Assembly (NCBI RefSeq): GCF_014284235.1
Contig: NZ_JACOGD010000002.1
Coordinates: 124,001-188,000 of the forward strand
Direction of reading: 5' to 3'
Length of the DNA: 64,000 nucleotides
Source of the DNA: Cognatundibacterium curvum
Lineage (GTDB): Bacteria; Pseudomonadota; Gammaproteobacteria; Burkholderiales; Burkholderiaceae_D
Every line of letters begins with the position of its first letter. The first letter of the stretch is position 1. Below, one piece after another: positions 1-64,000 of this stretch. Below the pieces are notes generated by a model, which saw nothing but the letters and a program-made list of their open reading frames with translations, ran no database searches and was not told where the DNA came from. Both the position numbers and the translations under genes were made by a program.

Positions 1-1
1 T

Positions 2-469
2 ATTTTTTTGCAGCCCGGCGAGTTTTATTTCGGCGACCGGGAAACACGCATACGTACCATACTGGGTTCCTGCGTGGCGATCACCATGTGGCATCCAAGA
101 TTGCAGATAGGCGGTATGTGTCATTACATGCTGCCACAAAATAAGCGCAATCCGGATAGCAAGGAACTGGATGGTAAGTATGCCCAGGATGCGATACAGA
201 TGTTTCTGCGCGAGATCAAGGCAGCGCGTACCCGGCCATGGGATTATGAAGTGAAAATGTTTGGTGGCGGGAATCAGTTTCCTGATCATGACACCAGTGT
301 ATTTGCGGTCCCGGATCGTAATATAGAACTGGGACGACGCTTACTGGCAGAAAATGAATTTACGGTGAAAAGCGAGCACATGGGTGGAGTCGGACATCGC
401 AATGTGATGTTTGATGTCTGGTCCGGCGATGTATGGGTCAAACATGTAGAGAAAGTAATCATACCGTGA
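2..469 (+). CDS. cheD: Chemoreceptor glutamine deamidase CheD (5' partial)
   Basis: CheD deamidates glutamines on methyl-accepting chemotaxis proteins and works with the CheB methylesterase in receptor adaptation in the cytoplasm. The family signature is visible: a PGE(F/Y)Y start, the ILGSCVAI segment holding the catalytic Cys, the GGMCHYMLP segment with the catalytic His, a KMFGGGNQF stretch and a C-terminal [10 protein letters not shown] motif. The reading frame is open to the left edge and the family usually has some 30-50 more N-terminal residues, so the true start lies outside the window; the TTG at position 8 is not convincing. The stop overlaps the start of cheB. Confidence 0.93.
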
Positions 470-1554
470 CAGGCAAAATCAAAGTAATGCTGGTAGATGA
501 TTCTGCAGTGGTGCGGCAGGTACTGGCAGCCGTACTGTCTAAAGACGCAGAGATAGAAGTGATAGGTTCTGCTCCGGATCCTATCTTTGCGATGGATAAG
601 ATGAATCAGTCCTGGCCCGATGTGGTGGTGTTGGATGTGGAAATGCCACGCATGGATGGCATCACTTTTTTGAAGAAACTGATGTCGGTGCGCCCCACAC
701 CGGTCGTGATCTGCTCTACCCTGACTGAAAAGGGCGCTGCCACCTCTATGCAGGCGATGGCAGCGGGGGCTGTCGGCATCGTCACCAAACCTAAGTCAGG
801 TCTGAAAGGCTTTCTGGAGCAGGATGAGGGCGATATCGTGCAGGCGGTGAAATCTGCGGCGCAGATCGATATGCGGCGCATCAAGGCGATGTCGATGGCG
901 AGTCTGAACACGCCGCCTAAGCTCACGATTAACCAGGTCATGCCCGCTACAGACAAAGCAGCAGCGATGGTGGTGACCACCAATAAGCTGGTCGCGATAG
1001 GCACTTCAACTGGTGGCACGCAGGCGTTGGAAGTCGTGTTGAGGAATCTGGGGCGTACTACGCCTGGCATCGTGATCGTGCAGCATATGCCAGAAAAATT
1101 TACCGCAGCCTTTGCTGAAAGGCTCAATAAGATTTGCGAAATCGAAGTCTTGGAAGCGAAAAACGGCGACCGCGTAATCGATGGGCGCGCGCTGGTGGCT
1201 CCTGGCGGCAAACATATGCAGCTCAAGCGCAGCGGTGCCCAATATCATGTGGAAATCACAGATGGTCCACCGGTTAACCGTCACAAGCCTTCGGTTGATG
1301 TGCTGTTCCGTTCAGTGGCGCGCAGTGCCGGTGCGAATGCGCTTGGCATCATCATGACGGGCATGGGCGATGATGGTGCACTCGGCATGCTGGACATGCA
1401 TAACGCAGGGGCTGAAACCATAGCGCAGGATGAGAAAAGCTGTGTGGTGTATGGCATGCCCAGAGAAGCGGTTAAGCATGGTGCGGTTGATACCATCGTC
1501 CCGCTTACAGAAATTGCCACGCTGATCGGGCAATACGCACGCCGCCACAGCTGA
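466..1554 (+). CDS. cheB: Chemotaxis protein-glutamate methylesterase/glutamine deamidase CheB
   Basis: CheB removes methyl groups from receptor glutamates when phosphorylated by CheA. The N-terminal receiver domain (about residues 5-120) shows LVDDS and the phosphoacceptor Asp57 in LDVEMP. The C-terminal methylesterase domain (about 175-360) shows the GTSTGG nucleophile-Ser motif, the VQHMP catalytic His segment and a MGDDGALGM segment with the catalytic Asp. I start it at GTG 466, where GTGA overlaps the cheD stop by 4 bases and an AGAGAAAG stretch lies upstream. An in-frame upstream start at 433 would add residues unlike CheB. At 362 residues it has the normal length. It is the last gene of the chemotaxis operon seen here. 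Confidence 0.96.
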
Positions 1555-1581
1555 GCGGTGCGCGCTGCTTTGGTGCTGCGT

Positions 1582-2715
1582 TCAGCGTACCAGGTTGTGC
1601 GGCCCCACTGTGCGTATATCTTTGTTGCCAGTCAGCGCCATACTGACATCGAGTTCCTTACGCAAAATCTCCAGCATCAGACTCACACCCTGTTCACCCA
1701 TCGCACCCAGCGCATATAAGAAGGCGCGACCTATCATCGTGCCTTTGGCACCGAGCGCACAGGCTTTCAGGATGTCTTGCCCGCTGCGTATGCCGCCGTC
1801 AAACCAGACTTCCGTCTGATGTCCGACTGCTTCAGCGATCGCAGGTAAGGCCTGAATAGAAGAGATCGCACCATCGAGCTGACGGCCACCATGATTACTG
1901 ACTACGATCGCATCGGCCCCGCTTTGTACCGCCAGCCGTGCATCTTCCACATCGAGGATACCTTTGAGTATCAGCTTGCCGCCCCATTCCTGCTGTATCC
2001 ATGCCACGTCATCCCAGTTCAGCGTGGGGTCGAACTGGCTCGCGGTCCATTGACTCAGCGTGGTGATGCCGCTGCTACCTTTGACATGGCCCGCCAGATT
2101 GCCAAAGGTTTTACGGCCACCGAGGGCACGCAAAGCCCAGCCCGGCTTGCTGGCCAGATCCAGCAGATTGGCCAGGGTTAAGCGCGGAGGTACCGACATA
2201 CCGTTTTTCAAATCTTTATGGCGCTGCCCCAGTATCTGCAAATCCAGCGTCAGTATCAGCGCCGAGCAGCCACAGGCTTTGGCGCGCTGTATCAGTTCGC
2301 GCACAAAGCCACGGTCACGCATGACGTAGAGCTGAAACCAGAACGGTTTGCTGGTGACGCTGGCGATATCTTCCAGCGAACAGATACTCATGGTTGACAG
2401 CGTGAAAGGGATACCAAATTTTTCAGCAGCGATGGCGCCCAGCATTTCGCCATTTGCCCATTGCATGCCAGTCAGTCCGGTCGGCGCAATTGCGACCGGC
2501 ATCGTGACATCCTGACCGAGCAGGGTAGTGCGCGTATTGCGCTGATCGACGTTGATGGCGACCCGCTGGCGCAGCTTAATCGCGGCCAGATCATCGGTGT
2601 TGGCGCGGTAGGTGCTCTCGCTGTAAGAGCCGCTGTCCGCGTAATCATAAAAGGCTTTCGGCACCCGCTTTTTGGCGAGCAGACGTAAATCTTCCACACA
2701 GGTGATGACGGGCAT
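1582..2715 (-). CDS. lldD: FMN-dependent alpha-hydroxy acid dehydrogenase (L-lactate dehydrogenase type)
   Basis: Oxidises an L-2-hydroxy acid, probably L-lactate, using FMN and passing electrons to the respiratory chain. It is a single TIM-barrel of 377 residues. Visible family features are the N-terminal YYADSG-like helix (YDYADSGSYSE), MPVAIAPTG, FQLYV, the catalytic His motif SNHGGRQLD and the FMN-phosphate segment GGIRSGQDI. A GAGGAG ribosome site lies about 8 bases before the ATG. It converges with cheB and lies downstream of the LysR gene on the same strand. Other hydroxy acids such as mandelate or glycolate cannot be excluded from motifs alone, so the symbol is a best guess. Confidence 0.85.
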   Translation of the reverse strand: MPVITCVEDLRLLAKKRVPKAFYDYADSGSYSESTYRANTDDLAAIKLRQRVAINVDQRNTRTTLLGQDVTMPVAIAPTGLTGMQWANGEMLGAIAAEKFGIPFTLSTMSICSLEDIASVTSKPFWFQLYVMRDRGFVRELIQRAKACGCSALILTLDLQILGQRHKDLKNGMSVPPRLTLANLLDLASKPGWALRALGGRKTFGNLAGHVKGSSGITTLSQWTASQFDPTLNWDDVAWIQQEWGGKLILKGILDVEDARLAVQSGADAIVVSNHGGRQLDGAISSIQALPAIAEAVGHQTEVWFDGGIRSGQDILKACALGAKGTMIGRAFLYALGAMGEQGVSLMLEILRKELDVSMALTGNKDIRTVGPHNLVR

Positions 2716-2782
2716 GATGCGCTCCTCGATGATGAGAGTTCAAGTGTAGAGGATTTTTTGTAGCTGTGTACCTGAAGTTTTT

Positions 2783-3691
2783 TCAGGCTTCCACAAAGCG
2801 CTCAGAGATCAGTTGTCGCAACCACAGATTGCCTGCATCCTGGTGATAGCGCCTGTGCCAGAACATATTGGTTTGCAAGGCTGGTAGCCGCAGTGGTGGC
2901 GCGCAATACTCGAGGTCAAACGGCTGTGCCGCACGTTGCGCCAGTTTGAGCGGCACGGTGACCAGTAAATCGCTGGTGGCGACGATATACGGCACCGCAA
3001 CGAAGTGTGGCACCTGAAAATGCGCCGCCGCCAGCACGCCCGCTTTATCCAGTGCCTGATTGATTTTCAGATAGGGTTGTTCCTGCGAGGTCACGATCAG
3101 ATGCTGAGCTTCGACAAAATCGGCCAAGGCGATTTTTTTGCCTGCCAGCGCGTGACCGCGCCGGTACATGCAGACATAGGGCTGTCGGAACAGACGGCGC
3201 TGGTACCAGGCTTCTGATAACTGATCGAGCGCACCGATGGCCAGATCGACACGGCCTGACTCCATTTCGGTTTTCAAGTCTATGCTGGCAGCCCTGACTG
3301 TCACGATCTGTACTTTCGGCGCCACACTGCGCAACAGTGTGGCCAGCACCGGCATAAAGTAGACCTCGCCGACATCGGTCATTGCTATCGTGAAGCGGCG
3401 CTCGCTGCTGGCCGCATCGAAGGGACTGTCCACGTTCAGTGCTTCTGTCACATGGCGCAAGGCCAGATTGACCGCATCGGCTAATTGCTCGGCGCGTGGT
3501 GTGGGTTGCATGCCACTGGCCGTGCGTACAAACAAGTCATCATTAAAACTGCGCCGCAAACGGCTCAGCGCATTGCTGACCGCGGGCTGCGACAAGGACA
3601 GTTGTCGCGCCACCACAGAAATCCGGCGTTCCCGGAAGATATGCTGGAATACCACCAGTAAATTCAGGTCCAGGTCTTTAGCTTCGCGCAT
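2783..3691 (-). CDS. LysR family transcriptional regulator, divergent from hmgA
   Basis: LysR-type regulator of about 302 residues. The N-terminal winged HTH (about residues 5-65) contains RRISVVARQLSLSQPAVSNA and then LRRSFNDDLFVR, followed by a LysR substrate-binding domain. It is transcribed away from hmgA-fahA with only about 150 bases between them, which suggests it controls homogentisate catabolism in response to a pathway intermediate; this is inferred from position. I chose ATG 3691, which puts the start just before the conserved DLDLNLL segment; an in-frame TTG at 3706 would add five residues. A perfect 7-9-7 palindrome lies in the shared promoter region. Confidence 0.9.
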   Translation of the reverse strand: MREAKDLDLNLLVVFQHIFRERRISVVARQLSLSQPAVSNALSRLRRSFNDDLFVRTASGMQPTPRAEQLADAVNLALRHVTEALNVDSPFDAASSERRFTIAMTDVGEVYFMPVLATLLRSVAPKVQIVTVRAASIDLKTEMESGRVDLAIGALDQLSEAWYQRRLFRQPYVCMYRRGHALAGKKIALADFVEAQHLIVTSQEQPYLKINQALDKAGVLAAAHFQVPHFVAVPYIVATSDLLVTVPLKLAQRAAQPFDLEYCAPPLRLPALQTNMFWHRRYHQDAGNLWLRQLISERFVEA

Positions 3692-3745
3692 TATTGATTT
3701 GATCAATGGTCTGTATTTTTGTATTTATATCGTAAAAGAGATGGC

Positions 3746-3768
3746 TTTGCAGTAAAGTTCGCTGCAAA
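3746..3768. promoter_or_regulatory. Candidate LysR operator: TTTGCAG-N9-CTGCAAA palindrome
   Basis: A perfect inverted repeat with 7-base arms and a 9-base centre sits between the divergent LysR gene and hmgA. LysR regulators typically bind dyads of this spacing in such divergent promoters. The assignment to this LysR protein is inferred from position. Confidence 0.55.
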
Positions 3769-3843
3769 TTCCGTCGTCAGTGTGCAGATTTGGCTTAAGC
3801 CGCAGCTGACTTCAGTTCTTCATGCTAACGATAAGGTGTATCC

Positions 3844-5172
3844 ATGAGCACTCAGTCTTTACCGCAGCAAAATCCGCAATCACTCAGCTATCAGACAGGC
3901 TTTGCTAACGAATTTGCCACCGAAGCCTTGCCAGAGGCGCTGCCTAAGAACCAGAATTCGCCGCAGCAATGCGCATATGGCTTGTATGCGGAACAGATTT
4001 CCGGCACAGCATTCACTGCGCCACGCCACGCCAATCGCCGCAGCTGGACTTACCGCATCCGTCCGGCTGCCATGCACCAGCCTTTCGTGCAGGTAGCAAA
4101 TGGCCAAATGAGCAATGATTTTGGCGCTGTGCCTAGCACCCCGAATCAGCTGCGCTGGGACCCGCTGCCTATGCCAGCCAGTGCGACAGATTTCATTGAT
4201 GGCTGGGTCACCATGGCGGGCAATGGCTCGGCTGACGCCCAAAGCGGTTGCGCGATCCACTTGTATGCCGCGAATCGCGATATGCAGCAACGCTTTTTCT
4301 ACAATGCCGATGCAGAAATGCTCATCATTCCGCAAGTCGGTCGCCTGCATGTGCGCACCGAATTAGGTTTGCTCGACGTGGAGCCGCAGGAAATCGTGGT
4401 GATACCGCGCGGCATACGTTTTCAGATACATTTGCCGGACGGCGAAGCACGCGGTTATGTGTGCGAAAACTTCGGCGCCATGCTGAAGCTGCCTGATCTG
4501 GGCGTAATCGGCTCCAATGGCCTGGCGAATCCGCGCGATTTCCAGACCCCTGTGGCTTGGTATGAAGATAAAGAAGGCGATTTCGAATTGCTGGCAAAAT
4601 TCAGCGGTAATCTGTGGTCAGCAAAAATCGGCCATTCGCCGCTGGACGTGGTTGCGTGGCATGGTAACTTTGCGCCTTACAAATATGATCTGCGCCATTT
4701 CAATACCATAGGCTCGATTAGCTATGACCATCCTGATCCATCGATTTTCCTGGTGCTGCAATCGCCTAGCGATACACCGGGCGTGGATACTATCGATTTC
4801 GTGATTTTCCCACCGCGCTGGTTAGCCGCTGAAAACACCTTCCGCCCACCTTGGTTCCACCGCAATATCGCGAGTGAATTCATGGGACTGATTCATGGTC
4901 AGTACGATGCGAAATCGGCCGGGTTCCGTCCCGGTGGTTCCAGTCTGCATAACTGCATGAGCGGCCACGGTCCGGATGCGCCTACCTTTGATAAGGCCAG
5001 CCAGATCGACACCAGCACACCACAGAAGGTCGCTGATACCATGGCGTTTATGATAGAAACGCGTAATATCATCAAACCTAGCCGTGCCGCGATGGAATCG
5101 CCATTACTGCAGGCCGATTACTACCAATGCTGGCAGGGCATCAAAAAGAATTTCAATCCGGAGCAAAAATAA
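3844..5172 (+). CDS. hmgA: Homogentisate 1,2-dioxygenase
   Basis: Cleaves the ring of homogentisate to maleylacetoacetate with O2 and Fe(II), in tyrosine and phenylalanine breakdown. The 442-residue length matches the family. Characteristic segments are [15 protein letters not shown] at the N terminus, [12 protein letters not shown], the iron-ligand region [11 protein letters not shown] (His and Glu six apart) and the third ligand region [11 protein letters not shown]. An AAGGTG element lies just before the ATG. The fumarylacetoacetase gene follows with no gap, so the two form one operon facing away from the LysR gene. A maleylacetoacetate isomerase gene is not present in the window. Confidence 0.98.
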
Positions 5173-6504
5173 ATGACGCTGCAACTCAATGAAACCCATG
5201 ACGTGAACCTGCGCAGCTGGGTCACTTCTGCCAATCAGCCTGACACTGATTTCCCGATTCAGAATCTGCCATTCGCCGTATTCCGCCGTGCTGGCAGCCA
5301 TCAGAATTTCCGCATCGGTGTCGCCATCGGCGATCAGATCCTGGATTTGGCGGCTGCGCATGCAGTCCATGCATTTGCCGGTTTTACCGAATTACAGGGC
5401 GGTCATTTCACAGCAGCAGTGAATGCAGCAAATCTGAATGGCCTGATGCAGTCGGGTGCTCCGGTCTGGTCGGCATTGCGTCTGGCTTTGTCGCGTGTCT
5501 TGCGTGAAGGCAGCCCGCTGCAGGGTAGCCTGCATGCCTGCCTGTCGCCGCAAAATACGGCGGAATTTGCTTTGCCTGCGCACATTGGTGATTACACCGA
5601 TTTTTATACCTCTATTCATCATGCGACAGCAGTGGGTAAATTATTCCGTCCCGATAATCCGTTGCTGCCGAATTACAAATGGGTGCCTATCGGCTACCAC
5701 GGCCGTGCTTCCTCGATCGCGGTATCGGGTCAGCACTTCCGCCGCCCGGTTGGGCAGACTAAACCGCCGACAGTAGATGAACCGGTGTTTGGCCCGGCTA
5801 AGCGCATGGACTATGAGCTGGAAATCGGTATTTTCATCGGCCCAGGCAATGCGCTGGGTGACCGCATTCCTATGGATCAGGCAGAGTCCCATGTGTTCGG
5901 CCTGTGCCTGTTGAATGACTGGTCGGCACGTGATGTGCAAGCCTGGGAATACCAGCCCTTAGGCCCTTTCCTGGCGAAGAATTTTGCCTCGACCATTTCC
6001 CCTTGGGTAGTGACGCTGGAAGCACTGGCGCCTTACCGTACCGGCTGGCAGCGCGATAGTGCTGATCCTCAGCCTATGGCTTATCTGGAGGCATCCAGCC
6101 TGCGCAGCAGCGGCGCTTTTGATATCGAACTCGAAGTGCTGCTGCAAACCAGCAAAATGCGCGAAACCGGCACCGCGGCACAACGCCTGTCGCTGTCGAA
6201 TTTCCGTCATTCTTACTGGACCGTGTCGCAACTGGTGACCCACCATACCGTGAATGGCTGTAACCTGAATGCCGGTGATTTGCTCGGTTCCGGTACCCAA
6301 TCCGGCCCGGCCCCGGAAGAAGCCGGCTCGCTGCTGGAGCTGACCGAAGGCGGCAAAAAACCGCTGCAACTGGCGAATGGCGAACAGCGCATCTTCATGG
6401 AAGATGGCGATACCATCATCATGCGCGGCTGGGCACAAAAAGACGGTGCAGCCAGAATCGGCTTTGGCGAAGTCAGCGGAACTTTATTACCGGCAGTGAT
6501 ATAA
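5173..6504 (+). CDS. fahA: Fumarylacetoacetase
   Basis: Hydrolyses 4-fumarylacetoacetate to fumarate and acetoacetate, the last step of tyrosine breakdown. The 443-residue protein shows the two-domain family pattern: an N-terminal SH3-like part and a C-terminal catalytic part with DYTDFYTSIHHAT (metal and catalytic His), PIGYHGRASSI, DYELEIGIFIG and LNDWSARDVQAWEY. The ATG directly follows the hmgA stop codon, with GGAG about 10 bases upstream, implying translational coupling. A strong Rho-independent terminator follows after about 20 bases. Confidence 0.98.
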   Translation: MTLQLNETHDVNLRSWVTSANQPDTDFPIQNLPFAVFRRAGSHQNFRIGVAIGDQILDLAAAHAVHAFAGFTELQGGHFTAAVNAANLNGLMQSGAPVWSALRLALSRVLREGSPLQGSLHACLSPQNTAEFALPAHIGDYTDFYTSIHHATAVGKLFRPDNPLLPNYKWVPIGYHGRASSIAVSGQHFRRPVGQTKPPTVDEPVFGPAKRMDYELEIGIFIGPGNALGDRIPMDQAESHVFGLCLLNDWSARDVQAWEYQPLGPFLAKNFASTISPWVVTLEALAPYRTGWQRDSADPQPMAYLEASSLRSSGAFDIELEVLLQTSKMRETGTAAQRLSLSNFRHSYWTVSQLVTHHTVNGCNLNAGDLLGSGTQSGPAPEEAGSLLELTEGGKKPLQLANGEQRIFMEDGDTIIMRGWAQKDGAARIGFGEVSGTLLPAVI

Positions 6505-6525
6505 GCATACCCAGCACTCAAGACT

Positions 6526-6563
6526 AAACCCGTGCCGTCTGCCTGACGCGCACGGGTTTTTTT
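6526..6563 (+). terminator. Rho-independent terminator of hmgA-fahA
   Basis: AAACCCGTGC and GCACGGGTTT arms around a 14-base loop, followed by a run of T, placed 21 bases after the fahA stop. Confidence 0.9.
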
Positions 6564-6658
6564 CTGATATCTCTGGCTTGCACAAAATACGTATTGCAGC
6601 CGTCGTCAGACTTGCTTAAGCTGGATCACACCTAAGTCGCAATTCAAGAGGCACACAA

Positions 6659-6961
6659 ATGAAAACCCTGCGTTGGATCGTCCTCATGTTATTCCTGATT
6701 GGCCTGGTGCTGGCGATTGCGCATGCCTTGATGCCTGCATTCGCATTGAGCGAGGCGGCTGCCTATCTGGTGGCAGCGGCTTTGGCCGGAGCCGTAGTGC
6801 TGTTGGCGGTGATCGTGCTGAGTTTGCGCTGGCGCGCCTGGATCTGGCGTCAGGGAGGCACCGACGTGCAGTGGCTGTGGTTTTCTGAAGATCCGCCCGG
6901 ATTACCGACGGTGCGTCAGACCCGGCAACAACGCGCCGAACAGCGGCGTCATTCCTCATGA
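6659..6961 (+). CDS. Small two-span membrane protein of unknown function
   Basis: A 100-residue protein with two hydrophobic segments (about residues 5-27 and 36-56) and a basic, Gln/Arg-rich cytoplasmic-type tail. I do not recognise a family. Codon choice looks native, an AAGAGG element lies about 9 bases upstream of the ATG, and the stop overlaps the next gene's start in ATGA, which supports it as a real, co-translated gene. Its function cannot be read from the sequence. The partner is an ACT-domain protein. Confidence 0.7.
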   Translation: MKTLRWIVLMLFLIGLVLAIAHALMPAFALSEAAAYLVAAALAGAVVLLAVIVLSLRWRAWIWRQGGTDVQWLWFSEDPPGLPTVRQTRQQRAEQRRHSS

Positions 6962-7365
6962 GCGGCGCTATCCGTGAGCTGAGTCAATTGCTGGCGCACA
7001 TGAAGCCGGTATTGCAGGAGGGCGTCTACGCGCTGGTCTGTGTGCCGCACGATGCTGAGCGTCTGGACTTGCCCGCATTGGTGCGCATCCGCGAAGCTGA
7101 AGGCTGGACCTTAGTTTTGGAAGAGTCAGTTGCACAGCAGGCGCAACTGGAGGTGTTGTTTCGTGCCGCCTGGATCACACTGCAGGTGCATTCAGATTTG
7201 CAAGCCGTCGGTCTGACTGCTGCATTTTCCACTGCGCTGGCGCAGGCTGGCATCAGCTGTAATGTCGTGGCTGGCGCTTTTCACGATCATTTACTGGTGC
7301 CTGTCGACGATGCCACGGCAGCGATGGCCGTGCTGCAGGCTTTGCAGCAGCAAGCGGCCCGCTGA
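6958..7365 (+). CDS. ACT domain-containing protein
   Basis: A 135-residue cytoplasmic protein resembling the stand-alone ACT-domain proteins (COG3602 type), with the segments GVYALVCVP, LTLQVHSDLQAVGLTAAFSTALA and ISCNVVAGAFHDHLLVP typical of that group. ACT domains bind small ligands such as amino acids, and these stand-alone proteins have no assigned role. It overlaps the upstream membrane-protein gene by 4 bases (ATGA) and converges with a thioredoxin-like gene 11 bases away. Confidence 0.8.
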   Translation: MSGAIRELSQLLAHMKPVLQEGVYALVCVPHDAERLDLPALVRIREAEGWTLVLEESVAQQAQLEVLFRAAWITLQVHSDLQAVGLTAAFSTALAQAGISCNVVAGAFHDHLLVPVDDATAAMAVLQALQQQAAR

Positions 7366-7376
7366 TTTCTACTGTC

Positions 7377-7880
7377 TTAAGCCAGTAATTCCCATAGGCG
7401 ATCCCAGTCGTCCGGGCGAAATGCGCCTTCACGCTTGAACACCAGCTGATGCCGGGCATCTAAGACAAAGTGAGTGGGTGTGCTGCTGATATTGCCGAAG
7501 TTGTCTTTATGGCCGGGAGCCATACGCCAGGCCGTCGGGAAGCGCTGGCTCTTGGGGTAGGCCTGAGTGGTGACCTCATTGTATTCGTCGAGTTCTTTTT
7601 TGTTTTTGTCGAGATTGACGCCCAGTAAAGTAAATTTTTTACTGCTATTACCTGCGTAAAACTCACGCATTAACTTCAAATCTTTACTGCACACATCACA
7701 ATCGACAGTAAAAAAACTGACCAGCACAACTCTGCCGGCAAAATCCTGTAAGCCTAGCGGTTTGCCATTCACGTCCGTGCCTTGCAATTGTAAGCGACTC
7801 GCTTCCGCTGCATAGCTCGATGAGCTCAAGCCTACTAATACACTGGCAGCTGTGGTTTGCAGAAATTGGCGACGATGCAT
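7377..7880 (-). CDS. Thioredoxin-fold (TlpA/AhpC-TSA type) protein with Tat-type signal
   Basis: A 167-residue exported thiol-redox protein. The N terminus MHRRQFLQTT followed by a hydrophobic stretch and an AEA-like cleavage region looks like a twin-arginine signal (RRQFL). The thioredoxin fold has the redox motif CDVC at residues 61-64 after VVLVSFFTVD and a cis-Pro segment STPTHFVLD. I start it at ATG 7880, preceded by GGGAG, rather than the in-frame start at 7919, since this exposes the signal. The partner is unknown; it may reduce or protect periplasmic cysteines. Confidence 0.82.
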   Translation of the reverse strand: MHRRQFLQTTAASVLVGLSSSSYAAEASRLQLQGTDVNGKPLGLQDFAGRVVLVSFFTVDCDVCSKDLKLMREFYAGNSSKKFTLLGVNLDKNKKELDEYNEVTTQAYPKSQRFPTAWRMAPGHKDNFGNISSTPTHFVLDARHQLVFKREGAFRPDDWDRLWELLA

Positions 7881-8047
7881 AGGGTCTCCCGAAAAGTGGA
7901 TAAAACCAGGTGCTTGCATAAGCTTGCAGCTGGCGGTGCATGATTAGTCTGGCAGCGCACAAAATACTTTCACTATAGAAGAAAAATATTTTGTCTCAAG
8001 GCAATTCAATGTGCATTCAATTGTAGTGGCTGTCAGTGTGACCGTGT

Positions 8048-8806
8048 TTAATCTTCCGCCATCCAGAAAAACACCACAGTCAGGCGTTTATCGCGCAGGC
8101 TTTGGCCGAAGTAGCCGGTGGCGCTGTGGACCAGATTGGCTTTGTACAGAATCATGCGATTGAATACATTTTCCACGCGCAGGTCTTCATACCAGGCTTG
8201 AATTGGCAGGCCACGCACTTTGAGCGCATCGACCAGATTATTGTTCGGGGCTGCCACGATGTTGCCGCCGATGGCGCCATTCGGATAGCGCAGTCGGCAA
8301 AAGCTGGTGCCGGAATCCGGGGCCGGATCGCGGCTCAGGTAAATTACGCAGGCATAACGGCACAGGCTGCGGCTATCGGTATGTGGGTGCGGACGTCCTT
8401 CTTGCTGGCCGACCAGTTGCGCCACATTGCTATCCAGCTTCAATCCGCCGGGAGCCTGACCCGTCCAGAGTTTTTGCTTGCCAGTCAATTGCTTCACCTT
8501 AGCCTCCAGTGCCGCCAGTTCCTCAGGCAACAGCGCACCGTGAAAGCGCATGCCCGGCCAGCTTTCCTGGGTATAGGGTTTGCCGTACTGCCACTGCTCG
8601 CGTTGATAGCAGCGCTCTGCGATTTCTTCTGCATTCGGCAAGGCCTGATCCACGATCCAGTAATTTTTACCGTGCTCCAGCGGCTCATACGGCAGGCTGG
8701 GTGCGATGGCGGGGACGGGGGGTAACAAGACCCCAGGTGCGGGTAATGGCAACATAGCGGGCAGTTCAGTCGTGGTTTGATACGTATCAGGAAGTGGCCG
8801 TGCCAC
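8048..8806 (-). CDS. DUF6445 family, 2-oxoglutarate/Fe(II) oxygenase-like protein
   Basis: A protein of up to 252 residues resembling DUF6445 proteins, which look like 2-oxoglutarate/Fe(II) dioxygenases and often accompany flavin-dependent halogenases. The HPHTDSRSLCRYACVIYLS segment supplies an HxD-type metal pair and HSATGYFG plus RLTVVFFW the distal His and the Arg for the co-substrate. Those roles are inferred from the fold pattern. The start is uncertain: GTG 8806 or ATG 8755 (the latter gives 235 residues), neither with a good ribosome site. It stands alone, with no halogenase beside it. Confidence 0.75.
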   Translation of the reverse strand: MARPLPDTYQTTTELPAMLPLPAPGVLLPPVPAIAPSLPYEPLEHGKNYWIVDQALPNAEEIAERCYQREQWQYGKPYTQESWPGMRFHGALLPEELAALEAKVKQLTGKQKLWTGQAPGGLKLDSNVAQLVGQQEGRPHPHTDSRSLCRYACVIYLSRDPAPDSGTSFCRLRYPNGAIGGNIVAAPNNNLVDALKVRGLPIQAWYEDLRVENVFNRMILYKANLVHSATGYFGQSLRDKRLTVVFFWMAED

Positions 8807-8936
8807 TCAGAAAGTGGTCTTGCTGAGTGCTTGGCCTAGTATGCGCAATGCAAGGCCGCCCGCCTAGTAACAGCTTATAAATCCGCTGACACGTGTTGCT
8901 TTCACGCCAATTACTTCGTTCGGCCACCTGGTTTGC

Positions 8937-9866
8937 TCAGGAACAGTCACGTGCTGCAATGCTGTAAGGAAGTTCATTCTGATAGCGCTCGACCAGTGCA
9001 TCCAGAAACACACGCGTGCGTGCAGGCATTAGCCGGCGTCCCGGGAATACGGCCCAGACCGGAATTTCCGGCCCTTGCCAGTCCCCCAGGATGGGAACCA
9101 GAGCCTGGGTTTCCAGATAATTTCTCGCGAAGTGATGTGACATCAGCATGATGCCCATGCCCTGTACCGCCAGGCGTATCAGTATTTCCGGTGAATTGGC
9201 GGTGGCGCGTCCGGGTGGGATGCCTTCCCATTGCGCATTGCCACGGCGCAGACGCCAGGGGATGGCATCTTTATTCCGCGCAGTCAGACGCAGCGCATCG
9301 TGTTCCATCAGCGCTTCCGGCTCGCTGGGCGTGCCGCGCCTTGCCAGATACGAGGGGGCTGCATATAAGCCCGCCTGAAAAGTGGTCAGACGCCTTGCCG
9401 CCAGCGAGGCATCGTCGGGCAGCTCGCCTACCCGTATCGCGACGTCAAAGTTTTCTGCGATCAGATCGACCCGGCGTGGCGACAAGTCCATATCCAGCTG
9501 TATCGATGGATAGCGGCGTAACAGCTCGCCCAGAAAAACGCCCATAGGGCCATAGGCGAAATCGCCGGGCATAGAGATGCGTAAATTGCCTGAGGGTTCG
9601 GCCTGACGGTGCTGGGTCAGTGCCAGCGTGGCTTCCACTTCTTCCCTGACTTGCAGTGCATGTTGCAGCACGCTGTGACCGAATTCCGTCAGGCTGAGCT
9701 GACGTGTGGTGCGCAGTAACAGGCGTTCGCCGAGTTGGGTTTCCAGCGTGGAGATGCGGCGCGACAGCGTGGATTTGGGCAAACCCAGACGCTCTGCGGC
9801 TTTGCTAAAGCTGCCTTCTTCCGTGACCCGCGCAAACAGGAATAAGTCATTGGCTTCTATTTGCAT
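8937..9866 (-). CDS. LysR family transcriptional regulator, divergent from azoR
   Basis: A 309-residue LysR regulator. The HTH (about residues 1-60) reads EANDLFLFARVTEEGSFSKAA then LPKSTLSRRISTLE, and the effector domain contains DVAIRVGELPDDASLAARRL, typical of the large subgroup that controls quinone reductase/azoreductase genes. I start it at ATG 9866 with GGAG 9 bases upstream; the frame is open further but the extra residues do not look like protein. It is divergent from azoR-pirin-DoxX, which it probably controls. A perfect palindrome lies 17 bases upstream of its start. Confidence 0.92.
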   Translation of the reverse strand: MQIEANDLFLFARVTEEGSFSKAAERLGLPKSTLSRRISTLETQLGERLLLRTTRQLSLTEFGHSVLQHALQVREEVEATLALTQHRQAEPSGNLRISMPGDFAYGPMGVFLGELLRRYPSIQLDMDLSPRRVDLIAENFDVAIRVGELPDDASLAARRLTTFQAGLYAAPSYLARRGTPSEPEALMEHDALRLTARNKDAIPWRLRRGNAQWEGIPPGRATANSPEILIRLAVQGMGIMLMSHHFARNYLETQALVPILGDWQGPEIPVWAVFPGRRLMPARTRVFLDALVERYQNELPYSIAARDCS

Positions 9867-9883
9867 ACGCTTGCTCCAGTGTC

Positions 9884-9899
9884 GTTCCAAAAATGGAAC
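9884..9899. promoter_or_regulatory. Candidate operator: GTTCCA-N4-TGGAAC palindrome
   Basis: A perfect 6-4-6 inverted repeat next to the LysR start. Related half sites TGGAAC (9935-9940) and CGGAAC (9965-9970) occur further into the same divergent region, suggesting an array bound by the LysR protein. The link is inferred from position. Confidence 0.5.
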
Positions 9900-10060
9900 A
9901 ATGATATCCAATTTATCGTCTTCTGTATTGAAAGTGGAACGTATAAAGTAGCTACATCGCCAAACGGAACAGCAAATTGTGAACTGCGCGTAAGGCGAGC
10001 TTCGATATAGCGACATCCGAAACAGCAGACTAAGTCATTCAATCAGACAAGGAAACGATC

Positions 10061-10657
10061 ATGAAAATTTTGCAAATCAACTCCAGCGTACGTTCCGCTA
10101 ACTCGCACAGTAACCGCCTGGCGGCTGAACTGAGTGCTCATTTGCTGGCGCAGCATCCGGGTGCCACATTGCAGGTGCGCGATCTGGGTGTGACACCGCA
10201 TCCGGTACTGGACGAAACTGCCTTGCAAGCCTTATTCACCCCAGCCGACCAGCGCACAGAGGCGCAGCAGGCCAGAGTAGCCCAGGATGATGCACTGATT
10301 GCGGAATTGCAGGCGGCTGACAGCGTAGTGATCGGTGCACCTATGTATAACTTTGGAATTTCTGCGCAACTGAAAAACTGGATCGATGCGATTTCACGTG
10401 CCGGTGTGACTTTCCGTTATACCGCACAGGGTCCGGAAGGTTTGCTGACTGGGAAAAAAGTGTATGTGGTGTTGAGCCGTGGCGGCCTGTATCGCAATAC
10501 GCCGAATGATACCCAGATGCCTTATCTGCGTGCTTTCCTGGGCTTCCTCGGTATGAGCGATGTGGAGTTTATTTATGCAGAAGGCCTGGCCATGGGGCCG
10601 GACAGTGAAGCACAGGCGCTCAGTGCTGCACGCGCAGAGATCGCACAATTGAATTAA
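10061..10657 (+). CDS. azoR: FMN-dependent NADH-azoreductase / quinone reductase
   Basis: Flavodoxin-fold NADH:quinone oxidoreductase of 198 residues, which can reduce azo compounds and quinones by two electrons. Family features: [11 protein letters not shown] with the phosphate loop SxxR-SNSHSN, [17 protein letters not shown] for FMN binding, [16 protein letters not shown] and LSRGGLY. A GGAAAC element precedes the ATG. It is the first gene of an operon with pirin and DoxX genes, divergent from a LysR regulator. The natural substrate is probably an electrophilic quinone. Confidence 0.95.
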
Positions 10658-10727
10658 ACAAAAGCACATGGATGGTACAGGCTGATTCTGTCATATCAGC
10701 CTGATATTTAGCATGAAGGAGCAAGGT

Positions 10728-11600
10728 ATGAACACGAATTACCAAGCTGAAGTCGTCACTCGTTCACGTCAGGTCGAGCATCTGGTCGTCGGTCAGGAAA
10801 CTTCCGATGGCGCAGGTGTGAAACTGACACGCTTACTCGACCATCAGTTGCAAAAGCGCCTGGACCCTTTCCTGATGCTGGATGCCTTTGGCAGCGATCA
10901 GCCTGATGATTACATCGCCGGTTTTCCCGATCATCCGCACCGTGGCTTTGAAACCATCACCTATATGCTGACCGGTCGCATGCGCCATCGCGACAGCGCT
11001 GGCAATGAAGGCTTATTGCAAACCGGTGGTGTGCAATGGATGACCGCAGGCCGTGGTGTGATTCACTCGGAATTGCCGGAGCAAGAGTCTGGCCGTATGG
11101 CGGGTTTTCAGTTATGGCTGAATTTACCGGCGCAGGACAAGATGTGCGCGCCCTGGTATCGCGATATCCAGCGTGAGCAGATTCCTGAACTGCGTACTGA
11201 GCAGGACGTGCTGGTGCGGGTGATTGCCGGTGCCAGCCACGGAGTGAAGGGCGCGGTGCAAAGAGCGCATACCCAGCCGCTGTATCTGGATATTCATAGC
11301 CCAGATGGTGCCAGCTTTACGCAGGCACTGCCAGCCACGATGAATGCGTTTGTGGTGGTGTATGAAGGCGCATTGCAGGTGCAGGGAACCAGGGTGGCCG
11401 CCGGACAAATGGCGATACTGAACAATGCGCCGGAGTCTGATGGTGTGCAGTTCCAGGCGGTCGGTGCGACCCGCGCGATTCTGGTGGCTGGGCAGCCGCT
11501 GCATGAGGCGATAGTGCAGTACGGCCCGTTTGTGATGAACAGCCAGCAGGAAATTATGCAGGCGATTGATGATTACCGCCGCGGCGCGTTCGCCGCGTAA
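10728..11600 (+). CDS. Pirin family protein
   Basis: A 290-residue bicupin of the pirin family. The N-terminal cupin has the metal-binding HPHRGFETITYMLTG region, followed by the EGLLQTGGVQWMTAGRGVIHSE signature; a second cupin fills the C-terminal half. Some pirins have quercetinase-like activity and others act as redox-linked cofactors; which applies here is unknown. ATG 10728 is preceded by AAGGAG at the right distance; the in-frame ATG at 10713 lies before that site and is rejected. A short hairpin (10678-10703) separates it from azoR. Confidence 0.94.
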   Translation: MNTNYQAEVVTRSRQVEHLVVGQETSDGAGVKLTRLLDHQLQKRLDPFLMLDAFGSDQPDDYIAGFPDHPHRGFETITYMLTGRMRHRDSAGNEGLLQTGGVQWMTAGRGVIHSELPEQESGRMAGFQLWLNLPAQDKMCAPWYRDIQREQIPELRTEQDVLVRVIAGASHGVKGAVQRAHTQPLYLDIHSPDGASFTQALPATMNAFVVVYEGALQVQGTRVAAGQMAILNNAPESDGVQFQAVGATRAILVAGQPLHEAIVQYGPFVMNSQQEIMQAIDDYRRGAFAA

Positions 11601-11665
11601 ACCTCGCGACTGATGGGCATGGCTATATGCGCTTCGCGAACTGATTCATTTGAAAGGAAATAAAC

Positions 11666-12067
11666 ATGACATTTTTAGAAAAAACTGGCCCCCTGTTTGG
11701 GCGCGTATTGATCGCTCTGATTTTCGTGCTGTCAGGCGTCAGCAAAATCACCGGCTTTGATGGCACGGCAGGCTATATCGCTAGCAAAAATCTGCCTTTC
11801 CCTGCACTGGCTGCCGTTGCGGCAATCGTGGTGGAACTGGGTGGTGGCTTACTCTTGATGCTGGGCTGGCGTGCCCGTCTGAGTGCAGCGGCAATGGCAT
11901 TATTCACGATTGCGGCTGCGGTGCTGTTTCATGACTTCTGGGCAGCGGCACCGGATGCGGCACAAAACCAGATGATCCACTTTATGAAAAATCTGTCCAT
12001 GGCCGGTGGCTTGCTGATGGTGGTGGTACATGGCAGCGGACCGCTGAGCGTGGATCGTCAGGATTGA
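11666..12067 (+). CDS. DoxX family membrane protein
   Basis: A 133-residue inner-membrane protein with four hydrophobic segments, including the GRVLIALIFVLSGVSKITGF and GGGLLLMLGWRAR patterns of the DoxX family. DoxX proteins are linked to thiol/redox homeostasis, but the reaction is not settled. AAAGGAA precedes the ATG. It ends the azoR-pirin-DoxX operon, immediately before a terminator. The same three-gene combination with a LysR regulator is common in proteobacteria. Confidence 0.92.
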   Translation: MTFLEKTGPLFGRVLIALIFVLSGVSKITGFDGTAGYIASKNLPFPALAAVAAIVVELGGGLLLMLGWRARLSAAAMALFTIAAAVLFHDFWAAAPDAAQNQMIHFMKNLSMAGGLLMVVVHGSGPLSVDRQD

Positions 12068-12088
12068 ATACAGTCTGCCTTGAAAATA

Positions 12089-12121
12089 AAAAACGCTGAT
12101 ACAAGATCAGCGTTTTTTTTC
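12089..12121. terminator. Bidirectional Rho-independent terminator (DoxX / ttcA)
   Basis: AAAAACGCTGAT and ATCAGCGTTTTT arms around a short ACAAG loop with A-run and T-run on either side, located between convergent genes. Confidence 0.9.
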
Positions 12122-12146
12122 ATTCAGTCTGAACTGCTGCCGCGTA

Positions 12147-13121
12147 TCAGTCCTGATCGAGTTGCAGTTGTATCACGCCAGTTGCAGGTGTCGCGCAGGG
12201 TTCATCGTCAAATGCGATATCGCCGTTGGGGTTGGCATTGCCATCGAGTTTCAAGTCCTGGAAGTTGAACAGATTTCTGTCCATCAGATGCGAAGGCGCG
12301 ACGGTGGATAAAGCAGAGAAAATATTATCGACGCGACCAGGATGTTTCTTTTCCCATTCGCGCATCAGGTTTTTGATTTGCTTACGCTGCAGGTTTTCCT
12401 GCGATCCGCACAGATCGCAAGGAATGATAGGGAATTGCCGTACTTGCGCATAGCGTTCGGTATCGGCTTCTTTCACATAGGCCATAGGGCGGATCACGAT
12501 ATGTTTGCCATCATCCGATTGCAGTTTGGCTGGCATACCTTTGAGTTTTCCACCGAAGAACATATTCAGGAAAAAGGTTTCCATGATGTCGTCGCGATGA
12601 TGGCCGAGTGCGATTTTGGTCGCACCCAGTTCATCGGCTACCCGGTACAAAATGCCACGGCGCAGCCGTGAGCACAGTGAGCAGGTGGTTTTGCCTTCCG
12701 GGATCAGACGCTTAACGATGCTATAAGTGTCCTGATTTTCAATGTGATACGGGATACCGATTTTTTCCAGATAAGCAGGCAGTATATCGGCCGGGAAATT
12801 CGGCTGCTTTTGATCCAGATTGACGGCCACGATCTCGAAGTTGATAGGTGCGCGTTCGCGCAGCGTCATCAGAATATCGAGTAAGGCATAACTGTCCTTG
12901 CCGCCGGACAGACAGACCATGACCTTATCGCCTTCTTCTATCATATTGAAATCGCCTATGGCCTGACCGACCAGGCGGCACAAACGTTTGTGCAGCTTAT
13001 TGTTTTCGTAGGCGATTTTTTCTGCTGATTTGCTAGCTGACTGGGCGGCTGACTGAGCTGTGGATTCAGCAGCTGCGGCTTCGCTGGCGCCGGGTGTGAG
13101 GGATACGTTCAAGGCTTGCAT
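12147..13121 (-). CDS. ttcA: tRNA 2-thiocytidine(32) synthetase TtcA
   Basis: ATP-dependent Fe-S enzyme that thiolates C32 of certain tRNAs. The 324-residue protein has the PP-loop SGGKDS at residues 72-77, two CxxC motifs (CSLC and CDLC) that hold the cluster, and [17 protein letters not shown]. The N terminus carries an Ala/Ser-rich extension of about 35 residues before the conserved core, seen in some betaproteobacterial versions. It follows folB on the same strand, 130 bases apart, a neighbourhood common in this class. Confidence 0.97.
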
Positions 13122-13249
13122 GGTCTGACTCTGGTTTTACTGTTGAATTGCTGGTGCTGGATGCGCAGGCATCGCTTACGGTAAGGCAGGGCGACGAAAA
13201 TTATCTGTACCGCTGGTGATGCGCTTGCCGTAAGAGATTTACTGAGGTC

Positions 13250-13642
13250 TTATTCTTTGATCTGGAAAACTTCTACGCCTACGCCTTCACAATCCGGATA
13301 GACATCCGGTTTCATGGTGGAAACACAGACTGCGCGTACCCGTGGATGGGCCAGCATGCTGCGTGCCACATCATCACATAAAGTTTCCTGCAAATGAATA
13401 TGGCCTTGCGCTACCCGTGCCGCGATGGTGCCACGCATGAAATCATAATCCACGACTTCATCGAGCAAATCATCTTTTGGCGTCGACAAGGCCAGCGGGA
13501 TATACAGATCGACATTGATCAGTACGCGCTGTTCGCCTTTTTTTTCAAATTCATGCACACCGATATTGATGTTGACTTCATAGTTGCGCAGGAACAGACG
13601 ACGGCAATCGGTCAGTTGTGGGTGGTGCAGGACGGATAACAT
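13250..13642 (-). CDS. folB: Dihydroneopterin aldolase
   Basis: Converts 7,8-dihydroneopterin to 6-hydroxymethyl-7,8-dihydropterin in folate synthesis. The 130-residue protein has FLRNYEVNINIGVHEFEKKGEQ, the usual start of the fold with the substrate-binding Glu, plus VVDYDFMRG and the C-terminal AVCVSTMKPDVYPDCEGVGVE segment. It lies 23 bases downstream of a pteridine-reductase-like SDR on the same strand, so the two probably form a pterin operon. Confidence 0.95.
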   Translation of the reverse strand: MLSVLHHPQLTDCRRLFLRNYEVNINIGVHEFEKKGEQRVLINVDLYIPLALSTPKDDLLDEVVDYDFMRGTIAARVAQGHIHLQETLCDDVARSMLAHPRVRAVCVSTMKPDVYPDCEGVGVEVFQIKE

Positions 13643-13665
13643 AAAAAGCTCGATTCTTAGAAAAG

Positions 13666-14481
13666 TTAACTGAGGTTACCGGTATTCGCAGTCGCGACGA
13701 ACATCACATCACGCTGCAAAGGAATTAAATGCTGGCCGCCATCGACCAGGATAGTTGTGCCGGTGATGGCCGGGCTGTCTGCCACAAAGCACACGGTGCG
13801 CGCGATATCGTCCGGCGTACTGGAACGTCCCAGTGGTGTGACCTGGTGGGCTTGCGTAAAATCGGCCTCACTCTGATGCCCCGATACCATGGTAATGCCG
13901 GGTGCTACGCCGACTACCCTGACGCGGGGTGCCAGCGCTTGTGCCAGCGTGGTCGTCGCGCATTGTAATGCGGCTTTGGATAAGGTGTACGATAAAAAAT
14001 CAGGATTCAGATTGAACAGCTTCTGATCCAGTAACTGGATGGCACAACTCTGACCGTGTTCCGGCGTGGCAGCATACAGTGCCTGGGTCAGGGTAATGGG
14101 TGCTGCCAGATTGGCATGCATATGCCGGTCCAGCGCAGCATGACTGAAGCTGTGCACATCATCTTCTTCAAACAGGGATGCATTATTGACCACGCAATTT
14201 ATGCCACCCAGCGTGGCGATCACTTGCGGCAGCAAGGCGCGGGTCGCTGCTTCATCGCTTAAATCGCAAGCGAATGCAGCAGCACGGCGGCCCATGGCCT
14301 GAATCTCTGCCACTACCTCGGCTGCCTCGCTGCCTGAACGGCCATAATGCACGGCCACGTCCCAGCCTTGCCCGGCCAGGGCGAGGGCAATGTGGCGACC
14401 TATGCGTTTGGCCGCACCGGTCACCAGGGCAACGCGTGCGGTGGTGGAACCGGTCGGCGCTTCAATATGCTTGCTGCTCAT
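13666..14481 (-). CDS. SDR family oxidoreductase, pteridine reductase-like
   Basis: A 271-residue short-chain dehydrogenase/reductase. The Rossmann motif is TGAAKRIGRHIALALA, which has the Arg typical of pteridine reductases (FolM/PTR1 type), followed by NNAS and the catalytic Tyr/Lys in SYTLSKAALQ and a C-terminal GTTILVDGGQHL. Being directly upstream of folB supports a role in reducing dihydrofolate or dihydromonapterin. Exact substrate is inferred. It is divergent from a methyltransferase gene, with 45 bases between the starts, so the promoters must overlap or lie partly inside genes. Confidence 0.88.
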   Translation of the reverse strand: MSSKHIEAPTGSTTARVALVTGAAKRIGRHIALALAGQGWDVAVHYGRSGSEAAEVVAEIQAMGRRAAAFACDLSDEAATRALLPQVIATLGGINCVVNNASLFEEDDVHSFSHAALDRHMHANLAAPITLTQALYAATPEHGQSCAIQLLDQKLFNLNPDFLSYTLSKAALQCATTTLAQALAPRVRVVGVAPGITMVSGHQSEADFTQAHQVTPLGRSSTPDDIARTVCFVADSPAITGTTILVDGGQHLIPLQRDVMFVATANTGNLS

Positions 14482-14526
14482 GGAAATTCTTCACAGAGTT
14501 GTTACGGTTTTCAATACAATGCCGGT

Positions 14527-15702
14527 ATGCAAAAATTATCTCTACCTTTACCGGCGCCGGATGCGCTTGCAGCTTCACAAGCTTTGCAACAACGGATTTT
14601 GGACGAACTGGCCCAGCATCAGGGCTGGCTGCCTTTTTCACGCTATATGGAGCTGGCGCTGTATGCACCCGATCTGGGGTATTACAGTGGCGGTGCAACA
14701 AAATTAGGCAAAGACGGCGATTTTACAACGGCGCCGGAAATGACGCCGCTGTTTGGTGCCACGCTGGCGCAATTTTATGCGCAGTGCCTGCCACAGATCA
14801 GTGCTCAGGTCATGGAGTTTGGCGCTGGCAGCGGCAAGCTCGCGAGAGACTTTCTGAGCGAATGCCGTACAGCAGGTATCGCGATAGAGCGCTATTTTAT
14901 CGTGGAATTGTCTGGCGAACTGCGTGCCCGTCAGGAAGAATATCTGAAAGATTTTGCTGAAGTGCAGTGGCTGCCCGCGATGCCAGAGGCATTTTCCGGA
15001 CTGGTGTTGGGCAATGAAGTGCTGGATGCGATGCCGGTCGACCTGTTGCGCAAGACGGCTAATGGCTGGCGCGAAGTGGGTGTGGCCTTGAATACCAGCG
15101 AGCACCAGCCTGCTTTGCACTTTGTTGAGCGCGACTGCAATGCGGCGCGCACGGCCCAGATCCCGGATGCCGATACGCTGCAGGAAGGCTACCTGACTGA
15201 AGTCCACGCGGTTGCGATTGGCTTTATGCATAGCCTTTCTGCCATGCTGCAGGCCGGGCAGGCGCAGACCGGTAAAGCAGCTGCAGCCTTGCTGATCGAC
15301 TATGGTTTCCCGGCGCGTGAGTATTATCATCCGCAGCGGCATCAGGGCACGCTGATGTGTCACTATCGTCATCACGCCCATCCTGATCCCTTTTATCTGC
15401 CGGGTTTGCAGGATATTACGGCTCATGTGGACTTTACTGCGATGGCTCAGGCCGCACTGGATAGCGGTCTGCACTTGCATACGTATGCGAGCCAGGCTGG
15501 TTTCCTGATACAGGCTGGTATCGCACAAGTGTTGGCGCGTACTTCCGCCGAACAGGTGATGCAGTATCTGCCGCAGGCCAATGCTTTGCAAAAACTGGTG
15601 TCGCCAGCAGAAATGGGTGAATTATTTAAAGTATTGCTGGTTGGGACAGAACTTAGTCTGCCTGCTACTTTGCTGCAGCAAGACCGCTCACATCGTCTGT
15701 AA
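14527..15702 (+). CDS. SAM-dependent methyltransferase, NDUFAF7/COG1565 family
   Basis: A 391-residue class I methyltransferase of the NDUFAF7 group. The SAM-binding segment is VMEFGAGSGKLARDFL, and family motifs include FSRYMELALYAPDLGYY, GDFTTAPEMTPLFG and LGNEVLDAMPVDLL. The mitochondrial member methylates a complex I arginine; the bacterial substrate is not established. I chose ATG 14527; the frame is open further upstream but those residues lie inside the divergent SDR gene and look unlike the family. Confidence 0.9.
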   Translation: MQKLSLPLPAPDALAASQALQQRILDELAQHQGWLPFSRYMELALYAPDLGYYSGGATKLGKDGDFTTAPEMTPLFGATLAQFYAQCLPQISAQVMEFGAGSGKLARDFLSECRTAGIAIERYFIVELSGELRARQEEYLKDFAEVQWLPAMPEAFSGLVLGNEVLDAMPVDLLRKTANGWREVGVALNTSEHQPALHFVERDCNAARTAQIPDADTLQEGYLTEVHAVAIGFMHSLSAMLQAGQAQTGKAAAALLIDYGFPAREYYHPQRHQGTLMCHYRHHAHPDPFYLPGLQDITAHVDFTAMAQAALDSGLHLHTYASQAGFLIQAGIAQVLARTSAEQVMQYLPQANALQKLVSPAEMGELFKVLLVGTELSLPATLLQQDRSHRL

Positions 15703-15752
15703 TACATCCGCCAGCTATAGTATGGCTGGCTGATTCCGATTTGGAGTGCACT

Positions 15753-15950
15753 ATGTTTCGCTGGTTTCTCACGCTGTTTCTGGTGGTGATCGTCTTATCC
15801 AGCCTGCTGCCCTGGCTGGAAAAGCTGGGCATAGGCCGCTTGCCCGGTGACCTGCGTTTTCGCCTGTTCGGCAAGCAGTTTTCGTTTCCGTTCGCCTCAA
15901 CCATTCTGATCACGCTGTTCGTGCTGGCGCTCGCCAGAATCCTCAAATAA
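15753..15950 (+). CDS. DUF2905 family small membrane protein
   Basis: A 65-residue protein with two hydrophobic segments and the family core LGRLPGDLRFR (here IGRLPGDLRFRLFG) followed by FSFPFASTILITL. Function unknown. TTGGAG lies 6-12 bases before ATG 15753, which fixes the start. It stands about 50 bases after the methyltransferase gene and may be co-transcribed with it. Confidence 0.88.
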   Translation: MFRWFLTLFLVVIVLSSLLPWLEKLGIGRLPGDLRFRLFGKQFSFPFASTILITLFVLALARILK

Positions 15951-16125
15951 GCATGGATAAGTTGCCTAAACACAGCATTTTTTCTGCAAACAGCGCAACA
16001 TGCATAAAGTTCCGCGCAGCACTGCCGTCACATGCATATAATGAATCCGGCGTCAGGCCATCGGTGTATTGCATCCGGCGCAGCTATTTCTGGCAATCAG
16101 TAAAATAATTAAGCTAAAGGTTGAA

Positions 16126-17757
16126 ATGAGCGAACTCAGTGACATCAGGGCATTGCTCATTGAACCGCATCAGGGCATGCGGGTCAGTTTGCACAATATG
16201 CTGAATTTGTGTGGTATCACCAAAATCGAGCATGCGCTCACTGCCGGTACGGCGGTGCGGTCGATACAGAATAAGGTCTATGACCTGATCCTCTGTGAAT
16301 ACGACCTGGGCGTCGGTCAGGATGGTCAGCAACTGCTGGAAGATATGCGCCATCATAAGCTGGCTCCCTTATCCACCATCTTCATCATGGTCACGGCCGA
16401 GCGCAGCTACGCGAAAGTCGTCAGTGCCGCCGAGCTCGCTCCGTCTGATTATCTGCTCAAGCCTTTTACTGCTGACACTTTGCTGGAGCGTGTGATCAAA
16501 GCCTTAGAAAAACGTCGCGCTTTTGTTGACGTGCACGCACTGATGGAAGAAGGTAATCCAACTGAGGCAATTGTAGCCTGCCATCATGGAGAGCGCGATT
16601 ATCCTAAGTATGCAGTCGACTTTATGCGTTTGCGCGCCGAGTTACACGTGGTGCTGGGTGAAGCGGTCGAAGCCGAAGCCTTATACACCCAGTTATTCGA
16701 ATTAAAAGCCGTGGCCTGGGCACGGCTGGGTTTAGCGAAGACCTTGTACATGCAAGGTAAATATCAGGAAGCGGAAGCTATCCTGAAAAATCTGGTCGCT
16801 GAAAATAATAAATACATGGATGCCTATGACTGGCTGGCGAAAACCCATGAAATGATAGGCCAGTTGCCAGAAGCGAAAGAAGTGCTGGATACCGCCGTCA
16901 GCGTGTCGCCGCATGCGGTGCGGCGTCTGCGCAATCTGGGCCGGATTGCGATGGAAACCGGCGATATAGAAACTGCAGAAAATGTATTTAAAAAGGTAGT
17001 CAGTAAGGCCAAATTTTCTGAATTCCGCGACCCTGAAGATCACCTGAATCTGGTTGGTGCGCTGGTCAAAAAAGGCGATACCGATCAGGCCAAATCAGTG
17101 ATACGCGACATGGAAAAAAACATGGTCGGCCTCAAAAAGACCGCTGCCTGCCGCGCGATTTCTGCTGCGATGGTGCACGCCAAAACCGGTGATAAGCGCC
17201 TGACCGAAGAATTGGATAATGCGGTGGTCGCCTCACGCGAGGATATCGGCCTGTCCACCAATGCCAAACTGGGTCTGGCGAAAAGCTGCCTGGACAATAA
17301 TCAGGAAGGTCAGGCGTCCGAAATCGTCCTGGATGTGATGAAAAATGCCAGTAACCAGCGCATGATGGCACGTGCTATGGGCGTGTTTGAAAGCGCAGGT
17401 AAAGGACATCTTGCCAAAGAATTAGCGCAGCGTAGCCAGAAAGAAGTGATGGATCTGGTGGCGCTGGGGGTACAAAAAGCGAAGCAGGGCGACTTCCGTG
17501 GCTCGGTTGAACTGATGACTGCTGCTGCTAAAAAATCGCCTGATAACCCACAGGTGGTGCTGAATGCGGCGTTGGCTGCATTGAAATGCCTGGAAAATAT
17601 GGGTTGGGACAGCACCATAGGAGAACAGGCAAGGAGTCTGATTGAGGCTGGTCGCCGTCTGGATCCTATGAATCCGCGTCTGAAAGCGATCCGTGGTTTG
17701 TATGACGAACTGCAGAAAAAATATGGCTTGGCGGTCAACCGTACTGCCAAAACCTGA
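16126..17757 (+). CDS. Response regulator with C-terminal TPR domain
   Basis: A 543-residue cytoplasmic protein. The N-terminal CheY-like receiver (about 8-125) has the phosphoacceptor Asp60 in LCEYDLG and the conserved Lys112 in LLKPF. The remaining 400 residues are helical tetratricopeptide repeats (for example ALYTQLFELKAVAWARLGLA, YMDAYDWLAKTHEM). There is no DNA-binding or enzymatic output domain, so it probably signals through protein contacts. AAGG lies before ATG 16126; upstream in-frame starts are less likely. No histidine kinase is adjacent. The family is widespread in beta- and gammaproteobacteria without a well-defined role. Confidence 0.88.
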   Translation: MSELSDIRALLIEPHQGMRVSLHNMLNLCGITKIEHALTAGTAVRSIQNKVYDLILCEYDLGVGQDGQQLLEDMRHHKLAPLSTIFIMVTAERSYAKVVSAAELAPSDYLLKPFTADTLLERVIKALEKRRAFVDVHALMEEGNPTEAIVACHHGERDYPKYAVDFMRLRAELHVVLGEAVEAEALYTQLFELKAVAWARLGLAKTLYMQGKYQEAEAILKNLVAENNKYMDAYDWLAKTHEMIGQLPEAKEVLDTAVSVSPHAVRRLRNLGRIAMETGDIETAENVFKKVVSKAKFSEFRDPEDHLNLVGALVKKGDTDQAKSVIRDMEKNMVGLKKTAACRAISAAMVHAKTGDKRLTEELDNAVVASREDIGLSTNAKLGLAKSCLDNNQEGQASEIVLDVMKNASNQRMMARAMGVFESAGKGHLAKELAQRSQKEVMDLVALGVQKAKQGDFRGSVELMTAAAKKSPDNPQVVLNAALAALKCLENMGWDSTIGEQARSLIEAGRRLDPMNPRLKAIRGLYDELQKKYGLAVNRTAKT

Positions 17758-17876
17758 GGTATTTCGCCGTAGGCCAACGGCTGTGGCTGGCCTTGAGCGC
17801 ATTGACGCTTGCATGTCCTGAACCCTATCCGGCGCATATCGCCTACAATCAGGATTTTTCTTTGCCGGAGTTTGTG

Positions 17877-18515
17877 ATGAGTTTTGCCACCTGGTTTGCC
17901 TTTGTCATTGCCGCTTGCGTGATCGCGATTTCGCCGGGTTCCGGCGCTGTATTATCCATGTCGCATGGTCTGAATTACGGTGTGCGCCGTACCAGTGTCA
18001 CCATTATGGGTTTGCAGGCCGGTTTGCTGATGATACTGGCGATTGCCGGTGCTGGCGTGGGTTCTATCTTGCTAGCCTCTGAACTGGCATTCAGCATTGT
18101 CAAGGTGGTTGGTGCTTTGTATCTGATCTATCTGGGCTGGATGCAATGGCGTACCCGCGTCACACAGGGCATGCTGCAAGATGCGGCTGACAAGGTGGTG
18201 CCCTCTGTGAGACGCCGCTTTCTGACCGGCTTTCTGACCAATGCGACCAATCCTAAGGGCATCATTTTTATGGTGGCCGTGTTGCCGCAATTCATATCGC
18301 AACAGGCGCCGCTGTTACCGCAACTCCTTATACTGGCTGTGACTATGTGCACGGTAGACCTGATTGTCATGCATAGCTATGCATTTGCTGCTTCCGGGGC
18401 GCAAAAGTATTTCCGTGATGAGCGCTGGCTGCAGAGGCAGAACCGTTTTTTTGGCGGCATACTGATGGCGATCGGCGCTGCGCTGTTCTTTGTGAAACGT
18501 AGTCCGGCAAACTGA
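17877..18515 (+). CDS. LysE/RhtB family amino acid exporter
   Basis: A 212-residue inner-membrane transporter with about six hydrophobic segments. The family signature ISPGSGAVLSMSHGLNYGVRR follows the first span, and FLTNATNPKGIIFMVAVLPQF is the conserved mid-protein motif. The substrate, an amino acid or derivative, cannot be read from the sequence. ATG 17877 has GGAG 9 bases upstream; the longer frame upstream is rejected. Confidence 0.92.
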   Translation: MSFATWFAFVIAACVIAISPGSGAVLSMSHGLNYGVRRTSVTIMGLQAGLLMILAIAGAGVGSILLASELAFSIVKVVGALYLIYLGWMQWRTRVTQGMLQDAADKVVPSVRRRFLTGFLTNATNPKGIIFMVAVLPQFISQQAPLLPQLLILAVTMCTVDLIVMHSYAFAASGAQKYFRDERWLQRQNRFFGGILMAIGAALFFVKRSPAN

Positions 18516-18586
18516 ACAGCTATCCCACACAGACGGCAGCTCACTTTGTTGGGTTGCCGCCTTTGTTTCTCCGCTTTGACTTGAAT

Positions 18587-19387
18587 TTACTCGCTTAAAG
18601 GGATGCCCTGCTTTTTGGCCAGCGCATCAATGTCCTGCCAGATGGTCATCTGATTCAGTAAGCGGCTGGCCGGGTCTATCATGGCTGCCAGATTAAAGAA
18701 GCGTTCCAGCGAGGTCTCGTCAAAATTCATGGATTGCGAAAAATTAATGCGGCCGTATTGTTTGTGAAATGCATGCAGCAAATCGGCTGGCGCATCTTTA
18801 TGCCATGCCTGCATTAAACCACCTACCATCAGTGCGCAGTCGGTAGTTTGTTCCAGACTGCGTGCACTGCGTGCCGTAGCGACATCGCGGAAGTCCAGCA
18901 GACGCGGGAAGAACACCTGGCGTACCCAGCTGGCCGGAATGCCATCCGGGCGCTGCAGACTGGCGCTGCGCCAGTATTTCCAGCTCTTTTCCGTCTCGTG
19001 CGCAGCGACAAACTGCGGATCGGCCAGCAGCAGGCAGTCTTCACCCAGTTCTATATCCAGTACCACTGGCAAGCCCGCCTGATGGCCTATGTCATCCACA
19101 CCGGCCAACACAGGCTTACTGCCTTTCTGTTCCTGCAGCGCGTTGACAAAAGCGCCCATCACTTCGGCGTGTTGCTGATGTAATTCGCTGGTATTTTTGC
19201 AAAATGCAGCACAGGCGGCGTAATAAGCCATTAATTCGCCGACGAAAATTCCGCCACTCAGGTGGTGATTTTCCAGTCCCAGGCGCTGGGTGTCATGGCT
19301 GATACCCTGGCGTAGTATGGTGTACAGCTGATTCGTGGTGCAGCCAAACTTTACTTTGCTGCCAGCAGCAAGTCTGAATTCGCTCAT
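18587..19387 (-). CDS. Conserved-looking protein of unknown function, coupled to arsC-like gene
   Basis: A 266-residue, apparently soluble protein that I do not recognise. It has no signal peptide or membrane span. Trp and acidic residues are frequent and the C-terminal part (after about residue 165) looks helical. Its ATG overlaps the stop of the upstream ArsC-like gene (ATGA), so the two are translated together. Function might relate to the thiol/reductase partner, but that is only context. Confidence 0.72.
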   Translation of the reverse strand: MSEFRLAAGSKVKFGCTTNQLYTILRQGISHDTQRLGLENHHLSGGIFVGELMAYYAACAAFCKNTSELHQQHAEVMGAFVNALQEQKGSKPVLAGVDDIGHQAGLPVVLDIELGEDCLLLADPQFVAAHETEKSWKYWRSASLQRPDGIPASWVRQVFFPRLLDFRDVATARSARSLEQTTDCALMVGGLMQAWHKDAPADLLHAFHKQYGRINFSQSMNFDETSLERFFNLAAMIDPASRLLNQMTIWQDIDALAKKQGIPLSE

Positions 19388-19752
19388 GGATTTACTTTCT
19401 GAAATAAGCCGAGCGCGAGCTCGGGTGGACGTGCGATGACAGCCTGTCCACGATAGCTGACGATAGGTCGCTGTAATAATTTAGGGGTGGTCACGATGGC
19501 TTGCAGCGCGCGCAAACTGTCTGCGTCCGCCAGGCTGGCGGCACTGTACTCCTCTTCATTCGGGCGCAACATCGCTTGTACATCGCCACCTAGCTGTGTG
19601 AGCAGCGTTTGTAACTGCTCCAGTGTCAGTGGCGTCTTTTGGTAGTCGATGACTTCCAGGCTTAATTGCTGTTCACTTGCGATCTGTTCTAGCAGAGCCA
19701 GTGTTTCGCGTGATTTGGAGCAACGTGGATTATGGTAGAGCTGTATCATCAT
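19384..19752 (-). CDS. ArsC/YfgD family arsenate reductase-like protein
   Basis: A 122-residue thioredoxin-fold protein. The N terminus LYHNPRCSKSRETLALL carries the single active-site Cys11 of the glutaredoxin-coupled ArsC family, followed by the Arg in MLRPNEEEY and the RPIV...ARPPE segment with two further Arg residues. It resembles YfgD more than plasmid ArsC, and no ars operon genes are nearby, so arsenate reduction is not certain. It overlaps the unknown gene downstream by 4 bases and lies 17 bases after the TMEM165-like gene on the same strand, so all three could be one transcript. Confidence 0.87.
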   Translation of the reverse strand: MMIQLYHNPRCSKSRETLALLEQIASEQQLSLEVIDYQKTPLTLEQLQTLLTQLGGDVQAMLRPNEEEYSAASLADADSLRALQAIVTTPKLLQRPIVSYRGQAVIARPPELALGLFQKVNP

Positions 19753-19768
19753 TATTCTTTAGCATTCT

Positions 19769-20341
19769 TTACAGAAAACGGTCACCGGCACCTGCCAGTA
19801 CCAGGCAACCAAGCACGGCGAATACAGTTGCGGCGATCCAGCGTACCAGCTTAAACGGAAAATTAGGTGACGCCACTTTACCCAAAAACACTGCCGGTAC
19901 GTCGGCAATCAGCATGCCCAGCGTCGTGCCCGCAATGACGCTGAGCAGCGCTTCATACTTTGCTGCCAGTGCGACTGTGGCGAGCTGGGTTTTATCGCCC
20001 ATTTCAGCCAGGAAGAAAGTCACACAGGTCAGTAAAAAGACGCCGTAGCGGCCATCCTGGATGCCCTCATCATCCATGTCGTCCGGCTTTAAAGTCCAGG
20101 CTGCAATAGCGATAAATGAGAGTCCCAGTCCCCAGCGTAACCAGTCTGCAGGTATATGGCTGGCTACCCAGCTACCAATTAACCCGGCCAGCGCATGGTT
20201 GGCCAGAGTTGCGACCAGTATCCCCAAAATAATGGGGGCAGGTTTTTTATACCTCGCTGCCAGTAACAGCGCAAGCAATTGGGTTTTATCGCCGATTTCA
20301 CCGACGGTGACAGCGAGTGCAGAGACGAAAAATGCTTCCAT
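19769..20341 (-). CDS. TMEM165/GDT1 (UPF0016) family manganese exporter
   Basis: A 190-residue inner-membrane transporter with six hydrophobic segments and the two inverted-repeat signature motifs EIGDKTQ (near residue 15) and EMGDKTQ (near residue 115), which form the cation site. Bacterial relatives such as Vibrio MneA export Mn2+. The gene is preceded by a yybP-ykoY manganese riboswitch on the same strand, which independently supports manganese export. The downstream arsC-like and unknown genes may be in the same transcript. Confidence 0.93.
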   Translation of the reverse strand: MEAFFVSALAVTVGEIGDKTQLLALLLAARYKKPAPIILGILVATLANHALAGLIGSWVASHIPADWLRWGLGLSFIAIAAWTLKPDDMDDEGIQDGRYGVFLLTCVTFFLAEMGDKTQLATVALAAKYEALLSVIAGTTLGMLIADVPAVFLGKVASPNFPFKLVRWIAATVFAVLGCLVLAGAGDRFL

Positions 20342-20414
20342 GAGTATATTTGGGACGGGGCGGACTGGCCAATGACAGCAGCACGCCGCCCCATCCCTGG
20401 AAACGCCATGCGAC

Positions 20415-20526
20415 TATCAAAGGTCTTGCGAAATCCACGCATAATCGCAGATCCGGCGCACCATGACGAACCCGTCAAGTATGTTGATGCGCCGTCTTCA
20501 GCTGGGCTGAAGCTGGCTACTCCCCA
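20415..20526 (-). ncRNA. yybP-ykoY (manganese) riboswitch
   Basis: Read on the minus strand, the leader contains GGGGAGTAGCC, a stem-loop (CTTCAGCCCAGCTGAAG), the ATCAACATACT segment, ATGGTGCGCC and GCAAGACCTTTG, the conserved blocks of the yybP-ykoY Mn2+ riboswitch in the right order. The AUCAACAUAC and GCAAGACC blocks are the metal-sensing loops. A TATAAT -10 element (20543-20548, minus strand) lies a few bases upstream of the GGGGAG. The aptamer ends about 75 bases before the transporter ATG; high Mn2+ should raise expression of the exporter. Confidence 0.9.
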
Positions 20527-20548
20527 ATGATTGAGAGCGCGCATTATA

Positions 20549-20922
20549 GCTCAGGCGATCAGTCTCGCATGGAAAAAATCAAACACTGTTGTGCCTGGCG
20601 TAAGCATGAAAATGTCGCAACTAATTAGCTTTTTTCGCTTGTAAGCAGGATTTTAAATTTGGCTTGTTGATATTGTAGCCTGCAAGAAAACTGGGCACTT
20701 ATTTCTCTAAGTCATTGCTATAAAAGGGGATTGGAGAGAGCGGGTGCTTACATATAGATGAAATTCTTGCTCGTCAGCTTAGCTTTTACATAGTGTGTAC
20801 AACGCAGTGGCGGTACTGTCCAGGGTTGTGCAAATCTGGCCTTACACCGTTGTGGGCGTGGAAAGTGTCATGTCATGAAATAGGGGGTGATACACTGAAA
20901 TTCTATAAATTATTTTATCCGG
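20549..20922. other. Intergenic region without a recognised gene
   Basis: About 370 bases between the riboswitch promoter and the MgtC gene. It is A/T-richer than the neighbours. I looked for an M-box magnesium riboswitch or a leader peptide in front of mgtC and did not recognise one. A TATAAAAG stretch near 20720 could be part of a promoter but has no convincing -35. Confidence 0.5.
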
Positions 20923-21678
20923 ATGTGCAAAGTGGATGTCTATCTGAATCATTTCATGAGCTTTTGGTCGGCAGCAGAGATTAATGCGAATCTGATCATT
21001 TTTCTCAATATTTTCGGCGCGATGCTGCTGGGATTTGTGGTGGGCTATGAGCGTTCCTACCATGGCAGGGCAGCGGGAATGCGCACATATGGACTGGTGT
21101 GCATGGCCTCGGCTGCGCTGGTCGTCATTGCTGGCTATCCTGACTTCTGGTTTGGCGGCAGGGCGCTGGCACCGATGAATCTGGATCCTTCACGCACTAT
21201 CCAGGGCATAGTCACTGGCATAGGCTTTCTGGGTGCGGGTGTGATCATGAAGGAAGGTTTCACGATCAGCGGGCTCACCACGGCAGCCTCGGTCTGGGCC
21301 TCATCGGCCATCGGTATCCTGGTTGGCGTAGGCTTTTATGCCGCTGCGATACTGCTGGCGCTGTTGTCTGCTGCCTGTATGGTTTGGGTGCATAAACTGG
21401 AAGCCTGGTTACCTGCCCGTGCTGCGATTGCTATCACCCTGCGTTTTCAGCCCGGCGTGCAGCCGGACGAGACAGATTTGATCGCTATGGCGGAGCGGCA
21501 TGGGTATGAACTGGCTGAAGGCACGCTCGCGATTGCTATGCAGGCAGGCTGTGCAGAATGGCGCTTTGTCGCTGTTGCGCTGGACCGTCGCTCTGCCAGC
21601 CCGCTGGCTGTACTTTCCCATGATTTTCAGCAAAAACCGTACATAGACTCCTTTCAGCTCAATCACGCGAGAAATTAA
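20923..21678 (+). CDS. MgtC/SapB family membrane protein
   Basis: A protein of about 251 residues with a hydrophobic N-terminal half (five spans) carrying the MgtC signature LLGFVVGYERSYHGRAAGMRTYGLVC and GIVTGIGFLGAGVIMKEG plus GLTTAASVWASSAIGILVG. The soluble C-terminal 85 residues resemble the ACT-like tail of longer MgtC proteins. In pathogens MgtC affects F-type ATPase and low-Mg2+ survival; here only the family can be stated. The start is unsure: ATG 20923, GTG 20932 or ATG 20956, none with a strong ribosome site. Confidence 0.88.
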   Translation: MCKVDVYLNHFMSFWSAAEINANLIIFLNIFGAMLLGFVVGYERSYHGRAAGMRTYGLVCMASAALVVIAGYPDFWFGGRALAPMNLDPSRTIQGIVTGIGFLGAGVIMKEGFTISGLTTAASVWASSAIGILVGVGFYAAAILLALLSAACMVWVHKLEAWLPARAAIAITLRFQPGVQPDETDLIAMAERHGYELAEGTLAIAMQAGCAEWRFVAVALDRRSASPLAVLSHDFQQKPYIDSFQLNHARN

Positions 21679-21788
21679 GCTGGCTGCTGAAAAACAGGCC
21701 TGCATAGGAAAAGTGTGCTGTTTTCTCGTCATTTCATTGTTAATAAAATAAATTTTTATCGTTTTTTGACTCTTTTTAGAAAACAGCC

Positions 21789-21817
21789 TTGACAGGTGTG
21801 AGGTCGATCTATATAGT
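21789..21817 (+). promoter_or_regulatory. Sigma-70 promoter for the tRNA-tuf operon
   Basis: A consensus TTGACA, a 17-base spacer and TATAGT, followed by TTCGGG, place transcription start a few bases before tRNA-Tyr. The G/C-rich discriminator fits a stringently controlled stable-RNA promoter. Confidence 0.85.
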
Positions 21818-21831
21818 TCGGGATTCCCTGC

Positions 21832-21917
21832 GGAGAGGTGGCCGAGTGGTTAATGGCAGCAGACTGTAAATCTGCCCTCTTGCGAGTACGCTGGTTCGAA
21901 TCCAGCCCTCTCCACCA
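21832..21917 (+). tRNA. tRNA-Tyr (GTA)
   Basis: An 86-base class II tRNA with encoded CCA. GGAGAGG pairs with CCTCTCC, the anticodon loop is CTGTAAA (GTA at 21866-21868), the long variable arm CCCTCTTGCGAGTACG is typical of tRNA-Tyr, and the T loop is TTCGAAT. Confidence 0.97.
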
Positions 21918-21965
21918 GGTAAAGAATTTTAAAGAATTTGTATTGCGGCTGAAGTGGTAGCCCCT

Positions 21966-22039
21966 GCGGGTGTAGCTCAATGGTAGAGCTGAAGCCTTCC
22001 AAGCTTATGACGAGGGTTCGATTCCCTTCACCCGCTCCA
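21966..22039 (+). tRNA. tRNA-Gly (TCC)
   Basis: A 74-base tRNA with encoded CCA. GCGGGTG pairs with CACCCGC, the D arm is GCTC/GAGC, the anticodon loop is CTTCCAA (TCC at 21998-22000) and the T loop is TTCGATT. It is the second tRNA of the tyr-gly-thr-tuf unit. Confidence 0.97.
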
Positions 22040-22071
22040 GTTTTTTGCATCGCTATTGTGCGAAACAAGCT

Positions 22072-22146
<75 letters not shown>

Positions 22147-22222
22147 CTAAAGCTGGTGTTTCAAGTCTGAAGTCGTCGGGCGCGTGCCTGAGTATTCTCA
22201 TCAAAATCGTTAGGAGTCCAAA

Positions 22223-23413
22223 ATGGCAAAAGGTAAGTTCGAACGCACCAAGCCGCACGTGAACGTCGGTACAATTGGTCACGTTGATCACGGTAAAACT
22301 ACACTGACAGCAGCGATCGCGACAGTTCTGTCCGCAAAATTCGGCGGCGAAGCGAAGAAATACGACGAAATCGACGCAGCACCAGAAGAAAAAGCACGTG
22401 GTATTACAATTAACACTGCACACGTAGAATACGAAACAGCAAGCCGTCACTACGCACACGTTGACTGCCCAGGCCATGCTGACTATGTTAAAAACATGAT
22501 CACTGGTGCAGCGCAGATGGACGGCGCGATCCTGGTTTGCTCCGCAGCAGACGGCCCAATGCCACAAACACGTGAGCACATCCTGTTGGCTCGCCAGGTT
22601 GGCGTTCCATACATCATCGTTTTCCTGAACAAATGCGACATGGTTGATGACGCTGAGTTGCTGGAACTGGTTGAAATGGAAGTACGTGAATTACTGTCCA
22701 AATACGAATTCCCAGGCGACGATCTGCCTATCATCCAAGGTTCCGCAAAACTGGCGCTGGAAGGCGACAAAGGCGCGTTGGGCGAAGAAGCGATCATGAA
22801 ACTGGCGGATGCACTGGATAGCTACATTCCTACGCCAGAGCGCGCAGTTGACGGTACATTCCTGCTGCCAGTTGAAGACGTATTCTCCATCTCTGGTCGC
22901 GGTACAGTGGTAACAGGCCGTGTTGAGCGTGGTATCGTTAAAGTCGGCGAAGAGATCGAAATCGTTGGTATCAAAGACACAGTCAAAACAACATGTACTG
23001 GCGTTGAAATGTTCCGCAAACTGCTGGACCAGGGTCAGGCAGGCGACAACGTAGGTGTTCTGCTGCGCGGTACTAAGCGTGAAGACATCCAGCGTGGTCA
23101 GGTATTGGCGAAACCAGGTTCGATCAAGCCACATGCACATTTCACAGGCGAGATCTACGTTCTGTCGAAAGATGAAGGCGGCCGTCATACACCATTCTTC
23201 AATAACTACCGTCCACAGTTCTACTTCCGTACAACGGACGTAACTGGTTCGATCGAGTTGCCAGCAGACAAAGAAATGGTTATGCCAGGTGACAACGTAT
23301 CGATCACAGTAAAACTGATCAACCCAATCGCGATGGAAGAAGGCTTGCGCTTCGCTATCCGTGAAGGTGGTCGTACAGTCGGTGCAGGCGTTGTTGCTAA
23401 AATCATCGAGTAA
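22223..23413 (+). CDS. tuf: Elongation factor Tu
   Basis: GTPase that delivers aminoacyl-tRNA to the ribosome. The 396-residue protein carries [26 protein letters not shown] and GSAKLAL as G1-G5, then the two beta-barrel domains. TAGGAG precedes the ATG. Codon use is strongly biased and unlike surrounding genes: proline is almost always CCA, and ACA and GCA are favoured, as expected for a very highly expressed gene. It is preceded by three tRNAs in the same order as the E. coli tufB unit. A second tuf copy near rpsG/fusA would be expected elsewhere in the genome. Confidence 0.99.
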
Positions 23414-23433
23414 TTTGTAGTAATGAATCAAGC

Positions 23434-23457
23434 GCGGCAACCTGTTCTGGTTGCCGC
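23434..23457 (+). terminator. Hairpin after tuf (GCGGCAACC/GGTTGCCGC)
   Basis: A perfect 9-base stem with a TGTTCT loop 20 bases after the tuf stop. The following TCAAATT is a poor T-run, so it may be a weak terminator or a 3' processing and stability structure ahead of tRNA-Trp. Confidence 0.6.
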
Positions 23458-23482
23458 TCAAATTCAGCCAGTTTCAAAATGT

Positions 23483-23558
23483 AGGGGTGTAGCTCAATTG
23501 GCAGAGCGACGGTCTCCAAAACCGTAGGCTGGGGGTTCGATTCCCTCCGCCCCTGCCA
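23483..23558 (+). tRNA. tRNA-Trp (CCA)
   Basis: A 76-base tRNA with encoded CCA end. AGGGGTG pairs with CGCCCCT (one wobble), the anticodon loop is CTCCAAA (CCA at 23516-23518) and the T loop is TTCGATT. It directly precedes secE, the usual arrangement in betaproteobacteria. Confidence 0.97.
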
Positions 23559-23594
23559 CCATCAAAGCCGCAGGGCGCCGAAAGTAAATACAGT

Positions 23595-23978
23595 ATGTCT
23601 AATCATTCCGTCCAGACAGTCAGTACCTCCAATGACAAATATAAAGTCATTCTGGCGGTTTTTGCTGTAGTTGCTGGAATTGCTGCATTTTATGTTCTTG
23701 CTGGTCAGTCTACCTGGGTGCGCGCTGCTGCACTGGTGGCCGGTCTGGTAATTGCAGGTGGTTTGTTGGCAGTCTCAGATCTGGGACGCAATTTTGTTGA
23801 ATTTGCTAAAGAATCTGTTCGTGAAACCAAGAAAGTAGTTTGGCCTACCCGTAAGGAAGCAGGTCAGATCACCGCAGTTGTTTTTGGTTTTGTGCTGGTG
23901 ATGGCAATTTTCCTTTGGGGAACAGATAAATTCCTCGAGTTTATGTTGTATGACGTAATCCTTGGATGGAAAAAATAA
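23595..23978 (+). CDS. secE: Preprotein translocase subunit SecE
   Basis: Essential small subunit of the SecYEG channel in the inner membrane. The 127-residue protein has three hydrophobic segments, like the long enterobacterial form, with the conserved amphipathic segment [20 protein letters not shown] before the last span. It starts 37 bases after tRNA-Trp. Its stop overlaps the nusG start (TAATG), so translation is coupled. Confidence 0.97.
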
Positions 23979-24571
23979 TGAGCGAAAACATTCAGGAAAA
24001 CGAACAAGGTACAGCGCCAGTGGTGTCTGTGCCTAAAAGCGCTAAAAGATGGTACGCCGTCCATGCGTATTCCGGTATGGAAAAAAGTGTTCAGCGCGCT
24101 CTGGTTGAGCGGATTGAACGTGCAGAAATGCAGGACAAATTTGGCCGCATTCTGGTTCCTACTGAAGAAGTTATCGAGGTCCGTAACGGCCGTAAGGCAG
24201 TGACTGAGCGCAGGCTGTTTCCAAGCTATGTATTCGTCGAAATGGAAATGACTGACGATACCTGGCATTTGGTGAAAAATACCAGCAAGGTGACCGGCTT
24301 TATCGGTGGTAAATCAAATAAACCATCTCCTATCCCTCAGCATGAAGTGGATAAGATACTGCAACAGATGCAGGATGGCGTAGAAAAACCAAGACCAAAA
24401 GTCTTGTATGAAGTAGGTGAAGTGGTTCGTATTAAAGAAGGCCCATTCACAGACTTCAACGGCAGCGTGGAAGAAGTGAATTACGAGAAATCGAAAGTCC
24501 GCGTCACCGTGACTATTTTTGGTCGTGCGACACCAGTAGAACTGGAATTCGCTCAGGTAGAAAAAGTCTGA
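23978..24571 (+). CDS. nusG: Transcription termination/antitermination protein NusG
   Basis: Binds RNA polymerase through its NGN domain and couples it to Rho or the ribosome through its KOW domain. The 197-residue protein shows [29 protein letters not shown] and TGFIGG in the NGN domain and the C-terminal KOW motif [20 protein letters not shown] start it at ATG 23978, which overlaps the secE stop; an in-frame start at 23966 lies inside secE and is unlikely. Confidence 0.98.
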
Positions 24572-24699
24572 TCAGAATAAAAGAATTAATCGTCAATCAG
24601 TACGATGAAAGCAGTAATTCAGAAACTGATGCAAGCCGAGGAGCCTGGCAGTAGCAGCATCAAGTCAGGCGCTAATACTCATTTTATTTAGGAGCCAAC

Positions 24700-25131
24700 A
24701 TGGCAAAGAAAATTATTGGTTTTATCAAGCTGCAAGTGCCAGCTGGTAAAGCAAATCCATCCCCACCTATCGGTCCAGCTCTGGGTCAACGTGGTTTGAA
24801 TATCATGGAATTCTGCAAAGCGTTCAACGCGCAGACCCAAGGTATGGAACCAGGCATGCCAATTCCTGTTGTGATCACCGCATTTGCTGACAAGTCTTTC
24901 ACATTCGTGATGAAGACTCCTCCAGCAACATACATGATCAAAAAAGCAGCTGGCATCACTAAAGGTTCTGCTAAGCCACATACCGACAAAGTTGGTAAGA
25001 TCACTCGTGCTCAAGCTGAAGAAATCGCTAAAGTTAAAGCAAAAGATCTGACAGCAGCTGATATGGACGCAGCAGTCCGTACTATCGCTGGTTCTGCCCG
25101 TTCTATGGGTATCACGGTGGAGGGTCTGTAA
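24700..25131 (+). CDS. rplK: 50S ribosomal protein L11
   Basis: Binds the GTPase-associated region of 23S rRNA and is needed for RelA response. The 143-residue protein has the proline-rich [21 protein letters not shown] segment and the C-terminal rRNA-binding [20 protein letters not shown] precedes the ATG. A 128-base spacer separates it from nusG. The rplA start overlaps its stop by one base. Confidence 0.99.
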
Positions 25132-25823
25132 TGGCTAAGTTATCTAAAAAAGCAAAGTTGCTCGCAACTAAAGTTGATCGTCTGAAAGTTTACTCTTTCG
25201 ACAATGCAGTTACTCTGATCAAAGAGTGCGCAACAGCAAAATTCAACGAATCCATCGACGTTTCCGTACAACTGGGTGTAGATCCTAAGAAATCTGACCA
25301 GGTTGTTCGTGGCGCAGTTGTGTTGCCAGCAGGTACAGGTAAAACTGTACGTGTAGCGGTATTCGCTCAAGGTGCAAAAGCTGAAGAAGCGAAAGCAGCC
25401 GGTGCTGATATCGTTGGTATGGAAGATCTGGCAGAACGCGTTAAAGCTGGCGACATGCCATTTGACGTAGTGATCGCCTCTCCAGACACTATGCGTATCG
25501 TTGGTACACTGGGTCAGGTACTGGGTCCACGTGGCCTGATGCCAAATCCAAAAGTTGGTACAGTTACTCCAGACGTTGCTACTGCAGTTAAAAATGCAAA
25601 AGCAGGTCAGGTTCAGTACCGTACAGATAAAGCTGGTATCATTCACACTACTATCGGTCGTAAGTCTTTTGCAGATGCAGATCTGAAAGCCAACCTGGTA
25701 GCGTTGATCGATGCTTTGAACAAAGCAAAACCAGCTTCTTCCAAAGGTGTTTACCTGCGTAAAGTTTCCATCTCTTCCACGATGGGTGCTGGCGTACGTG
25801 TTGACCACGGAAATCTGGCTTAA
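25131..25823 (+). CDS. rplA: 50S ribosomal protein L1
   Basis: L1 stalk protein of 230 residues that helps release deacylated tRNA from the E site and represses its own operon by binding the L11 mRNA. Recognisable segments are [34 protein letters not shown] and the C-terminal [20 protein letters not shown]. The ATG overlaps the rplK stop (TAATG). It is followed by the L10 leader region. Confidence 0.99.
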
Positions 25824-25871
25824 GTAAGTAATTAAGTCCTCATGGCTCGCGCCATGGGGCGATTCTTTGGG

Positions 25872-26106
25872 CTGGACAGATAGAAATATCTGTCCAGAGT
25901 GTCAAAGACCGTTGGGCTGATGTCCGTCAGGAATCAGTTAAACACCAAAGACGTAAGTCTGAGGAACCCAACGCAGATGGTGTACCCGAACAAGTTTTGT
26001 AGTGGACTGGTCCGCCAGTGAAACTCCTAACTTCGGACGCCGTGTTCGAAACGATACGAAGGAAGCATGTCATCCTGATATGCCTACTGACTATCATTAA
26101 TGGAGG
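25872..26106 (+). promoter_or_regulatory. L10-type ribosomal protein leader upstream of rplJ
   Basis: The 290-base gap before rplJ is highly structured. A perfect 11-base stem with a GAAA tetraloop lies at 25872-25897. It is followed by a long-range stem CGTTGGG/CCCAACG (25910-25916 with 25967-25973) enclosing smaller hairpins. This matches the expected position and layout of the L10 leader, where the L10-(L7/L12) complex binds and represses rplJL. The assignment is by position and structure, not by alignment. Confidence 0.65.
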
Positions 26107-26112
26107 TTGACC

Positions 26113-26610
26113 GTGAGTCTCAATCTGAATGACAAAAAGGCCGTCGTCGCTGAAGTCTCTGCAAAAGTAGCAACTGCACAGACTATCGTCGTGGCTGAAT
26201 ATCGTGGCATCCAGGTCGGTCATTTGACGCAATTGCGTGCTTCTGCACGCGCTCAAGGCGTATACATGCGCGTGTTGAAAAACACACTGGCACGTCGCGC
26301 TGTTGAGGGAACTGCATTTGCCAGCCTCGCTTCTGAAATGACTGGTCCGTTGATTTATGCAATCTCGGAAGATGCCGTTGCAGCTGCTAAAGTCGTACAA
26401 GACTTTGCAAAAACCAACGACAAACTGGTTGTTAAAGCAGGTAACTATGCAGGCAAATCGCTGGATAAAGCTGGCGTTGTTGCATTGGCAAGCATTCCTA
26501 GCCGTGAAGTACTGTTGGCGCAAGTTGTGGGCATGATGCAGGCACCTGTATCTGCATTTGCACGCGCTCTGGCAGCTGTGGCAGCGAAGAAAGAAGCAGA
26601 AGCTGCTTAA
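26113..26610 (+). CDS. rplJ: 50S ribosomal protein L10
   Basis: Forms the base of the ribosomal stalk and anchors L7/L12 dimers. The 165-residue protein begins [15 protein letters not shown] and contains [17 protein letters not shown] and the [10 protein letters not shown]-like [15 protein letters not shown] segment. GTG 26113 is preceded by TGGAGG at 6 bases, which decides it over the in-frame TTG at 26107. The alanine-rich C-terminal helix binds L7/L12. Confidence 0.98.
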
Positions 26611-26669
26611 TTGCAGTTTTTGTTTCCGTCAAATACCGTATCAATGTAATTAATTAATTGGAGTTTCAA

Positions 26670-27041
26670 ATGGCAATTAGCAAAGACGATATCCTGGAAG
26701 CCGTAGGCGCGATGTCCGTAATGGACCTGAACGACCTGGTAAAAGCTTTCGAAGAAAAATTCGGCGTATCCGCAGCAGCAGTTGCATCTGGTCCAGCAGC
26801 AGCTGGTCCTGCAGCAGCAGCTGAAGAACAAACAGAATTCACTGTTGTTCTGGCTGAAGCTGGCGCAAACAAAGTTAGCGTTATTAAAGCAGTTCGTGAA
26901 ATCACCGGTCTGGGCTTGAAAGAAGCTAAAGATCTGGTTGACGGCGCACCTAAAGCAGTTAAAGAAGGTGTTGCTAAAGCTGACGCTGAAGCCGCTAAGA
27001 AAAAGCTGGAAGAAGCTGGCGCGAAAGTCGAAGTTAAGTAA
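26670..27041 (+). CDS. rplL: 50S ribosomal protein L7/L12
   Basis: Stalk protein that recruits translation factors. The 123-residue protein has the N-terminal dimerisation part ([20 protein letters not shown]), an Ala/Pro/Gly-rich hinge (about residues 38-52) and the C-terminal domain [14 protein letters not shown] ... [23 protein letters not shown] 26670 has TTGGAG 6 bases upstream; an in-frame ATG at 26658 precedes that site and is rejected. Very high use of GCA and other A-ending codons. Confidence 0.99.
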
Positions 27042-27059
27042 TTTCGCATTAAGGCAAAT

Positions 27060-27112
27060 CTTCGGATTTGCCGAAGTCAAAGGCAGGAATCCTCTTGTAA
27101 GAGAGGGTTCCT
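27060..27112 (+). other. Two hairpins between rplL and rpoB
   Basis: A short stem CTTCGG/CCGAAG (27060-27076) is followed by a 12-base-pair stem with two G-T wobbles and a GTAA loop (27085-27112), then CTTTGG. In E. coli this gap holds an attenuator and an RNase III site that reduce rpoBC relative to rplJL. These hairpins are in the right place for such a role; which of the two is not readable from sequence. Confidence 0.6.
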
Positions 27113-27256
27113 CTTTGGCTTCTTTGTCGTTCAGGGTTGTTTAGCTGTTCATTAAGACCGAGGGCTGAGACTTGAGGTTTTTTGTCGCAGAGTTACTTGA
27201 ATTTTGTGCCAGGAATCCTGAATTCTCCATCCTTCCTTGTCACTCACGGAGTGTCC

Positions 27257-30200
27257 ATGCACTACTCATTTACTGAGAAGAAGCGTATTCGTAAATCTTT
27301 TGCGAAGCGCGCCAACGTCCACAATGTTCCGTTCTTGCTGGCGACTCAAATCGAGTCGTATAAAAGTTTCCTGCAAGAAGACAGAACGCCGGTAAACCGT
27401 AAAAATGAGGGCTTGCAGTCAGCCTTCACTTCGATTTTTCCTATCGTTTCACACAACGGGTTCGCTCGTCTCGAATTCTTGTCCTATGTTTTAGGTGATC
27501 CGGCATTTGACGTCAAGGAATGTCAACTGCGTGGTCTGACCTTTGCATCGCCACTGCGTGCGAAAGTGCGTCTGGTCATTCTGGACAAAGAATCCCCGAC
27601 TAAGCCAGTCGTCAAGGAAATGAAGGAACAGGAAGTCTACATGGGCGAATTGCCTTTGATGACGACCACAGGTTCTTTTGTGATTAACGGTACTGAGCGT
27701 GTGATCGTGTCTCAGTTGCACCGTTCCCCGGGCGTGTTCTTTGAACATGACCGCGGTAAAACGCACTCCTCCGGTAAGCTGCTGTTCTCAGCACGTATTA
27801 TTCCTTACCGTGGTTCCTGGCTGGATTTCGAATTCGATCCAAAAGATATTCTGTTCTTCCGTATTGACCGTCGTCGTAAGATGCCTGTCACTATCCTGTT
27901 GCGTGCTATCGGCATGAACAATGAACAGATTCTGGCGAACTTCTTCGTATTCGACAATTTCAATCTGCACAGCGATGGCGCAGAGATGGAATTCGTTGCT
28001 GAGCGTCTGCGTGGCGAAGTCGCACGTTTCGATATTACCGACAAATCCGGTAAAGTCATCGTTGCCAAAGACAAGCGTATTAACGCGAAACACGTACGTG
28101 AAATCGAAGCCGGTGGTGTTAAACACATCTCCGTACCTGAAGACTACCTGTTAGGCCGTGTACTGGCCAAGAACATCATTGATGCGGATACCGGTGAAGT
28201 CATCGCTAACGCCAACGATGAGCTGACAGAAGAGTTGTTGGGCCGTCTGCGCGATGCACGCGTGACCGATATCCAGACGCTGTACACCAATGATCTGGAT
28301 CAGGGTGCTTACATTTCCCAGACTCTGCGTACTGACGATACAGCTGACCAGATGGCAGCCCGTGTTGCGATCTACCGCATGATGCGTCCTGGCGAACCGC
28401 CAACAGAAGAGTCCGTAGAAGCGCTGTTCAATGGCCTGTTCTACAGCGAAGAACGTTACGATTTGTCCGCTGTAGGCCGTATGAAGTTCAACCGCCGTAT
28501 CGGCCGTGATGAACTGACTGGCGCCATGACTTTGTCTAACGAAGACGTTCTGGCTGTGATCAAGATCCTGGTTGAGCTGCGCAATGGCCGTGGCGAAGTG
28601 GATGATATAGATCACTTGGGTAACCGCCGTGTACGTTGCGTTGGTGAGCTGGCTGAGAACCAGTTCCGCGCCGGTCTGGTACGTGTAGAGCGTGCTGTTA
28701 AAGAGCGTCTGGGTCAGGCTGAAGCTGATAACCTGATGCCGCACGATCTGATCAACTCCAAGCCGATCTCTGCTGCGATCCGCGAATTCTTCGGTTCGTC
28801 CCAGTTGTCCCAGTTTATGGATCAGACTAACCCGCTGTCCGAAATCACGCATAAGCGTCGTATTTCCGCATTGGGACCTGGTGGTCTGACCCGTGAACGT
28901 GCCGGCTTTGAAGTCCGCGACGTGCATCCGACCCACTATGGCCGTGTATGCCCGATTGAGACTCCTGAAGGTCCGAACATTGGTCTGATCAACTCGCTGG
29001 CTCTGTATGCGCGTCTGAACGAATACGGCTTCCTGGAAACACCATACCGTAAAGTTATCGACAGCAAGATCACTAACCAGATCGATTATCTGTCTGCAAT
29101 CGAAGAAGGTCGTTACATCATTGCTCAGGCGAATGCGACGATAGACGGCGCTGGTACATTGACCGATGAACTGGTTTCCTCCCGTCAGGCTGGTGAAACA
29201 ATTCTGGTCTCTCCTGAACGCGTTCAGTACATGGACGTGGCGACAGGCCAGGTGGTTTCCGTTGCGGCTTCGCTGATTCCTTTCCTCGAACACGATGATG
29301 CGAACCGTGCGTTGATGGGTGCCAACATGCAACGTCAGGCAGTTCCATGTCTGCGTCCTGAAAAAGCTTTCGTCGGTACCGGTATCGAACGTACTGTAGC
29401 AGTTGACTCCGGTACGACCGTGCAGGCACTGCGTGGCGGTAAAGTCGATTACATCGATGCGGGCCGTATCGTTATTCGTGTGAACGATGACGAAGCGCAG
29501 GCTGGCGAAGTCGGTGTCGACATTTACAACCTGATTAAATACACACGTTCCAACCAGAACACCAATATCAACCAGCGTCCTATCGTGAAGGTCGGCGACG
29601 TGGTTGCGCGCGGTGACGTACTGGCTGACGGTGCTTCGACCGATCTGGGCGAACTGGCACTGGGTCAGAACATGCTGGTCGCGTTTATGCCTTGGAACGG
29701 CTATAACTTCGAAGATTCGATCCTGATCTCCGAAAAAGTCGTTGCTGACGACCGCTACACCTCGATTCACATCGAAGAGTTGTCCGTTGTGGCACGTGAC
29801 ACCAAGCTGGGTGCAGAAGAAATTACCCGCGATATCTCCAACCTGGCTGAAAATCAGCTGGCGCGTCTGGATGAATCCGGTATCGTCTACATCGGTGCTG
29901 AAGTGACTGCTGGCGACACACTGGTCGGTAAAGTGACACCAAAAGGTGAAACTCAGCTGACACCGGAAGAAAAACTGCTGCGTGCGATTTTCGGTGAAAA
30001 AGCGTCCGACGTAAAAGACACTTCCCTGCGCGTGCCTTCCGGCATGGTAGGTACGGTCATCGACGTACAGGTTTTCACCCGCGAAGGTATCCAACGCGAC
30101 AAACGTGCACAACAGATTATCGATGATGAACTGAAACGCTACCGCCTCGATCTGAACGATCAGCTGCGTATCGTGGAAGGCGATGCATTCGAACGTCTGG

Positions 30201-31363
30201 AACGTATGCTCGAAGGTAAGATCGCTGACGGCGGCCCGAACAAACTGGCCAAAGGCACCAAGATCACTAAAGAATACCTGGCAAGCATAGACAAATATCA
30301 CTGGTTCGATATTCGTCTGGCTGCTGATGATGCTGCCAATGCTCTGGTTGCGATGAAAGATTCCATCGCTGAAAAACGTCATCAGTTCGATCTGGCATTT
30401 GAAGAAAAACGTACCAAACTGACCCAGGGCGATGAATTGCCACCTGGCGTACAGAAGATGGTTAAAGTGTATCTGGCCGTTAAACGTCGCCTGCAGCCTG
30501 GTGACAAGATGGCGGGTCGTCACGGTAATAAGGGTGTGGTTTCCCGTATCGTGCCTATCGAAGATATGCCTTACATGGCTGACGGTACACCGGCTGACAT
30601 CGTACTGAACCCATTGGGTGTTCCATCCCGTATGAACGTGGGTCAGGTTTTAGAAGTGCATCTGGGCTGGGCAGCAAAAGGTCTGGGCTTGCGTATCGGC
30701 GAAATGCTGAAAGCAAAAGCTAAGGTAGAAGAACTGCGTGAATTCCTGAAGAAGATTTATAACGAATCAGGTAAACAGGAAGACATCGACAGCCTGTCCG
30801 AAGTTGAGATTCTGGAATTGACGAACAACCTGAAACATGGTGTTCCGTTTGCAACGCCGGTGTTTGACGGTGCCCACGAATCTGAAATCCGTCGTATGCT
30901 GGATCTGGCTTTCCCTGACCACATCGCTGAACAACTGGGTATGACACCGTCTAAAAACCAGGTCACCCTGTTCGATGGACGTACCGGTGAAGCGTTTGAA
31001 CGTAAAGTCACACTGGGTTATATGCATGTTCTCAAGCTGCATCATCTGGTTGATGATAAAATGCATGCCCGCTCGACTGGACCATACTCTCTGGTGACGC
31101 AACAACCGCTGGGTGGTAAAGCTCAGTTCGGTGGTCAGCGTTTCGGTGAGATGGAGGTTTGGGCACTGGAAGCGTACGGCGCGTCTTACGTCTTGCAAGA
31201 GATGTTGACCGTGAAGTCCGATGACGTGAATGGCCGTACCAAAGTGTACGAAAATCTCGTTAAGGGCGATCACGTGATCGACGCCGGTATGCCAGAGTCG
31301 TTCAACGTTCTGGTCAAAGAGATCCGTTCTCTGGGTATCGATATCGACCTGGAGCGCGACTGA
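27257..31363 (+). CDS. rpoB: DNA-directed RNA polymerase subunit beta
   Basis: Catalytic-core subunit of 1368 residues, the usual betaproteobacterial length. Conserved segments include the rifampicin region [20 protein letters not shown] then [10 protein letters not shown], all with wild-type residues at the common resistance positions, and [14 protein letters not shown] near the active centre. The frame is open for 25 codons further upstream, but ATG 27257, followed by [14 protein letters not shown] and preceded by CGGAG, is the family start. It shares the transcript with rplJL and is separated from rpoC by an unusually long 282-base gap. Confidence 0.99.
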
Positions 31364-31368
31364 TCGCT

Positions 31369-31463
31369 ATCACCGGCAGGAAGGCCTTCTTGCTGGTGAT
31401 GCTCACAGAGCAAAGTTTTTGTAGTCTTAGTAGTAAAACCACCGCCCGAACGTGTTTCGGGCG
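31369..31463 (+). other. Two hairpins in the rpoB-rpoC spacer
   Basis: A long stem (ATCACCGGCAGG... with CCTTCTTGCTGGTGAT, 31369-31400; two G-T wobbles) starts five bases after the rpoB stop. A perfect 8-base stem CGCCCGAA/TTCGGGCG lies at 31443-31463. No T-run follows either, so they are unlikely to be full terminators; mRNA processing or stability elements are possible. Confidence 0.55.
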
Positions 31464-31645
31464 TTGGTCATTCAGCTAGCCCGCAGTTTGGAAGTGGATT
31501 TTCGTTCCCGGTATCTGATGGAACCAGTTTTTCAAGGTAAATTCTGGCTCTCCCGTCGATGCGAACAGGGTCAGCGACGAAACAACTTCTCTTGCAGCAC
31601 TATTCAGCCACCAAGCGTTTGCCGCGCTTAACTGGAGTGATATAC

Positions 31646-34600
31646 ATGAAAGCCCTGCTCGATTTATTCAAGCAAGTCCAACCAAACGAACAATTCGACG
31701 CGATCAAGATTGGTCTGGCGTCACCGGATAAAATCCGTTCCTGGTCTTATGGCGAAGTTAAAAAGCCAGAAACCATTAACTACCGTACCTTCAAGCCAGA
31801 ACGTGATGGTCTGTTCTGCGCCAAAATTTTCGGACCGATCAAGGATTACGAATGCCTGTGCGGTAAGTACAAGCGTTTGAAACACCGTGGTGTTATCTGC
31901 GAAAAGTGCGGCGTTGAAGTCACACTCGCTAAAGTACGTCGTGAGCGCATGGGCCATATCGAACTGGCTTCCCCGACTGCGCACATCTGGTTCCTGAAGT
32001 CCCTGCCATCCCGTCTGGGTATGGTACTGGACATGACTTTGCGTGATATCGAACGCGTACTGTACTTTGAAGCATATGTTGTGACCGATCCGGGCATGAC
32101 TCCGCTGAAAAAATGCCAGATCATGTCGGAAGACGATTATGCTGCCAAATACGAAGAATACGGTGATGAATTCACCGCGTTCATGGGTGCCGAAGGTATC
32201 CGCGAATTGCTGCGTTCTATCGACATCGACCGTGATGCAGAAACCCTGCGCACTGAACTCAAAGAATCCAAATCTGAAGCCAAGATCAAGAAGTACGCTA
32301 AGCGTCTGAAAGTTCTGGAAGCATTCCAACGTTCCGGCATCAAGCCAGAATGGATGATCATGGAAGTGCTGCCAGTGCTGCCGCCTGAGCTGCGTCCTCT
32401 GGTACCGCTGGATGGTGGTCGTTTTGCGACTTCCGATCTGAACGATCTGTACCGCCGTGTGATTAACCGTAATAACCGTTTGAAGCGCCTGATGGAATTG
32501 CGCGCTCCGGAAATCATCACACGCAATGAAAAACGTATGCTGCAGGAAGCGGTTGACTCCTTGCTGGATAACGGTCGTCGCGGTAAAGCCATGACAGGCG
32601 CGAACAAGCGTCCGCTCAAGTCCCTGGCTGAAATGATCAAAGGTAAAGGCGGTCGTTTCCGTCAGAACTTGCTGGGTAAACGTGTTGACTACTCCGGTCG
32701 TTCCGTTATCGTGGTGGGTCCACAGCTGAAACTGCATCAGTGCGGTTTGCCTAAGCTGATGGCACTGGAACTGTTCAAACCTTTCATCTTCAATAAACTG
32801 GAATTGATGGGTCTGGCAACAACCATCAAGGCAGCGAAGAAACTGGTTGAGATTCAGGAACCGGTAGTATGGGATATTCTGGAAGAAGTGATCCGCGAAC
32901 ATCCTATCATGCTGAACCGTGCGCCTACGCTGCACCGTCTGGGTATTCAGGCGTTTGAGCCGGTACTGATCGAAGGTAAAGCGATCCAGCTGCATCCACT
33001 GGTCTGCGCGGCATTCAATGCTGACTTTGACGGTGACCAGATGGCGGTTCACGTTCCTCTGTCTATTGAAGCACAGATGGAAGCCCGCACACTGATGCTG
33101 GCATCCAATAACATTCTGTTCCCATCCAATGGTGAACCATCCATCGTTCCTTCTCAGGATATCGTTTTGGGTCTGTATTACGCAACGCGTGAAAAGATCA
33201 ACGGTAAAGGCGAAGGCATGATGTTCCCTGACGTCTCCGAAGCGATCCGCGCCTGGGACAACAAGGAAGTGGAACTGACGACACGTATCACCGTCCGTAT
33301 CACGGAATATCCGAAAGATGTGGCAACTGGTGAATTCGTTAAGACTATCAAGCGTTATGAAACGACAGTTGGCCGTGCCATCCTGTCCGAAATTCTGCCC
33401 AAAGGTCTGCCATTCAGCGTACTGAACCGTCCGCTGAAGAAGAAAGAAATTTCCAAACTGATCGATACCTCCTTCCGTAAGTGCGGTCTGCGCGCAACGG
33501 TGGTATTTGCCGATCAGCTGATGCAATCCGGTTTCCGCCTGGCGACCCGTGCAGGTATCTCTATCTGTATCGACGACATGCTGGTACCACCGCAAAAAGT
33601 CACACTGGTTGCTCAGGCTGAGCACGAAGTAAAACAGATCGAACAGCAATATGCATCCGGTCTGGTCACTGCGGGCGAACGCTACAATAAAGTGGTGGAT
33701 ATCTGGGGCAAAACCGGTGATGAAGTCGGTAAGGCGATGATGGAACAACTCAAAGTTGAACCAGTCACCCGTCGCGATGGCACAGTCGGTACGCAAGAAT
33801 CCTTCAACGCGATTTACATGATGGCCGACTCCGGTGCGCGTGGTTCTGCTGCACAGATCCGTCAGCTGGCCGGTATGCGTGGTCTGATGGCGAAACCTGA
33901 CGGCTCCATTATTGAAACGCCGATTACTGCGAACTTCCGTGAAGGTCTGAACGTTTTGCAGTACTTCATTTCCACTCACGGTGCGCGTAAAGGTCTGGCC
34001 GATACTGCGTTGAAGACAGCGAACTCCGGTTACCTGACACGTCGTCTGGTCGACGTTACCCAGGATCTGGTGGTGGTTGAAGACGATTGCGGCACAACCA
34101 ATGGTTCTTCCATGAAGGCCCTGGTTGAAGGCGGTGAAGTGAACGTACCGTTGCGCGATCTGATCCTGGGTCGTGTTGCTGCCAACGATATCGTGAATCC
34201 TGAAACCCAGGAAACACTGTACGCTGCCGGTACACTGCTGGACGAAATTTCTGTTGAACGCATTGAAGCGCTGGGCATCGATGAAGTCAAAGTCCGCACT
34301 CCGCTGACTTGCGACACCCGTTACGGTCTGTGCGCAATGTGCTACGGTCGTGATCTGGGTCGCGGTAATCTGGTTAACTCTGGTGAAGCAGTTGGTGTTA
34401 TCGCTGCGCAGTCCATCGGTGAACCGGGTACACAGTTGACGATGCGTACCTTCCACATTGGTGGTGCAGCGTCGCGTGCCGCAGTGGCATCTTCGGTAGA
34501 AGCCAAATCCAATGGTACGATCCGTTTCACAGCAACTATGCGTTATGTGACTAACGGCAAAGGCGATCAGATCGTGATTTCCCGTTCCGGTGAAGTCCTG

Positions 34601-35875
34601 ATCACCGACGACCATGGCCGTGAACGCGAACGTCATAAAGTACCTTACGGTGCGACCCTGATCGTGAAAGACGGTCTGGTGATCAAAGCCGGTACTGCAC
34701 TGGCAACATGGGATCCGCTGACCCGTCCTATCATTACCGAATACACCGGTACGGTGAAATTCGAAAACGTCGAAGAAGGCGTAACTGTTGCAAAACAGGT
34801 TGATGAAGTGACTGGCTTGTCCACGCTGGTGGCGATCGATCCTAAGCGTCGTGGCGCAGCAGGTAAATCGGTACGTCCACAGGTTAAGCTGCTCAATGAA
34901 AATGGCGACGAAGTCAAAATCGCCGGTACTGAGCATGCAGTGACGATCGGCTTCCAGGTTGGCGCGCTGATTACCGTGAAAGATGGTCAGCAAGTTACCG
35001 TTGGTGAAGTTCTGGCGCGTATTCCTACTGAATCCCAGAAAACCCGTGATATTACCGGTGGTCTGCCACGTGTTGCTGAGCTGTTTGAAGCACGTTCACC
35101 AAAAGATGCAGGTATGCTGGCGGAAGTCACAGGTACTGTTGCGTTTGGTAAGGAAACCAAAGGTAAGCAACGTCTGGAAATCACCGACATGGATGGTCAG
35201 AAACATGAGTTCCTGATCACCAAGGACAAACAGGTTCTGGTGCATGACGGCCAGGTCGTCAACAAAGGTGAGATGATTGTGGACGGCCCTGCTGATCCGC
35301 AAGACATCCTGCGTTTGCTGGGTATCGAAGCGCTGGCACGCTACATCGTTGATGAAGTTCAGGACGTGTACCGTTTGCAGGGCGTTAAGATCAATGACAA
35401 GCACATTGAAGTAATCGTGCGTCAGATGCTGCGTCGTGTTGTTGTGGTCAATCCAGGCGACACCAACTACATCGTGGGTGAACAGGTAGAACGTTCCGAG
35501 CTGCTCGATGAAAATGATCGCGTCACTAAGGAAAACGGCATTCCTGCAACATATGAAAATATCTTGCTGGGAATTACCAAAGCTTCCTTGTCGACCGACT
35601 CCTTCATCTCTGCGGCGTCCTTCCAGGAAACCACACGTGTTCTGACAGAAGCGGCGATCATGGGCAAGAAAGATGGTCTGCGCGGTCTGAAAGAAAACGT
35701 CATCGTGGGTCGTCTGATCCCTGCGGGTACCGGTCTGGCATTCCACCGTGCACGCAAGCTGAAAGAGACTTGGGAAGCCGACGAACGTCAGGCTATGCTG
35801 GAAGCAGAAAAAGCAGTATTTGCACCAGCACCTGAAGTCGCAGCAAGTGATGTGACAGAAGGCGGCGAAGCTTAA
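31646..35875 (+). CDS. rpoC: DNA-directed RNA polymerase subunit beta'
   Basis: The 1409-residue beta' subunit. Visible landmarks are the N-terminal zinc site CLCGKYKR ... CEKCGVEV, the active-site [12 protein letters not shown] with three Mg2+-binding Asp, the second Cys cluster [16 protein letters not shown] and the trigger-loop region [19 protein letters not shown] 31646 has GGAG 10 bases upstream and [12 protein letters not shown] is the family start; 29 further in-frame codons upstream are non-coding. A strong terminator follows the stop. Confidence 0.99.
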
Positions 35876-35897
35876 GCTGAGCTGAAGTAAAATAGAA

Positions 35898-35932
35898 ACG
35901 GCACCGTAGTCAGACTACGGTGCCGTTTTTTA
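35898..35932 (+). terminator. Rho-independent terminator of the rpl-rpo operon
   Basis: A perfect 13-base stem (ACGGCACCGTAGT with ACTACGGTGCCGT, CAG loop) followed by TTTTTTA, 22 bases after the rpoC stop. Confidence 0.96.
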
Positions 35933-35979
35933 TTGGCGCAGGCAGCGCATGCCTGGCTTATACCCGGAATATCAAACTC

Positions 35980-36783
35980 ATGACTGATGATCTTGCCCTA
36001 TACGATGCTGCCAGCATACTGGCACAGCGTGATCCCTTCGGCATGCTGGCCGATGTGGAAGTGCTGGCTGAAACCGGATCTACCAATGCGGATCTGATGG
36101 CACGTCTGGGCCTGTTACAGCGCCCGGTGTTGCTGGTGGCAGAGCGCCAGACCGCAGGCCGTGGCCGTGCTGGCCGCAGCTGGCATTCTGTGCCTGGTGG
36201 CGTACTGACTTTTTCACTGGCCTGGCATTTTCCAGTCGCTGCCCACACCCTTTCGGGCTTACCGCTGGCAATCGGGGTTGCGGTGGTGGAGCTGCTGCAG
36301 GCGCTGGACTTGCCGGTGCAATTGAAATGGCCGAATGACATTTTGCGCGATGGTAAAAAACTCGCTGGCATACTGGTTGAGAGCGCAGCCGATAAGCAGG
36401 GTGGCAGCTGGGTCGTGGCCGGAATAGGTTTGAATTTGCAAATTCCAGCTGAATTGGAAGCTCAGATAGGGCGCGAAGTCGCAGACGCCCCTTGGCTGGC
36501 CAGGATGGATAAGAACCTGCTGCTGGCACGTTTGCTGAATGCACTCGCGCGCTGTCTGGATCAGTTTGGCCGCGATGGCTTCGCCGCTTTCGCAGAGCGC
36601 TGGAATGCACTGCATGCGTATGCGAATCAGCCGGTACAGATCATGGAGGCAGAACAGATACTGCAGCAAGGTATTGCGCTGGGGGTGGATAACCAGGGTT
36701 GCCTGTTATTGCAAACCCTGGCCGGCGTCAGGACTATCGTTGCGGGTGATGTCTCTTTACGACAGGCTGGCAGTTACGCTTAA
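35980..36783 (+). CDS. birA: Biotin--[acetyl-CoA-carboxylase] ligase
   Basis: Attaches biotin to the biotin carboxyl carrier protein. The 267-residue protein has the catalytic core GSTNADLMA, the biotinyl-AMP loop GRGRAGRSWHS, LKWPNDIL and KKLAGILVES, and a C-terminal SH3-like domain. The N-terminal repressor HTH of the E. coli enzyme is absent, so it should not regulate transcription. ATG 35980 is chosen; the frame upstream runs into the rpoC terminator. It is followed after 12 bases by coaX. Confidence 0.94.
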   Translation: MTDDLALYDAASILAQRDPFGMLADVEVLAETGSTNADLMARLGLLQRPVLLVAERQTAGRGRAGRSWHSVPGGVLTFSLAWHFPVAAHTLSGLPLAIGVAVVELLQALDLPVQLKWPNDILRDGKKLAGILVESAADKQGGSWVVAGIGLNLQIPAELEAQIGREVADAPWLARMDKNLLLARLLNALARCLDQFGRDGFAAFAERWNALHAYANQPVQIMEAEQILQQGIALGVDNQGCLLLQTLAGVRTIVAGDVSLRQAGSYA

Positions 36784-36795
36784 AGAAGGATGAAT

Positions 36796-37599
36796 ATGTT
36801 GTTATTGATCGATGCGGGCAATACCCGCGTCAAATGGGCCATGCACCCGCGTCAGCCAGCCCTTGCAGAGCAGACAGCACCACAATGGCTGCAACTGGCT
36901 TCCGTTGCGCACGCAGATATCGCACAACTCAGCGCTGACTGGCAAAGTACAGCTTTGCACAAGCAGGTTAGCGCTATCTGGATTTCAAATGTCGCAGGTG
37001 CCGCCATGCGTGAACATCTGCTGAGTCAGTTACAGCCCTTATTTGCCAATGTGCCTGTGCACTGGTTTCAGTCGCAAGCCCGTTGTGCCGGTGTGATCAA
37101 TCAATACCGGCAGCCTACCCAATTAGGTTGTGATCGTTTTGCCTCTGCCATCGGTGCGCATTTTTTGTATCCCGACAGCGATAAGCTGGTCGCTACCTGT
37201 GGCACGGCGACCACGGTAGATGCCGTGACAAAAGCAGGTGAATTTGCCGGTGGCATGATCTTGCCAGGTTTGAAGCTGATGGCAGAATCGCTGGCCAGAA
37301 ATACCGCGCAATTACCCCAGGTGGCAGAAAGCATAGGTGTGAGTCAGCCCTTTGCTGACAACACAGATCAGGCCATCGTCAGTGGCTGCATACATGCACA
37401 GGCTGGGGCGATACGTATGGCGTATCAGGCCTTGCAGGCCCGTGGCAAGGATTCAGCTGCTGTAAAGTCTGCACCCGTTTGCCTGATTTCCGGTGGCGCC
37501 GCCCCTTATCTGACGCCCCATCTGGGATTTTCTGCTCTGCATGTACCGAATCTGGTCTTGACGGGGCTGCTTGTCGTGGCACAATCAAGCCCAATTTGA
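36796..37599 (+). CDS. coaX: Type III pantothenate kinase
   Basis: Phosphorylates pantothenate in the first step of coenzyme A synthesis. The 267-residue protein has the ASKHA-fold start LLLIDAGNTRVKWA (phosphate loop), QLGCDRFASAIGA, TCGTATTVD and FAGGMILPGL. AAGAAGG sits 6 bases before ATG 36796, favouring it over ATG 36790. birA-coaX-SPOR is a common betaproteobacterial cluster. Confidence 0.95.
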   Translation: MLLLIDAGNTRVKWAMHPRQPALAEQTAPQWLQLASVAHADIAQLSADWQSTALHKQVSAIWISNVAGAAMREHLLSQLQPLFANVPVHWFQSQARCAGVINQYRQPTQLGCDRFASAIGAHFLYPDSDKLVATCGTATTVDAVTKAGEFAGGMILPGLKLMAESLARNTAQLPQVAESIGVSQPFADNTDQAIVSGCIHAQAGAIRMAYQALQARGKDSAAVKSAPVCLISGGAAPYLTPHLGFSALHVPNLVLTGLLVVAQSSPI

Positions 37600-37614
37600 A
37601 AAAGAGATTTGACC

Positions 37615-38292
37615 ATGTTGCGATTTGTATTCTGGACCCTGTTCATCAGTAATCTGGCACTGGCTGGCTATCAGTTCGGACTGGCCGGAAAATGGCCCTT
37701 GGAAGCGCGTGAACCTGAACGTCTGAAGCAGCAGGTGCGCACCGATCAGCTGGTGCAGATTTCAGCCAGTGCGGCGCAGACCAGCAGCGAGCCCGCTGCC
37801 GCCGAACCTGAAAAGAAAACTGAAGTCATTGCTTGTCTGGAGCTCGGTAATTTCCTGCAAAGCGATGCGGCCAAAATTGAAGATAAACTGAAAACCATGG
37901 CATTGGGCGACCGTCAGTCACGCATCAATATTTCAGAAACCGCTTCCCATATGGTGTTTATTCCGTCTCAGGGAAGTAAGGAAGGTGCGGATAAAAAAAT
38001 CAGCGAACTGAAACGCATAGGCGTCAGTGATTATTTCGTGATCCAGGATCAAAGCAATCTGCGCTGGGGTATTTCTTTAGGCATATTCAAGACGGAAGAC
38101 GCGGCTAAACAGCATCTGAGTAACCTGAATAACAAAGGCGTACGCACCGCCCGTATCATGCCACGCTCGCTGACCACCAATAAGTTTGCTTACCAGCTGC
38201 ACCAGGTAACTGGCGACGAAAAAAGCAAGCTGGATGCGTTGATTAAGGACTTGCCAGCGCATGAAGCGCGTAGCTGTCAGAAAACCTCCTAA
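37615..38292 (+). CDS. SPOR domain-containing protein
   Basis: A 225-residue protein with a single N-terminal membrane anchor (about residues 3-25), a Pro/Ala/Glu linker and a C-terminal SPOR-like domain (about 125-200; WGISLGIFKTEDAAKQHLSNL is the typical segment). SPOR domains bind septal peptidoglycan. It follows coaX by 15 bases, the usual order in this class. ATG 37615 is preferred to an upstream in-frame TTG. Confidence 0.82.
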   Translation: MLRFVFWTLFISNLALAGYQFGLAGKWPLEAREPERLKQQVRTDQLVQISASAAQTSSEPAAAEPEKKTEVIACLELGNFLQSDAAKIEDKLKTMALGDRQSRINISETASHMVFIPSQGSKEGADKKISELKRIGVSDYFVIQDQSNLRWGISLGIFKTEDAAKQHLSNLNNKGVRTARIMPRSLTTNKFAYQLHQVTGDEKSKLDALIKDLPAHEARSCQKTS

Positions 38293-38311
38293 ACAGGAAT
38301 CCGGCTTTACT

Positions 38312-38342
38312 CAGATCAGTGCTAGTGGGCACTGATCTGTTT
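38312..38342. terminator. Bidirectional terminator-like hairpin
   Basis: A perfect 11-base stem CAGATCAGTGC/GCACTGATCTG with a TAGTGG loop followed by TTT, placed between the convergent SPOR and M56 genes. The T-run is short. Confidence 0.7.
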
Positions 38343-38348
38343 GAATGC

Positions 38349-39653
38349 TTACTTAATTTTCACAATGCTGTAGTCGATCGCTATATCATTTTCCTTTTGA
38401 TCGCTACTGCTTTCTATACGGCTTTGCTGTCCGAGCTGAGAAATCAGGCTTGGCGTTGCCAACAGACGATCATTTTTGTAGATTTCCAGCTTGGTATAAG
38501 CTGCCCGAGCTGATGAGAATTGCTCTTGCTTTTCTTTACTAAGCTGCTGGTATTTTTTCCCCATCATTGCTTCAGGTGTGTCAACTTGCAGCACAAATTT
38601 CCAGGTATTTTTCCCTTCCACCAGCTCCAGATTTGTTTTGGCTCCTTGCACAGCAATGATTGTGGGGGAGACTATGCTGTCTTCGGTCACAATCTTCGTC
38701 TGTATTCGGTAACGTTGCTGTTCCATGCTGTTCAGACTCACCGGTGTTGCATCCTGCATGCTCGTTACCAGGGGATTGTGACTGGCCCATGCGCTCACAG
38801 TACCGGTCAATGCTGTGCATAGTATTAGCAACAAAGATGGTAGTTTGTGTTGGGCTTTTCCTGATTTTTTTAACTGCATGATGCGCTCCTTGAGTGGGTG
38901 GTGATGTTGCCAGCTACAATAAATCGAGTGTGCCTGTTCTTGCATGACGGTATGCAGCATCGCTTGCGCATAGTTGCTTTGTTGCGCAGGGTGGCGCCGT
39001 AAAACCTCAGCATCGCAGGCCAGTTCCTGATCCAAACGAAAATAACGATGTGCGATGTAGACCAGTGGATGGAACCAGAAAATACAACGTAAGCACCAAA
39101 ATGCCGCGTTGGCCCACAGATCCAGACGTTGTTGATGTACCTGTTCGTGGCTCAAAATCAAGTCTTGTTGAGAAGTGGAGTAACGCTCAAAAAAATCTGA
39201 TGGCATGACTATGCGTGGATGTATCAATCCAACCAGCGCAGGACTGATATCACTACGCTCTGAGACGAAAAATTCCGCTACCGGGTGTAGTCGTCCTAAA
39301 CGCTTGATGAAATGTCGCTGCTGGTAGATTGATATGCAGAGCAGCAGTAAGCTTATCGATAACCAGCCAGTGACGATCACTGCTGGATAAACAGGTGAAT
39401 CAAAGGCAGGGGCGGAAATGACAGTGGGGTTATTCAATCCGCTTGTGACTGGAGCGACGATATCAGGCAGGATTGTTCTGGATGGAGGAAAAAAGAGCGC
39501 AATAGCAGATAAGGGTAATGTCCACCAACTTAAATACACCAGGCGGCCATCGGTAAGGCGATATAAGAATATACGCTGGATCAGAATGACGCCCAATGCC
39601 AATGTGAGTGCAATGCATACGCTCCAGCCAGCTTGCAGCAAATCAGCGCTCAT
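38349..39653 (-). CDS. M56 (BlaR1/MecR1-type) membrane metallopeptidase
   Basis: A 434-residue integral-membrane zinc protease that, in the known family, cleaves a BlaI-type repressor after sensing a signal. Three or four hydrophobic spans lie in the first 125 residues, the zinc motif HEQVH is at residues 169-173 in SHEQVHQQRLDLWANAAFW, and the downstream Glu lies in LDQELACDAEVLRR. Another span (about 277-293) precedes a 140-residue periplasmic part. That part lacks the penicillin-binding SxxK/KTG motifs of BlaR1, so the signal is probably not a beta-lactam bound covalently. The start overlaps the BlaI-like gene by 11 bases. Confidence 0.88.
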   Translation of the reverse strand: MSADLLQAGWSVCIALTLALGVILIQRIFLYRLTDGRLVYLSWWTLPLSAIALFFPPSRTILPDIVAPVTSGLNNPTVISAPAFDSPVYPAVIVTGWLSISLLLLCISIYQQRHFIKRLGRLHPVAEFFVSERSDISPALVGLIHPRIVMPSDFFERYSTSQQDLILSHEQVHQQRLDLWANAAFWCLRCIFWFHPLVYIAHRYFRLDQELACDAEVLRRHPAQQSNYAQAMLHTVMQEQAHSIYCSWQHHHPLKERIMQLKKSGKAQHKLPSLLLILCTALTGTVSAWASHNPLVTSMQDATPVSLNSMEQQRYRIQTKIVTEDSIVSPTIIAVQGAKTNLELVEGKNTWKFVLQVDTPEAMMGKKYQQLSKEKQEQFSSARAAYTKLEIYKNDRLLATPSLISQLGQQSRIESSSDQKENDIAIDYSIVKIK

Positions 39654-40020
39654 TTTCTAAATCCTGTATCAGTTTCTTCAGCTCAGCGATATCTGTCTTC
39701 GACAATTGTTTGCTTTGGCTGAAATGAGCGACCATGGGCGCTAACTGCCCATCAAAAACACGTTGTAGGAAGCCCTTGCTTTCTGTCTCGACCCATTTCT
39801 CCTGCTTCAGAACTGGGCTATATAAGAAATACCTGCTTTCCTTTTCCGCACGGATCGCATTTTTTTTGAGTAAGCGATTGAGCATAGTTTTCACGGTGGC
39901 AGCTTGCCAGCCCTGCGCTGTACAAAGCGCAGCACACAGCTGTTCCGCCGATTGAGGGTGTCGCACCCAAAGCAGTTGCATAATGAGGGCTTCTGCATCA
40001 CTGATTTCAGTTGGATACAT
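39643..40020 (-). CDS. BlaI/MecI/CopY family transcriptional repressor
   Basis: A 125-residue winged-helix repressor. The N-terminal ISDAEALIMQLLWVRHPQSA, then KTMLNRLLKKNAIRAEKESR, match the BlaI family; the C-terminal helices dimerise. It is transcribed with and overlaps the M56 peptidase gene, which would inactivate it. Two TACA-N2-TGTA dyads lie 15-43 bases upstream of the start, the classic BlaI/MecI operator, so it almost certainly represses its own operon. Confidence 0.92.
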   Translation of the reverse strand: MYPTEISDAEALIMQLLWVRHPQSAEQLCAALCTAQGWQAATVKTMLNRLLKKNAIRAEKESRYFLYSPVLKQEKWVETESKGFLQRVFDGQLAPMVAHFSQSKQLSKTDIAELKKLIQDLENER

Positions 40021-40034
40021 ATTGATCTTTATCG

Positions 40035-40063
40035 TTTACATTTGTAAATGATTACATGTGTAA
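40035..40063 (-). promoter_or_regulatory. Two BlaI-type operator dyads
   Basis: TTTACA-TT-TGTAAA at 40035-40048 and TTACA-TG-TGTAA at 40052-40063, centred 16 bases apart, directly upstream of the repressor gene. Both match the TACAnnTGTA consensus of BlaI/MecI sites. Confidence 0.88.
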
Positions 40064-40211
40064 AAGTTGAAGTCAAGCGAGTTAGTCATTGTTTGTGGTG
40101 TTATTCAGAGCGGGCTCTTAGCGGCACAAGCAAGCATTCAGTACAAGCTCAATGCTATTGGCCTGGGAAAGCTTCGTTGAACATTATGTGTTTTCGACCA
40201 GGGAGTTTGAT

Positions 40212-40244
40212 AAACAAAAAGGCTCGCCATTTAAAGCGAGCCTT
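40212..40244 (-). terminator. Rho-independent terminator of the oligopeptidase gene
   Basis: On the minus strand, AAGGCTCGC and GCGAGCCTT arms around a 7-8 base loop, followed by TTTTTGTTT, 22 bases after the stop. Confidence 0.9.
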
Positions 40245-40265
40245 CTGTTGTTGGACAAAGCCTGA

Positions 40266-42431
40266 TTACTCTTTAATTCCCCACTGTCCTAACATCCAGG
40301 CGAGTTCGAAGCTGTATTCTTTCAGGGCGTCAAAACGGCCGGACGCGCCGCCGTGACCGGCTGACATATTGATTTTTAACAGCAGCGGATTTTGATCGGT
40401 CTTATGGGCGCGCAGTTTGGCCACATATTTTGCCGGTTCCCAGTACATCACCTGACTGTCATTGAGTCCTGTAGTCACCAGTATAGAAGGATAGGCTTTC
40501 TTTTCTATATTGTCGTAAGGCGAATAGCTAAGCATGTAATCATAGGCCGCCTTCTGTTTAGGATTGCCCCATTCCAGATATTCGCCAGTCGTCAGCGGCA
40601 GGCTGGCATCCAACATGGTATTTATTACATCGACAAAGGGCACGGCCGCATGCACTGCTTTGAACAGATCCGGTCGCATATTGGTGACGGCTCCCATTAA
40701 CAGGCCACCGGCGCTGCGGCCCTCGATAATCAGTTTATCCGGACTGGTCCATTTTTCCTGAATCAGGTATTCAGCACTGGCGATAAAATCGGTGAAGGTG
40801 TTTTTCTTTTTCATCAGCATGCCGTCCTCATGCCATTGTTCTCCCATGTCGCTGCCGCCGCGTATATGTGCTTCCGCATAGATCACCCCGCGATCAAGCA
40901 AGCTGAGCCGCTCGGCGGAAAATGTCGCTTCGGTGGAAATGCCATAGCTGCCATAGGACGACAGTAAGGCTGGCGCACTGCCATCCAGTGGCACGCCTTT
41001 TTTGAATACGATCCACAAAGGTATTTTTACCCCGTCTTTCGCATTGGCCCACAGACGGCGGGTTTCATATTTGCTGGCATCGTAGCCACCAATGATTTCC
41101 TGTTGTTTCAGTACCTTGCGCTCGCCGCTGGTCATATCTACATCCATGACCATCGGCGGTGTGACGGGAGATTGATACGATATGCGCAACTGGGTAGATT
41201 TGTATTCCGGTGTTCCGGTGCTCATTGCCAGATAGACCGGATCATTAAAGCTGATGGCTTTCCACTGCTGAGTCTTAAAGTCATAAACCCGCATGCGGCT
41301 CAGCGCCTGACTGGATTCAGACAGCACCAGATAGTCGCTGAAAACTTCTATGTGCTGCAATAAGACATTTTTGTCATGTGCAACCAGTTCGATCCAGTTT
41401 TTCTGCGAAGGATGGGCCAGTGGTGCTGTCACTAGCCGGAAATTTCTGGCGTTTTTATTGCTAAGTATGTAGAGCTGTCCATCACGGTGTTCCAGCTGAT
41501 AGCGGTGCCCTTGCTGACGTCCGAGCAGACTGCGCAATTTACTCTGTGGCTGACTGGCCTGGATGAACCAGGATTCGGTCGTATCTGTTGCCTCGGATCG
41601 TAATTCAATGAATTGCTCATCAAGGGTGGTACTGACTTGCAGTGAAAACTGTTCTGTTTTTTCGTTATAGAGCGGTATCGGCTTGCCACCCAGCGTCAAT
41701 CTGAAAAAACGGTTGGAGCGCTTGCTGGTCGCATCTTCCTGTACAAAAAACAGTGTTTTGCTATCCGCAGCCCAGGCCAGACTGGTCACACGCTCAGCAC
41801 GGTCAGGCAGCATTTCACCTGTTTTCAGATCTTTAATTTGCAAGCTGTACTGACGGTATCCGGTGGTATCAGTCAAATAAGCAAGATAGCGGTCATCAGG
41901 ACTGATCAGGCTTTGTTCGATGTCAAAAAAAGTGCTTCCTTGTGCAAGCAGATTTTCATCCAGCAGAATTTCTTCGACAGCCTTGTCATCGTAGTTGAGT
42001 TGCCCATCTGCCAGGCGACGACAGAGGATCGCATATTGCTTATCAGCCTCAGTACGGTTGTAGTAATAGTATTTTCCTTTGCGTACCGGTACAGATAAAT
42101 CGGCTTCTTTCATGCGCGCCTTAGTTTCCCGGAACAACTTTTCTGCCAGTGGCTGGAGTTCGGCCGTCATGGTTTCGGTATAGGCGTTTTCTGCATTCAG
42201 GTAGGCGATCACTTTCGGATCTTCTTTCTTTTGCAACCAGCGATAGTCGTCGGTGACGACTTTGCCGTGGCGTTTTTCCTGCCAGGAGACTTTCGCTGCA
42301 ACCGGTGCGCTTACGTTTTGTTTTTTGAGCCAGGGCATAGGTGAGTCCACGATATCTGCCTGCGCTAAGCGCGGGCTGCTGGCAGCGATCAGCGCGATGG
42401 TGCTGAAGCTGAGGATGTGTTTAGCTAACAT
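40266..42431 (-). CDS. ptrB: Oligopeptidase B, S9 family, exported
   Basis: Serine peptidase that cleaves small peptides after basic residues. The 721-residue protein has an N-terminal signal peptide (to about ADI, residue 27), a beta-propeller domain (about 110-430) and the alpha/beta-hydrolase domain with nucleophile Ser573 in GRSAGGLLMG, the WHEDGMLMKKKNTFTDF segment and the C-terminal His in SAGHGGASGRFD. Cytoplasmic PtrB lacks a signal, so this copy probably acts in the periplasm. It has its own terminator. Confidence 0.92.
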   Translation of the reverse strand: MLAKHILSFSTIALIAASSPRLAQADIVDSPMPWLKKQNVSAPVAAKVSWQEKRHGKVVTDDYRWLQKKEDPKVIAYLNAENAYTETMTAELQPLAEKLFRETKARMKEADLSVPVRKGKYYYYNRTEADKQYAILCRRLADGQLNYDDKAVEEILLDENLLAQGSTFFDIEQSLISPDDRYLAYLTDTTGYRQYSLQIKDLKTGEMLPDRAERVTSLAWAADSKTLFFVQEDATSKRSNRFFRLTLGGKPIPLYNEKTEQFSLQVSTTLDEQFIELRSEATDTTESWFIQASQPQSKLRSLLGRQQGHRYQLEHRDGQLYILSNKNARNFRLVTAPLAHPSQKNWIELVAHDKNVLLQHIEVFSDYLVLSESSQALSRMRVYDFKTQQWKAISFNDPVYLAMSTGTPEYKSTQLRISYQSPVTPPMVMDVDMTSGERKVLKQQEIIGGYDASKYETRRLWANAKDGVKIPLWIVFKKGVPLDGSAPALLSSYGSYGISTEATFSAERLSLLDRGVIYAEAHIRGGSDMGEQWHEDGMLMKKKNTFTDFIASAEYLIQEKWTSPDKLIIEGRSAGGLLMGAVTNMRPDLFKAVHAAVPFVDVINTMLDASLPLTTGEYLEWGNPKQKAAYDYMLSYSPYDNIEKKAYPSILVTTGLNDSQVMYWEPAKYVAKLRAHKTDQNPLLLKINMSAGHGGASGRFDALKEYSFELAWMLGQWGIKE

Positions 42432-42510
42432 AGGTTCTTTTTCTTTCTATCGTCGTCCATTGTGGCTGGCAGCCTACGCTGAGTATTTGGCTACCTGCTA
42501 TTCTGTAGCT

Positions 42511-43458
42511 TCAGGGCTGGGTACTGCGACCCTTATGGATCGGATGCAGTACACGGCTTGGCGTGCCTGGGACTCTGATCCAGCCGCTGCGCACACCTTG
42601 GTAAGGGTCCTGAGTGACCAGGTGGTCGCTGTCTGCGTGCACCGATATAAAGAGCCAGTGCTGCGCTTGTCTGCGTTCGCTACTCAGTATCCGGTAATTT
42701 GCTCCCGGCAGATAGCGCCGCACGATATTGCCATACACGGCATGGCGCATCAGGTTGCTAAGGCCTGTATCGTAATGGTCTTGCTGACTGGGTGAGGAGC
42801 GCAGTATCAAGCTTTGATGTGCGGAAACACTATTTTTCTGACTTGAGGCTTGTTCAGGTAACTGGGAGTCGGTACGCAATTTCGCAGTGTCGAATTGCCT
42901 CAGGTTGTCGCTGCTGCCGATGAAGTATTCTTCCACCTGTGCACCACAACAGGCATCCGCAACGCTGCTGAACTGACTGCCATCGGCAGAAATGCGCAAT
43001 ACCTGTTCTCGAAAAAGTCCATCCTGTTTTACTTTGTAGCCCTGGGCGCTGCCAAACCAGATCAGTGTGGCATTGCCTTCTGCGCACAGTGCGCTGCCGG
43101 TGTAGACGACATCTTCAAACCCATCCTGATCGATGTCCAGGGTGTAGAAGGCAGCGTTACTTAAGTCCTTTTGAAAGGCACGCCCTGACCAGGAGCAGTC
43201 CGGGCCTTCCAACACATCCGGGGTTTTGATCGCTTGCCGGTACGCCGCCAGCAAGGCAGGCTGCCGTTCCGCCAGAGCGGCGCCGCTTAACGTGGGTTGT
43301 GCTGCGATGATGCGCCAGTCTCGTGTTTCAGGAAATAAGCGCAGGCTTTTTTCTGCCGCAGTCAGCGGAGTGGACGCTGCTGCTGCCTGTGAAGCTGGCA
43401 GGCAAAAGCAGAGCAAGAAATTCAGAACATAAGCAGGAATCATGAAACGGATATGCAC
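42511..43458 (-). CDS. Exported protein of unknown function
   Basis: A 315-residue protein with a clear signal peptide (hydrophobic stretch to about residue 26, ending ASQAAAA). The central part contains DIDQDGFED, a DxDxDGxxD calcium-loop pattern as in FG-GAP or EF-hand-like sites, and four Cys (two adjacent in ADACCG) that could form disulfides. The C-terminal part, with RSSPSQQDHYDTGLSNLM and SGWIRVPG, looks like an SH3-type region. I do not recognise a family. GTG 43458 is preceded by AAGGAG at 7 bases, which decides the start. Confidence 0.78.
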   Translation of the reverse strand: MHIRFMIPAYVLNFLLCFCLPASQAAAASTPLTAAEKSLRLFPETRDWRIIAAQPTLSGAALAERQPALLAAYRQAIKTPDVLEGPDCSWSGRAFQKDLSNAAFYTLDIDQDGFEDVVYTGSALCAEGNATLIWFGSAQGYKVKQDGLFREQVLRISADGSQFSSVADACCGAQVEEYFIGSSDNLRQFDTAKLRTDSQLPEQASSQKNSVSAHQSLILRSSPSQQDHYDTGLSNLMRHAVYGNIVRRYLPGANYRILSSERRQAQHWLFISVHADSDHLVTQDPYQGVRSGWIRVPGTPSRVLHPIHKGRSTQP

Positions 43459-43576
43459 AAGATTCTCCTTTGGTGATTAGTAACATCGCACACTCATCCG
43501 TGCAGCACTCAGCATAATTCAAATGACGCTGTTAGTATGTGTCAAATTCACACAGATTTGAACTGCTTCTGGTACA

Positions 43577-43606
43577 ACAAAAAAGCGTTGCAGGCGCAAC
43601 GCTTTT
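43577..43606 (-). terminator. Rho-independent terminator of the metalloprotease gene
   Basis: On the minus strand, AAAAGCGTTG and CAACGCTTTT arms with a 6-base loop, then TTTTTTGTTG. A second inverted repeat, GATGCTGCAA/TTGCAGCATC, lies between it and the stop (43630-43667). Confidence 0.88.
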
Positions 43607-43675
43607 ACCATGGTTGATGCCGTTTTTTCGATGCTGCAAGCCCAGTCAGACCGGAGTTGCAGCATCTGACAGCGA

Positions 43676-46207
43676 TCAGTGCTCAGGCCAGCACACTTCA
43701 GTTTCTGCACCGACAGCACGCGGCAAGACCAAGGCCGGTGTCGCTGCAGGTGCCTGCACAGCATGCGGATCCAGCGCGCGGCTGGCCAAATCAGCCAACT
43801 CGTCCCAGTGTGCTTTCTGGGCACCGGCGGCTTTACCTGCAAATACCGATTTCAGCGTTTTGATTTCAGCGCGTACATAGGCTTTGCTGTCGTCGTTGCC
43901 GCTGGCGTTCAGTCTGTCGGTGAGCGCGTTCAGGTAATTACGTTGCAGGGTACGGCGCGCCTGGGTGCTCGCATCACCATACACGGAAGCCCGTAAGTCA
44001 GATAACAGTTCGGCCAGCGTGTAGGCTTTATCTCCAGCTGCTGCTTCTTGCTGGATCAGACGGTTACTGCGGCTGCGGCTGATCAGACTATTCAGCACGG
44101 ACTGTTGTGCGGCTGCCAGTCGTGCTGCGGGCTCCGAAGGACGCAGGCGCTGGGTAATCGCAGGTTCGAATAACCAGTTAGGTGTCTGGAATACCTGTTC
44201 GCCGATGAATTTCACCGCTTGCTTCTGACGCTCTTTCGGTAAGGAGGAGAAAATCGCTCCGGACTGATCACCATGCTTATTCTGGTTGTCATAACCACCG
44301 ACTACGCTGACGACGTGACCGATTTCACGCTGCCATTGACTCCAGGTTGCGCCATACAATTCTTCCAGTGTGCGGTCATCGCGGTCTGCTTTGATCGCCA
44401 TCGCAGGCAACTGCTTCACAATGCGTTGCAGATTTTTGATGCCGAGTGAAGTGGCATAGACCGGATCTGCATCGCCAACTGCTTCAGTCTGTTCACCAAA
44501 GTCATCATCTTTTTTCACTGCAGAGAAACGCAGCCAGGGCTTGCTATCCTGCTCGCGTATCCAGGCACGCAGGATGGGCAATTCTTCCTGTGCTGTCTTG
44601 GCACTTGGAATCGGTGCGTAACCCCAGTGGGTGGCAAACATATCGTAAGGGCCGATTTTTGGAATTAACAGCTGTGGATCGATCTTATCTTCCGGTTGCA
44701 CCAGATAATTGATGCGGCTGTAATCCATCAGTGTGGCGACATGGCCCATTTCTTTCAGCCATTTCGGATCACGCAATTTGTTTGCCGGATACAGCGAACT
44801 GGATTTCATATTGTGCGGGAAACCCAAAGAGTGACCGACTTCATGCGTCACCACATAGGCCACCAGATCGCCCATTAAATCATCCGGCAGCGGTAATTTC
44901 TGTGCACGTGGATCAACTGCACCAGCCTGTGTCACATACCAGTCGCGTTGCAATTGCATGATGTTGTGGTACATCACGATATTCGCATTCAGAATTTCAC
45001 CTGAGCGTGGATCGGATAAATGCGGACCGTATGCATTCGGGATCTTGGAAGGAACCCAACGGATTACGCTGTAACGTACATCTTCCGGATCAAACTCAGG
45101 GTCTTCTTCTTTGGTCGGGAAAGGACGGGCCTGAATCGCATCTTTGAAACCTGCAGCTTCAAATGCCACATTCCAGGCTTCTACACCTTTCTTGACATAA
45201 GGAACCAGCCAGGCAGGGGTGGATTTATCGATATACCAGACGACAGGTTTGACCGGTTTCGAAATCGCAGCATCGGGGTCTGCTTTTTCCAGACGCCAGC
45301 GCGCAATCAGGCGCTCAGTTTTCACGCCATGCTCTGCAGTGCCAAAGTCAACCTGACTTAAACCAAAAAAGCCCACGCGGTCATCCGCCAGGCGCGGTTT
45401 CATCGGTTGTTCCGGCAATTGGACGATGTTATAGGCGACATCCACCGTTGCGCTGCGTATCGGTGGCGTTGGCAAAGGTGGCAGGCCAGGAATGGTCGGC
45501 ATTGGTGTCGGCATCAGCCCATAAGTCTGTACCGCATCGACACGTACGCTGCCGGCAAAGGCTTTACTGCGGTCGATATAGCTGCGGCTGCTATCCATGG
45601 CGGCTGCACGCAGGGTGGAACGGGCGCTGAAGTCACCGACTTCTGAGGTGAACAGGCGGCTGACTTCAAACACCGGCGCGCCGTCTTTGGCATAGGCTTC
45701 GACCGGGAACACCGCCAGAATCGCATCACGCTGTGAGTCTTTCACAGCTGGTGTGATGCTGCTGTCCGGTGCGCTGACATAAGAGTGGGAGACGATCTGC
45801 AGATAGACGCGATTCGATTTGACGGTGAAGCGCACCACATCTTCATTGAGGGATTTACCGACATGGTCGACATTGGCTGGCACGGCGGTCGCATTAGCGA
45901 CCATCAGCAAGGGCTTATTGATCAGCGCTTTTGGTAATTCGAAATACAGTTTGCCTTTGATGGTATGTAACTTGATCAGACCCGCCTGGGTTTTTGCGTC
46001 TGCCGTCACGACTTTATCGTAAGGCTTGATGTCAGACGGTGTTTCAGCAGCCGGTTTTGCCGCTGCGGCAGCGCTGGCTGCGGCGGCATCAGTGGCGACC
46101 GCAGGCGGTTTGGCTGGTGTGGTTGGTGCCGGTGGTGTGTCTGCAAAGGCCAGCGTATGTACGGCCATTGCCAACCCAAGTGCGCATTGTTTTTTTGTAA
46201 GTCGCAT
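43676..46207 (-). CDS. Exported zinc-dependent metalloprotease (metzincin-type)
   Basis: An 843-residue protein with a signal peptide (to about ADT, residue 23), an Ala/Pro-rich linker (about 25-55) and a large body typical of the DUF5117/DUF4953 metalloproteases. The zinc site HEVGHSLGFPH at residues 455-465 is the extended HExxHxxGxxH metzincin motif. Upstream segments FSARSTLRAAAMDSSRSYID and RWRLEKADP are typical of the family. Substrate unknown; it should act in the periplasm or outside the cell. It is a single-gene unit with its own terminator. Confidence 0.9.
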   Translation of the reverse strand: MRLTKKQCALGLAMAVHTLAFADTPPAPTTPAKPPAVATDAAAASAAAAAKPAAETPSDIKPYDKVVTADAKTQAGLIKLHTIKGKLYFELPKALINKPLLMVANATAVPANVDHVGKSLNEDVVRFTVKSNRVYLQIVSHSYVSAPDSSITPAVKDSQRDAILAVFPVEAYAKDGAPVFEVSRLFTSEVGDFSARSTLRAAAMDSSRSYIDRSKAFAGSVRVDAVQTYGLMPTPMPTIPGLPPLPTPPIRSATVDVAYNIVQLPEQPMKPRLADDRVGFFGLSQVDFGTAEHGVKTERLIARWRLEKADPDAAISKPVKPVVWYIDKSTPAWLVPYVKKGVEAWNVAFEAAGFKDAIQARPFPTKEEDPEFDPEDVRYSVIRWVPSKIPNAYGPHLSDPRSGEILNANIVMYHNIMQLQRDWYVTQAGAVDPRAQKLPLPDDLMGDLVAYVVTHEVGHSLGFPHNMKSSSLYPANKLRDPKWLKEMGHVATLMDYSRINYLVQPEDKIDPQLLIPKIGPYDMFATHWGYAPIPSAKTAQEELPILRAWIREQDSKPWLRFSAVKKDDDFGEQTEAVGDADPVYATSLGIKNLQRIVKQLPAMAIKADRDDRTLEELYGATWSQWQREIGHVVSVVGGYDNQNKHGDQSGAIFSSLPKERQKQAVKFIGEQVFQTPNWLFEPAITQRLRPSEPAARLAAAQQSVLNSLISRSRSNRLIQQEAAAGDKAYTLAELLSDLRASVYGDASTQARRTLQRNYLNALTDRLNASGNDDSKAYVRAEIKTLKSVFAGKAAGAQKAHWDELADLASRALDPHAVQAPAATPALVLPRAVGAETEVCWPEH

Positions 46208-46372
46208 GTTTCGGTCTTTTCGTTAATTGAAGTGTGTCAGGAAGCGCTGACGACGCGTGCAACTCTGACCATGCCGCGCATAAAGAGTTCTGCCATTCCG
46301 GATTTTATTTGAGCAAAGGGGCTGACGAGGTCAGGCTGGCTCTGGCCTGATGTCGGCCTGATGGTATCGCAC

Positions 46373-46801
46373 TCAGCTTAATTTTTTATTCAAGTATTTG
46401 GGCGATTCCGCATAACCTTGCCGTGCATAGAAACGATGCTCATCTGTGCGCCTTTCATGACAATGGACTTCTATGCGATCGCAGCCGTAATCGGAGGCCA
46501 GTTGCACTGCACGCTGCTCCAGCAGTGCGCCTATGCCACGGTTGCGTGCGCCATCGGCGACGCAAAAGTAACTGATGCGGCAAAAATCGCCTGCCAGTGC
46601 CAACTGGGGAATAAAGTGTAGCGAGATACAGCCCAGTACTGTTTGTTCCTCGACGGCCAGCATTAAAATTGCATCTGCATGTGATAGCAATTGCTTGATA
46701 CGACTTTCGATAAAAGCATGTGAGCCCGGGTAGTCGAGTTCAGCTAGCAGGTCGGCAACAGCCTGCGCATCCTGGGGGCGGGCGGGTCTCAGACTGATCA
46801 T
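46373..46801 (-). CDS. GNAT family N-acetyltransferase
   Basis: A 142-residue acetyltransferase with the GNAT fold: ISLRPARPQDAQAVADLLAE at the N terminus, the acetyl-CoA loop DGARNRGIGALLEQRAVQLA and the C-terminal EVHCHERRTDEHRFYARQGY. The acceptor is unknown. ATG 46801 is chosen because the family starts there; the frame continues upstream with a Cys-rich stretch that looks non-coding. Confidence 0.87.
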   Translation of the reverse strand: MISLRPARPQDAQAVADLLAELDYPGSHAFIESRIKQLLSHADAILMLAVEEQTVLGCISLHFIPQLALAGDFCRISYFCVADGARNRGIGALLEQRAVQLASDYGCDRIEVHCHERRTDEHRFYARQGYAESPKYLNKKLS

Positions 46802-47030
46802 GATAGAGCAACGAAGGAGGGGGTAAGTAAAGCAAGAAATTTCATTGGAACAGGGTAGTAAAAAACACAATGTTTAGCAATAAATACATGTCACTTTTTT
46901 GCTTACATGTAAAAATAAAATGGAATTCGCCACTTTTTGTTATTAATAATGCAAATATTAATGTGTTTTGATACGTATAGCGATGTATATAGTGGGCTGA
47001 ATTGTTTTGCTACGAGTTCATTTATGTCGC

Positions 47031-47051
47031 CATTCTCATTTGGTGAGAATG
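47031..47051. promoter_or_regulatory. Candidate operator: CATTCTC-N7-GAGAATG palindrome
   Basis: A perfect 7-7-7 inverted repeat ending 40 bases before the IclR start. IclR regulators commonly bind such dyads in their own promoters. A second repeat, TACATGT/ACATGTA, lies at 46885-46911. Function is inferred from position. Confidence 0.5.
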
Positions 47052-47091
47052 TTCATATCTGCTTTTCCCAATCTGGTGTTAGCATGGTTTG

Positions 47092-47904
47092 ATGTCTATC
47101 CCTGATCCTACTTCACACTCTCTGAGTGGTGAGTCCATCGTTATTGCTGCCAGCGAGCGCGTGTTGCAGGTGCTGACCTGTATCGCGCGTCAGGGCCAGC
47201 CGGTCCCGGTGCGCGAACTGGTGCTGCTGACAGGCTTGCCACAGAGTACCCTTTACCGTCATTTGCTGGTCTTAAAGAAGTGGGGCTGGGTGCAGGAACA
47301 TGCTAATAGCGGCCTGTATGAGCCGGGACCATTGGCGGTGCAACTGGCACATGGATTTGATCAACATTCCTGGCTGATGCAGGCGGCCAGCCAGGAAATC
47401 GGGCAGCTGGTACAGCGCTCCGGGGAAAGTGTGGGCTTATTGTGCTACCTGCACGGGCAAGTGGTTTGTCTGGATATGCAGGAAAGTCAGCAGGCTTTGC
47501 GCTGTTCATTCGCGAAAGGGCGTGCCCACGGTACGGTGCGCGGCGCATCGGCCAAAGCCCTGCTGGCATTTTCCTCAGCGGAGTTACGTCAGAGTCTGCT
47601 GGATCAGAATTTTCTCGAGCAGCAAAATCAGCACGATCAGCAAAATAAGCACAATCGGCGTGATCAGCGTGAGGTGCTGGAACTGGAGCTGGTTGAAATA
47701 AACAGGCGCGGCTATGCCACCAGTGAAAACGAAGTCGATCAGGGCGTGTGGGGTGTGAGCGCACCGGTGTTTGCAGGAAGAACTCAATTAGTTGCGACCC
47801 TGACCCTGATGGCTCCGGCACAGCGCAGCACCTTGCGGCAGCAGGAATTTATCAGCATGACGCGGGCGGCCGCTGACCGTATCAGCCGCGTTTTACAGTT
47901 CTGA
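47092..47904 (+). CDS. IclR family transcriptional regulator of the hut genes (inferred)
   Basis: A 270-residue IclR regulator. The N-terminal HTH has VPVRELVLLTGLPQSTLYRH, and the GAF-like effector domain contains RSGESVGLLCYLHGQVVCLD and RGYATSENEVDQGVWGVSAP. A Gln/Asn/His-rich insert at about residues 175-195 comes from an 18-base tandem repeat. It lies 40 bases upstream of hutG on the same strand, so it probably controls histidine breakdown in place of HutC; that is inference. It starts at ATG 47092, after an in-frame TTG. Confidence 0.88.
   Translation: MSIPDPTSHSLSGESIVIAASERVLQVLTCIARQGQPVPVRELVLLTGLPQSTLYRHLLVLKKWGWVQEHANSGLYEPGPLAVQLAHGFDQHSWLMQAASQEIGQLVQRSGESVGLLCYLHGQVVCLDMQESQQALRCSFAKGRAHGTVRGASAKALLAFSSAELRQSLLDQNFLEQQNQHDQQNKHNRRDQREVLELELVEINRRGYATSENEVDQGVWGVSAPVFAGRTQLVATLTLMAPAQRSTLRQQEFISMTRAAADRISRVLQF
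47620..47655 (+). repeat. 18-base tandem repeat inside the IclR gene
   Basis: Two adjacent copies of CAGCAAAATCAGCACGAT-like units (two mismatches) encoding QQNQHD and QQNKHN, inserted within the effector domain. Confidence 0.8.
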
Positions 47905-47944
47905 ACATCAGCAAATCATTTATTTATACAGGCAGGAGCACAGT

Positions 47945-48751
47945 ATGACAGCAGCTTTTCATTTCCAGGCCGGGACCGTCCCTTTGTTAATATCCATGCC
48001 GCACGTCGGAACCAGCATTGCACCGGAAGTGGCGGCACAGATGCTGCCGGTCGCTGCAGAAAAAGCCGATACCGACTGGCATTTGCCACTGCTGTACAAC
48101 ATGGCGCAGGACTTAGGCGCATCGATGCTGGTCGCCGAATATTCACGCTATGTGATCGATCTGAACCGTGCTCCTGACAACGCCAACCTGTATCCTGGCC
48201 AGGATACGACCGGTTTATGCCCGGTGGATACCTTCCATAAACAAGCGCTGTATGCGCCTGACCTGTTGCCTGATCAGGCTGAAGTGCAGCGTCGTATCCA
48301 ACACTACTGGCAGCCCTACCATCAGCAATTGCAGCGTGAACTGGAGCGCTTGCTGGCGCTGCATGGGCGCGTGGTGTTATGGGATGCGCATTCTATCGCT
48401 TCCGTCGTGCCACGTTTTTTTGAGGGACGTTTGCCGGATTTGAATTTTGGTACCGCAGATCAAAAAGCCTGTGCCCCGGCACTGCAACAGGCACTCGCAG
48501 ACAGCCTGCACAGCACGCCGGTAGCGGCTCCATACAGCCATGTATTTAATGGCCGTTTTAAAGGTGGCTATATCACCCGCCATTATGGTCAGCCTGAACG
48601 TGATATCCACGCAGTTCAGCTGGAAATGAGTCAGTGCGTTTATATGAATGAAGCAGCTCCCTATGCTTACCGGCCAGACCTCGCGCAGCAGGTGCAACCT
48701 GTGTTGCAAGCCTTACTGTCACGCTGCATCGCATTCGCGCAAGGAGAGTAA
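47945..48751 (+). CDS. hutG: N-formylglutamate deformylase
   Basis: Hydrolyses N-formyl-L-glutamate to glutamate and formate, the last step of the five-step histidine pathway. The 268-residue protein shows PLLISMPHVGTSIAPEV, TDWHLPLLY, SRYVIDLNRAPD and DAHSIASVVPRFFEGRLPDLN, then GGYITRHYGQPE, all family segments. GGCAGGAG lies before the ATG. It overlaps hutF by one base, so they are co-translated. Confidence 0.96.
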   Translation: MTAAFHFQAGTVPLLISMPHVGTSIAPEVAAQMLPVAAEKADTDWHLPLLYNMAQDLGASMLVAEYSRYVIDLNRAPDNANLYPGQDTTGLCPVDTFHKQALYAPDLLPDQAEVQRRIQHYWQPYHQQLQRELERLLALHGRVVLWDAHSIASVVPRFFEGRLPDLNFGTADQKACAPALQQALADSLHSTPVAAPYSHVFNGRFKGGYITRHYGQPERDIHAVQLEMSQCVYMNEAAPYAYRPDLAQQVQPVLQALLSRCIAFAQGE

Positions 48752-50121
48752 TGATGTCCACGAAAAGTTTATATGCACAGCATGCGCTGTTACCTCAGGG
48801 CTGGACGCAACAGGTACGCCTGCACTGGGATGCCAGCGGCAGTCTGACCCAGATAGAGAGCGGTGTGTCCGCCGCTGTGAATGAGCAGCAAGTGACGTGG
48901 CTGCTTCCGGGCATGAGTAATCTGCATTCGCATGCTTTTCAGCGTGCGATGGCAGGTATGACCGAAATGGCTGGCGACACGCAGGACAGTTTCTGGACCT
49001 GGCGTGACCTGATGTACCGCTATGCGCTGCATATCAGCCCGGAACAAAGTCAGGCCATCGCCGCCCAGTTGTATGCGGAATGTCTGCGTCAGGGCTACAC
49101 CGGGGTTTGTGAATTTCATTACCTGCACCGTGATCCTCAGGGCGCGATGTACGCACGGCCAGCGGAAATGGCGCAGCGCCTGATCGCGGCCGCGCGTCAG
49201 ACTGGCATAGGGATCACGATGCTGCCTGTGTTATACAGCTATGCTGATTTCCGTGAGCAGCCTTTGCGTGAGGATCAGCGTCGTTTTGCCACCCGTGTCG
49301 ACGATATCCTCGGTCTGGTGCAGGCGCTGGAACCGGAGCGTGATGCACAGACCGAAGTCGGTGTGGCACCACACTCCCTGCGCGCAGCCAGCATGACGCA
49401 AATCCGCGAACTGGTGAACGCTTTGCCAGCACAGCGTCCTGTGCATATCCATATCGCCGAACAGATGAAGGAAGTGCAGGCCTGTCTGGCCGCGACCAGG
49501 CGGCGTCCGGTTGAGTATCTGCTCGACAGCGGACTGCTGGACAACCGCTGGTGTCTGGTGCATGCGACACATATGACGCCGCAGGAAGTCAGCGCCGTGG
49601 CTGCCAGTGGTGCAGTGGCCGGTATTTGCACCAGTACCGAGGGTAATCTGGGCGATGGATTTTTCGATCTGCCTGAGTATCTGGCTGCGGGTGGACGTTT
49701 CGGTATAGGCAGCGACAGTCATGTGTCACAGAGTCCGGTCGAAGAGTTACGCTGGCTGGAATATGGTCAGCGTTTGCGGTTGCAGGGTCGTAATATCGCC
49801 AGCACGGCGACCCAAAAGCGGGTTGGTGATTTCCTGTGGCAGGCGGCTTTGCAGGGCGGTGCTCAGGCCAGCGCGCGGCCGGTCGGGCAGTTCAGTGTCG
49901 GCTACCGCGCTGATATGCTGGTGCTGGATGATACTCATCCGAATCTGGCTGGCTTAGCGAGTGAGCATGTGCTCAATAGCTGGCTGTTTGCCGGTAACGA
50001 CAATCTGGTGCGTGATGTCTATGTCGGTGGCCGGCAGGTGGTTCAAAACGGACGTCATTTTGACCAGGATGCGATTGCCGCTGCCTATACCAGCTGCATG
50101 CAGGAGTTACGCAAAGTTTGA
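48751..50121 (+). CDS. hutF: Formimidoylglutamate deiminase
   Basis: Converts N-formimidoyl-L-glutamate to N-formyl-L-glutamate and ammonia. The 456-residue amidohydrolase has the metal motif HSHAF in GMSNLHSHAFQRAMAG, a second His cluster VHIHIAEQ and VHATHMTPQEV, and the metal Asp in GIGSDSHVSQSP. Together with hutG it defines the five-step route; hutH, hutU and hutI are not in the window. Either ATG 48751 (overlapping the hutG stop) or 48754 could be the start; GGAG fits both. Confidence 0.96.
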   Translation: MMSTKSLYAQHALLPQGWTQQVRLHWDASGSLTQIESGVSAAVNEQQVTWLLPGMSNLHSHAFQRAMAGMTEMAGDTQDSFWTWRDLMYRYALHISPEQSQAIAAQLYAECLRQGYTGVCEFHYLHRDPQGAMYARPAEMAQRLIAAARQTGIGITMLPVLYSYADFREQPLREDQRRFATRVDDILGLVQALEPERDAQTEVGVAPHSLRAASMTQIRELVNALPAQRPVHIHIAEQMKEVQACLAATRRRPVEYLLDSGLLDNRWCLVHATHMTPQEVSAVAASGAVAGICTSTEGNLGDGFFDLPEYLAAGGRFGIGSDSHVSQSPVEELRWLEYGQRLRLQGRNIASTATQKRVGDFLWQAALQGGAQASARPVGQFSVGYRADMLVLDDTHPNLAGLASEHVLNSWLFAGNDNLVRDVYVGGRQVVQNGRHFDQDAIAAAYTSCMQELRKV

Positions 50122-50155
50122 TTGATACCCGGATCTGAACCCCCACCTTAAACGA

Positions 50156-50183
50156 AGGCACTGAGCTGCTACGCTCAGTGCCT
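50156..50183 (+). terminator. Perfect hairpin after hutF
   Basis: An 11-base perfect stem AGGCACTGAGC/GCTCAGTGCCT with a TGCTAC loop, 34 bases after the hutF stop. There is no T-run, so it may protect the 3' end or act as a weak terminator. Confidence 0.5.
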
Positions 50184-50516
50184 GTCGCCCTGAAGTCAGT
50201 CTGTACTTCTACGCTTTTATCTCCGCTTTCCACAATTTCATTCAGAAAAAAACCTGGTTCATCGCAGGAATACGGGTTTTGGTCACCAGTTCCACCTTTT
50301 CTTGTTGAATTTGTTATGCTGCATCTACGTTTTGTCTTATGTCTGGGACTTGAACAGAGCTGCTGCATCTGCAGTTGTGTCAGGGCTGGCAGTCGCATTG
50401 CCATCGCCGCCGCATCTTGCCGCAATGATTTTGCTGAAGTCCCCATCAAAACGAACATGCACGTATGCGTCAGAAATTTGCAGTGAATTTAACCGTTTAT
50501 ATGAAATGGAATCTCA
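50184..50516. other. Intergenic region without a recognised gene
   Basis: About 330 bases between the hutF hairpin and the M16 peptidase gene. I see no convincing small gene, tRNA or riboswitch. It must contain the promoter of the peptidase; no clear -35/-10 pair stood out. Confidence 0.5.
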
Positions 50517-53279
50517 ATGAAACTCAAACCTATCTGTTTTGCTGTTGCTCTGGCTGTTAGCACTGCCGCCGCGATGCCAGCGATGGCTGCCGCGCCGAAA
50601 GCAGTTGCTGCCGCCACCGCTTATACCTCGGTTGAAGGCATTACTGAATACCGCCTCGCGAATGGCTTGCGCGTCTTGCTGGCCCCCGATGCGTCCAAGC
50701 CAACCACCACGGTCAATGTGACCTATCTGGTGGGCTCGCGTCATGAAAGTTATGGCGAAACAGGGATGGCCCATTTGCTTGAACATATGGTATTCAAAGG
50801 GACGAAAACCAGCGGCAATATCATGCAGGAATTGAGTAAGCGCGGTATGCAGTTCAATGGTACGACTTTCTATGACCGTACCAATTATTTTGAAACTTTC
50901 CCGGCCAGTGAAGATAATCTGCAATGGGCGCTGACTATGGAAGCGGACCGCATGGTCAACTCCAAAATTGCACGCGTTGACCTTGATACCGAATTCTCCG
51001 TCGTCCGCAATGAAATGGAAATGGGTGAAAACAATCCCTTCTCCGTTCTGTGGAAGCAGCTCAGTGCCGTTACCTTTGACTGGCACAATTATGGTCACAG
51101 CACCATCGGTGCACGCTCTGACGTGGAAGGCGTGAAGATCGATAATCTGCAAGCCTTTTACCGCAAATACTATCAGCCGGATAATGCGGTGCTGATGGTG
51201 GCCGGTAAATTTGATGCGCAGAAAACCCTGGCGCTGATAGAAAAAACTTTCGGTGCCATCGCCAAGCCAAAACGCGAGCTGACCACTACCTGGACCCGTG
51301 AAGCACCGCGTGATGGTGTACGTGAAGTCACCGTACGTCGTGTCAGCGATCAGCAATTAGCTGCCGTACTGTATCCAACTGCACCAGGCAGCCACGTTGA
51401 TGCTGCTGCCGTCTCTGCATTGACCGAAATTATCGGTTCCTCGCCAAATGGCCGTCTGCATAAGCAACTGGTAGAAACCAAGCAAGCTGTGGGCGTTGAT
51501 AATATCGCTTTCCAACTGGCAGAGCCTGGTTATGCGGTATTCCTGGCCAGCCTGTCCAAAGATCAGAATATGGAGCAGGCTAAGAAGACTTTGATCGAGA
51601 CTGTGGAGGGCGTGGTCAAACAACCCGTAACCGAAGCAGAATTGAAATTTGCTAAAACCAATCTGCTGAATCAGCTGGAAAAAACCATCAATGACCCACA
51701 AAAATTGTGTGTCGCGATGTCGGAATCCATCGCCCTCGGTGACTGGCGTTTGTTCTTTATCGAACGTGACCGCATCGAAGCACTCACGATTGCCGATATA
51801 CAGCGCGTGGCGCAAAACTACCTGAAGCCGGACAACCGCAGCTTTGGTCAGTTCCTGCCTGTAGCACAGCCAGACCGTGCAGAAATCCCGGCCGCACCGG
51901 ATGTCGCGAAACTGGTCGATGGCTATAAAGGGCGTGCCACTGTCGCTGCTGGTGAAACCTTCGATGCCAGCCCGGCTAACATCGACAAACGCACCGAACG
52001 CCTGACGCTGGCGAATGGCGCCAAAGTCGCGCTGCTGGCCAAGAAAACCCGCGGCGAAACCGTCAATGGTCGCATGGTATTCCATTTTGGTGATGAAAAC
52101 ACCTTGTTTGGTCAGTCTGTACCCGCCGATCTGACCGCTGACATGTTGTTGCGCGGTGCGGGCAAATTGAGCCGTACTGAGATCGAAACTAAACTGGGTG
52201 AGCTCAAAGCCAAGCTCGATATCAAAGGCTCGGGTCAGAATCTGACTGTCAGCTTTGATACTGTGCGCGCTAATCTGCCAGCCCTGATGGATCTGATCCG
52301 CGATATATTGCGTGCCCCGACTTTCCCGCAAGCAGAATTTGACTTGCTGGTGAAGGAAAATGCAGCGGCGATCGAAGCGCAGAAAAACGAGCCTCAGGCA
52401 GTTGCCAGCCGTGCGTTAAATGCCTTGCGCAATGCGCCGTATAAGAAAGGCGATATTCGCTACACGGCAGATCTGGAAGACTCACTGGCCGCCTACAATG
52501 CAGCCAAACTGGACAGCGTAAAGAACTTCTACAAAAATTTCTACGGTGCCAGCGCAGCAGAAATCAGTCTGGTCGGTGATTTTGATGCTGCCGCAGTCAA
52601 GGCCAAACTGGCGTCTGTAGTGGGCGACTGGAAGAGCCCGTCCAGGTTCACCCGCGCACCTGATCTGAATGTCGATGCGGCTGGTCAGGCTAAATTGCTG
52701 GAAACACCGGATAAGGCGAATGCCTTCTACCTCGCAGCTTTGCCATTCCAGATGAATGATCAGGCCGCTGATTATCCAGCCCTGCGTCTGGCGAACTCGA
52801 TATTGGGTGGTGGTATCAAATCTCGTCTGTTCAACCGTCTGCGTCAGAAGGATGGCATCAGCTACGGCGCTGGCAGTGGTTTGAACGTGCCTGCACTGGA
52901 TAACAATGCGAGTGTCGCCTTGTATGCGATCTATGCACCGCAAAACCTGCAGAAATTGCAGAATGGCGTGAAAGAGGAACTTGCCTTGCTGATTAAAGAT
53001 GGCGTGACGGCAGAAGAACTGGCTGATGCGAAAAAATCCATCGCTCAGGAAACCAATGTGCGCCGTGCCCAGGACCCTGCATTGGCGGGTGCCCTGCGTG
53101 GACAGCTGTACCTGAACCGTACAATGGCGTTTGAAGCGGAGATGGATGCCAAGCTGGCTGCGGTGACTTTGGAACAGGTGAATGCAGCGATCCGCAAATA
53201 CCTGAAGCCGGACAGCTTCGCCCACTTTTACGCGGGTGATTTTGCCGGCGCTGCAAAGAAAGCGGCAGCAGCGAAGTAA
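50517..53279 (+). CDS. M16 family zinc metallopeptidase (pitrilysin type), exported
   Basis: A 920-residue protein with a signal peptide (to about AMAAA, residue 25) and two fused M16 units. The first carries the inverted zinc motif HLLEH at residues 86-90 with the distal Glu in VVRNEMEMGENN; the second lacks HxxEH and is the structural half, with LRLANSILGGGIKSRLFNRLR. Such proteins degrade peptides in the periplasm. It is a single gene with its own terminator, near two other exported peptidases (40.2-46.2 kb). Confidence 0.94.
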   Translation: MKLKPICFAVALAVSTAAAMPAMAAAPKAVAAATAYTSVEGITEYRLANGLRVLLAPDASKPTTTVNVTYLVGSRHESYGETGMAHLLEHMVFKGTKTSGNIMQELSKRGMQFNGTTFYDRTNYFETFPASEDNLQWALTMEADRMVNSKIARVDLDTEFSVVRNEMEMGENNPFSVLWKQLSAVTFDWHNYGHSTIGARSDVEGVKIDNLQAFYRKYYQPDNAVLMVAGKFDAQKTLALIEKTFGAIAKPKRELTTTWTREAPRDGVREVTVRRVSDQQLAAVLYPTAPGSHVDAAAVSALTEIIGSSPNGRLHKQLVETKQAVGVDNIAFQLAEPGYAVFLASLSKDQNMEQAKKTLIETVEGVVKQPVTEAELKFAKTNLLNQLEKTINDPQKLCVAMSESIALGDWRLFFIERDRIEALTIADIQRVAQNYLKPDNRSFGQFLPVAQPDRAEIPAAPDVAKLVDGYKGRATVAAGETFDASPANIDKRTERLTLANGAKVALLAKKTRGETVNGRMVFHFGDENTLFGQSVPADLTADMLLRGAGKLSRTEIETKLGELKAKLDIKGSGQNLTVSFDTVRANLPALMDLIRDILRAPTFPQAEFDLLVKENAAAIEAQKNEPQAVASRALNALRNAPYKKGDIRYTADLEDSLAAYNAAKLDSVKNFYKNFYGASAAEISLVGDFDAAAVKAKLASVVGDWKSPSRFTRAPDLNVDAAGQAKLLETPDKANAFYLAALPFQMNDQAADYPALRLANSILGGGIKSRLFNRLRQKDGISYGAGSGLNVPALDNNASVALYAIYAPQNLQKLQNGVKEELALLIKDGVTAEELADAKKSIAQETNVRRAQDPALAGALRGQLYLNRTMAFEAEMDAKLAAVTLEQVNAAIRKYLKPDSFAHFYAGDFAGAAKKAAAAK

Positions 53280-53288
53280 GTTGCCCAA

Positions 53289-53347
53289 GACCGCCGCAGC
53301 TGGCGGTCTGAGCAAGAAAAAAGGCACCGGGTTTCCGGTGCCTTTTT
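53289..53347. terminator. Tandem hairpins: bidirectional terminator (M16 gene / aroG)
   Basis: GACCGCC/GGCGGTC (53289-53308) is followed by AAGGCACCGG/CCGGTGCCTT with a GTTT loop (53321-53344), flanked by an A-run and a T-run. The second hairpin can end transcription from both convergent genes. Confidence 0.93.
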
Positions 53348-53360
53348 TTGTATCAGCGAC

Positions 53361-54425
53361 TTATTCAGCCTGCTTCTGACGCAAGCGTTCTGCAGCAGCG
53401 CGCAACATGCTGACCGTGGTATCCCAGTCGACGCAGCCATCCGTTACTGAACAGCCGTACTTGAGTTCGCTCAGATCGGCAGGAATAGCCTGATTACCGG
53501 CGACCAGATTCGACTCTATCATCACCCCCACAATAGACTGATTGCCATTGGCGATCTGGTTCACCACATCGGCCATGACCAGGGGCTGTAATTCCGGTTT
53601 CTTATAGCTGTTAGCATGCGAGCAGTCGACCACGATATTCGGTGCCAGCTTGGCTTTCACTAAAGCTTGCTGCGCCATTGCAACCGATACTGTGTCGTAG
53701 TTAGGACGGTCACCGCCACCACGCAATACCACGTGACCGTAAGGATTCCCGCTGGTACGCACGATCGCTACCCGGCCCTGACCATTCAAGCCGAGGAAGG
53801 AATGCGGATGGGAGGCTGACAGGATCGCATTGATCGCGATGCTGATGTCACCATCGGTACCGTTTTTAAAACCTACCGGTGTCGACAAGCCGGACGACAT
53901 TTCTCTATGCGTTTGTGATTCGGTAGTACGGGCGCCGATTGCGGTCCAGGCGATCAGGTCACCCAGGTATTGCGGAGAAATCGGATCGAGCGCTTCAGTC
54001 GCTGTCGGCAAGCCCAGTTCGCACACATCGAGCAGGAAGCGGCGCGCTTTTTCCATGCCTTCATCGACACGGAAGGAATCATCCATATAAGGATCGTTGA
54101 TATAGCCTTTCCAGCCTGTGGTGGTGCGTGGTTTTTCAAAATACACCCGCATCACCAGCAGCATCACGTCGCTGAGTTCTTCCTGCAGAGCTTTCAGGCG
54201 CCGCGCATAATCCAGACCCGCCACTGGATCGTGGATAGAGCAGGGGCCGACCACCACGAACAGGCGCGGGTCTTTGCGGTCCAGGATGGCGCGCAGGGTT
54301 TCGCGGCTTTTTTCTACGACATCGCCAGCCAGTTCGCTCAAAGGCAGACGGGCATGCAGTTCTTCCGGTGTCGGCATGGTGTCGAATGCGCTGACATTAA
54401 TATTTTCTAAAGCGGCTTGAGTCAT
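53361..54425 (-). CDS. aroG: 3-deoxy-7-phosphoheptulonate synthase, class I
   Basis: DAHP synthase, first step of the shikimate pathway, condensing PEP and erythrose 4-phosphate. The 354-residue protein has VVGPCSIHDP, MRVYFEKPRTTTGWKG, GARTTESQTHREMSSGLS, GFKNGTDG and DCSHANSYKK, all class I alpha signatures. Which aromatic amino acid inhibits it is not certain from motifs. Two hairpins lie in the leader 55-105 bases before the start. Confidence 0.97.
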   Translation of the reverse strand: MTQAALENINVSAFDTMPTPEELHARLPLSELAGDVVEKSRETLRAILDRKDPRLFVVVGPCSIHDPVAGLDYARRLKALQEELSDVMLLVMRVYFEKPRTTTGWKGYINDPYMDDSFRVDEGMEKARRFLLDVCELGLPTATEALDPISPQYLGDLIAWTAIGARTTESQTHREMSSGLSTPVGFKNGTDGDISIAINAILSASHPHSFLGLNGQGRVAIVRTSGNPYGHVVLRGGGDRPNYDTVSVAMAQQALVKAKLAPNIVVDCSHANSYKKPELQPLVMADVVNQIANGNQSIVGVMIESNLVAGNQAIPADLSELKYGCSVTDGCVDWDTTVSMLRAAAERLRQKQAE

Positions 54426-54479
54426 TGTTATTTCTTAAATGAGAGGTGAGTCTTAGGGCGATACGCTAAGTGTACTAAA

Positions 54480-54530
54480 GCAGGTCCCGGGCAATTGCGG
54501 GACTGCATGGGCGACGGGGGTGGTGTCGCC
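54480..54530 (-). promoter_or_regulatory. Paired hairpins in the aroG leader
   Basis: Hairpin GCAG-TCCCG/CGGGA-CTGC with one bulged G (54480-54506) and hairpin GGCGAC/GTCGCC (54510-54530) lie in tandem upstream of aroG. On the minus strand TTTAGTAC follows the first. They could belong to a regulated leader, but no aromatic-rich leader peptide was seen. The rest of the 54426-54787 gap shows no gene. Confidence 0.35.
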
Positions 54531-54787
54531 GGGCTTAGTTCCGGATAGGATGTAGCGCGTCAGCCGAATAAATCGCTGTTTATTATGACGCAAAATCCTG
54601 TTGCGCTGCAAAACCCGCCATTTTCCTGGTTTTACCCGTCCTGTTGTTGATCTGCGTAAGAAGATCTGTTCCGGTATGCCGCTGCTGTACGTGGCACAAT
54701 GGCATTCTTTTGGATCGTCAGCACAGCCAGGTTTGCCACACCTTGCCACTGCGTCTGTCCTTGGTATTTTACAAAGCGATAGTGAAT

Positions 54788-55543
54788 ATGTTGAGCAGTC
54801 TACAAATCCAGACCTTTCAGGATCAGGGTTATCTGATTTTACCCGGGCTGGCGGGTTCCGATTTTTGTGAACAGGTATTGGCCTATGCGCAGCAGGCGGT
54901 ACAGCAACAGAGCCAGCCTGTCGAGTACGAAGCAGACACCCGTTACCCGGGTGCTCCGGCATCACGCGATGCAGAAGGCGGGCTGACTTCGCGTCGCCTG
55001 TTACAGGCCTATGCGCGCGATCCTTTGCTGGCAGAATGGGCGACCGGCGCTGCGCTGAGTCAGCCCTTATTGCAGTTATTAGGGGATGGTGCTTTGCTGT
55101 CGCAGGCTCACCATAACTGCATCATGACCAAGCAGCCACAGTATTCAACCGCAACCGGCTGGCATCGTGACAGCCGCTATTGGGGCTTTGCACGTGCAGA
55201 ACTGGTGTCTGCCTGGCTGGCTCTGCGCAATGAGACGATACAGAATGGCTGTCTGCTGGTGATTCCAGCTTCGCACCGCTGGAAGGTGCAGCCGGAACAG
55301 CTCGATGCCGCTCAGTTCCTGCGCAGTGACGTGGAACAGAATCAGGCCTTGCTGGCGCAGGCAGTGCCTGTGCCTTTGCAACAGGGCGACGTCTTGCTGT
55401 TCCATAGTAATTTGTTCCACGCTGCGGGCAAAAACCATACCGCGCAGACGAAGTTTTCTATGGTGTTCACTTACCGCGCTGCTGATAATCCACCACAAGC
55501 CGGTAGCCGTTCCGCCAGCCTGCCTGAGATTACTTTGGTCTGA
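54788..55543 (+). CDS. Phytanoyl-CoA dioxygenase (PhyH) family protein
   Basis: A 251-residue Fe(II)/2-oxoglutarate oxygenase. The metal pair His126/Asp128 lies in TGWHRDSRYWG and the distal His is probably His211 in SNLFHAAGKNHT, with the co-substrate Arg in FSMVFTYRA. The substrate is unknown; bacterial members act on small molecules. ATG 54788 begins MLSSLQIQTFQDQGYLILPG, the family start; the open frame upstream is rejected. A hydrolase gene follows 39 bases later. Confidence 0.88.
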   Translation: MLSSLQIQTFQDQGYLILPGLAGSDFCEQVLAYAQQAVQQQSQPVEYEADTRYPGAPASRDAEGGLTSRRLLQAYARDPLLAEWATGAALSQPLLQLLGDGALLSQAHHNCIMTKQPQYSTATGWHRDSRYWGFARAELVSAWLALRNETIQNGCLLVIPASHRWKVQPEQLDAAQFLRSDVEQNQALLAQAVPVPLQQGDVLLFHSNLFHAAGKNHTAQTKFSMVFTYRAADNPPQAGSRSASLPEITLV

Positions 55544-55582
55544 GTTGCGCTGAATTGCATAGGCGATCAAACAGGGGAATTC

Positions 55583-56518
55583 ATGTCGGAATACAGTGTG
55601 GGGCGCTATGCCAGACGATGCGCTGCAGTCACCGTTCAATTCGCTGCTTGTTTGCCGCTGATGGTGGCGAGCAGCCAGGCGGCAGCACAAACACAGCCCT
55701 GGCATACCTTTACTGCCTGTGGTGGTTTGCAGTTTGATTTTTTGCCAGCTGCTGGCAGCGGCGCGAAAGCCGAGACTGCAACAGCACCTGCACCGCTGGT
55801 ACTGGTGGTGCATGGCGGTGGCTGGAGTAGTGGTTCGCGTGAGGATTATCACGGATTACAGAGCTGGCTTAGTCAGCAGGGACTGGCCTCACTCAGCATT
55901 GATTACAGACTGGCTCCAGCCGCGAGGTTTCCCGCGCAGGCAGAGGACACGCGTTGCGCTCTGCAGTGGGTACAGCAACAGGCACCGGCCTTAGGCATAC
56001 AGTCTCAGCGGCTGGCTGGCTTTGGTATTTCAGCGGGTGCGCATTTGCTGGCGCTGACTGCGCTCCAGACGCCGATGGTGCAGCCCTCAGCAAAAAAAAC
56101 AGCAGCTTTACGTTGCGTGGTTTTGCATGGTGCGCCTACTGACTTACTGGCCTGGTGGCGCAGTTCTCCGGACGATATGAGCAGGCCCATGTCCCAGCGC
56201 CGGATGTTGATGCAGTTGTTTGGGCAGGGACCGGAGCGCGCTGAGACGGAAGCAGCTTATCGCGCCGCCAGTCCGCTGTATCACTTGAAAAACCTCAGTT
56301 TAGGTTCTGGCGGGCCGCGCTGGCTATTACTACATGGCGAACAGGATGTGACTGTGCCCGTACAGCAAGCACAACGATTTACCGATGCCATCAAGGCAGC
56401 CGGTGGGCAGGCTGAGCTGCTGCGTTTGCCGGACACCGGTCATATCGGTTTTGGCACGCATGACCGACTGGTCGCCGCGCGTGTCAGTCGTTTTTACCAG
56501 GACTGTCTGAAAAAATAG
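55583..56518 (+). CDS. Alpha/beta hydrolase (HSL-type esterase), exported
   Basis: A 311-residue esterase. The N-terminal 35 residues look like a signal peptide (basic start, AACLPLMVASS core, AAA end). The oxyanion motif HGGGW is at residues 77-81 and the nucleophile Ser150 lies in GFGISAGAH; the catalytic His is in DTGHIGFG and the Asp is probably in HGEQDVTVP. It resembles the hormone-sensitive-lipase family. The upstream PhyH gene may share its promoter. Confidence 0.9.
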   Translation: MSEYSVGRYARRCAAVTVQFAACLPLMVASSQAAAQTQPWHTFTACGGLQFDFLPAAGSGAKAETATAPAPLVLVVHGGGWSSGSREDYHGLQSWLSQQGLASLSIDYRLAPAARFPAQAEDTRCALQWVQQQAPALGIQSQRLAGFGISAGAHLLALTALQTPMVQPSAKKTAALRCVVLHGAPTDLLAWWRSSPDDMSRPMSQRRMLMQLFGQGPERAETEAAYRAASPLYHLKNLSLGSGGPRWLLLHGEQDVTVPVQQAQRFTDAIKAAGGQAELLRLPDTGHIGFGTHDRLVAARVSRFYQDCLKK

Positions 56519-56719
56519 GAAAAAAAAGCGACATTTACTCTTTTGTTGCTGAAAAAAAATTATCGTAAAAAAATGTTTCTGTGTCAGAATCGGGCAAATA
56601 TATTAGTTCTTATTGACATGTAAATTGTGTATACCTTTTTTTTGCTTGTCGCCAGAGCTTGATATTGCAGGCGAGTAGCTGGTACGTCTGCATCCGACTA
56701 ACCCTGCTTGTGAACCAGA

Positions 56720-57523
56720 ATGCGACCCGGTAATTTTTTCCGTTTTTTGAATCAAGTGGTATTGCCATACAGTGTCATGTTGACTGTAGCATTTTTACAT
56801 CAGGACGTCACAGCACAACCCGGTATACGTCTGCCCGTCCCGGTTTTTATGCAGGAAATGATGGATGCAAAAGGCCAGGCCCCGAAGATGACGCGGATGG
56901 AGAATTTTCTGGATTTCGCTGCGATCAGTGAAAATCTGCAATTACAGCCTGTGTTCTATCCATGGCGTCGTGCCATCAGTAAAGCGGCAAACGGTGAGGG
57001 TTTGATTTTCGGCATGGCGCGCAATAAGCAAAACGAAAAAAATTTCCATTTTTCCCTGCCTGTGCATAGCCGTTACTTTTTTCTTGTGACCCGCGCCGAT
57101 GCTCAATTCCCTTTTCATGATTGGAATGATCTGAAGGGAAAGAGTGTAGGTGTTCCGCGCGGCGCTCAATTCAATGAGGCTTTCGAAGCGCATCAGGATA
57201 AGCTGTTTCGCCTGGAACAGGACAGCCCGGAGCCCTTGTCCCGGATTTACAAGCTACTGTTTAAGCGTATGGATGCCGCCGTGTTTGCCAGTCCGGTAAA
57301 GAATCCAAAAATGCTGGAAAACCGTTTGCAGACTTTGCGCGAAGAGCATAAGGGGGGCTTGCCACAAATTGATGATGTGGAACTTGCGGTCTTACCCAAT
57401 CCCTTGATGACGGAAAATCTGCATTTCGCGATTCGTTCAGACAAGGACGACGGCGTGATCGGGCAATTGAATGACGCGATACTGCGTGCGCGCAAAGCGG
57501 GCATCCTGGAAGATATCCGCTAA
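56720..57523 (+). CDS. Periplasmic solute-binding protein (SBP family 3 type), orphan
   Basis: A 267-residue exported protein with a hydrophobic N terminus (to about residue 32) and a family 3 solute-binding fold; YPWRRAISKAANGEGLIFGMAR, DWNDLKGKSVGVPRGAQFNE and the C-terminal LNDAILRARKAGILEDI are typical. There are no ABC permease or ATPase genes next to it, so it may be a stand-alone sensor or binding protein. The 200 bases upstream are A/T-rich. Confidence 0.85.
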   Translation: MRPGNFFRFLNQVVLPYSVMLTVAFLHQDVTAQPGIRLPVPVFMQEMMDAKGQAPKMTRMENFLDFAAISENLQLQPVFYPWRRAISKAANGEGLIFGMARNKQNEKNFHFSLPVHSRYFFLVTRADAQFPFHDWNDLKGKSVGVPRGAQFNEAFEAHQDKLFRLEQDSPEPLSRIYKLLFKRMDAAVFASPVKNPKMLENRLQTLREEHKGGLPQIDDVELAVLPNPLMTENLHFAIRSDKDDGVIGQLNDAILRARKAGILEDIR

Positions 57524-57565
57524 CTTCAACTGACTCGGCATGCCGCCCTTACTATTAGCGGCAAC

Positions 57566-58813
57566 TCAAAGTTCCAGCGCGATCAGTTCCTGTACTGTCT
57601 GGCGACGCCGGATCTGGCGTATCTGTGTGCCATCGACCAGTACTTCCGGTATCAGTGGACGCGAATTATAGTTGGATGACATCGAGGCACCATACGCACC
57701 GGTGTCATGAAACACGAACAAATCACCGATTTCGCTGGCAGGCAAATCCTGGCTGGTCACAACACCACCATCCTCCTGAGTGAACACATCACCCGACTCA
57801 CACAAAGGACCCGCAACGACGGTAGGACGCAGTTCACTAGTACGTGCCTCACCTTGAGCTGTGAGCACGCTGATCTGATGGTAGCTGCCATACATCGCTG
57901 GACGCGCCAGATCATTGAAGCCAGCATCCACCAGAGCAAAGAAATTATTGCCTACCTGTTTTTGTGCGCGTAATTCTGCGATTAGCAAGCCAGATTGCGC
58001 GACCAGGAAACGGCCGGGTTCGATTTCCATACTGATGCGATGACCCAGATGTGCCTCTATCTGCATTCTGGCCTGATTCCATAATTCGAAGTAGTGGTTG
58101 GTATCGACGATGGCTTCCCCTGCGCGATACGGTATCGATAAACCGCCACCGACCGAGATCGCCTGAATATCGCAATCGAGTAATTTGACCTGAGCGATCA
58201 TTGCATCGCATACGCTTTGCAAATGGCTGTAATCCACGCCGGAACCGATATGCATATGCAAGCCGACCAGTTGCAAACCATATTGCCTGATCAGGCTCAG
58301 CGCTGCCGGTAATTCTTCAAACCAGATGCCATGCTTGCTTTGTTCACCGCCGGTATTGGTTTTGCGGCTGTGACCATGACCAAAGCCGGGGTTAATCCTT
58401 AACCAGACCGGATGGCCGGGATGAGCCTGCCCCAGTTGTTCCAGCATCTGCGGTGAGCCACAGTTGACCGGGATATTCAATTCCACCACGCGGCGTAAAG
58501 CCTGACGATCCAGCAGATCGGCGGTAAATACGATAGGCGCATGTCCGGCATCACCAGCTTGCAGCGGTGCATAACCAGCCGCCAGTGCGCGTTCCACTTC
58601 ACCCAGTGAGACAGAATCAACCAGCACACCTTCTTCGCGCATCAGGCGTAACAAGTGAATATTGCTGGAGGCTTTCTGGGCAAAGCGAATCACGTCAAAC
58701 TGTTTCAGACGCGCGATCTGGGAGCGGATAACGCTGGCGTCATAGGCCCAGCAAGGGGTCTGGTAGGTGCTGGCGATTTCTGCAATCTGGCTGGGTGTGA
58801 TGTGGTGGCTCAT
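57566..58813 (-). CDS. lysA: Diaminopimelate decarboxylase
   Basis: PLP enzyme that makes lysine from meso-diaminopimelate. The 415-residue protein has the PLP Lys47 in RFAQKASSN, HMHIGSG, SVGGGLSIPY, EPGRFLVAQSG and CESGDVF, the fold-III decarboxylase signatures. A relative acting on another diamino acid is possible, but length and motifs fit LysA. It is divergent from an Lrp/AsnC regulator 128 bases away. Confidence 0.92.
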   Translation of the reverse strand: MSHHITPSQIAEIASTYQTPCWAYDASVIRSQIARLKQFDVIRFAQKASSNIHLLRLMREEGVLVDSVSLGEVERALAAGYAPLQAGDAGHAPIVFTADLLDRQALRRVVELNIPVNCGSPQMLEQLGQAHPGHPVWLRINPGFGHGHSRKTNTGGEQSKHGIWFEELPAALSLIRQYGLQLVGLHMHIGSGVDYSHLQSVCDAMIAQVKLLDCDIQAISVGGGLSIPYRAGEAIVDTNHYFELWNQARMQIEAHLGHRISMEIEPGRFLVAQSGLLIAELRAQKQVGNNFFALVDAGFNDLARPAMYGSYHQISVLTAQGEARTSELRPTVVAGPLCESGDVFTQEDGGVVTSQDLPASEIGDLFVFHDTGAYGASMSSNYNSRPLIPEVLVDGTQIRQIRRRQTVQELIALEL

Positions 58814-58941
58814 GGCTGCTTTCCGGGGCTGAACTTAGTGTAAGCTCTACTTTAACAAGCACACTTGTGACTCTGAATAGGTATTCATCAGTAAAATGAT
58901 GGAATCCCTGTGCAATCAATGGAAATTTCACGGAAACGCTT

Positions 58942-59397
58942 ATGAATTCCAAGATCGATCAGTTTGATCATAAAATTTTACTTTTATTGCAACAAGATGC
59001 GCGTATTTCCCATGCGGAAATTGGCCGTCAGGTGCATTTAAGTCAGCCTGCGGTTTCTGAGCGCATCAAGCGTCTGGAAGCTTCAGGCGTGATACGTGGC
59101 TACAAGGCCGATATCAACCCACGCGCGCTGGGTTACCAGATCACCGCCATGATACGTGTCTCTACCCAGCAGGGACGGCCTTACGCCCAATATGTGGCAA
59201 ACTGCCCGGAAATCATAGATTGCTATACTGTGACTGGCGAAGATGGTTGTGTGATGCGCGTGCTGGCCAGTGATGTCGAACATTTACAGCGCATCATCAA
59301 TGAATTAAACGCGTTTGGTTCCACCTCAACGGCCATTGTACTGACGACCCATGTGGCAGGAAAAACCATTACTCCACCTCAGATCGCTAACCACTGA
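58942..59397 (+). CDS. Lrp/AsnC family transcriptional regulator
   Basis: A 151-residue regulator with an N-terminal HTH (DHKILLLLQQDARISHAEIG then LSQPAVSERIKRLEASGVI) and a C-terminal RAM domain (about residues 70-145; VTGEDGCVMRVLASDVEHLQ). It is divergent from lysA and probably controls it in response to an amino acid; this is inferred from position. It lies 9 bases before an outer-membrane-type gene. Confidence 0.93.
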   Translation: MNSKIDQFDHKILLLLQQDARISHAEIGRQVHLSQPAVSERIKRLEASGVIRGYKADINPRALGYQITAMIRVSTQQGRPYAQYVANCPEIIDCYTVTGEDGCVMRVLASDVEHLQRIINELNAFGSTSTAIVLTTHVAGKTITPPQIANH

Positions 59398-59406
59398 AAG
59401 CCAGCT

Positions 59407-60171
59407 ATGCGTATCAGAAATGCTCAATTCCCTGTCATCAGCCTGTTACTGGCCGCTGTGCCCATGGTCTGTGTCGCTGAAGACGAGCCGATTTCACCGT
59501 ATCGGCCGTCGGTATCCAATTCTGCTCAGTTACCCGCAGTGGGACAATTAGAGCTGGAGCTGGGCATGCTGACTGCCAGCAGCGATAGCCGGCGGCAAAG
59601 TCTGCCGTATCTGATGAAGCTGGCCTGGTCAGAGCAATGGGGTGTATTGCTCGGCGGTGAAGCCAGAATACGCAATACACAAGCCGGAGTGCTGGAACAG
59701 GGTGTGGGTGACACCAACCTGGTGCTCAAGCGCGCCTTTATCATGAATAAGGAAACCGCATTCGGACTGGAGCTCAGCGTGAAATTGCCGACGGCTGGTT
59801 CTGTGCTCGGTTCCGGTCAGCGTGATTATGGCCTCAACAGTATTTACAGCCAGGATCTGGGCGACTGGCATGTTGACAATAACCTCAATGCGACGCGCCT
59901 GGGTGTTTGCGATCCCGGTACTTCATGCTGGCAAACTGGCTTGTCCTCGGCCTGGACGTATAGTCTCAGCGATAAAACCAAATTGCTTGGGGAATGGTCA
60001 GGTACCCAGCGCCGTGGAAGCAAGCCGCAATCACAAATCCTGCTGGCAGCCAGCTACAGTCCAACACCGCGCCTGAGTTTCGATCTTGGCGTGACTAAGG
60101 GCATGAGCCAGACCGCTAACAACTGGACCTGGTTTACAGGTGTTGTCGTGCCGCTGGCTAAACTGTTCTGA
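59407..60171 (+). CDS. Outer-membrane-type protein of the phenol-degradation meta-pathway family
   Basis: A 254-residue protein with a signal peptide (to about VAED, residue 25) and alternating beta-strand pattern ending in an aromatic residue (LAKLF), typical of outer-membrane beta barrels; it resembles the MetA-pathway phenol-degradation family (PF13557) of presumed transport proteins. One CDPGTSC pair could form a disulfide. Function is not known. It lies 9 bases after the Lrp gene. Confidence 0.8.
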   Translation: MRIRNAQFPVISLLLAAVPMVCVAEDEPISPYRPSVSNSAQLPAVGQLELELGMLTASSDSRRQSLPYLMKLAWSEQWGVLLGGEARIRNTQAGVLEQGVGDTNLVLKRAFIMNKETAFGLELSVKLPTAGSVLGSGQRDYGLNSIYSQDLGDWHVDNNLNATRLGVCDPGTSCWQTGLSSAWTYSLSDKTKLLGEWSGTQRRGSKPQSQILLAASYSPTPRLSFDLGVTKGMSQTANNWTWFTGVVVPLAKLF

Positions 60172-60245
60172 GTCAAGCTCGCAATCTGCGCAACTCGTAT
60201 AATAGTCAGCCTTGCTTAGCGTTTTATTCATACACCGGATACCCT

Positions 60246-60767
60246 ATGTTGGAACCTTCTTCTCCCCGTAAATTGAAAATTTTTATCGTGATCGCGGTAC
60301 TTGCGCTGGCTGTGCTTGGGATAGTGCTGGTGAAATCGGGTTCCGCCAAAGCTGTGATGCCTGAAGTGAGTTTCACCAATCTGAAAGGTGAAAAAATCAG
60401 CACACAAAGCCTGCGTGGCAAGGTGGTCATGGTGAATTTCTGGGCGACTTCCTGTACTACCTGCATCGCGGAAATGCCGGAGATGGTGAAGACCTATCAG
60501 CGTTTTCATACGCAGGGTCTGGAGTACATCGGCGTGGCTATGAGCTATGATCCGCCGAATTATGTGATCAATTATGCGGAAACCCGTCAGCTGCCGTTTC
60601 ATATTGCGCTGGATACCAATGGCGGTATTGCGCGCGCTTTCAATGATGTGAAGCTGACGCCGACCACCTATGTGATAGGCAAAGATGGTGTGATCCTCAA
60701 GCGTTATGTGGGACAGCCTTCTTTCGAGGAATTGCATCAATTGCTGGAGCAAGCTTTAAAGGTCTGA
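60246..60767 (+). CDS. TlpA family disulfide reductase
   Basis: A 173-residue membrane-anchored thioredoxin-like protein. One N-terminal span (about residues 11-30) anchors a periplasmic domain with CTTC at residues 70-73 in FWATSCTTCIAEMPEM and the cis-Pro region LTPTTYVIGKDG. It probably reduces periplasmic disulfides. It ends at a strong terminator. Confidence 0.93.
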   Translation: MLEPSSPRKLKIFIVIAVLALAVLGIVLVKSGSAKAVMPEVSFTNLKGEKISTQSLRGKVVMVNFWATSCTTCIAEMPEMVKTYQRFHTQGLEYIGVAMSYDPPNYVINYAETRQLPFHIALDTNGGIARAFNDVKLTPTTYVIGKDGVILKRYVGQPSFEELHQLLEQALKV

Positions 60768-60801
60768 ACCGGATTGCCAGCCTTACTGGGCGCCCGAAAG
60801 T

Positions 60802-60837
60802 AAAAATGCCGCGATGTTGTTCGCGGCATTTTTTTTG
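60802..60837. terminator. Bidirectional Rho-independent terminator
   Basis: AATGCCGCGA/TCGCGGCATT with TGTTGT loop, A-run and T-run on both sides, between the convergent TlpA and KAS III-like genes. Confidence 0.95.
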
Positions 60838-60852
60838 CTGGAAGTGTTGCGA

Positions 60853-61986
60853 TCAGCGTTTTTTGACGACGACGCAGCCTATGGAATAACCAGCACCAAA
60901 AGAGCAGATCACACCGAGCTGACCACGGTCCAGATTTTCCTGGTGTTTGTGGAAAGCGATGATAGAACCCGCCGATGAGGTATTGGCATAGGTATCGAGG
61001 ATAGTCGGCGATTCTTCCGCAGTCGCATCGCGACCCAGGATCAGACGTGCGATCAGCAGGTTCATGTTCAGATTCGCCTGATGCAGCCAGAAACGCTTCA
61101 CATCGGTGATTGCCAGGCCAGATTGCTGCACCGTGCTGGTAATCATTTCTGCGGCCATAGGACAGACATCCTTGAATACTTTACGGCCTTGCTGGCGGAA
61201 CAGTTTATCGGACTTGCCGACACCGCTTTCATCAGCGCGGTTTAAAAAGCCGAAGTTATTGCGTATGTTGTTGGAGAACGAAGTTTTGAGCTTCAGACCG
61301 ACGATTTCAAACTGATTGTCAGAGCTGGCCAGATCAGCACGTTCGAGCAGAATCGCGGTACAGGCATCGCCGAAAATAAAATGGCTGTCGCGATCACGCC
61401 AGTTCAGATGGCCACTGGTTATTTCAGGATTCACGACCAGCACGGCACGGGCCTGGCCGGACTGAATCGCAGTCACTGCCGCCTGAATACCAAAGGTGGC
61501 TGATGAGCAGGCCACATTCACGTCATAGCCATAACCATCAATCCCGAGTGCGCTCTGGATTTCGACTGCCATCGCCGGATAGGCGCGCTGCATATTCGAT
61601 GCGGCGCAGATGACTGCATCGACATCAGCGGCAGTGCGGCCTGCATTTTGCAAAGCCTGGGTAGCCGCAGCGACGGCCATTTCACACATGATGGAAGGCT
61701 CTTCATCGCTGCGCTCAGGCAGCACCGGTACCATACGGTTCACGTCCAGTACACCGGATTTATTCATCACATAGCGGGATTTAATGCCGGACGCTTTTTC
61801 GATAAAGGCGACGCTGGATTCTTCCAGTGCTTTCACGCTGCCGTCCGCGATTGCTGCCGCGTGTTCCGCATTGAATTGATTGACGTAGGCATTGAAGCAG
61901 GCGATCAGTTCTTCGTTGGAGATGGATTCGGAAGGTGTGTACAGGCCGGTGCCGCTGATGACGACTGGGTGCATCGCTGGATTCAT
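60853..61986 (-). CDS. Beta-ketoacyl-ACP synthase III-like protein
   Basis: A 377-residue KAS III-family condensing enzyme. The catalytic triad is Cys160 in VACSSATFG, His302 in [10 protein letters not shown] and Asn335 in YANTSSAG. It is longer than typical FabH (about 320), with an added segment near residues 30-75, and stands outside any fab operon. It may start fatty acid synthesis or make a special acyl chain. Long KAS III forms are known in proteobacteria. ATG 61986 is chosen; the open frame upstream looks non-coding. Confidence 0.88.
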
Positions 61987-62248
61987 CGTGTTCTTTCTGT
62001 GTCCGGACACCGTGAGTCGTCGCTGTTGGCCGCTGTGGCATGCGCAGGCTGACTGGCTGATTGTGCCCTTGAGTTGTACGGAGGTTGCGCAAAATGCGCG
62101 ACGTTGTCGCTCAATTCTACACAGAAACCTTCTTTGTTTTACTGTCATTTTCCAGAAATAGAGTGCTTGTTCCAGAAAATTCTGAATCTGATTTTGTTGC
62201 AATGCAGCATGCGGAAGCTGATTGACAGTATCAATCTACTCCGCCGAT

Positions 62249-62878
62249 TTATACCGCCATATAGCGGCCCGGCCTGTGATTCAGACTGATCGCCAGATTC
62301 AAGGCGAAAGCGCCCAGCACTGATGCCAGCAAGGCGACTGGCGTGACCACGCTCAGCGAAGCCAGTACGATGCAAAGATCTACGCCCATTTGCAACTTAC
62401 CCGCACGTATGCCCCGGCTTTGTTGCAGATACAGCGCCAGGATATTGATACCGCCCAGACTGGCCTGATGGCGAAACAACACAATAAACCCCACACCCAT
62501 CAACAATCCGCCCATCAGTGCCACATAAAATGGCGTGACCAAATTGCTGTCGAGCAGATGTAGTAAGCGCGGATGCAGACCAGACAATAGCGACACCAGC
62601 GCCACCGAGCAAAAGGTTTTCAAGGTGAATTTCCAGCCCATGCGCTTCCAGGCCAGATAGTAGAAGGGCAGGTTGATGACAAAAAATACCGTACCAAAAC
62701 TGAGCCCTGTGCGGTAATGCACCAGAAACGCTAAACCTGCGGTACCGCCAGTCAGTAAGCCAGCCTGATTGAATAGCGCAACGCCGAGTGAAACAAACAG
62801 GGTGCCGGTCAGTATCGCCAGTATGTCTTCGAGCACGGTGTGCGGCACAAAACGGCGGGATAAGGGGGGTGCCGACAT
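62249..62878 (-). CDS. YitT family membrane protein
   Basis: A 209-residue inner-membrane protein with five or six hydrophobic segments. The DUF161 segment FVSLGVALFNQAGLLTGGTAGLAFLVH and LGGINILALYLQQ are typical of YitT-type proteins. Function is unknown in this class. No clear partner gene. Confidence 0.88.
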   Translation of the reverse strand: MSAPPLSRRFVPHTVLEDILAILTGTLFVSLGVALFNQAGLLTGGTAGLAFLVHYRTGLSFGTVFFVINLPFYYLAWKRMGWKFTLKTFCSVALVSLLSGLHPRLLHLLDSNLVTPFYVALMGGLLMGVGFIVLFRHQASLGGINILALYLQQSRGIRAGKLQMGVDLCIVLASLSVVTPVALLASVLGAFALNLAISLNHRPGRYMAV

Positions 62879-62996
62879 AGGGAGGTGGGCAAAGCCTGCT
62901 GTGCGCTAGGGAAGGTCTATTGTAGGTGGCGCAGCAGTCGCTGTTCTGCCCTTAGGACGCAGGATTGCGCTGCATCAAGCGCACTGTCCTGAATAA

Positions 62997-63034
62997 AAAG
63001 GCGTCTGACCACAATGCGGGTGGTCAGACGCCTG
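62997..63034 (-). terminator. Rho-independent terminator of the Gcr-type gene
   Basis: A 14-base perfect stem AGGCGTCTGACCAC/GTGGTCAGACGCCT with a 7-base loop; on the minus strand TTTTTATT follows. Confidence 0.93.
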
Positions 63035-63037
63035 TTT

Positions 63038-64000
63038 TTACAGCAGCGATTGCTGACGCGCTGGAGTAGTGGATTCCGCTGTGTCGCCCTTGTTTGCCGG
63101 CTGTTCTTCGCCAGTGCTTGCCTGATCAGCAGCTTGCTTGCCAGCTTCAGGCAGGGCGTTGAAGCTTGGCTCGGTGCGATGCTCGTCCCCGGTAGCAGGG
63201 GCAGATGTCAATGCATCGCATTCATCTGCTGCAGGCTGCCCGGTTTCTGCTGCTGGTTGTGGTGCTTTTTCAGGCAGAAAAAAGTCACGCGCACCGGTTC
63301 TGAAGCGACGCCATAGCAAGCCCAGCAAATGACTGCCTTTGCCAAAACTGACGCGGCGCGACCGCAAGGCCACCAGCAGGGCCAGGCTGAAACTCACACC
63401 CAGATTGACCAGGCCGATCAGCAGGATGCTCAGCAAGGTGTACAGTATCAGGTGCCAGTCCATCTGATGTTCCAGTCCGACCAGTGCAAACGCGAAGTTG
63501 GCACTGGAAAAAGTGATATGCCGTATATCGACTGGCAAACCAAAGAACTGACCGAACTGGCCGATAGAACCCAGCATGATGCCGAAGAAGAAATTCCCTG
63601 CCAGTGCACCCAGATTATTGCCTATGTATTCGGTCACGCGCTGTAATCTGGCTTCGCCCAGCACCGCACGCAGCCAGCCTAGTTGTCGCAGGCGGGCGGG
63701 GATGTGCGCATAGCTGGCCTTGTTATCGTAGTAGCCGGAAATTAGTCCCGATAAAAACAGACAAACCCCGGCTATTGCCGCGTGCGGCAGGGCCAGACTA
63801 TGCAGCGGGTCCAGATCATGCAGTAAGTGCTGCGCCTTTTCCGGGCTGACCAGATGGTTGCCGCTCACCCCGTACCAGAGCCAGGCAATGATGTAGGCAG
63901 TTGGCATGGCTAATCCGATATTGCCGACTATCGCAATCAGTTGTGAGCGGACGACTTTGACGATCAGTTCAACCAGTTCATCCAGCTTTTGTTTGCCTTC
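63038..64000 (-). CDS. Gcr family 'site-specific recombinase'-type membrane protein (5' partial)
   Basis: The C-terminal 320 residues of a large protein of the PF10136 (Gcr) group, often labelled site-specific recombinase. The frame is open to the right edge, so the start lies outside. The visible part has at least four hydrophobic segments (for example TAYIIAWLWYGVSG and LSILLIGLVNLGVSFSLALLVAL), YIGNNLGALAGNFFFGIMLG, and a low-complexity tail of about 90 residues rich in Ala, Glu and Pro. The many membrane spans argue against a simple recombinase role. Confidence 0.82.
   Translation of the reverse strand, partial: EGKQKLDELVELIVKVVRSQLIAIVGNIGLAMPTAYIIAWLWYGVSGNHLVSPEKAQHLLHDLDPLHSLALPHAAIAGVCLFLSGLISGYYDNKASYAHIPARLRQLGWLRAVLGEARLQRVTEYIGNNLGALAGNFFFGIMLGSIGQFGQFFGLPVDIRHITFSSANFAFALVGLEHQMDWHLILYTLLSILLIGLVNLGVSFSLALLVALRSRRVSFGKGSHLLGLLWRRFRTGARDFFLPEKAPQPAAETGQPAADECDALTSAPATGDEHRTEPSFNALPEAGKQAADQASTGEEQPANKGDTAESTTPARQQSLL

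What the first reader, a model, noticed from the sequence alone, without database searches (positions are those of the whole stretch)
19384..20548. Manganese riboswitch controls a TMEM165-type exporter, with an ArsC-like gene downstream
The leader shows the conserved yybP-ykoY blocks and a TATAAT just upstream. This ties the UPF0016 transporter to Mn2+. The arsC-like gene (17 bases on) and an unknown gene coupled to it may be Mn-induced too, which would suggest a link between manganese and the thiol partner.
Basis: partly seen in the sequence, partly recalled or inferred. Interest (0 to 1): 0.55.

Follow-up and report, generated by a model that had tools for sequence, protein, structure and literature searches.

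The report
Manganese riboswitch before a manganese exporter
An ordinary manganese-sensing RNA switch sits in front of a manganese-exporter gene in Undibacterium; the gene that regularly follows the exporter is not the arsC-like one but an undescribed protein that may have an ADP-ribosyltransferase-like fold.

Summary
RF00080 (yybP-ykoY, Mn2+) matches 20537-20431 (-) at 63.7 bits (cut-off 45), the only copy in the genome. It precedes a GDT1/UPF0016 exporter gene, an ArsC-family gene and a 266-aa ORF. A riboswitch before a UPF0016 gene is the rule in bacteria, so that part is ordinary.

The proposed manganese-thiol link is weak: in the 37 of 43 Undibacterium genomes that have the exporter, ArsC lies behind it in 21, the unknown ORF in all 37. 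Yet the ORF persists in 4 genomes without the exporter, one of them keeping arsC beside it.

The ORF's model (pLDDT 89.7) has no Foldseek match at E <= 0.001, but all 50 listed VIA rows are ADP-ribosyltransferase-superfamily folds, at middling Z (best 6.6). The histidine expected from a recalled motif is absent in 35 of 35.

The leader carries a covarying helix that copies the aptamer's 5' strand and competes with P1, and a second helix before a start codon without Shine-Dalgarno sequence. How that sets expression is unresolved.

The parts
20543..20548 (-). TATAAT, likely -10 box
   Evidence: sequence; TATAAT before the aptamer in 26 of 27 leaders
20414..20537 (-). Mn2+ riboswitch aptamer (yybP-ykoY); Rfam hit 20537-20431 plus the conserved 3' strand to 20414
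   Evidence: RF00080 63.7 bits; conserved 3' strand in the leaders
20524..20530 (-). UCAUUGG, 5' strand of helix P1, first copy
20407..20419 (-). 5' strand of helix A; its first bases are also the P1 3' strand
   Evidence: covariation
20373..20385 (-). 3' strand of helix A; runs into the second copy of UCAUUGG (20375-20369)
   Evidence: 245 of 264 cells paired in 22 leaders, 9 of 12 pairs with changes on both sides
20386..20397 (-). 5' arm of helix B
   Evidence: register fitted per sequence
20352..20363 (-). 3' arm of helix B, ends 10 bases before the start codon; no T run and no Shine-Dalgarno-like tetramer after it
19769..20341 (-). GDT1/UPF0016 (TMEM165/MneA-type) Mn exporter, 190 aa
   Evidence: PF01169 4.3e-45; two ExGDKT motifs
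19384..19752 (-). ArsC-family gene, 122 aa; optional member of the operon
   Evidence: PF03960 9.2e-12; TIGR00014 92.3 bits, below its cut-off 106.05; between exporter and ORF in 21 of 37 genomes
18587..19387 (-). ORF of unknown family, 266 aa; behind the exporter in every genus genome that has the exporter; possible ADP-ribosyltransferase-like fold
   Evidence: no Pfam or NCBIfam match; 41 of 43 genus genomes; 37 of 37 with exporter; model pLDDT 89.7, VIA rows

Best explanation
A standard manganese-responsive riboswitch turns on a UPF0016/GDT1 manganese exporter. Proposed switching: without Mn2+ the aptamer's P1 helix is open and its 3' strand is taken by a second copy of the 5' strand further down (helix A), which also prevents helix B; with Mn2+ P1 closes, helix A is lost, helix B forms just before the start codon, and the exporter is expressed. 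The arsC-like gene and the 266-aa ORF lie close behind and are most likely read through from the same promoter. Shown by comparison or computation: the aptamer, the exporter family, helices A and B and their mutual exclusion, and the gene order. Inferred: that Mn2+ gives the ON state (from the known family), that helix B permits expression, and that the two downstream genes are co-induced.
For: RF00080 over cut-off, only copy in the genome, directly before the exporter in 31 of 37 exporter-bearing Undibacterium genomes. Exporter PF01169, the only GDT1 gene of the genome, with no MntP match. Helix A: 245 of 264 cells paired (93%), 9 of 12 pairs changed on both sides in 22 leaders; slid controls 15-53% and 3-6 pairs. 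Helix B: 191 of 198 cells paired, 9 of 9 pairs changed on both sides, slid controls 37-59% and 1-5 pairs, but its register was chosen per sequence. Forcing three P1 pairs gives a mean of 14.4 expected B pairs, forcing three A pairs gives 0; without ligand the A state is the more stable in 17 of 22 leaders, by 4.5 kcal/mol on average over all 22. A review states that 328 of 333 screened strains with a UPF0016 gene have it under yybP-ykoY and that V. cholerae mneA is induced by Mn2+ (PMC7380456, passages read).
Against: No expression data. In the window's own leader, and in 4 others of 22, P1 is predicted more stable than A even without ligand (window -89.0 against -84.2). One leader (L059) gets only 3.7 expected B pairs with P1 forced, and one (L060) was fitted with a B ending 2 bases before the start codon rather than 9-12. 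Accessibility of the start region does not clearly differ between the states: higher with P1 in 10, with A in 5, of 22, so the read-out is not explained. No Shine-Dalgarno-like tetramer in 27 of 27 leaders. In 6 of 37 genomes the exporter has no riboswitch over the cut-off before it, and the two conserved aptamer blocks searched for are absent from all six of those leaders.
Confidence: 0.82

Rival explanations
1. The arsC-ORF pair is not functionally part of the manganese response: it sits behind the exporter by history, has its own transcription or needs only low read-through, and serves another role.
For: The ORF persists without the exporter in 4 genomes (G571, G578, G587, G589); the last three show no RF00080, no exporter and no close ArsC, and no conserved aptamer block upstream of the ORF. 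In G571 arsC and the ORF remain at the locus while the riboswitch stands before a Na/Ca-exchanger-family gene elsewhere. A hairpin with a T run separates exporter and arsC in L074, and weak terminator-like hairpins are listed near both junctions in the window.
Against: The ORF follows the exporter on the same strand in 37 of 37 genomes that have it; 16-base gap and 4-base overlap in the window.
Confidence: 0.35
2. One reading: the ArsC-like protein is a thiol-redox partner of manganese handling, kept under the Mn switch for that reason.
For: Close spacing in the window and ArsC (at least 53% identity) between exporter and ORF in 21 of 37 genomes.
Against: Absent there in 16 of 37, of which 14 have only more distant ArsC-family genes (33-43% identity) elsewhere and 2 (G584, G586) have no match; patchy on the ORF tree by eye.
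Confidence: 0.08
3. The switch works on transcription: helix B is an intrinsic terminator, or helix A exposes a C-rich Rho site, rather than acting on translation.
For: Helix B is GC-rich and conserved; its C-rich 3' arm is free of B when A is forced.
Against: No T run after helix B in the leaders read and no terminator-like site listed there on the minus strand. B forms in the P1 (Mn-bound) state, which would make it an OFF switch if it were a terminator. The Rho variant is not tested.
Confidence: 0.3

Closest known systems
yybP-ykoY Mn2+ riboswitch (RF00080)
   Same: Aptamer over the curated cut-off; before a Mn-exporter family gene
   Different: Leader carries a second copy of the P1 5' strand and helix B, and no Shine-Dalgarno-like tetramer before the start; a like copy and helix are seen by eye in other Burkholderiaceae leaders too, so the copy is not peculiar to this genome
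MneA of Vibrio (UPF0016/GDT1, TMEM165-type)
   Same: PF01169, two ExGDKT motifs, riboswitch-linked
   Different: Followed by an ORF found, as far as searched, only in Undibacterium and related MAGs, and often by arsC
ArsC-type reductases (PF03960, TIGR00014)
   Same: Family match and the HNPRCSKSRET stretch (its role recalled)
   Different: Below the TIGR00014 equivalog cut-off; the six neighbouring genes given to Pfam include no other ars gene
KptA/Tpt1 and DarT (ADP-ribosyltransferase superfamily), for the 266-aa ORF
   Same: Most of model residues 1-160 superpose on the C-terminal lobe of KptA: Z 6.6, rmsd 2.5-2.9, 88-96 residues; DarT1 Z 5.7 over 131
   Different: No sequence match; the KptA rows begin at about chain residue 83-90, so its N-terminal lobe is not matched; the residue expected to be the NAD histidine is F, Y, V or L in 35 of 35 (motif recalled)

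Membership tests
yybP-ykoY riboswitch RF00080 | covariance-model score over the gathering cut-off | tested here: met
   63.7 against 45 bits
yybP-ykoY riboswitch RF00080 | Mn2+ binding and Mn2+-dependent expression | not testable with these tools
   needs in-line probing or a reporter
GDT1/UPF0016 | PF01169 match and E-x-G-D-[KR]-[TS] motifs | tested here: met
   4.3e-45; EIGDKT and EMGDKT in the translation; motif as given in the PMC7380456 abstract
GDT1/UPF0016 | Mn2+ transport | not testable with these tools
   needs a transport or tolerance assay
ArsC family PF03960 | Pfam gathering score | tested here: met
   45.6 against 24 bits
glutaredoxin-dependent arsenate reductase (TIGR00014) | equivalog cut-off 106.05 bits | tested here: not met
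   92.3 bits
ADP-ribosyltransferase superfamily (266-aa ORF) | ART fold | tested here: inconclusive
   model pLDDT 89.7; Foldseek best E 0.30, none <= 0.001; VIA 50 of 50 listed rows ART by title and recall, Z 4.1-6.6, under the tool's caution level of 8
ADP-ribosyltransferase superfamily (266-aa ORF) | NAD-contacting histidine in the first strand | tested here: inconclusive
   position 14 is F 22, Y 5, V 5, L 3 of 35, never H; the position itself is placed by a recalled motif
ADP-ribosyltransferase superfamily (266-aa ORF) | NAD+ binding or transferase activity | not testable with these tools
   biochemistry

The most novel reading that the evidence does not exclude
The 266-aa ORF founds an undescribed, genus-confined branch of ADP-ribosyltransferase-fold proteins without the usual NAD histidine, which most Undibacterium express from a manganese riboswitch operon as a manganese-stress effector or as a metal- or RNA-binding partner of the exporter.
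Probability: 0.12. Interest if true: 0.6.

Novelty: new member of a known kind. Interest (0 to 1): 0.33.

Why it matters
The riboswitch-exporter unit lets manganese handling be predicted for Undibacterium, a genus for which no paper in the searched library holds its name together with manganese and riboswitch. The more useful lead is the conserved third gene: its linkage to the exporter, and the four genomes that keep it without the exporter, give a natural comparison with which to find its role.

Tried and rejected
Sequence searches for relatives of the 266-aa ORF: none in Pfam at E up to 10 for 11 members, none in NCBIfam for the window protein, only chance-level PDB sequences (best E 0.25), none in viral contigs (57 stretches matched a pattern, none confirmed), none in 184 same-family genomes of other genera (single protein) or in the 368 other genomes drawn from the class (profile). 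The genome-contig scan used two short C-terminal patterns and could miss distant relatives; its 32 loci are named Undibacterium, or are MAGs named Oxalobacteraceae, Burkholderiaceae or Burkholderiales.

Mechanism by start-codon sequestration: tested by forcing P1 or A; no clear difference. Free folds of many leaders pair the aptamer's GGGGAGU with the start of the coding region, but not that of the window, so it was not adopted.

A single gain of arsC: the tree routine compared the arsC rows only with the three no-exporter rows, so its count of 1 says little. By eye arsC is confined to one half of the tree and patchy there (one gain with several losses, or about three gains). G571 is not in that tree.

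Rows dropped: 5 near-identical leaders of 27 before the covariation and state counts, leaving 22; the alignment held 24. Of the 30 best RF00080 loci outside the genus, 28 with a GDT1 hit were read; the other two (L017, L022) were not. Of the 32 loci, 24 were given to Rfam searches; the other 8 are the same contigs as loci already searched. In those 32 loci GDT1 is beside the ORF in 29; the other 3 have no GDT1 in the genome.

Papers: PMC7380456 and PMC13274385 were seen as search listing and passages; all others only as search listings.

Full report
Observation. The Rfam Mn2+ riboswitch RF00080 matches the minus strand at 20537-20431 with 63.7 bits (gathering score 45; E 2.2e-14 for the whole window). 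It is the only copy found in the 4.25-Mb genome. TATAAT lies directly upstream at 20548-20543. Downstream on the same strand come a 190-aa GDT1/UPF0016 protein (PF01169 4.3e-45), a 122-aa ArsC-family protein (PF03960 9.2e-12) after 16 bases, and a 266-aa protein without any Pfam or NCBIfam match whose start overlaps the arsC stop by 4 bases. The genome has no other GDT1 gene and no MntP match.

The host. In named genomes the 266-aa ORF was found only in Undibacterium and in MAGs named Undibacterium, Oxalobacteraceae, Burkholderiaceae or Burkholderiales (32 loci); the closest is U. crateris at 97% identity.

Gene order in the genus. Four searches over the 43 held genomes of the genus, tallied: the ORF is in 41, GDT1 in 37, RF00080 in 33. 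In 37 of 37 genomes with GDT1 the ORF lies downstream on the same strand, directly or with arsC between. A close ArsC (at least 53% identity) lies between them in 21 of 37. RF00080 stands directly before GDT1 in 31 of 37. The leaders of the other six were checked: all six have a TATAAT 98-218 bases before the gene, none has either of the two conserved aptamer blocks searched for.

Exceptions. The ORF occurs without GDT1 in four genomes: G571, G578, G587 and G589. For three of these, reached as L078, L067 and L081, a whole-genome search for PF01169 was empty while two other genomes in the same search were positive. In G571 arsC and the ORF remain together at the old locus, GDT1 is gone, and the riboswitch stands before a Na/Ca-exchanger-family gene (PF01699 2.3e-29) on another contig. 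In G594 GDT1 and the ORF lack the riboswitch, and a borderline RF00080 (45.0 bits) stands before an MntP gene (PF02659 2.1e-50). In these two genomes the riboswitch goes with a cation or manganese exporter gene, not with arsC or the ORF.

The leader. Twenty-seven Undibacterium leaders were read. The aptamer's 3' strand GCAAGACCTTTGATAG lies beyond the Rfam end in the window and is conserved. Further down is a second copy of the P1 5' strand (UCAUUGG; two copies by a simple pattern in 24 of 27). It can pair with the P1 3' strand (helix A). In 22 leaders, 5 near-identical ones dropped, helix A has 245 of 264 cells paired and 9 of 12 pairs with changes on both sides; sliding the 3' strand by 1-3 bases gives 15-53% and 3-6 pairs. 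A second helix, B, ends 9-12 bases before the start codon in 21 of 22 (2 bases in L060); its register was chosen per sequence, so its 96% (slid controls 37-59%) is partly by construction. A and B interleave: forcing P1 gives a mean of 14.4 expected B pairs, forcing A none. A has the lower free energy in 17 of 22, but not in the window's own leader. None of 27 leaders has a Shine-Dalgarno-like tetramer at -18 to -4, against 11 with one among 28 leaders of other Burkholderiaceae genera; those show a like copy and helix by eye (the copy by a looser pattern in 23 of 28). Start-region accessibility does not separate the two states. The read-out is therefore open; Mn2+ giving ON is taken from the known family.

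Junctions. The terminator scan of 18300-21000 lists 9 terminator-like sites (shuffles 3.0, sd 1.8), among them weak minus-strand hairpins at 19800-19783 and 19424-19409, near the exporter-arsC and arsC-ORF junctions. U. terreum has a hairpin with a T run between exporter and arsC. Co-transcription is therefore likely but not shown.

The 266-aa ORF. AlphaFold with 11 sequences gave pLDDT 69.1, with 35 sequences 89.7 and pTM 0.90. Foldseek against the PDB has no match at E <= 0.001 with either model; the best are KptA/Tpt1 tRNA 2'-phosphotransferases at E 0.12 and 0.30, and both lists also hold unrelated folds such as proteasome subunits. VIA-align's second look, which aligns only chains that Foldseek ranked, lists 50 rows for each model; by their titles, and by my recall for the Tre toxins and for a holotoxin row, all 50 are ADP-ribosyltransferase-superfamily proteins in both lists, best Z 6.7 and 6.6. 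The tool warns that Z under 8 may mean only a common arrangement, so the fold is a lead. The residue that by a recalled motif should be the NAD histidine is F, Y, V or L in 35 of 35, so an ordinary transferase is unlikely.

Known background. A review gives 328 of 333 screened strains with a UPF0016 gene as having it under yybP-ykoY, and Mn2+ induction of V. cholerae mneA (PMC7380456, passages). In Vibrio parahaemolyticus mneA and terC lie behind this riboswitch and are Mn-induced; yrbG is given as under it in V. vulnificus (PMC13274385, passages). A search for yybP-ykoY with arsenate reductase found one review on Bacillus metal detoxification (search listing only); one for Undibacterium with manganese and riboswitch found none.

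Verdict. The riboswitch and exporter are real and ordinary. The arsC link is not supported as a rule. The conserved unknown ORF and the copied P1 strand are the parts worth following.

Noticed in passing
L074 5547-5608: In U. terreum a GC hairpin followed by a T run lies between GDT1 and arsC, an apparent intrinsic terminator.
   Followed up: partly
L090 2742-3872 (-): In G571 the Mn riboswitch stands before a Na/Ca-exchanger-family gene while GDT1 is missing from the genome search.
   Followed up: partly
L092 2899-3582 (-): In G594 a borderline RF00080 (45.0 bits) stands before an MntP gene, and GDT1 has none.
   Followed up: partly
L067 1-279, L080 1-324, L052 1-3170: In part of the genus the locus lies directly behind an rRNA operon (5S or LSU matches), while in the window and its nearer relatives a divergent MgtC gene and tRNA-tuf genes are upstream.
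   Followed up: no
window 17758-17792; L043 861-2447: An HDOD-domain gene lies between the TPR/response-regulator gene and the LysE-type gene in L043 but not in the window.
   Followed up: no
L070 5654-6000: A 347-base stretch with an inverted-repeat look lies between GDT1 and the ORF in one MAG.
   Followed up: no
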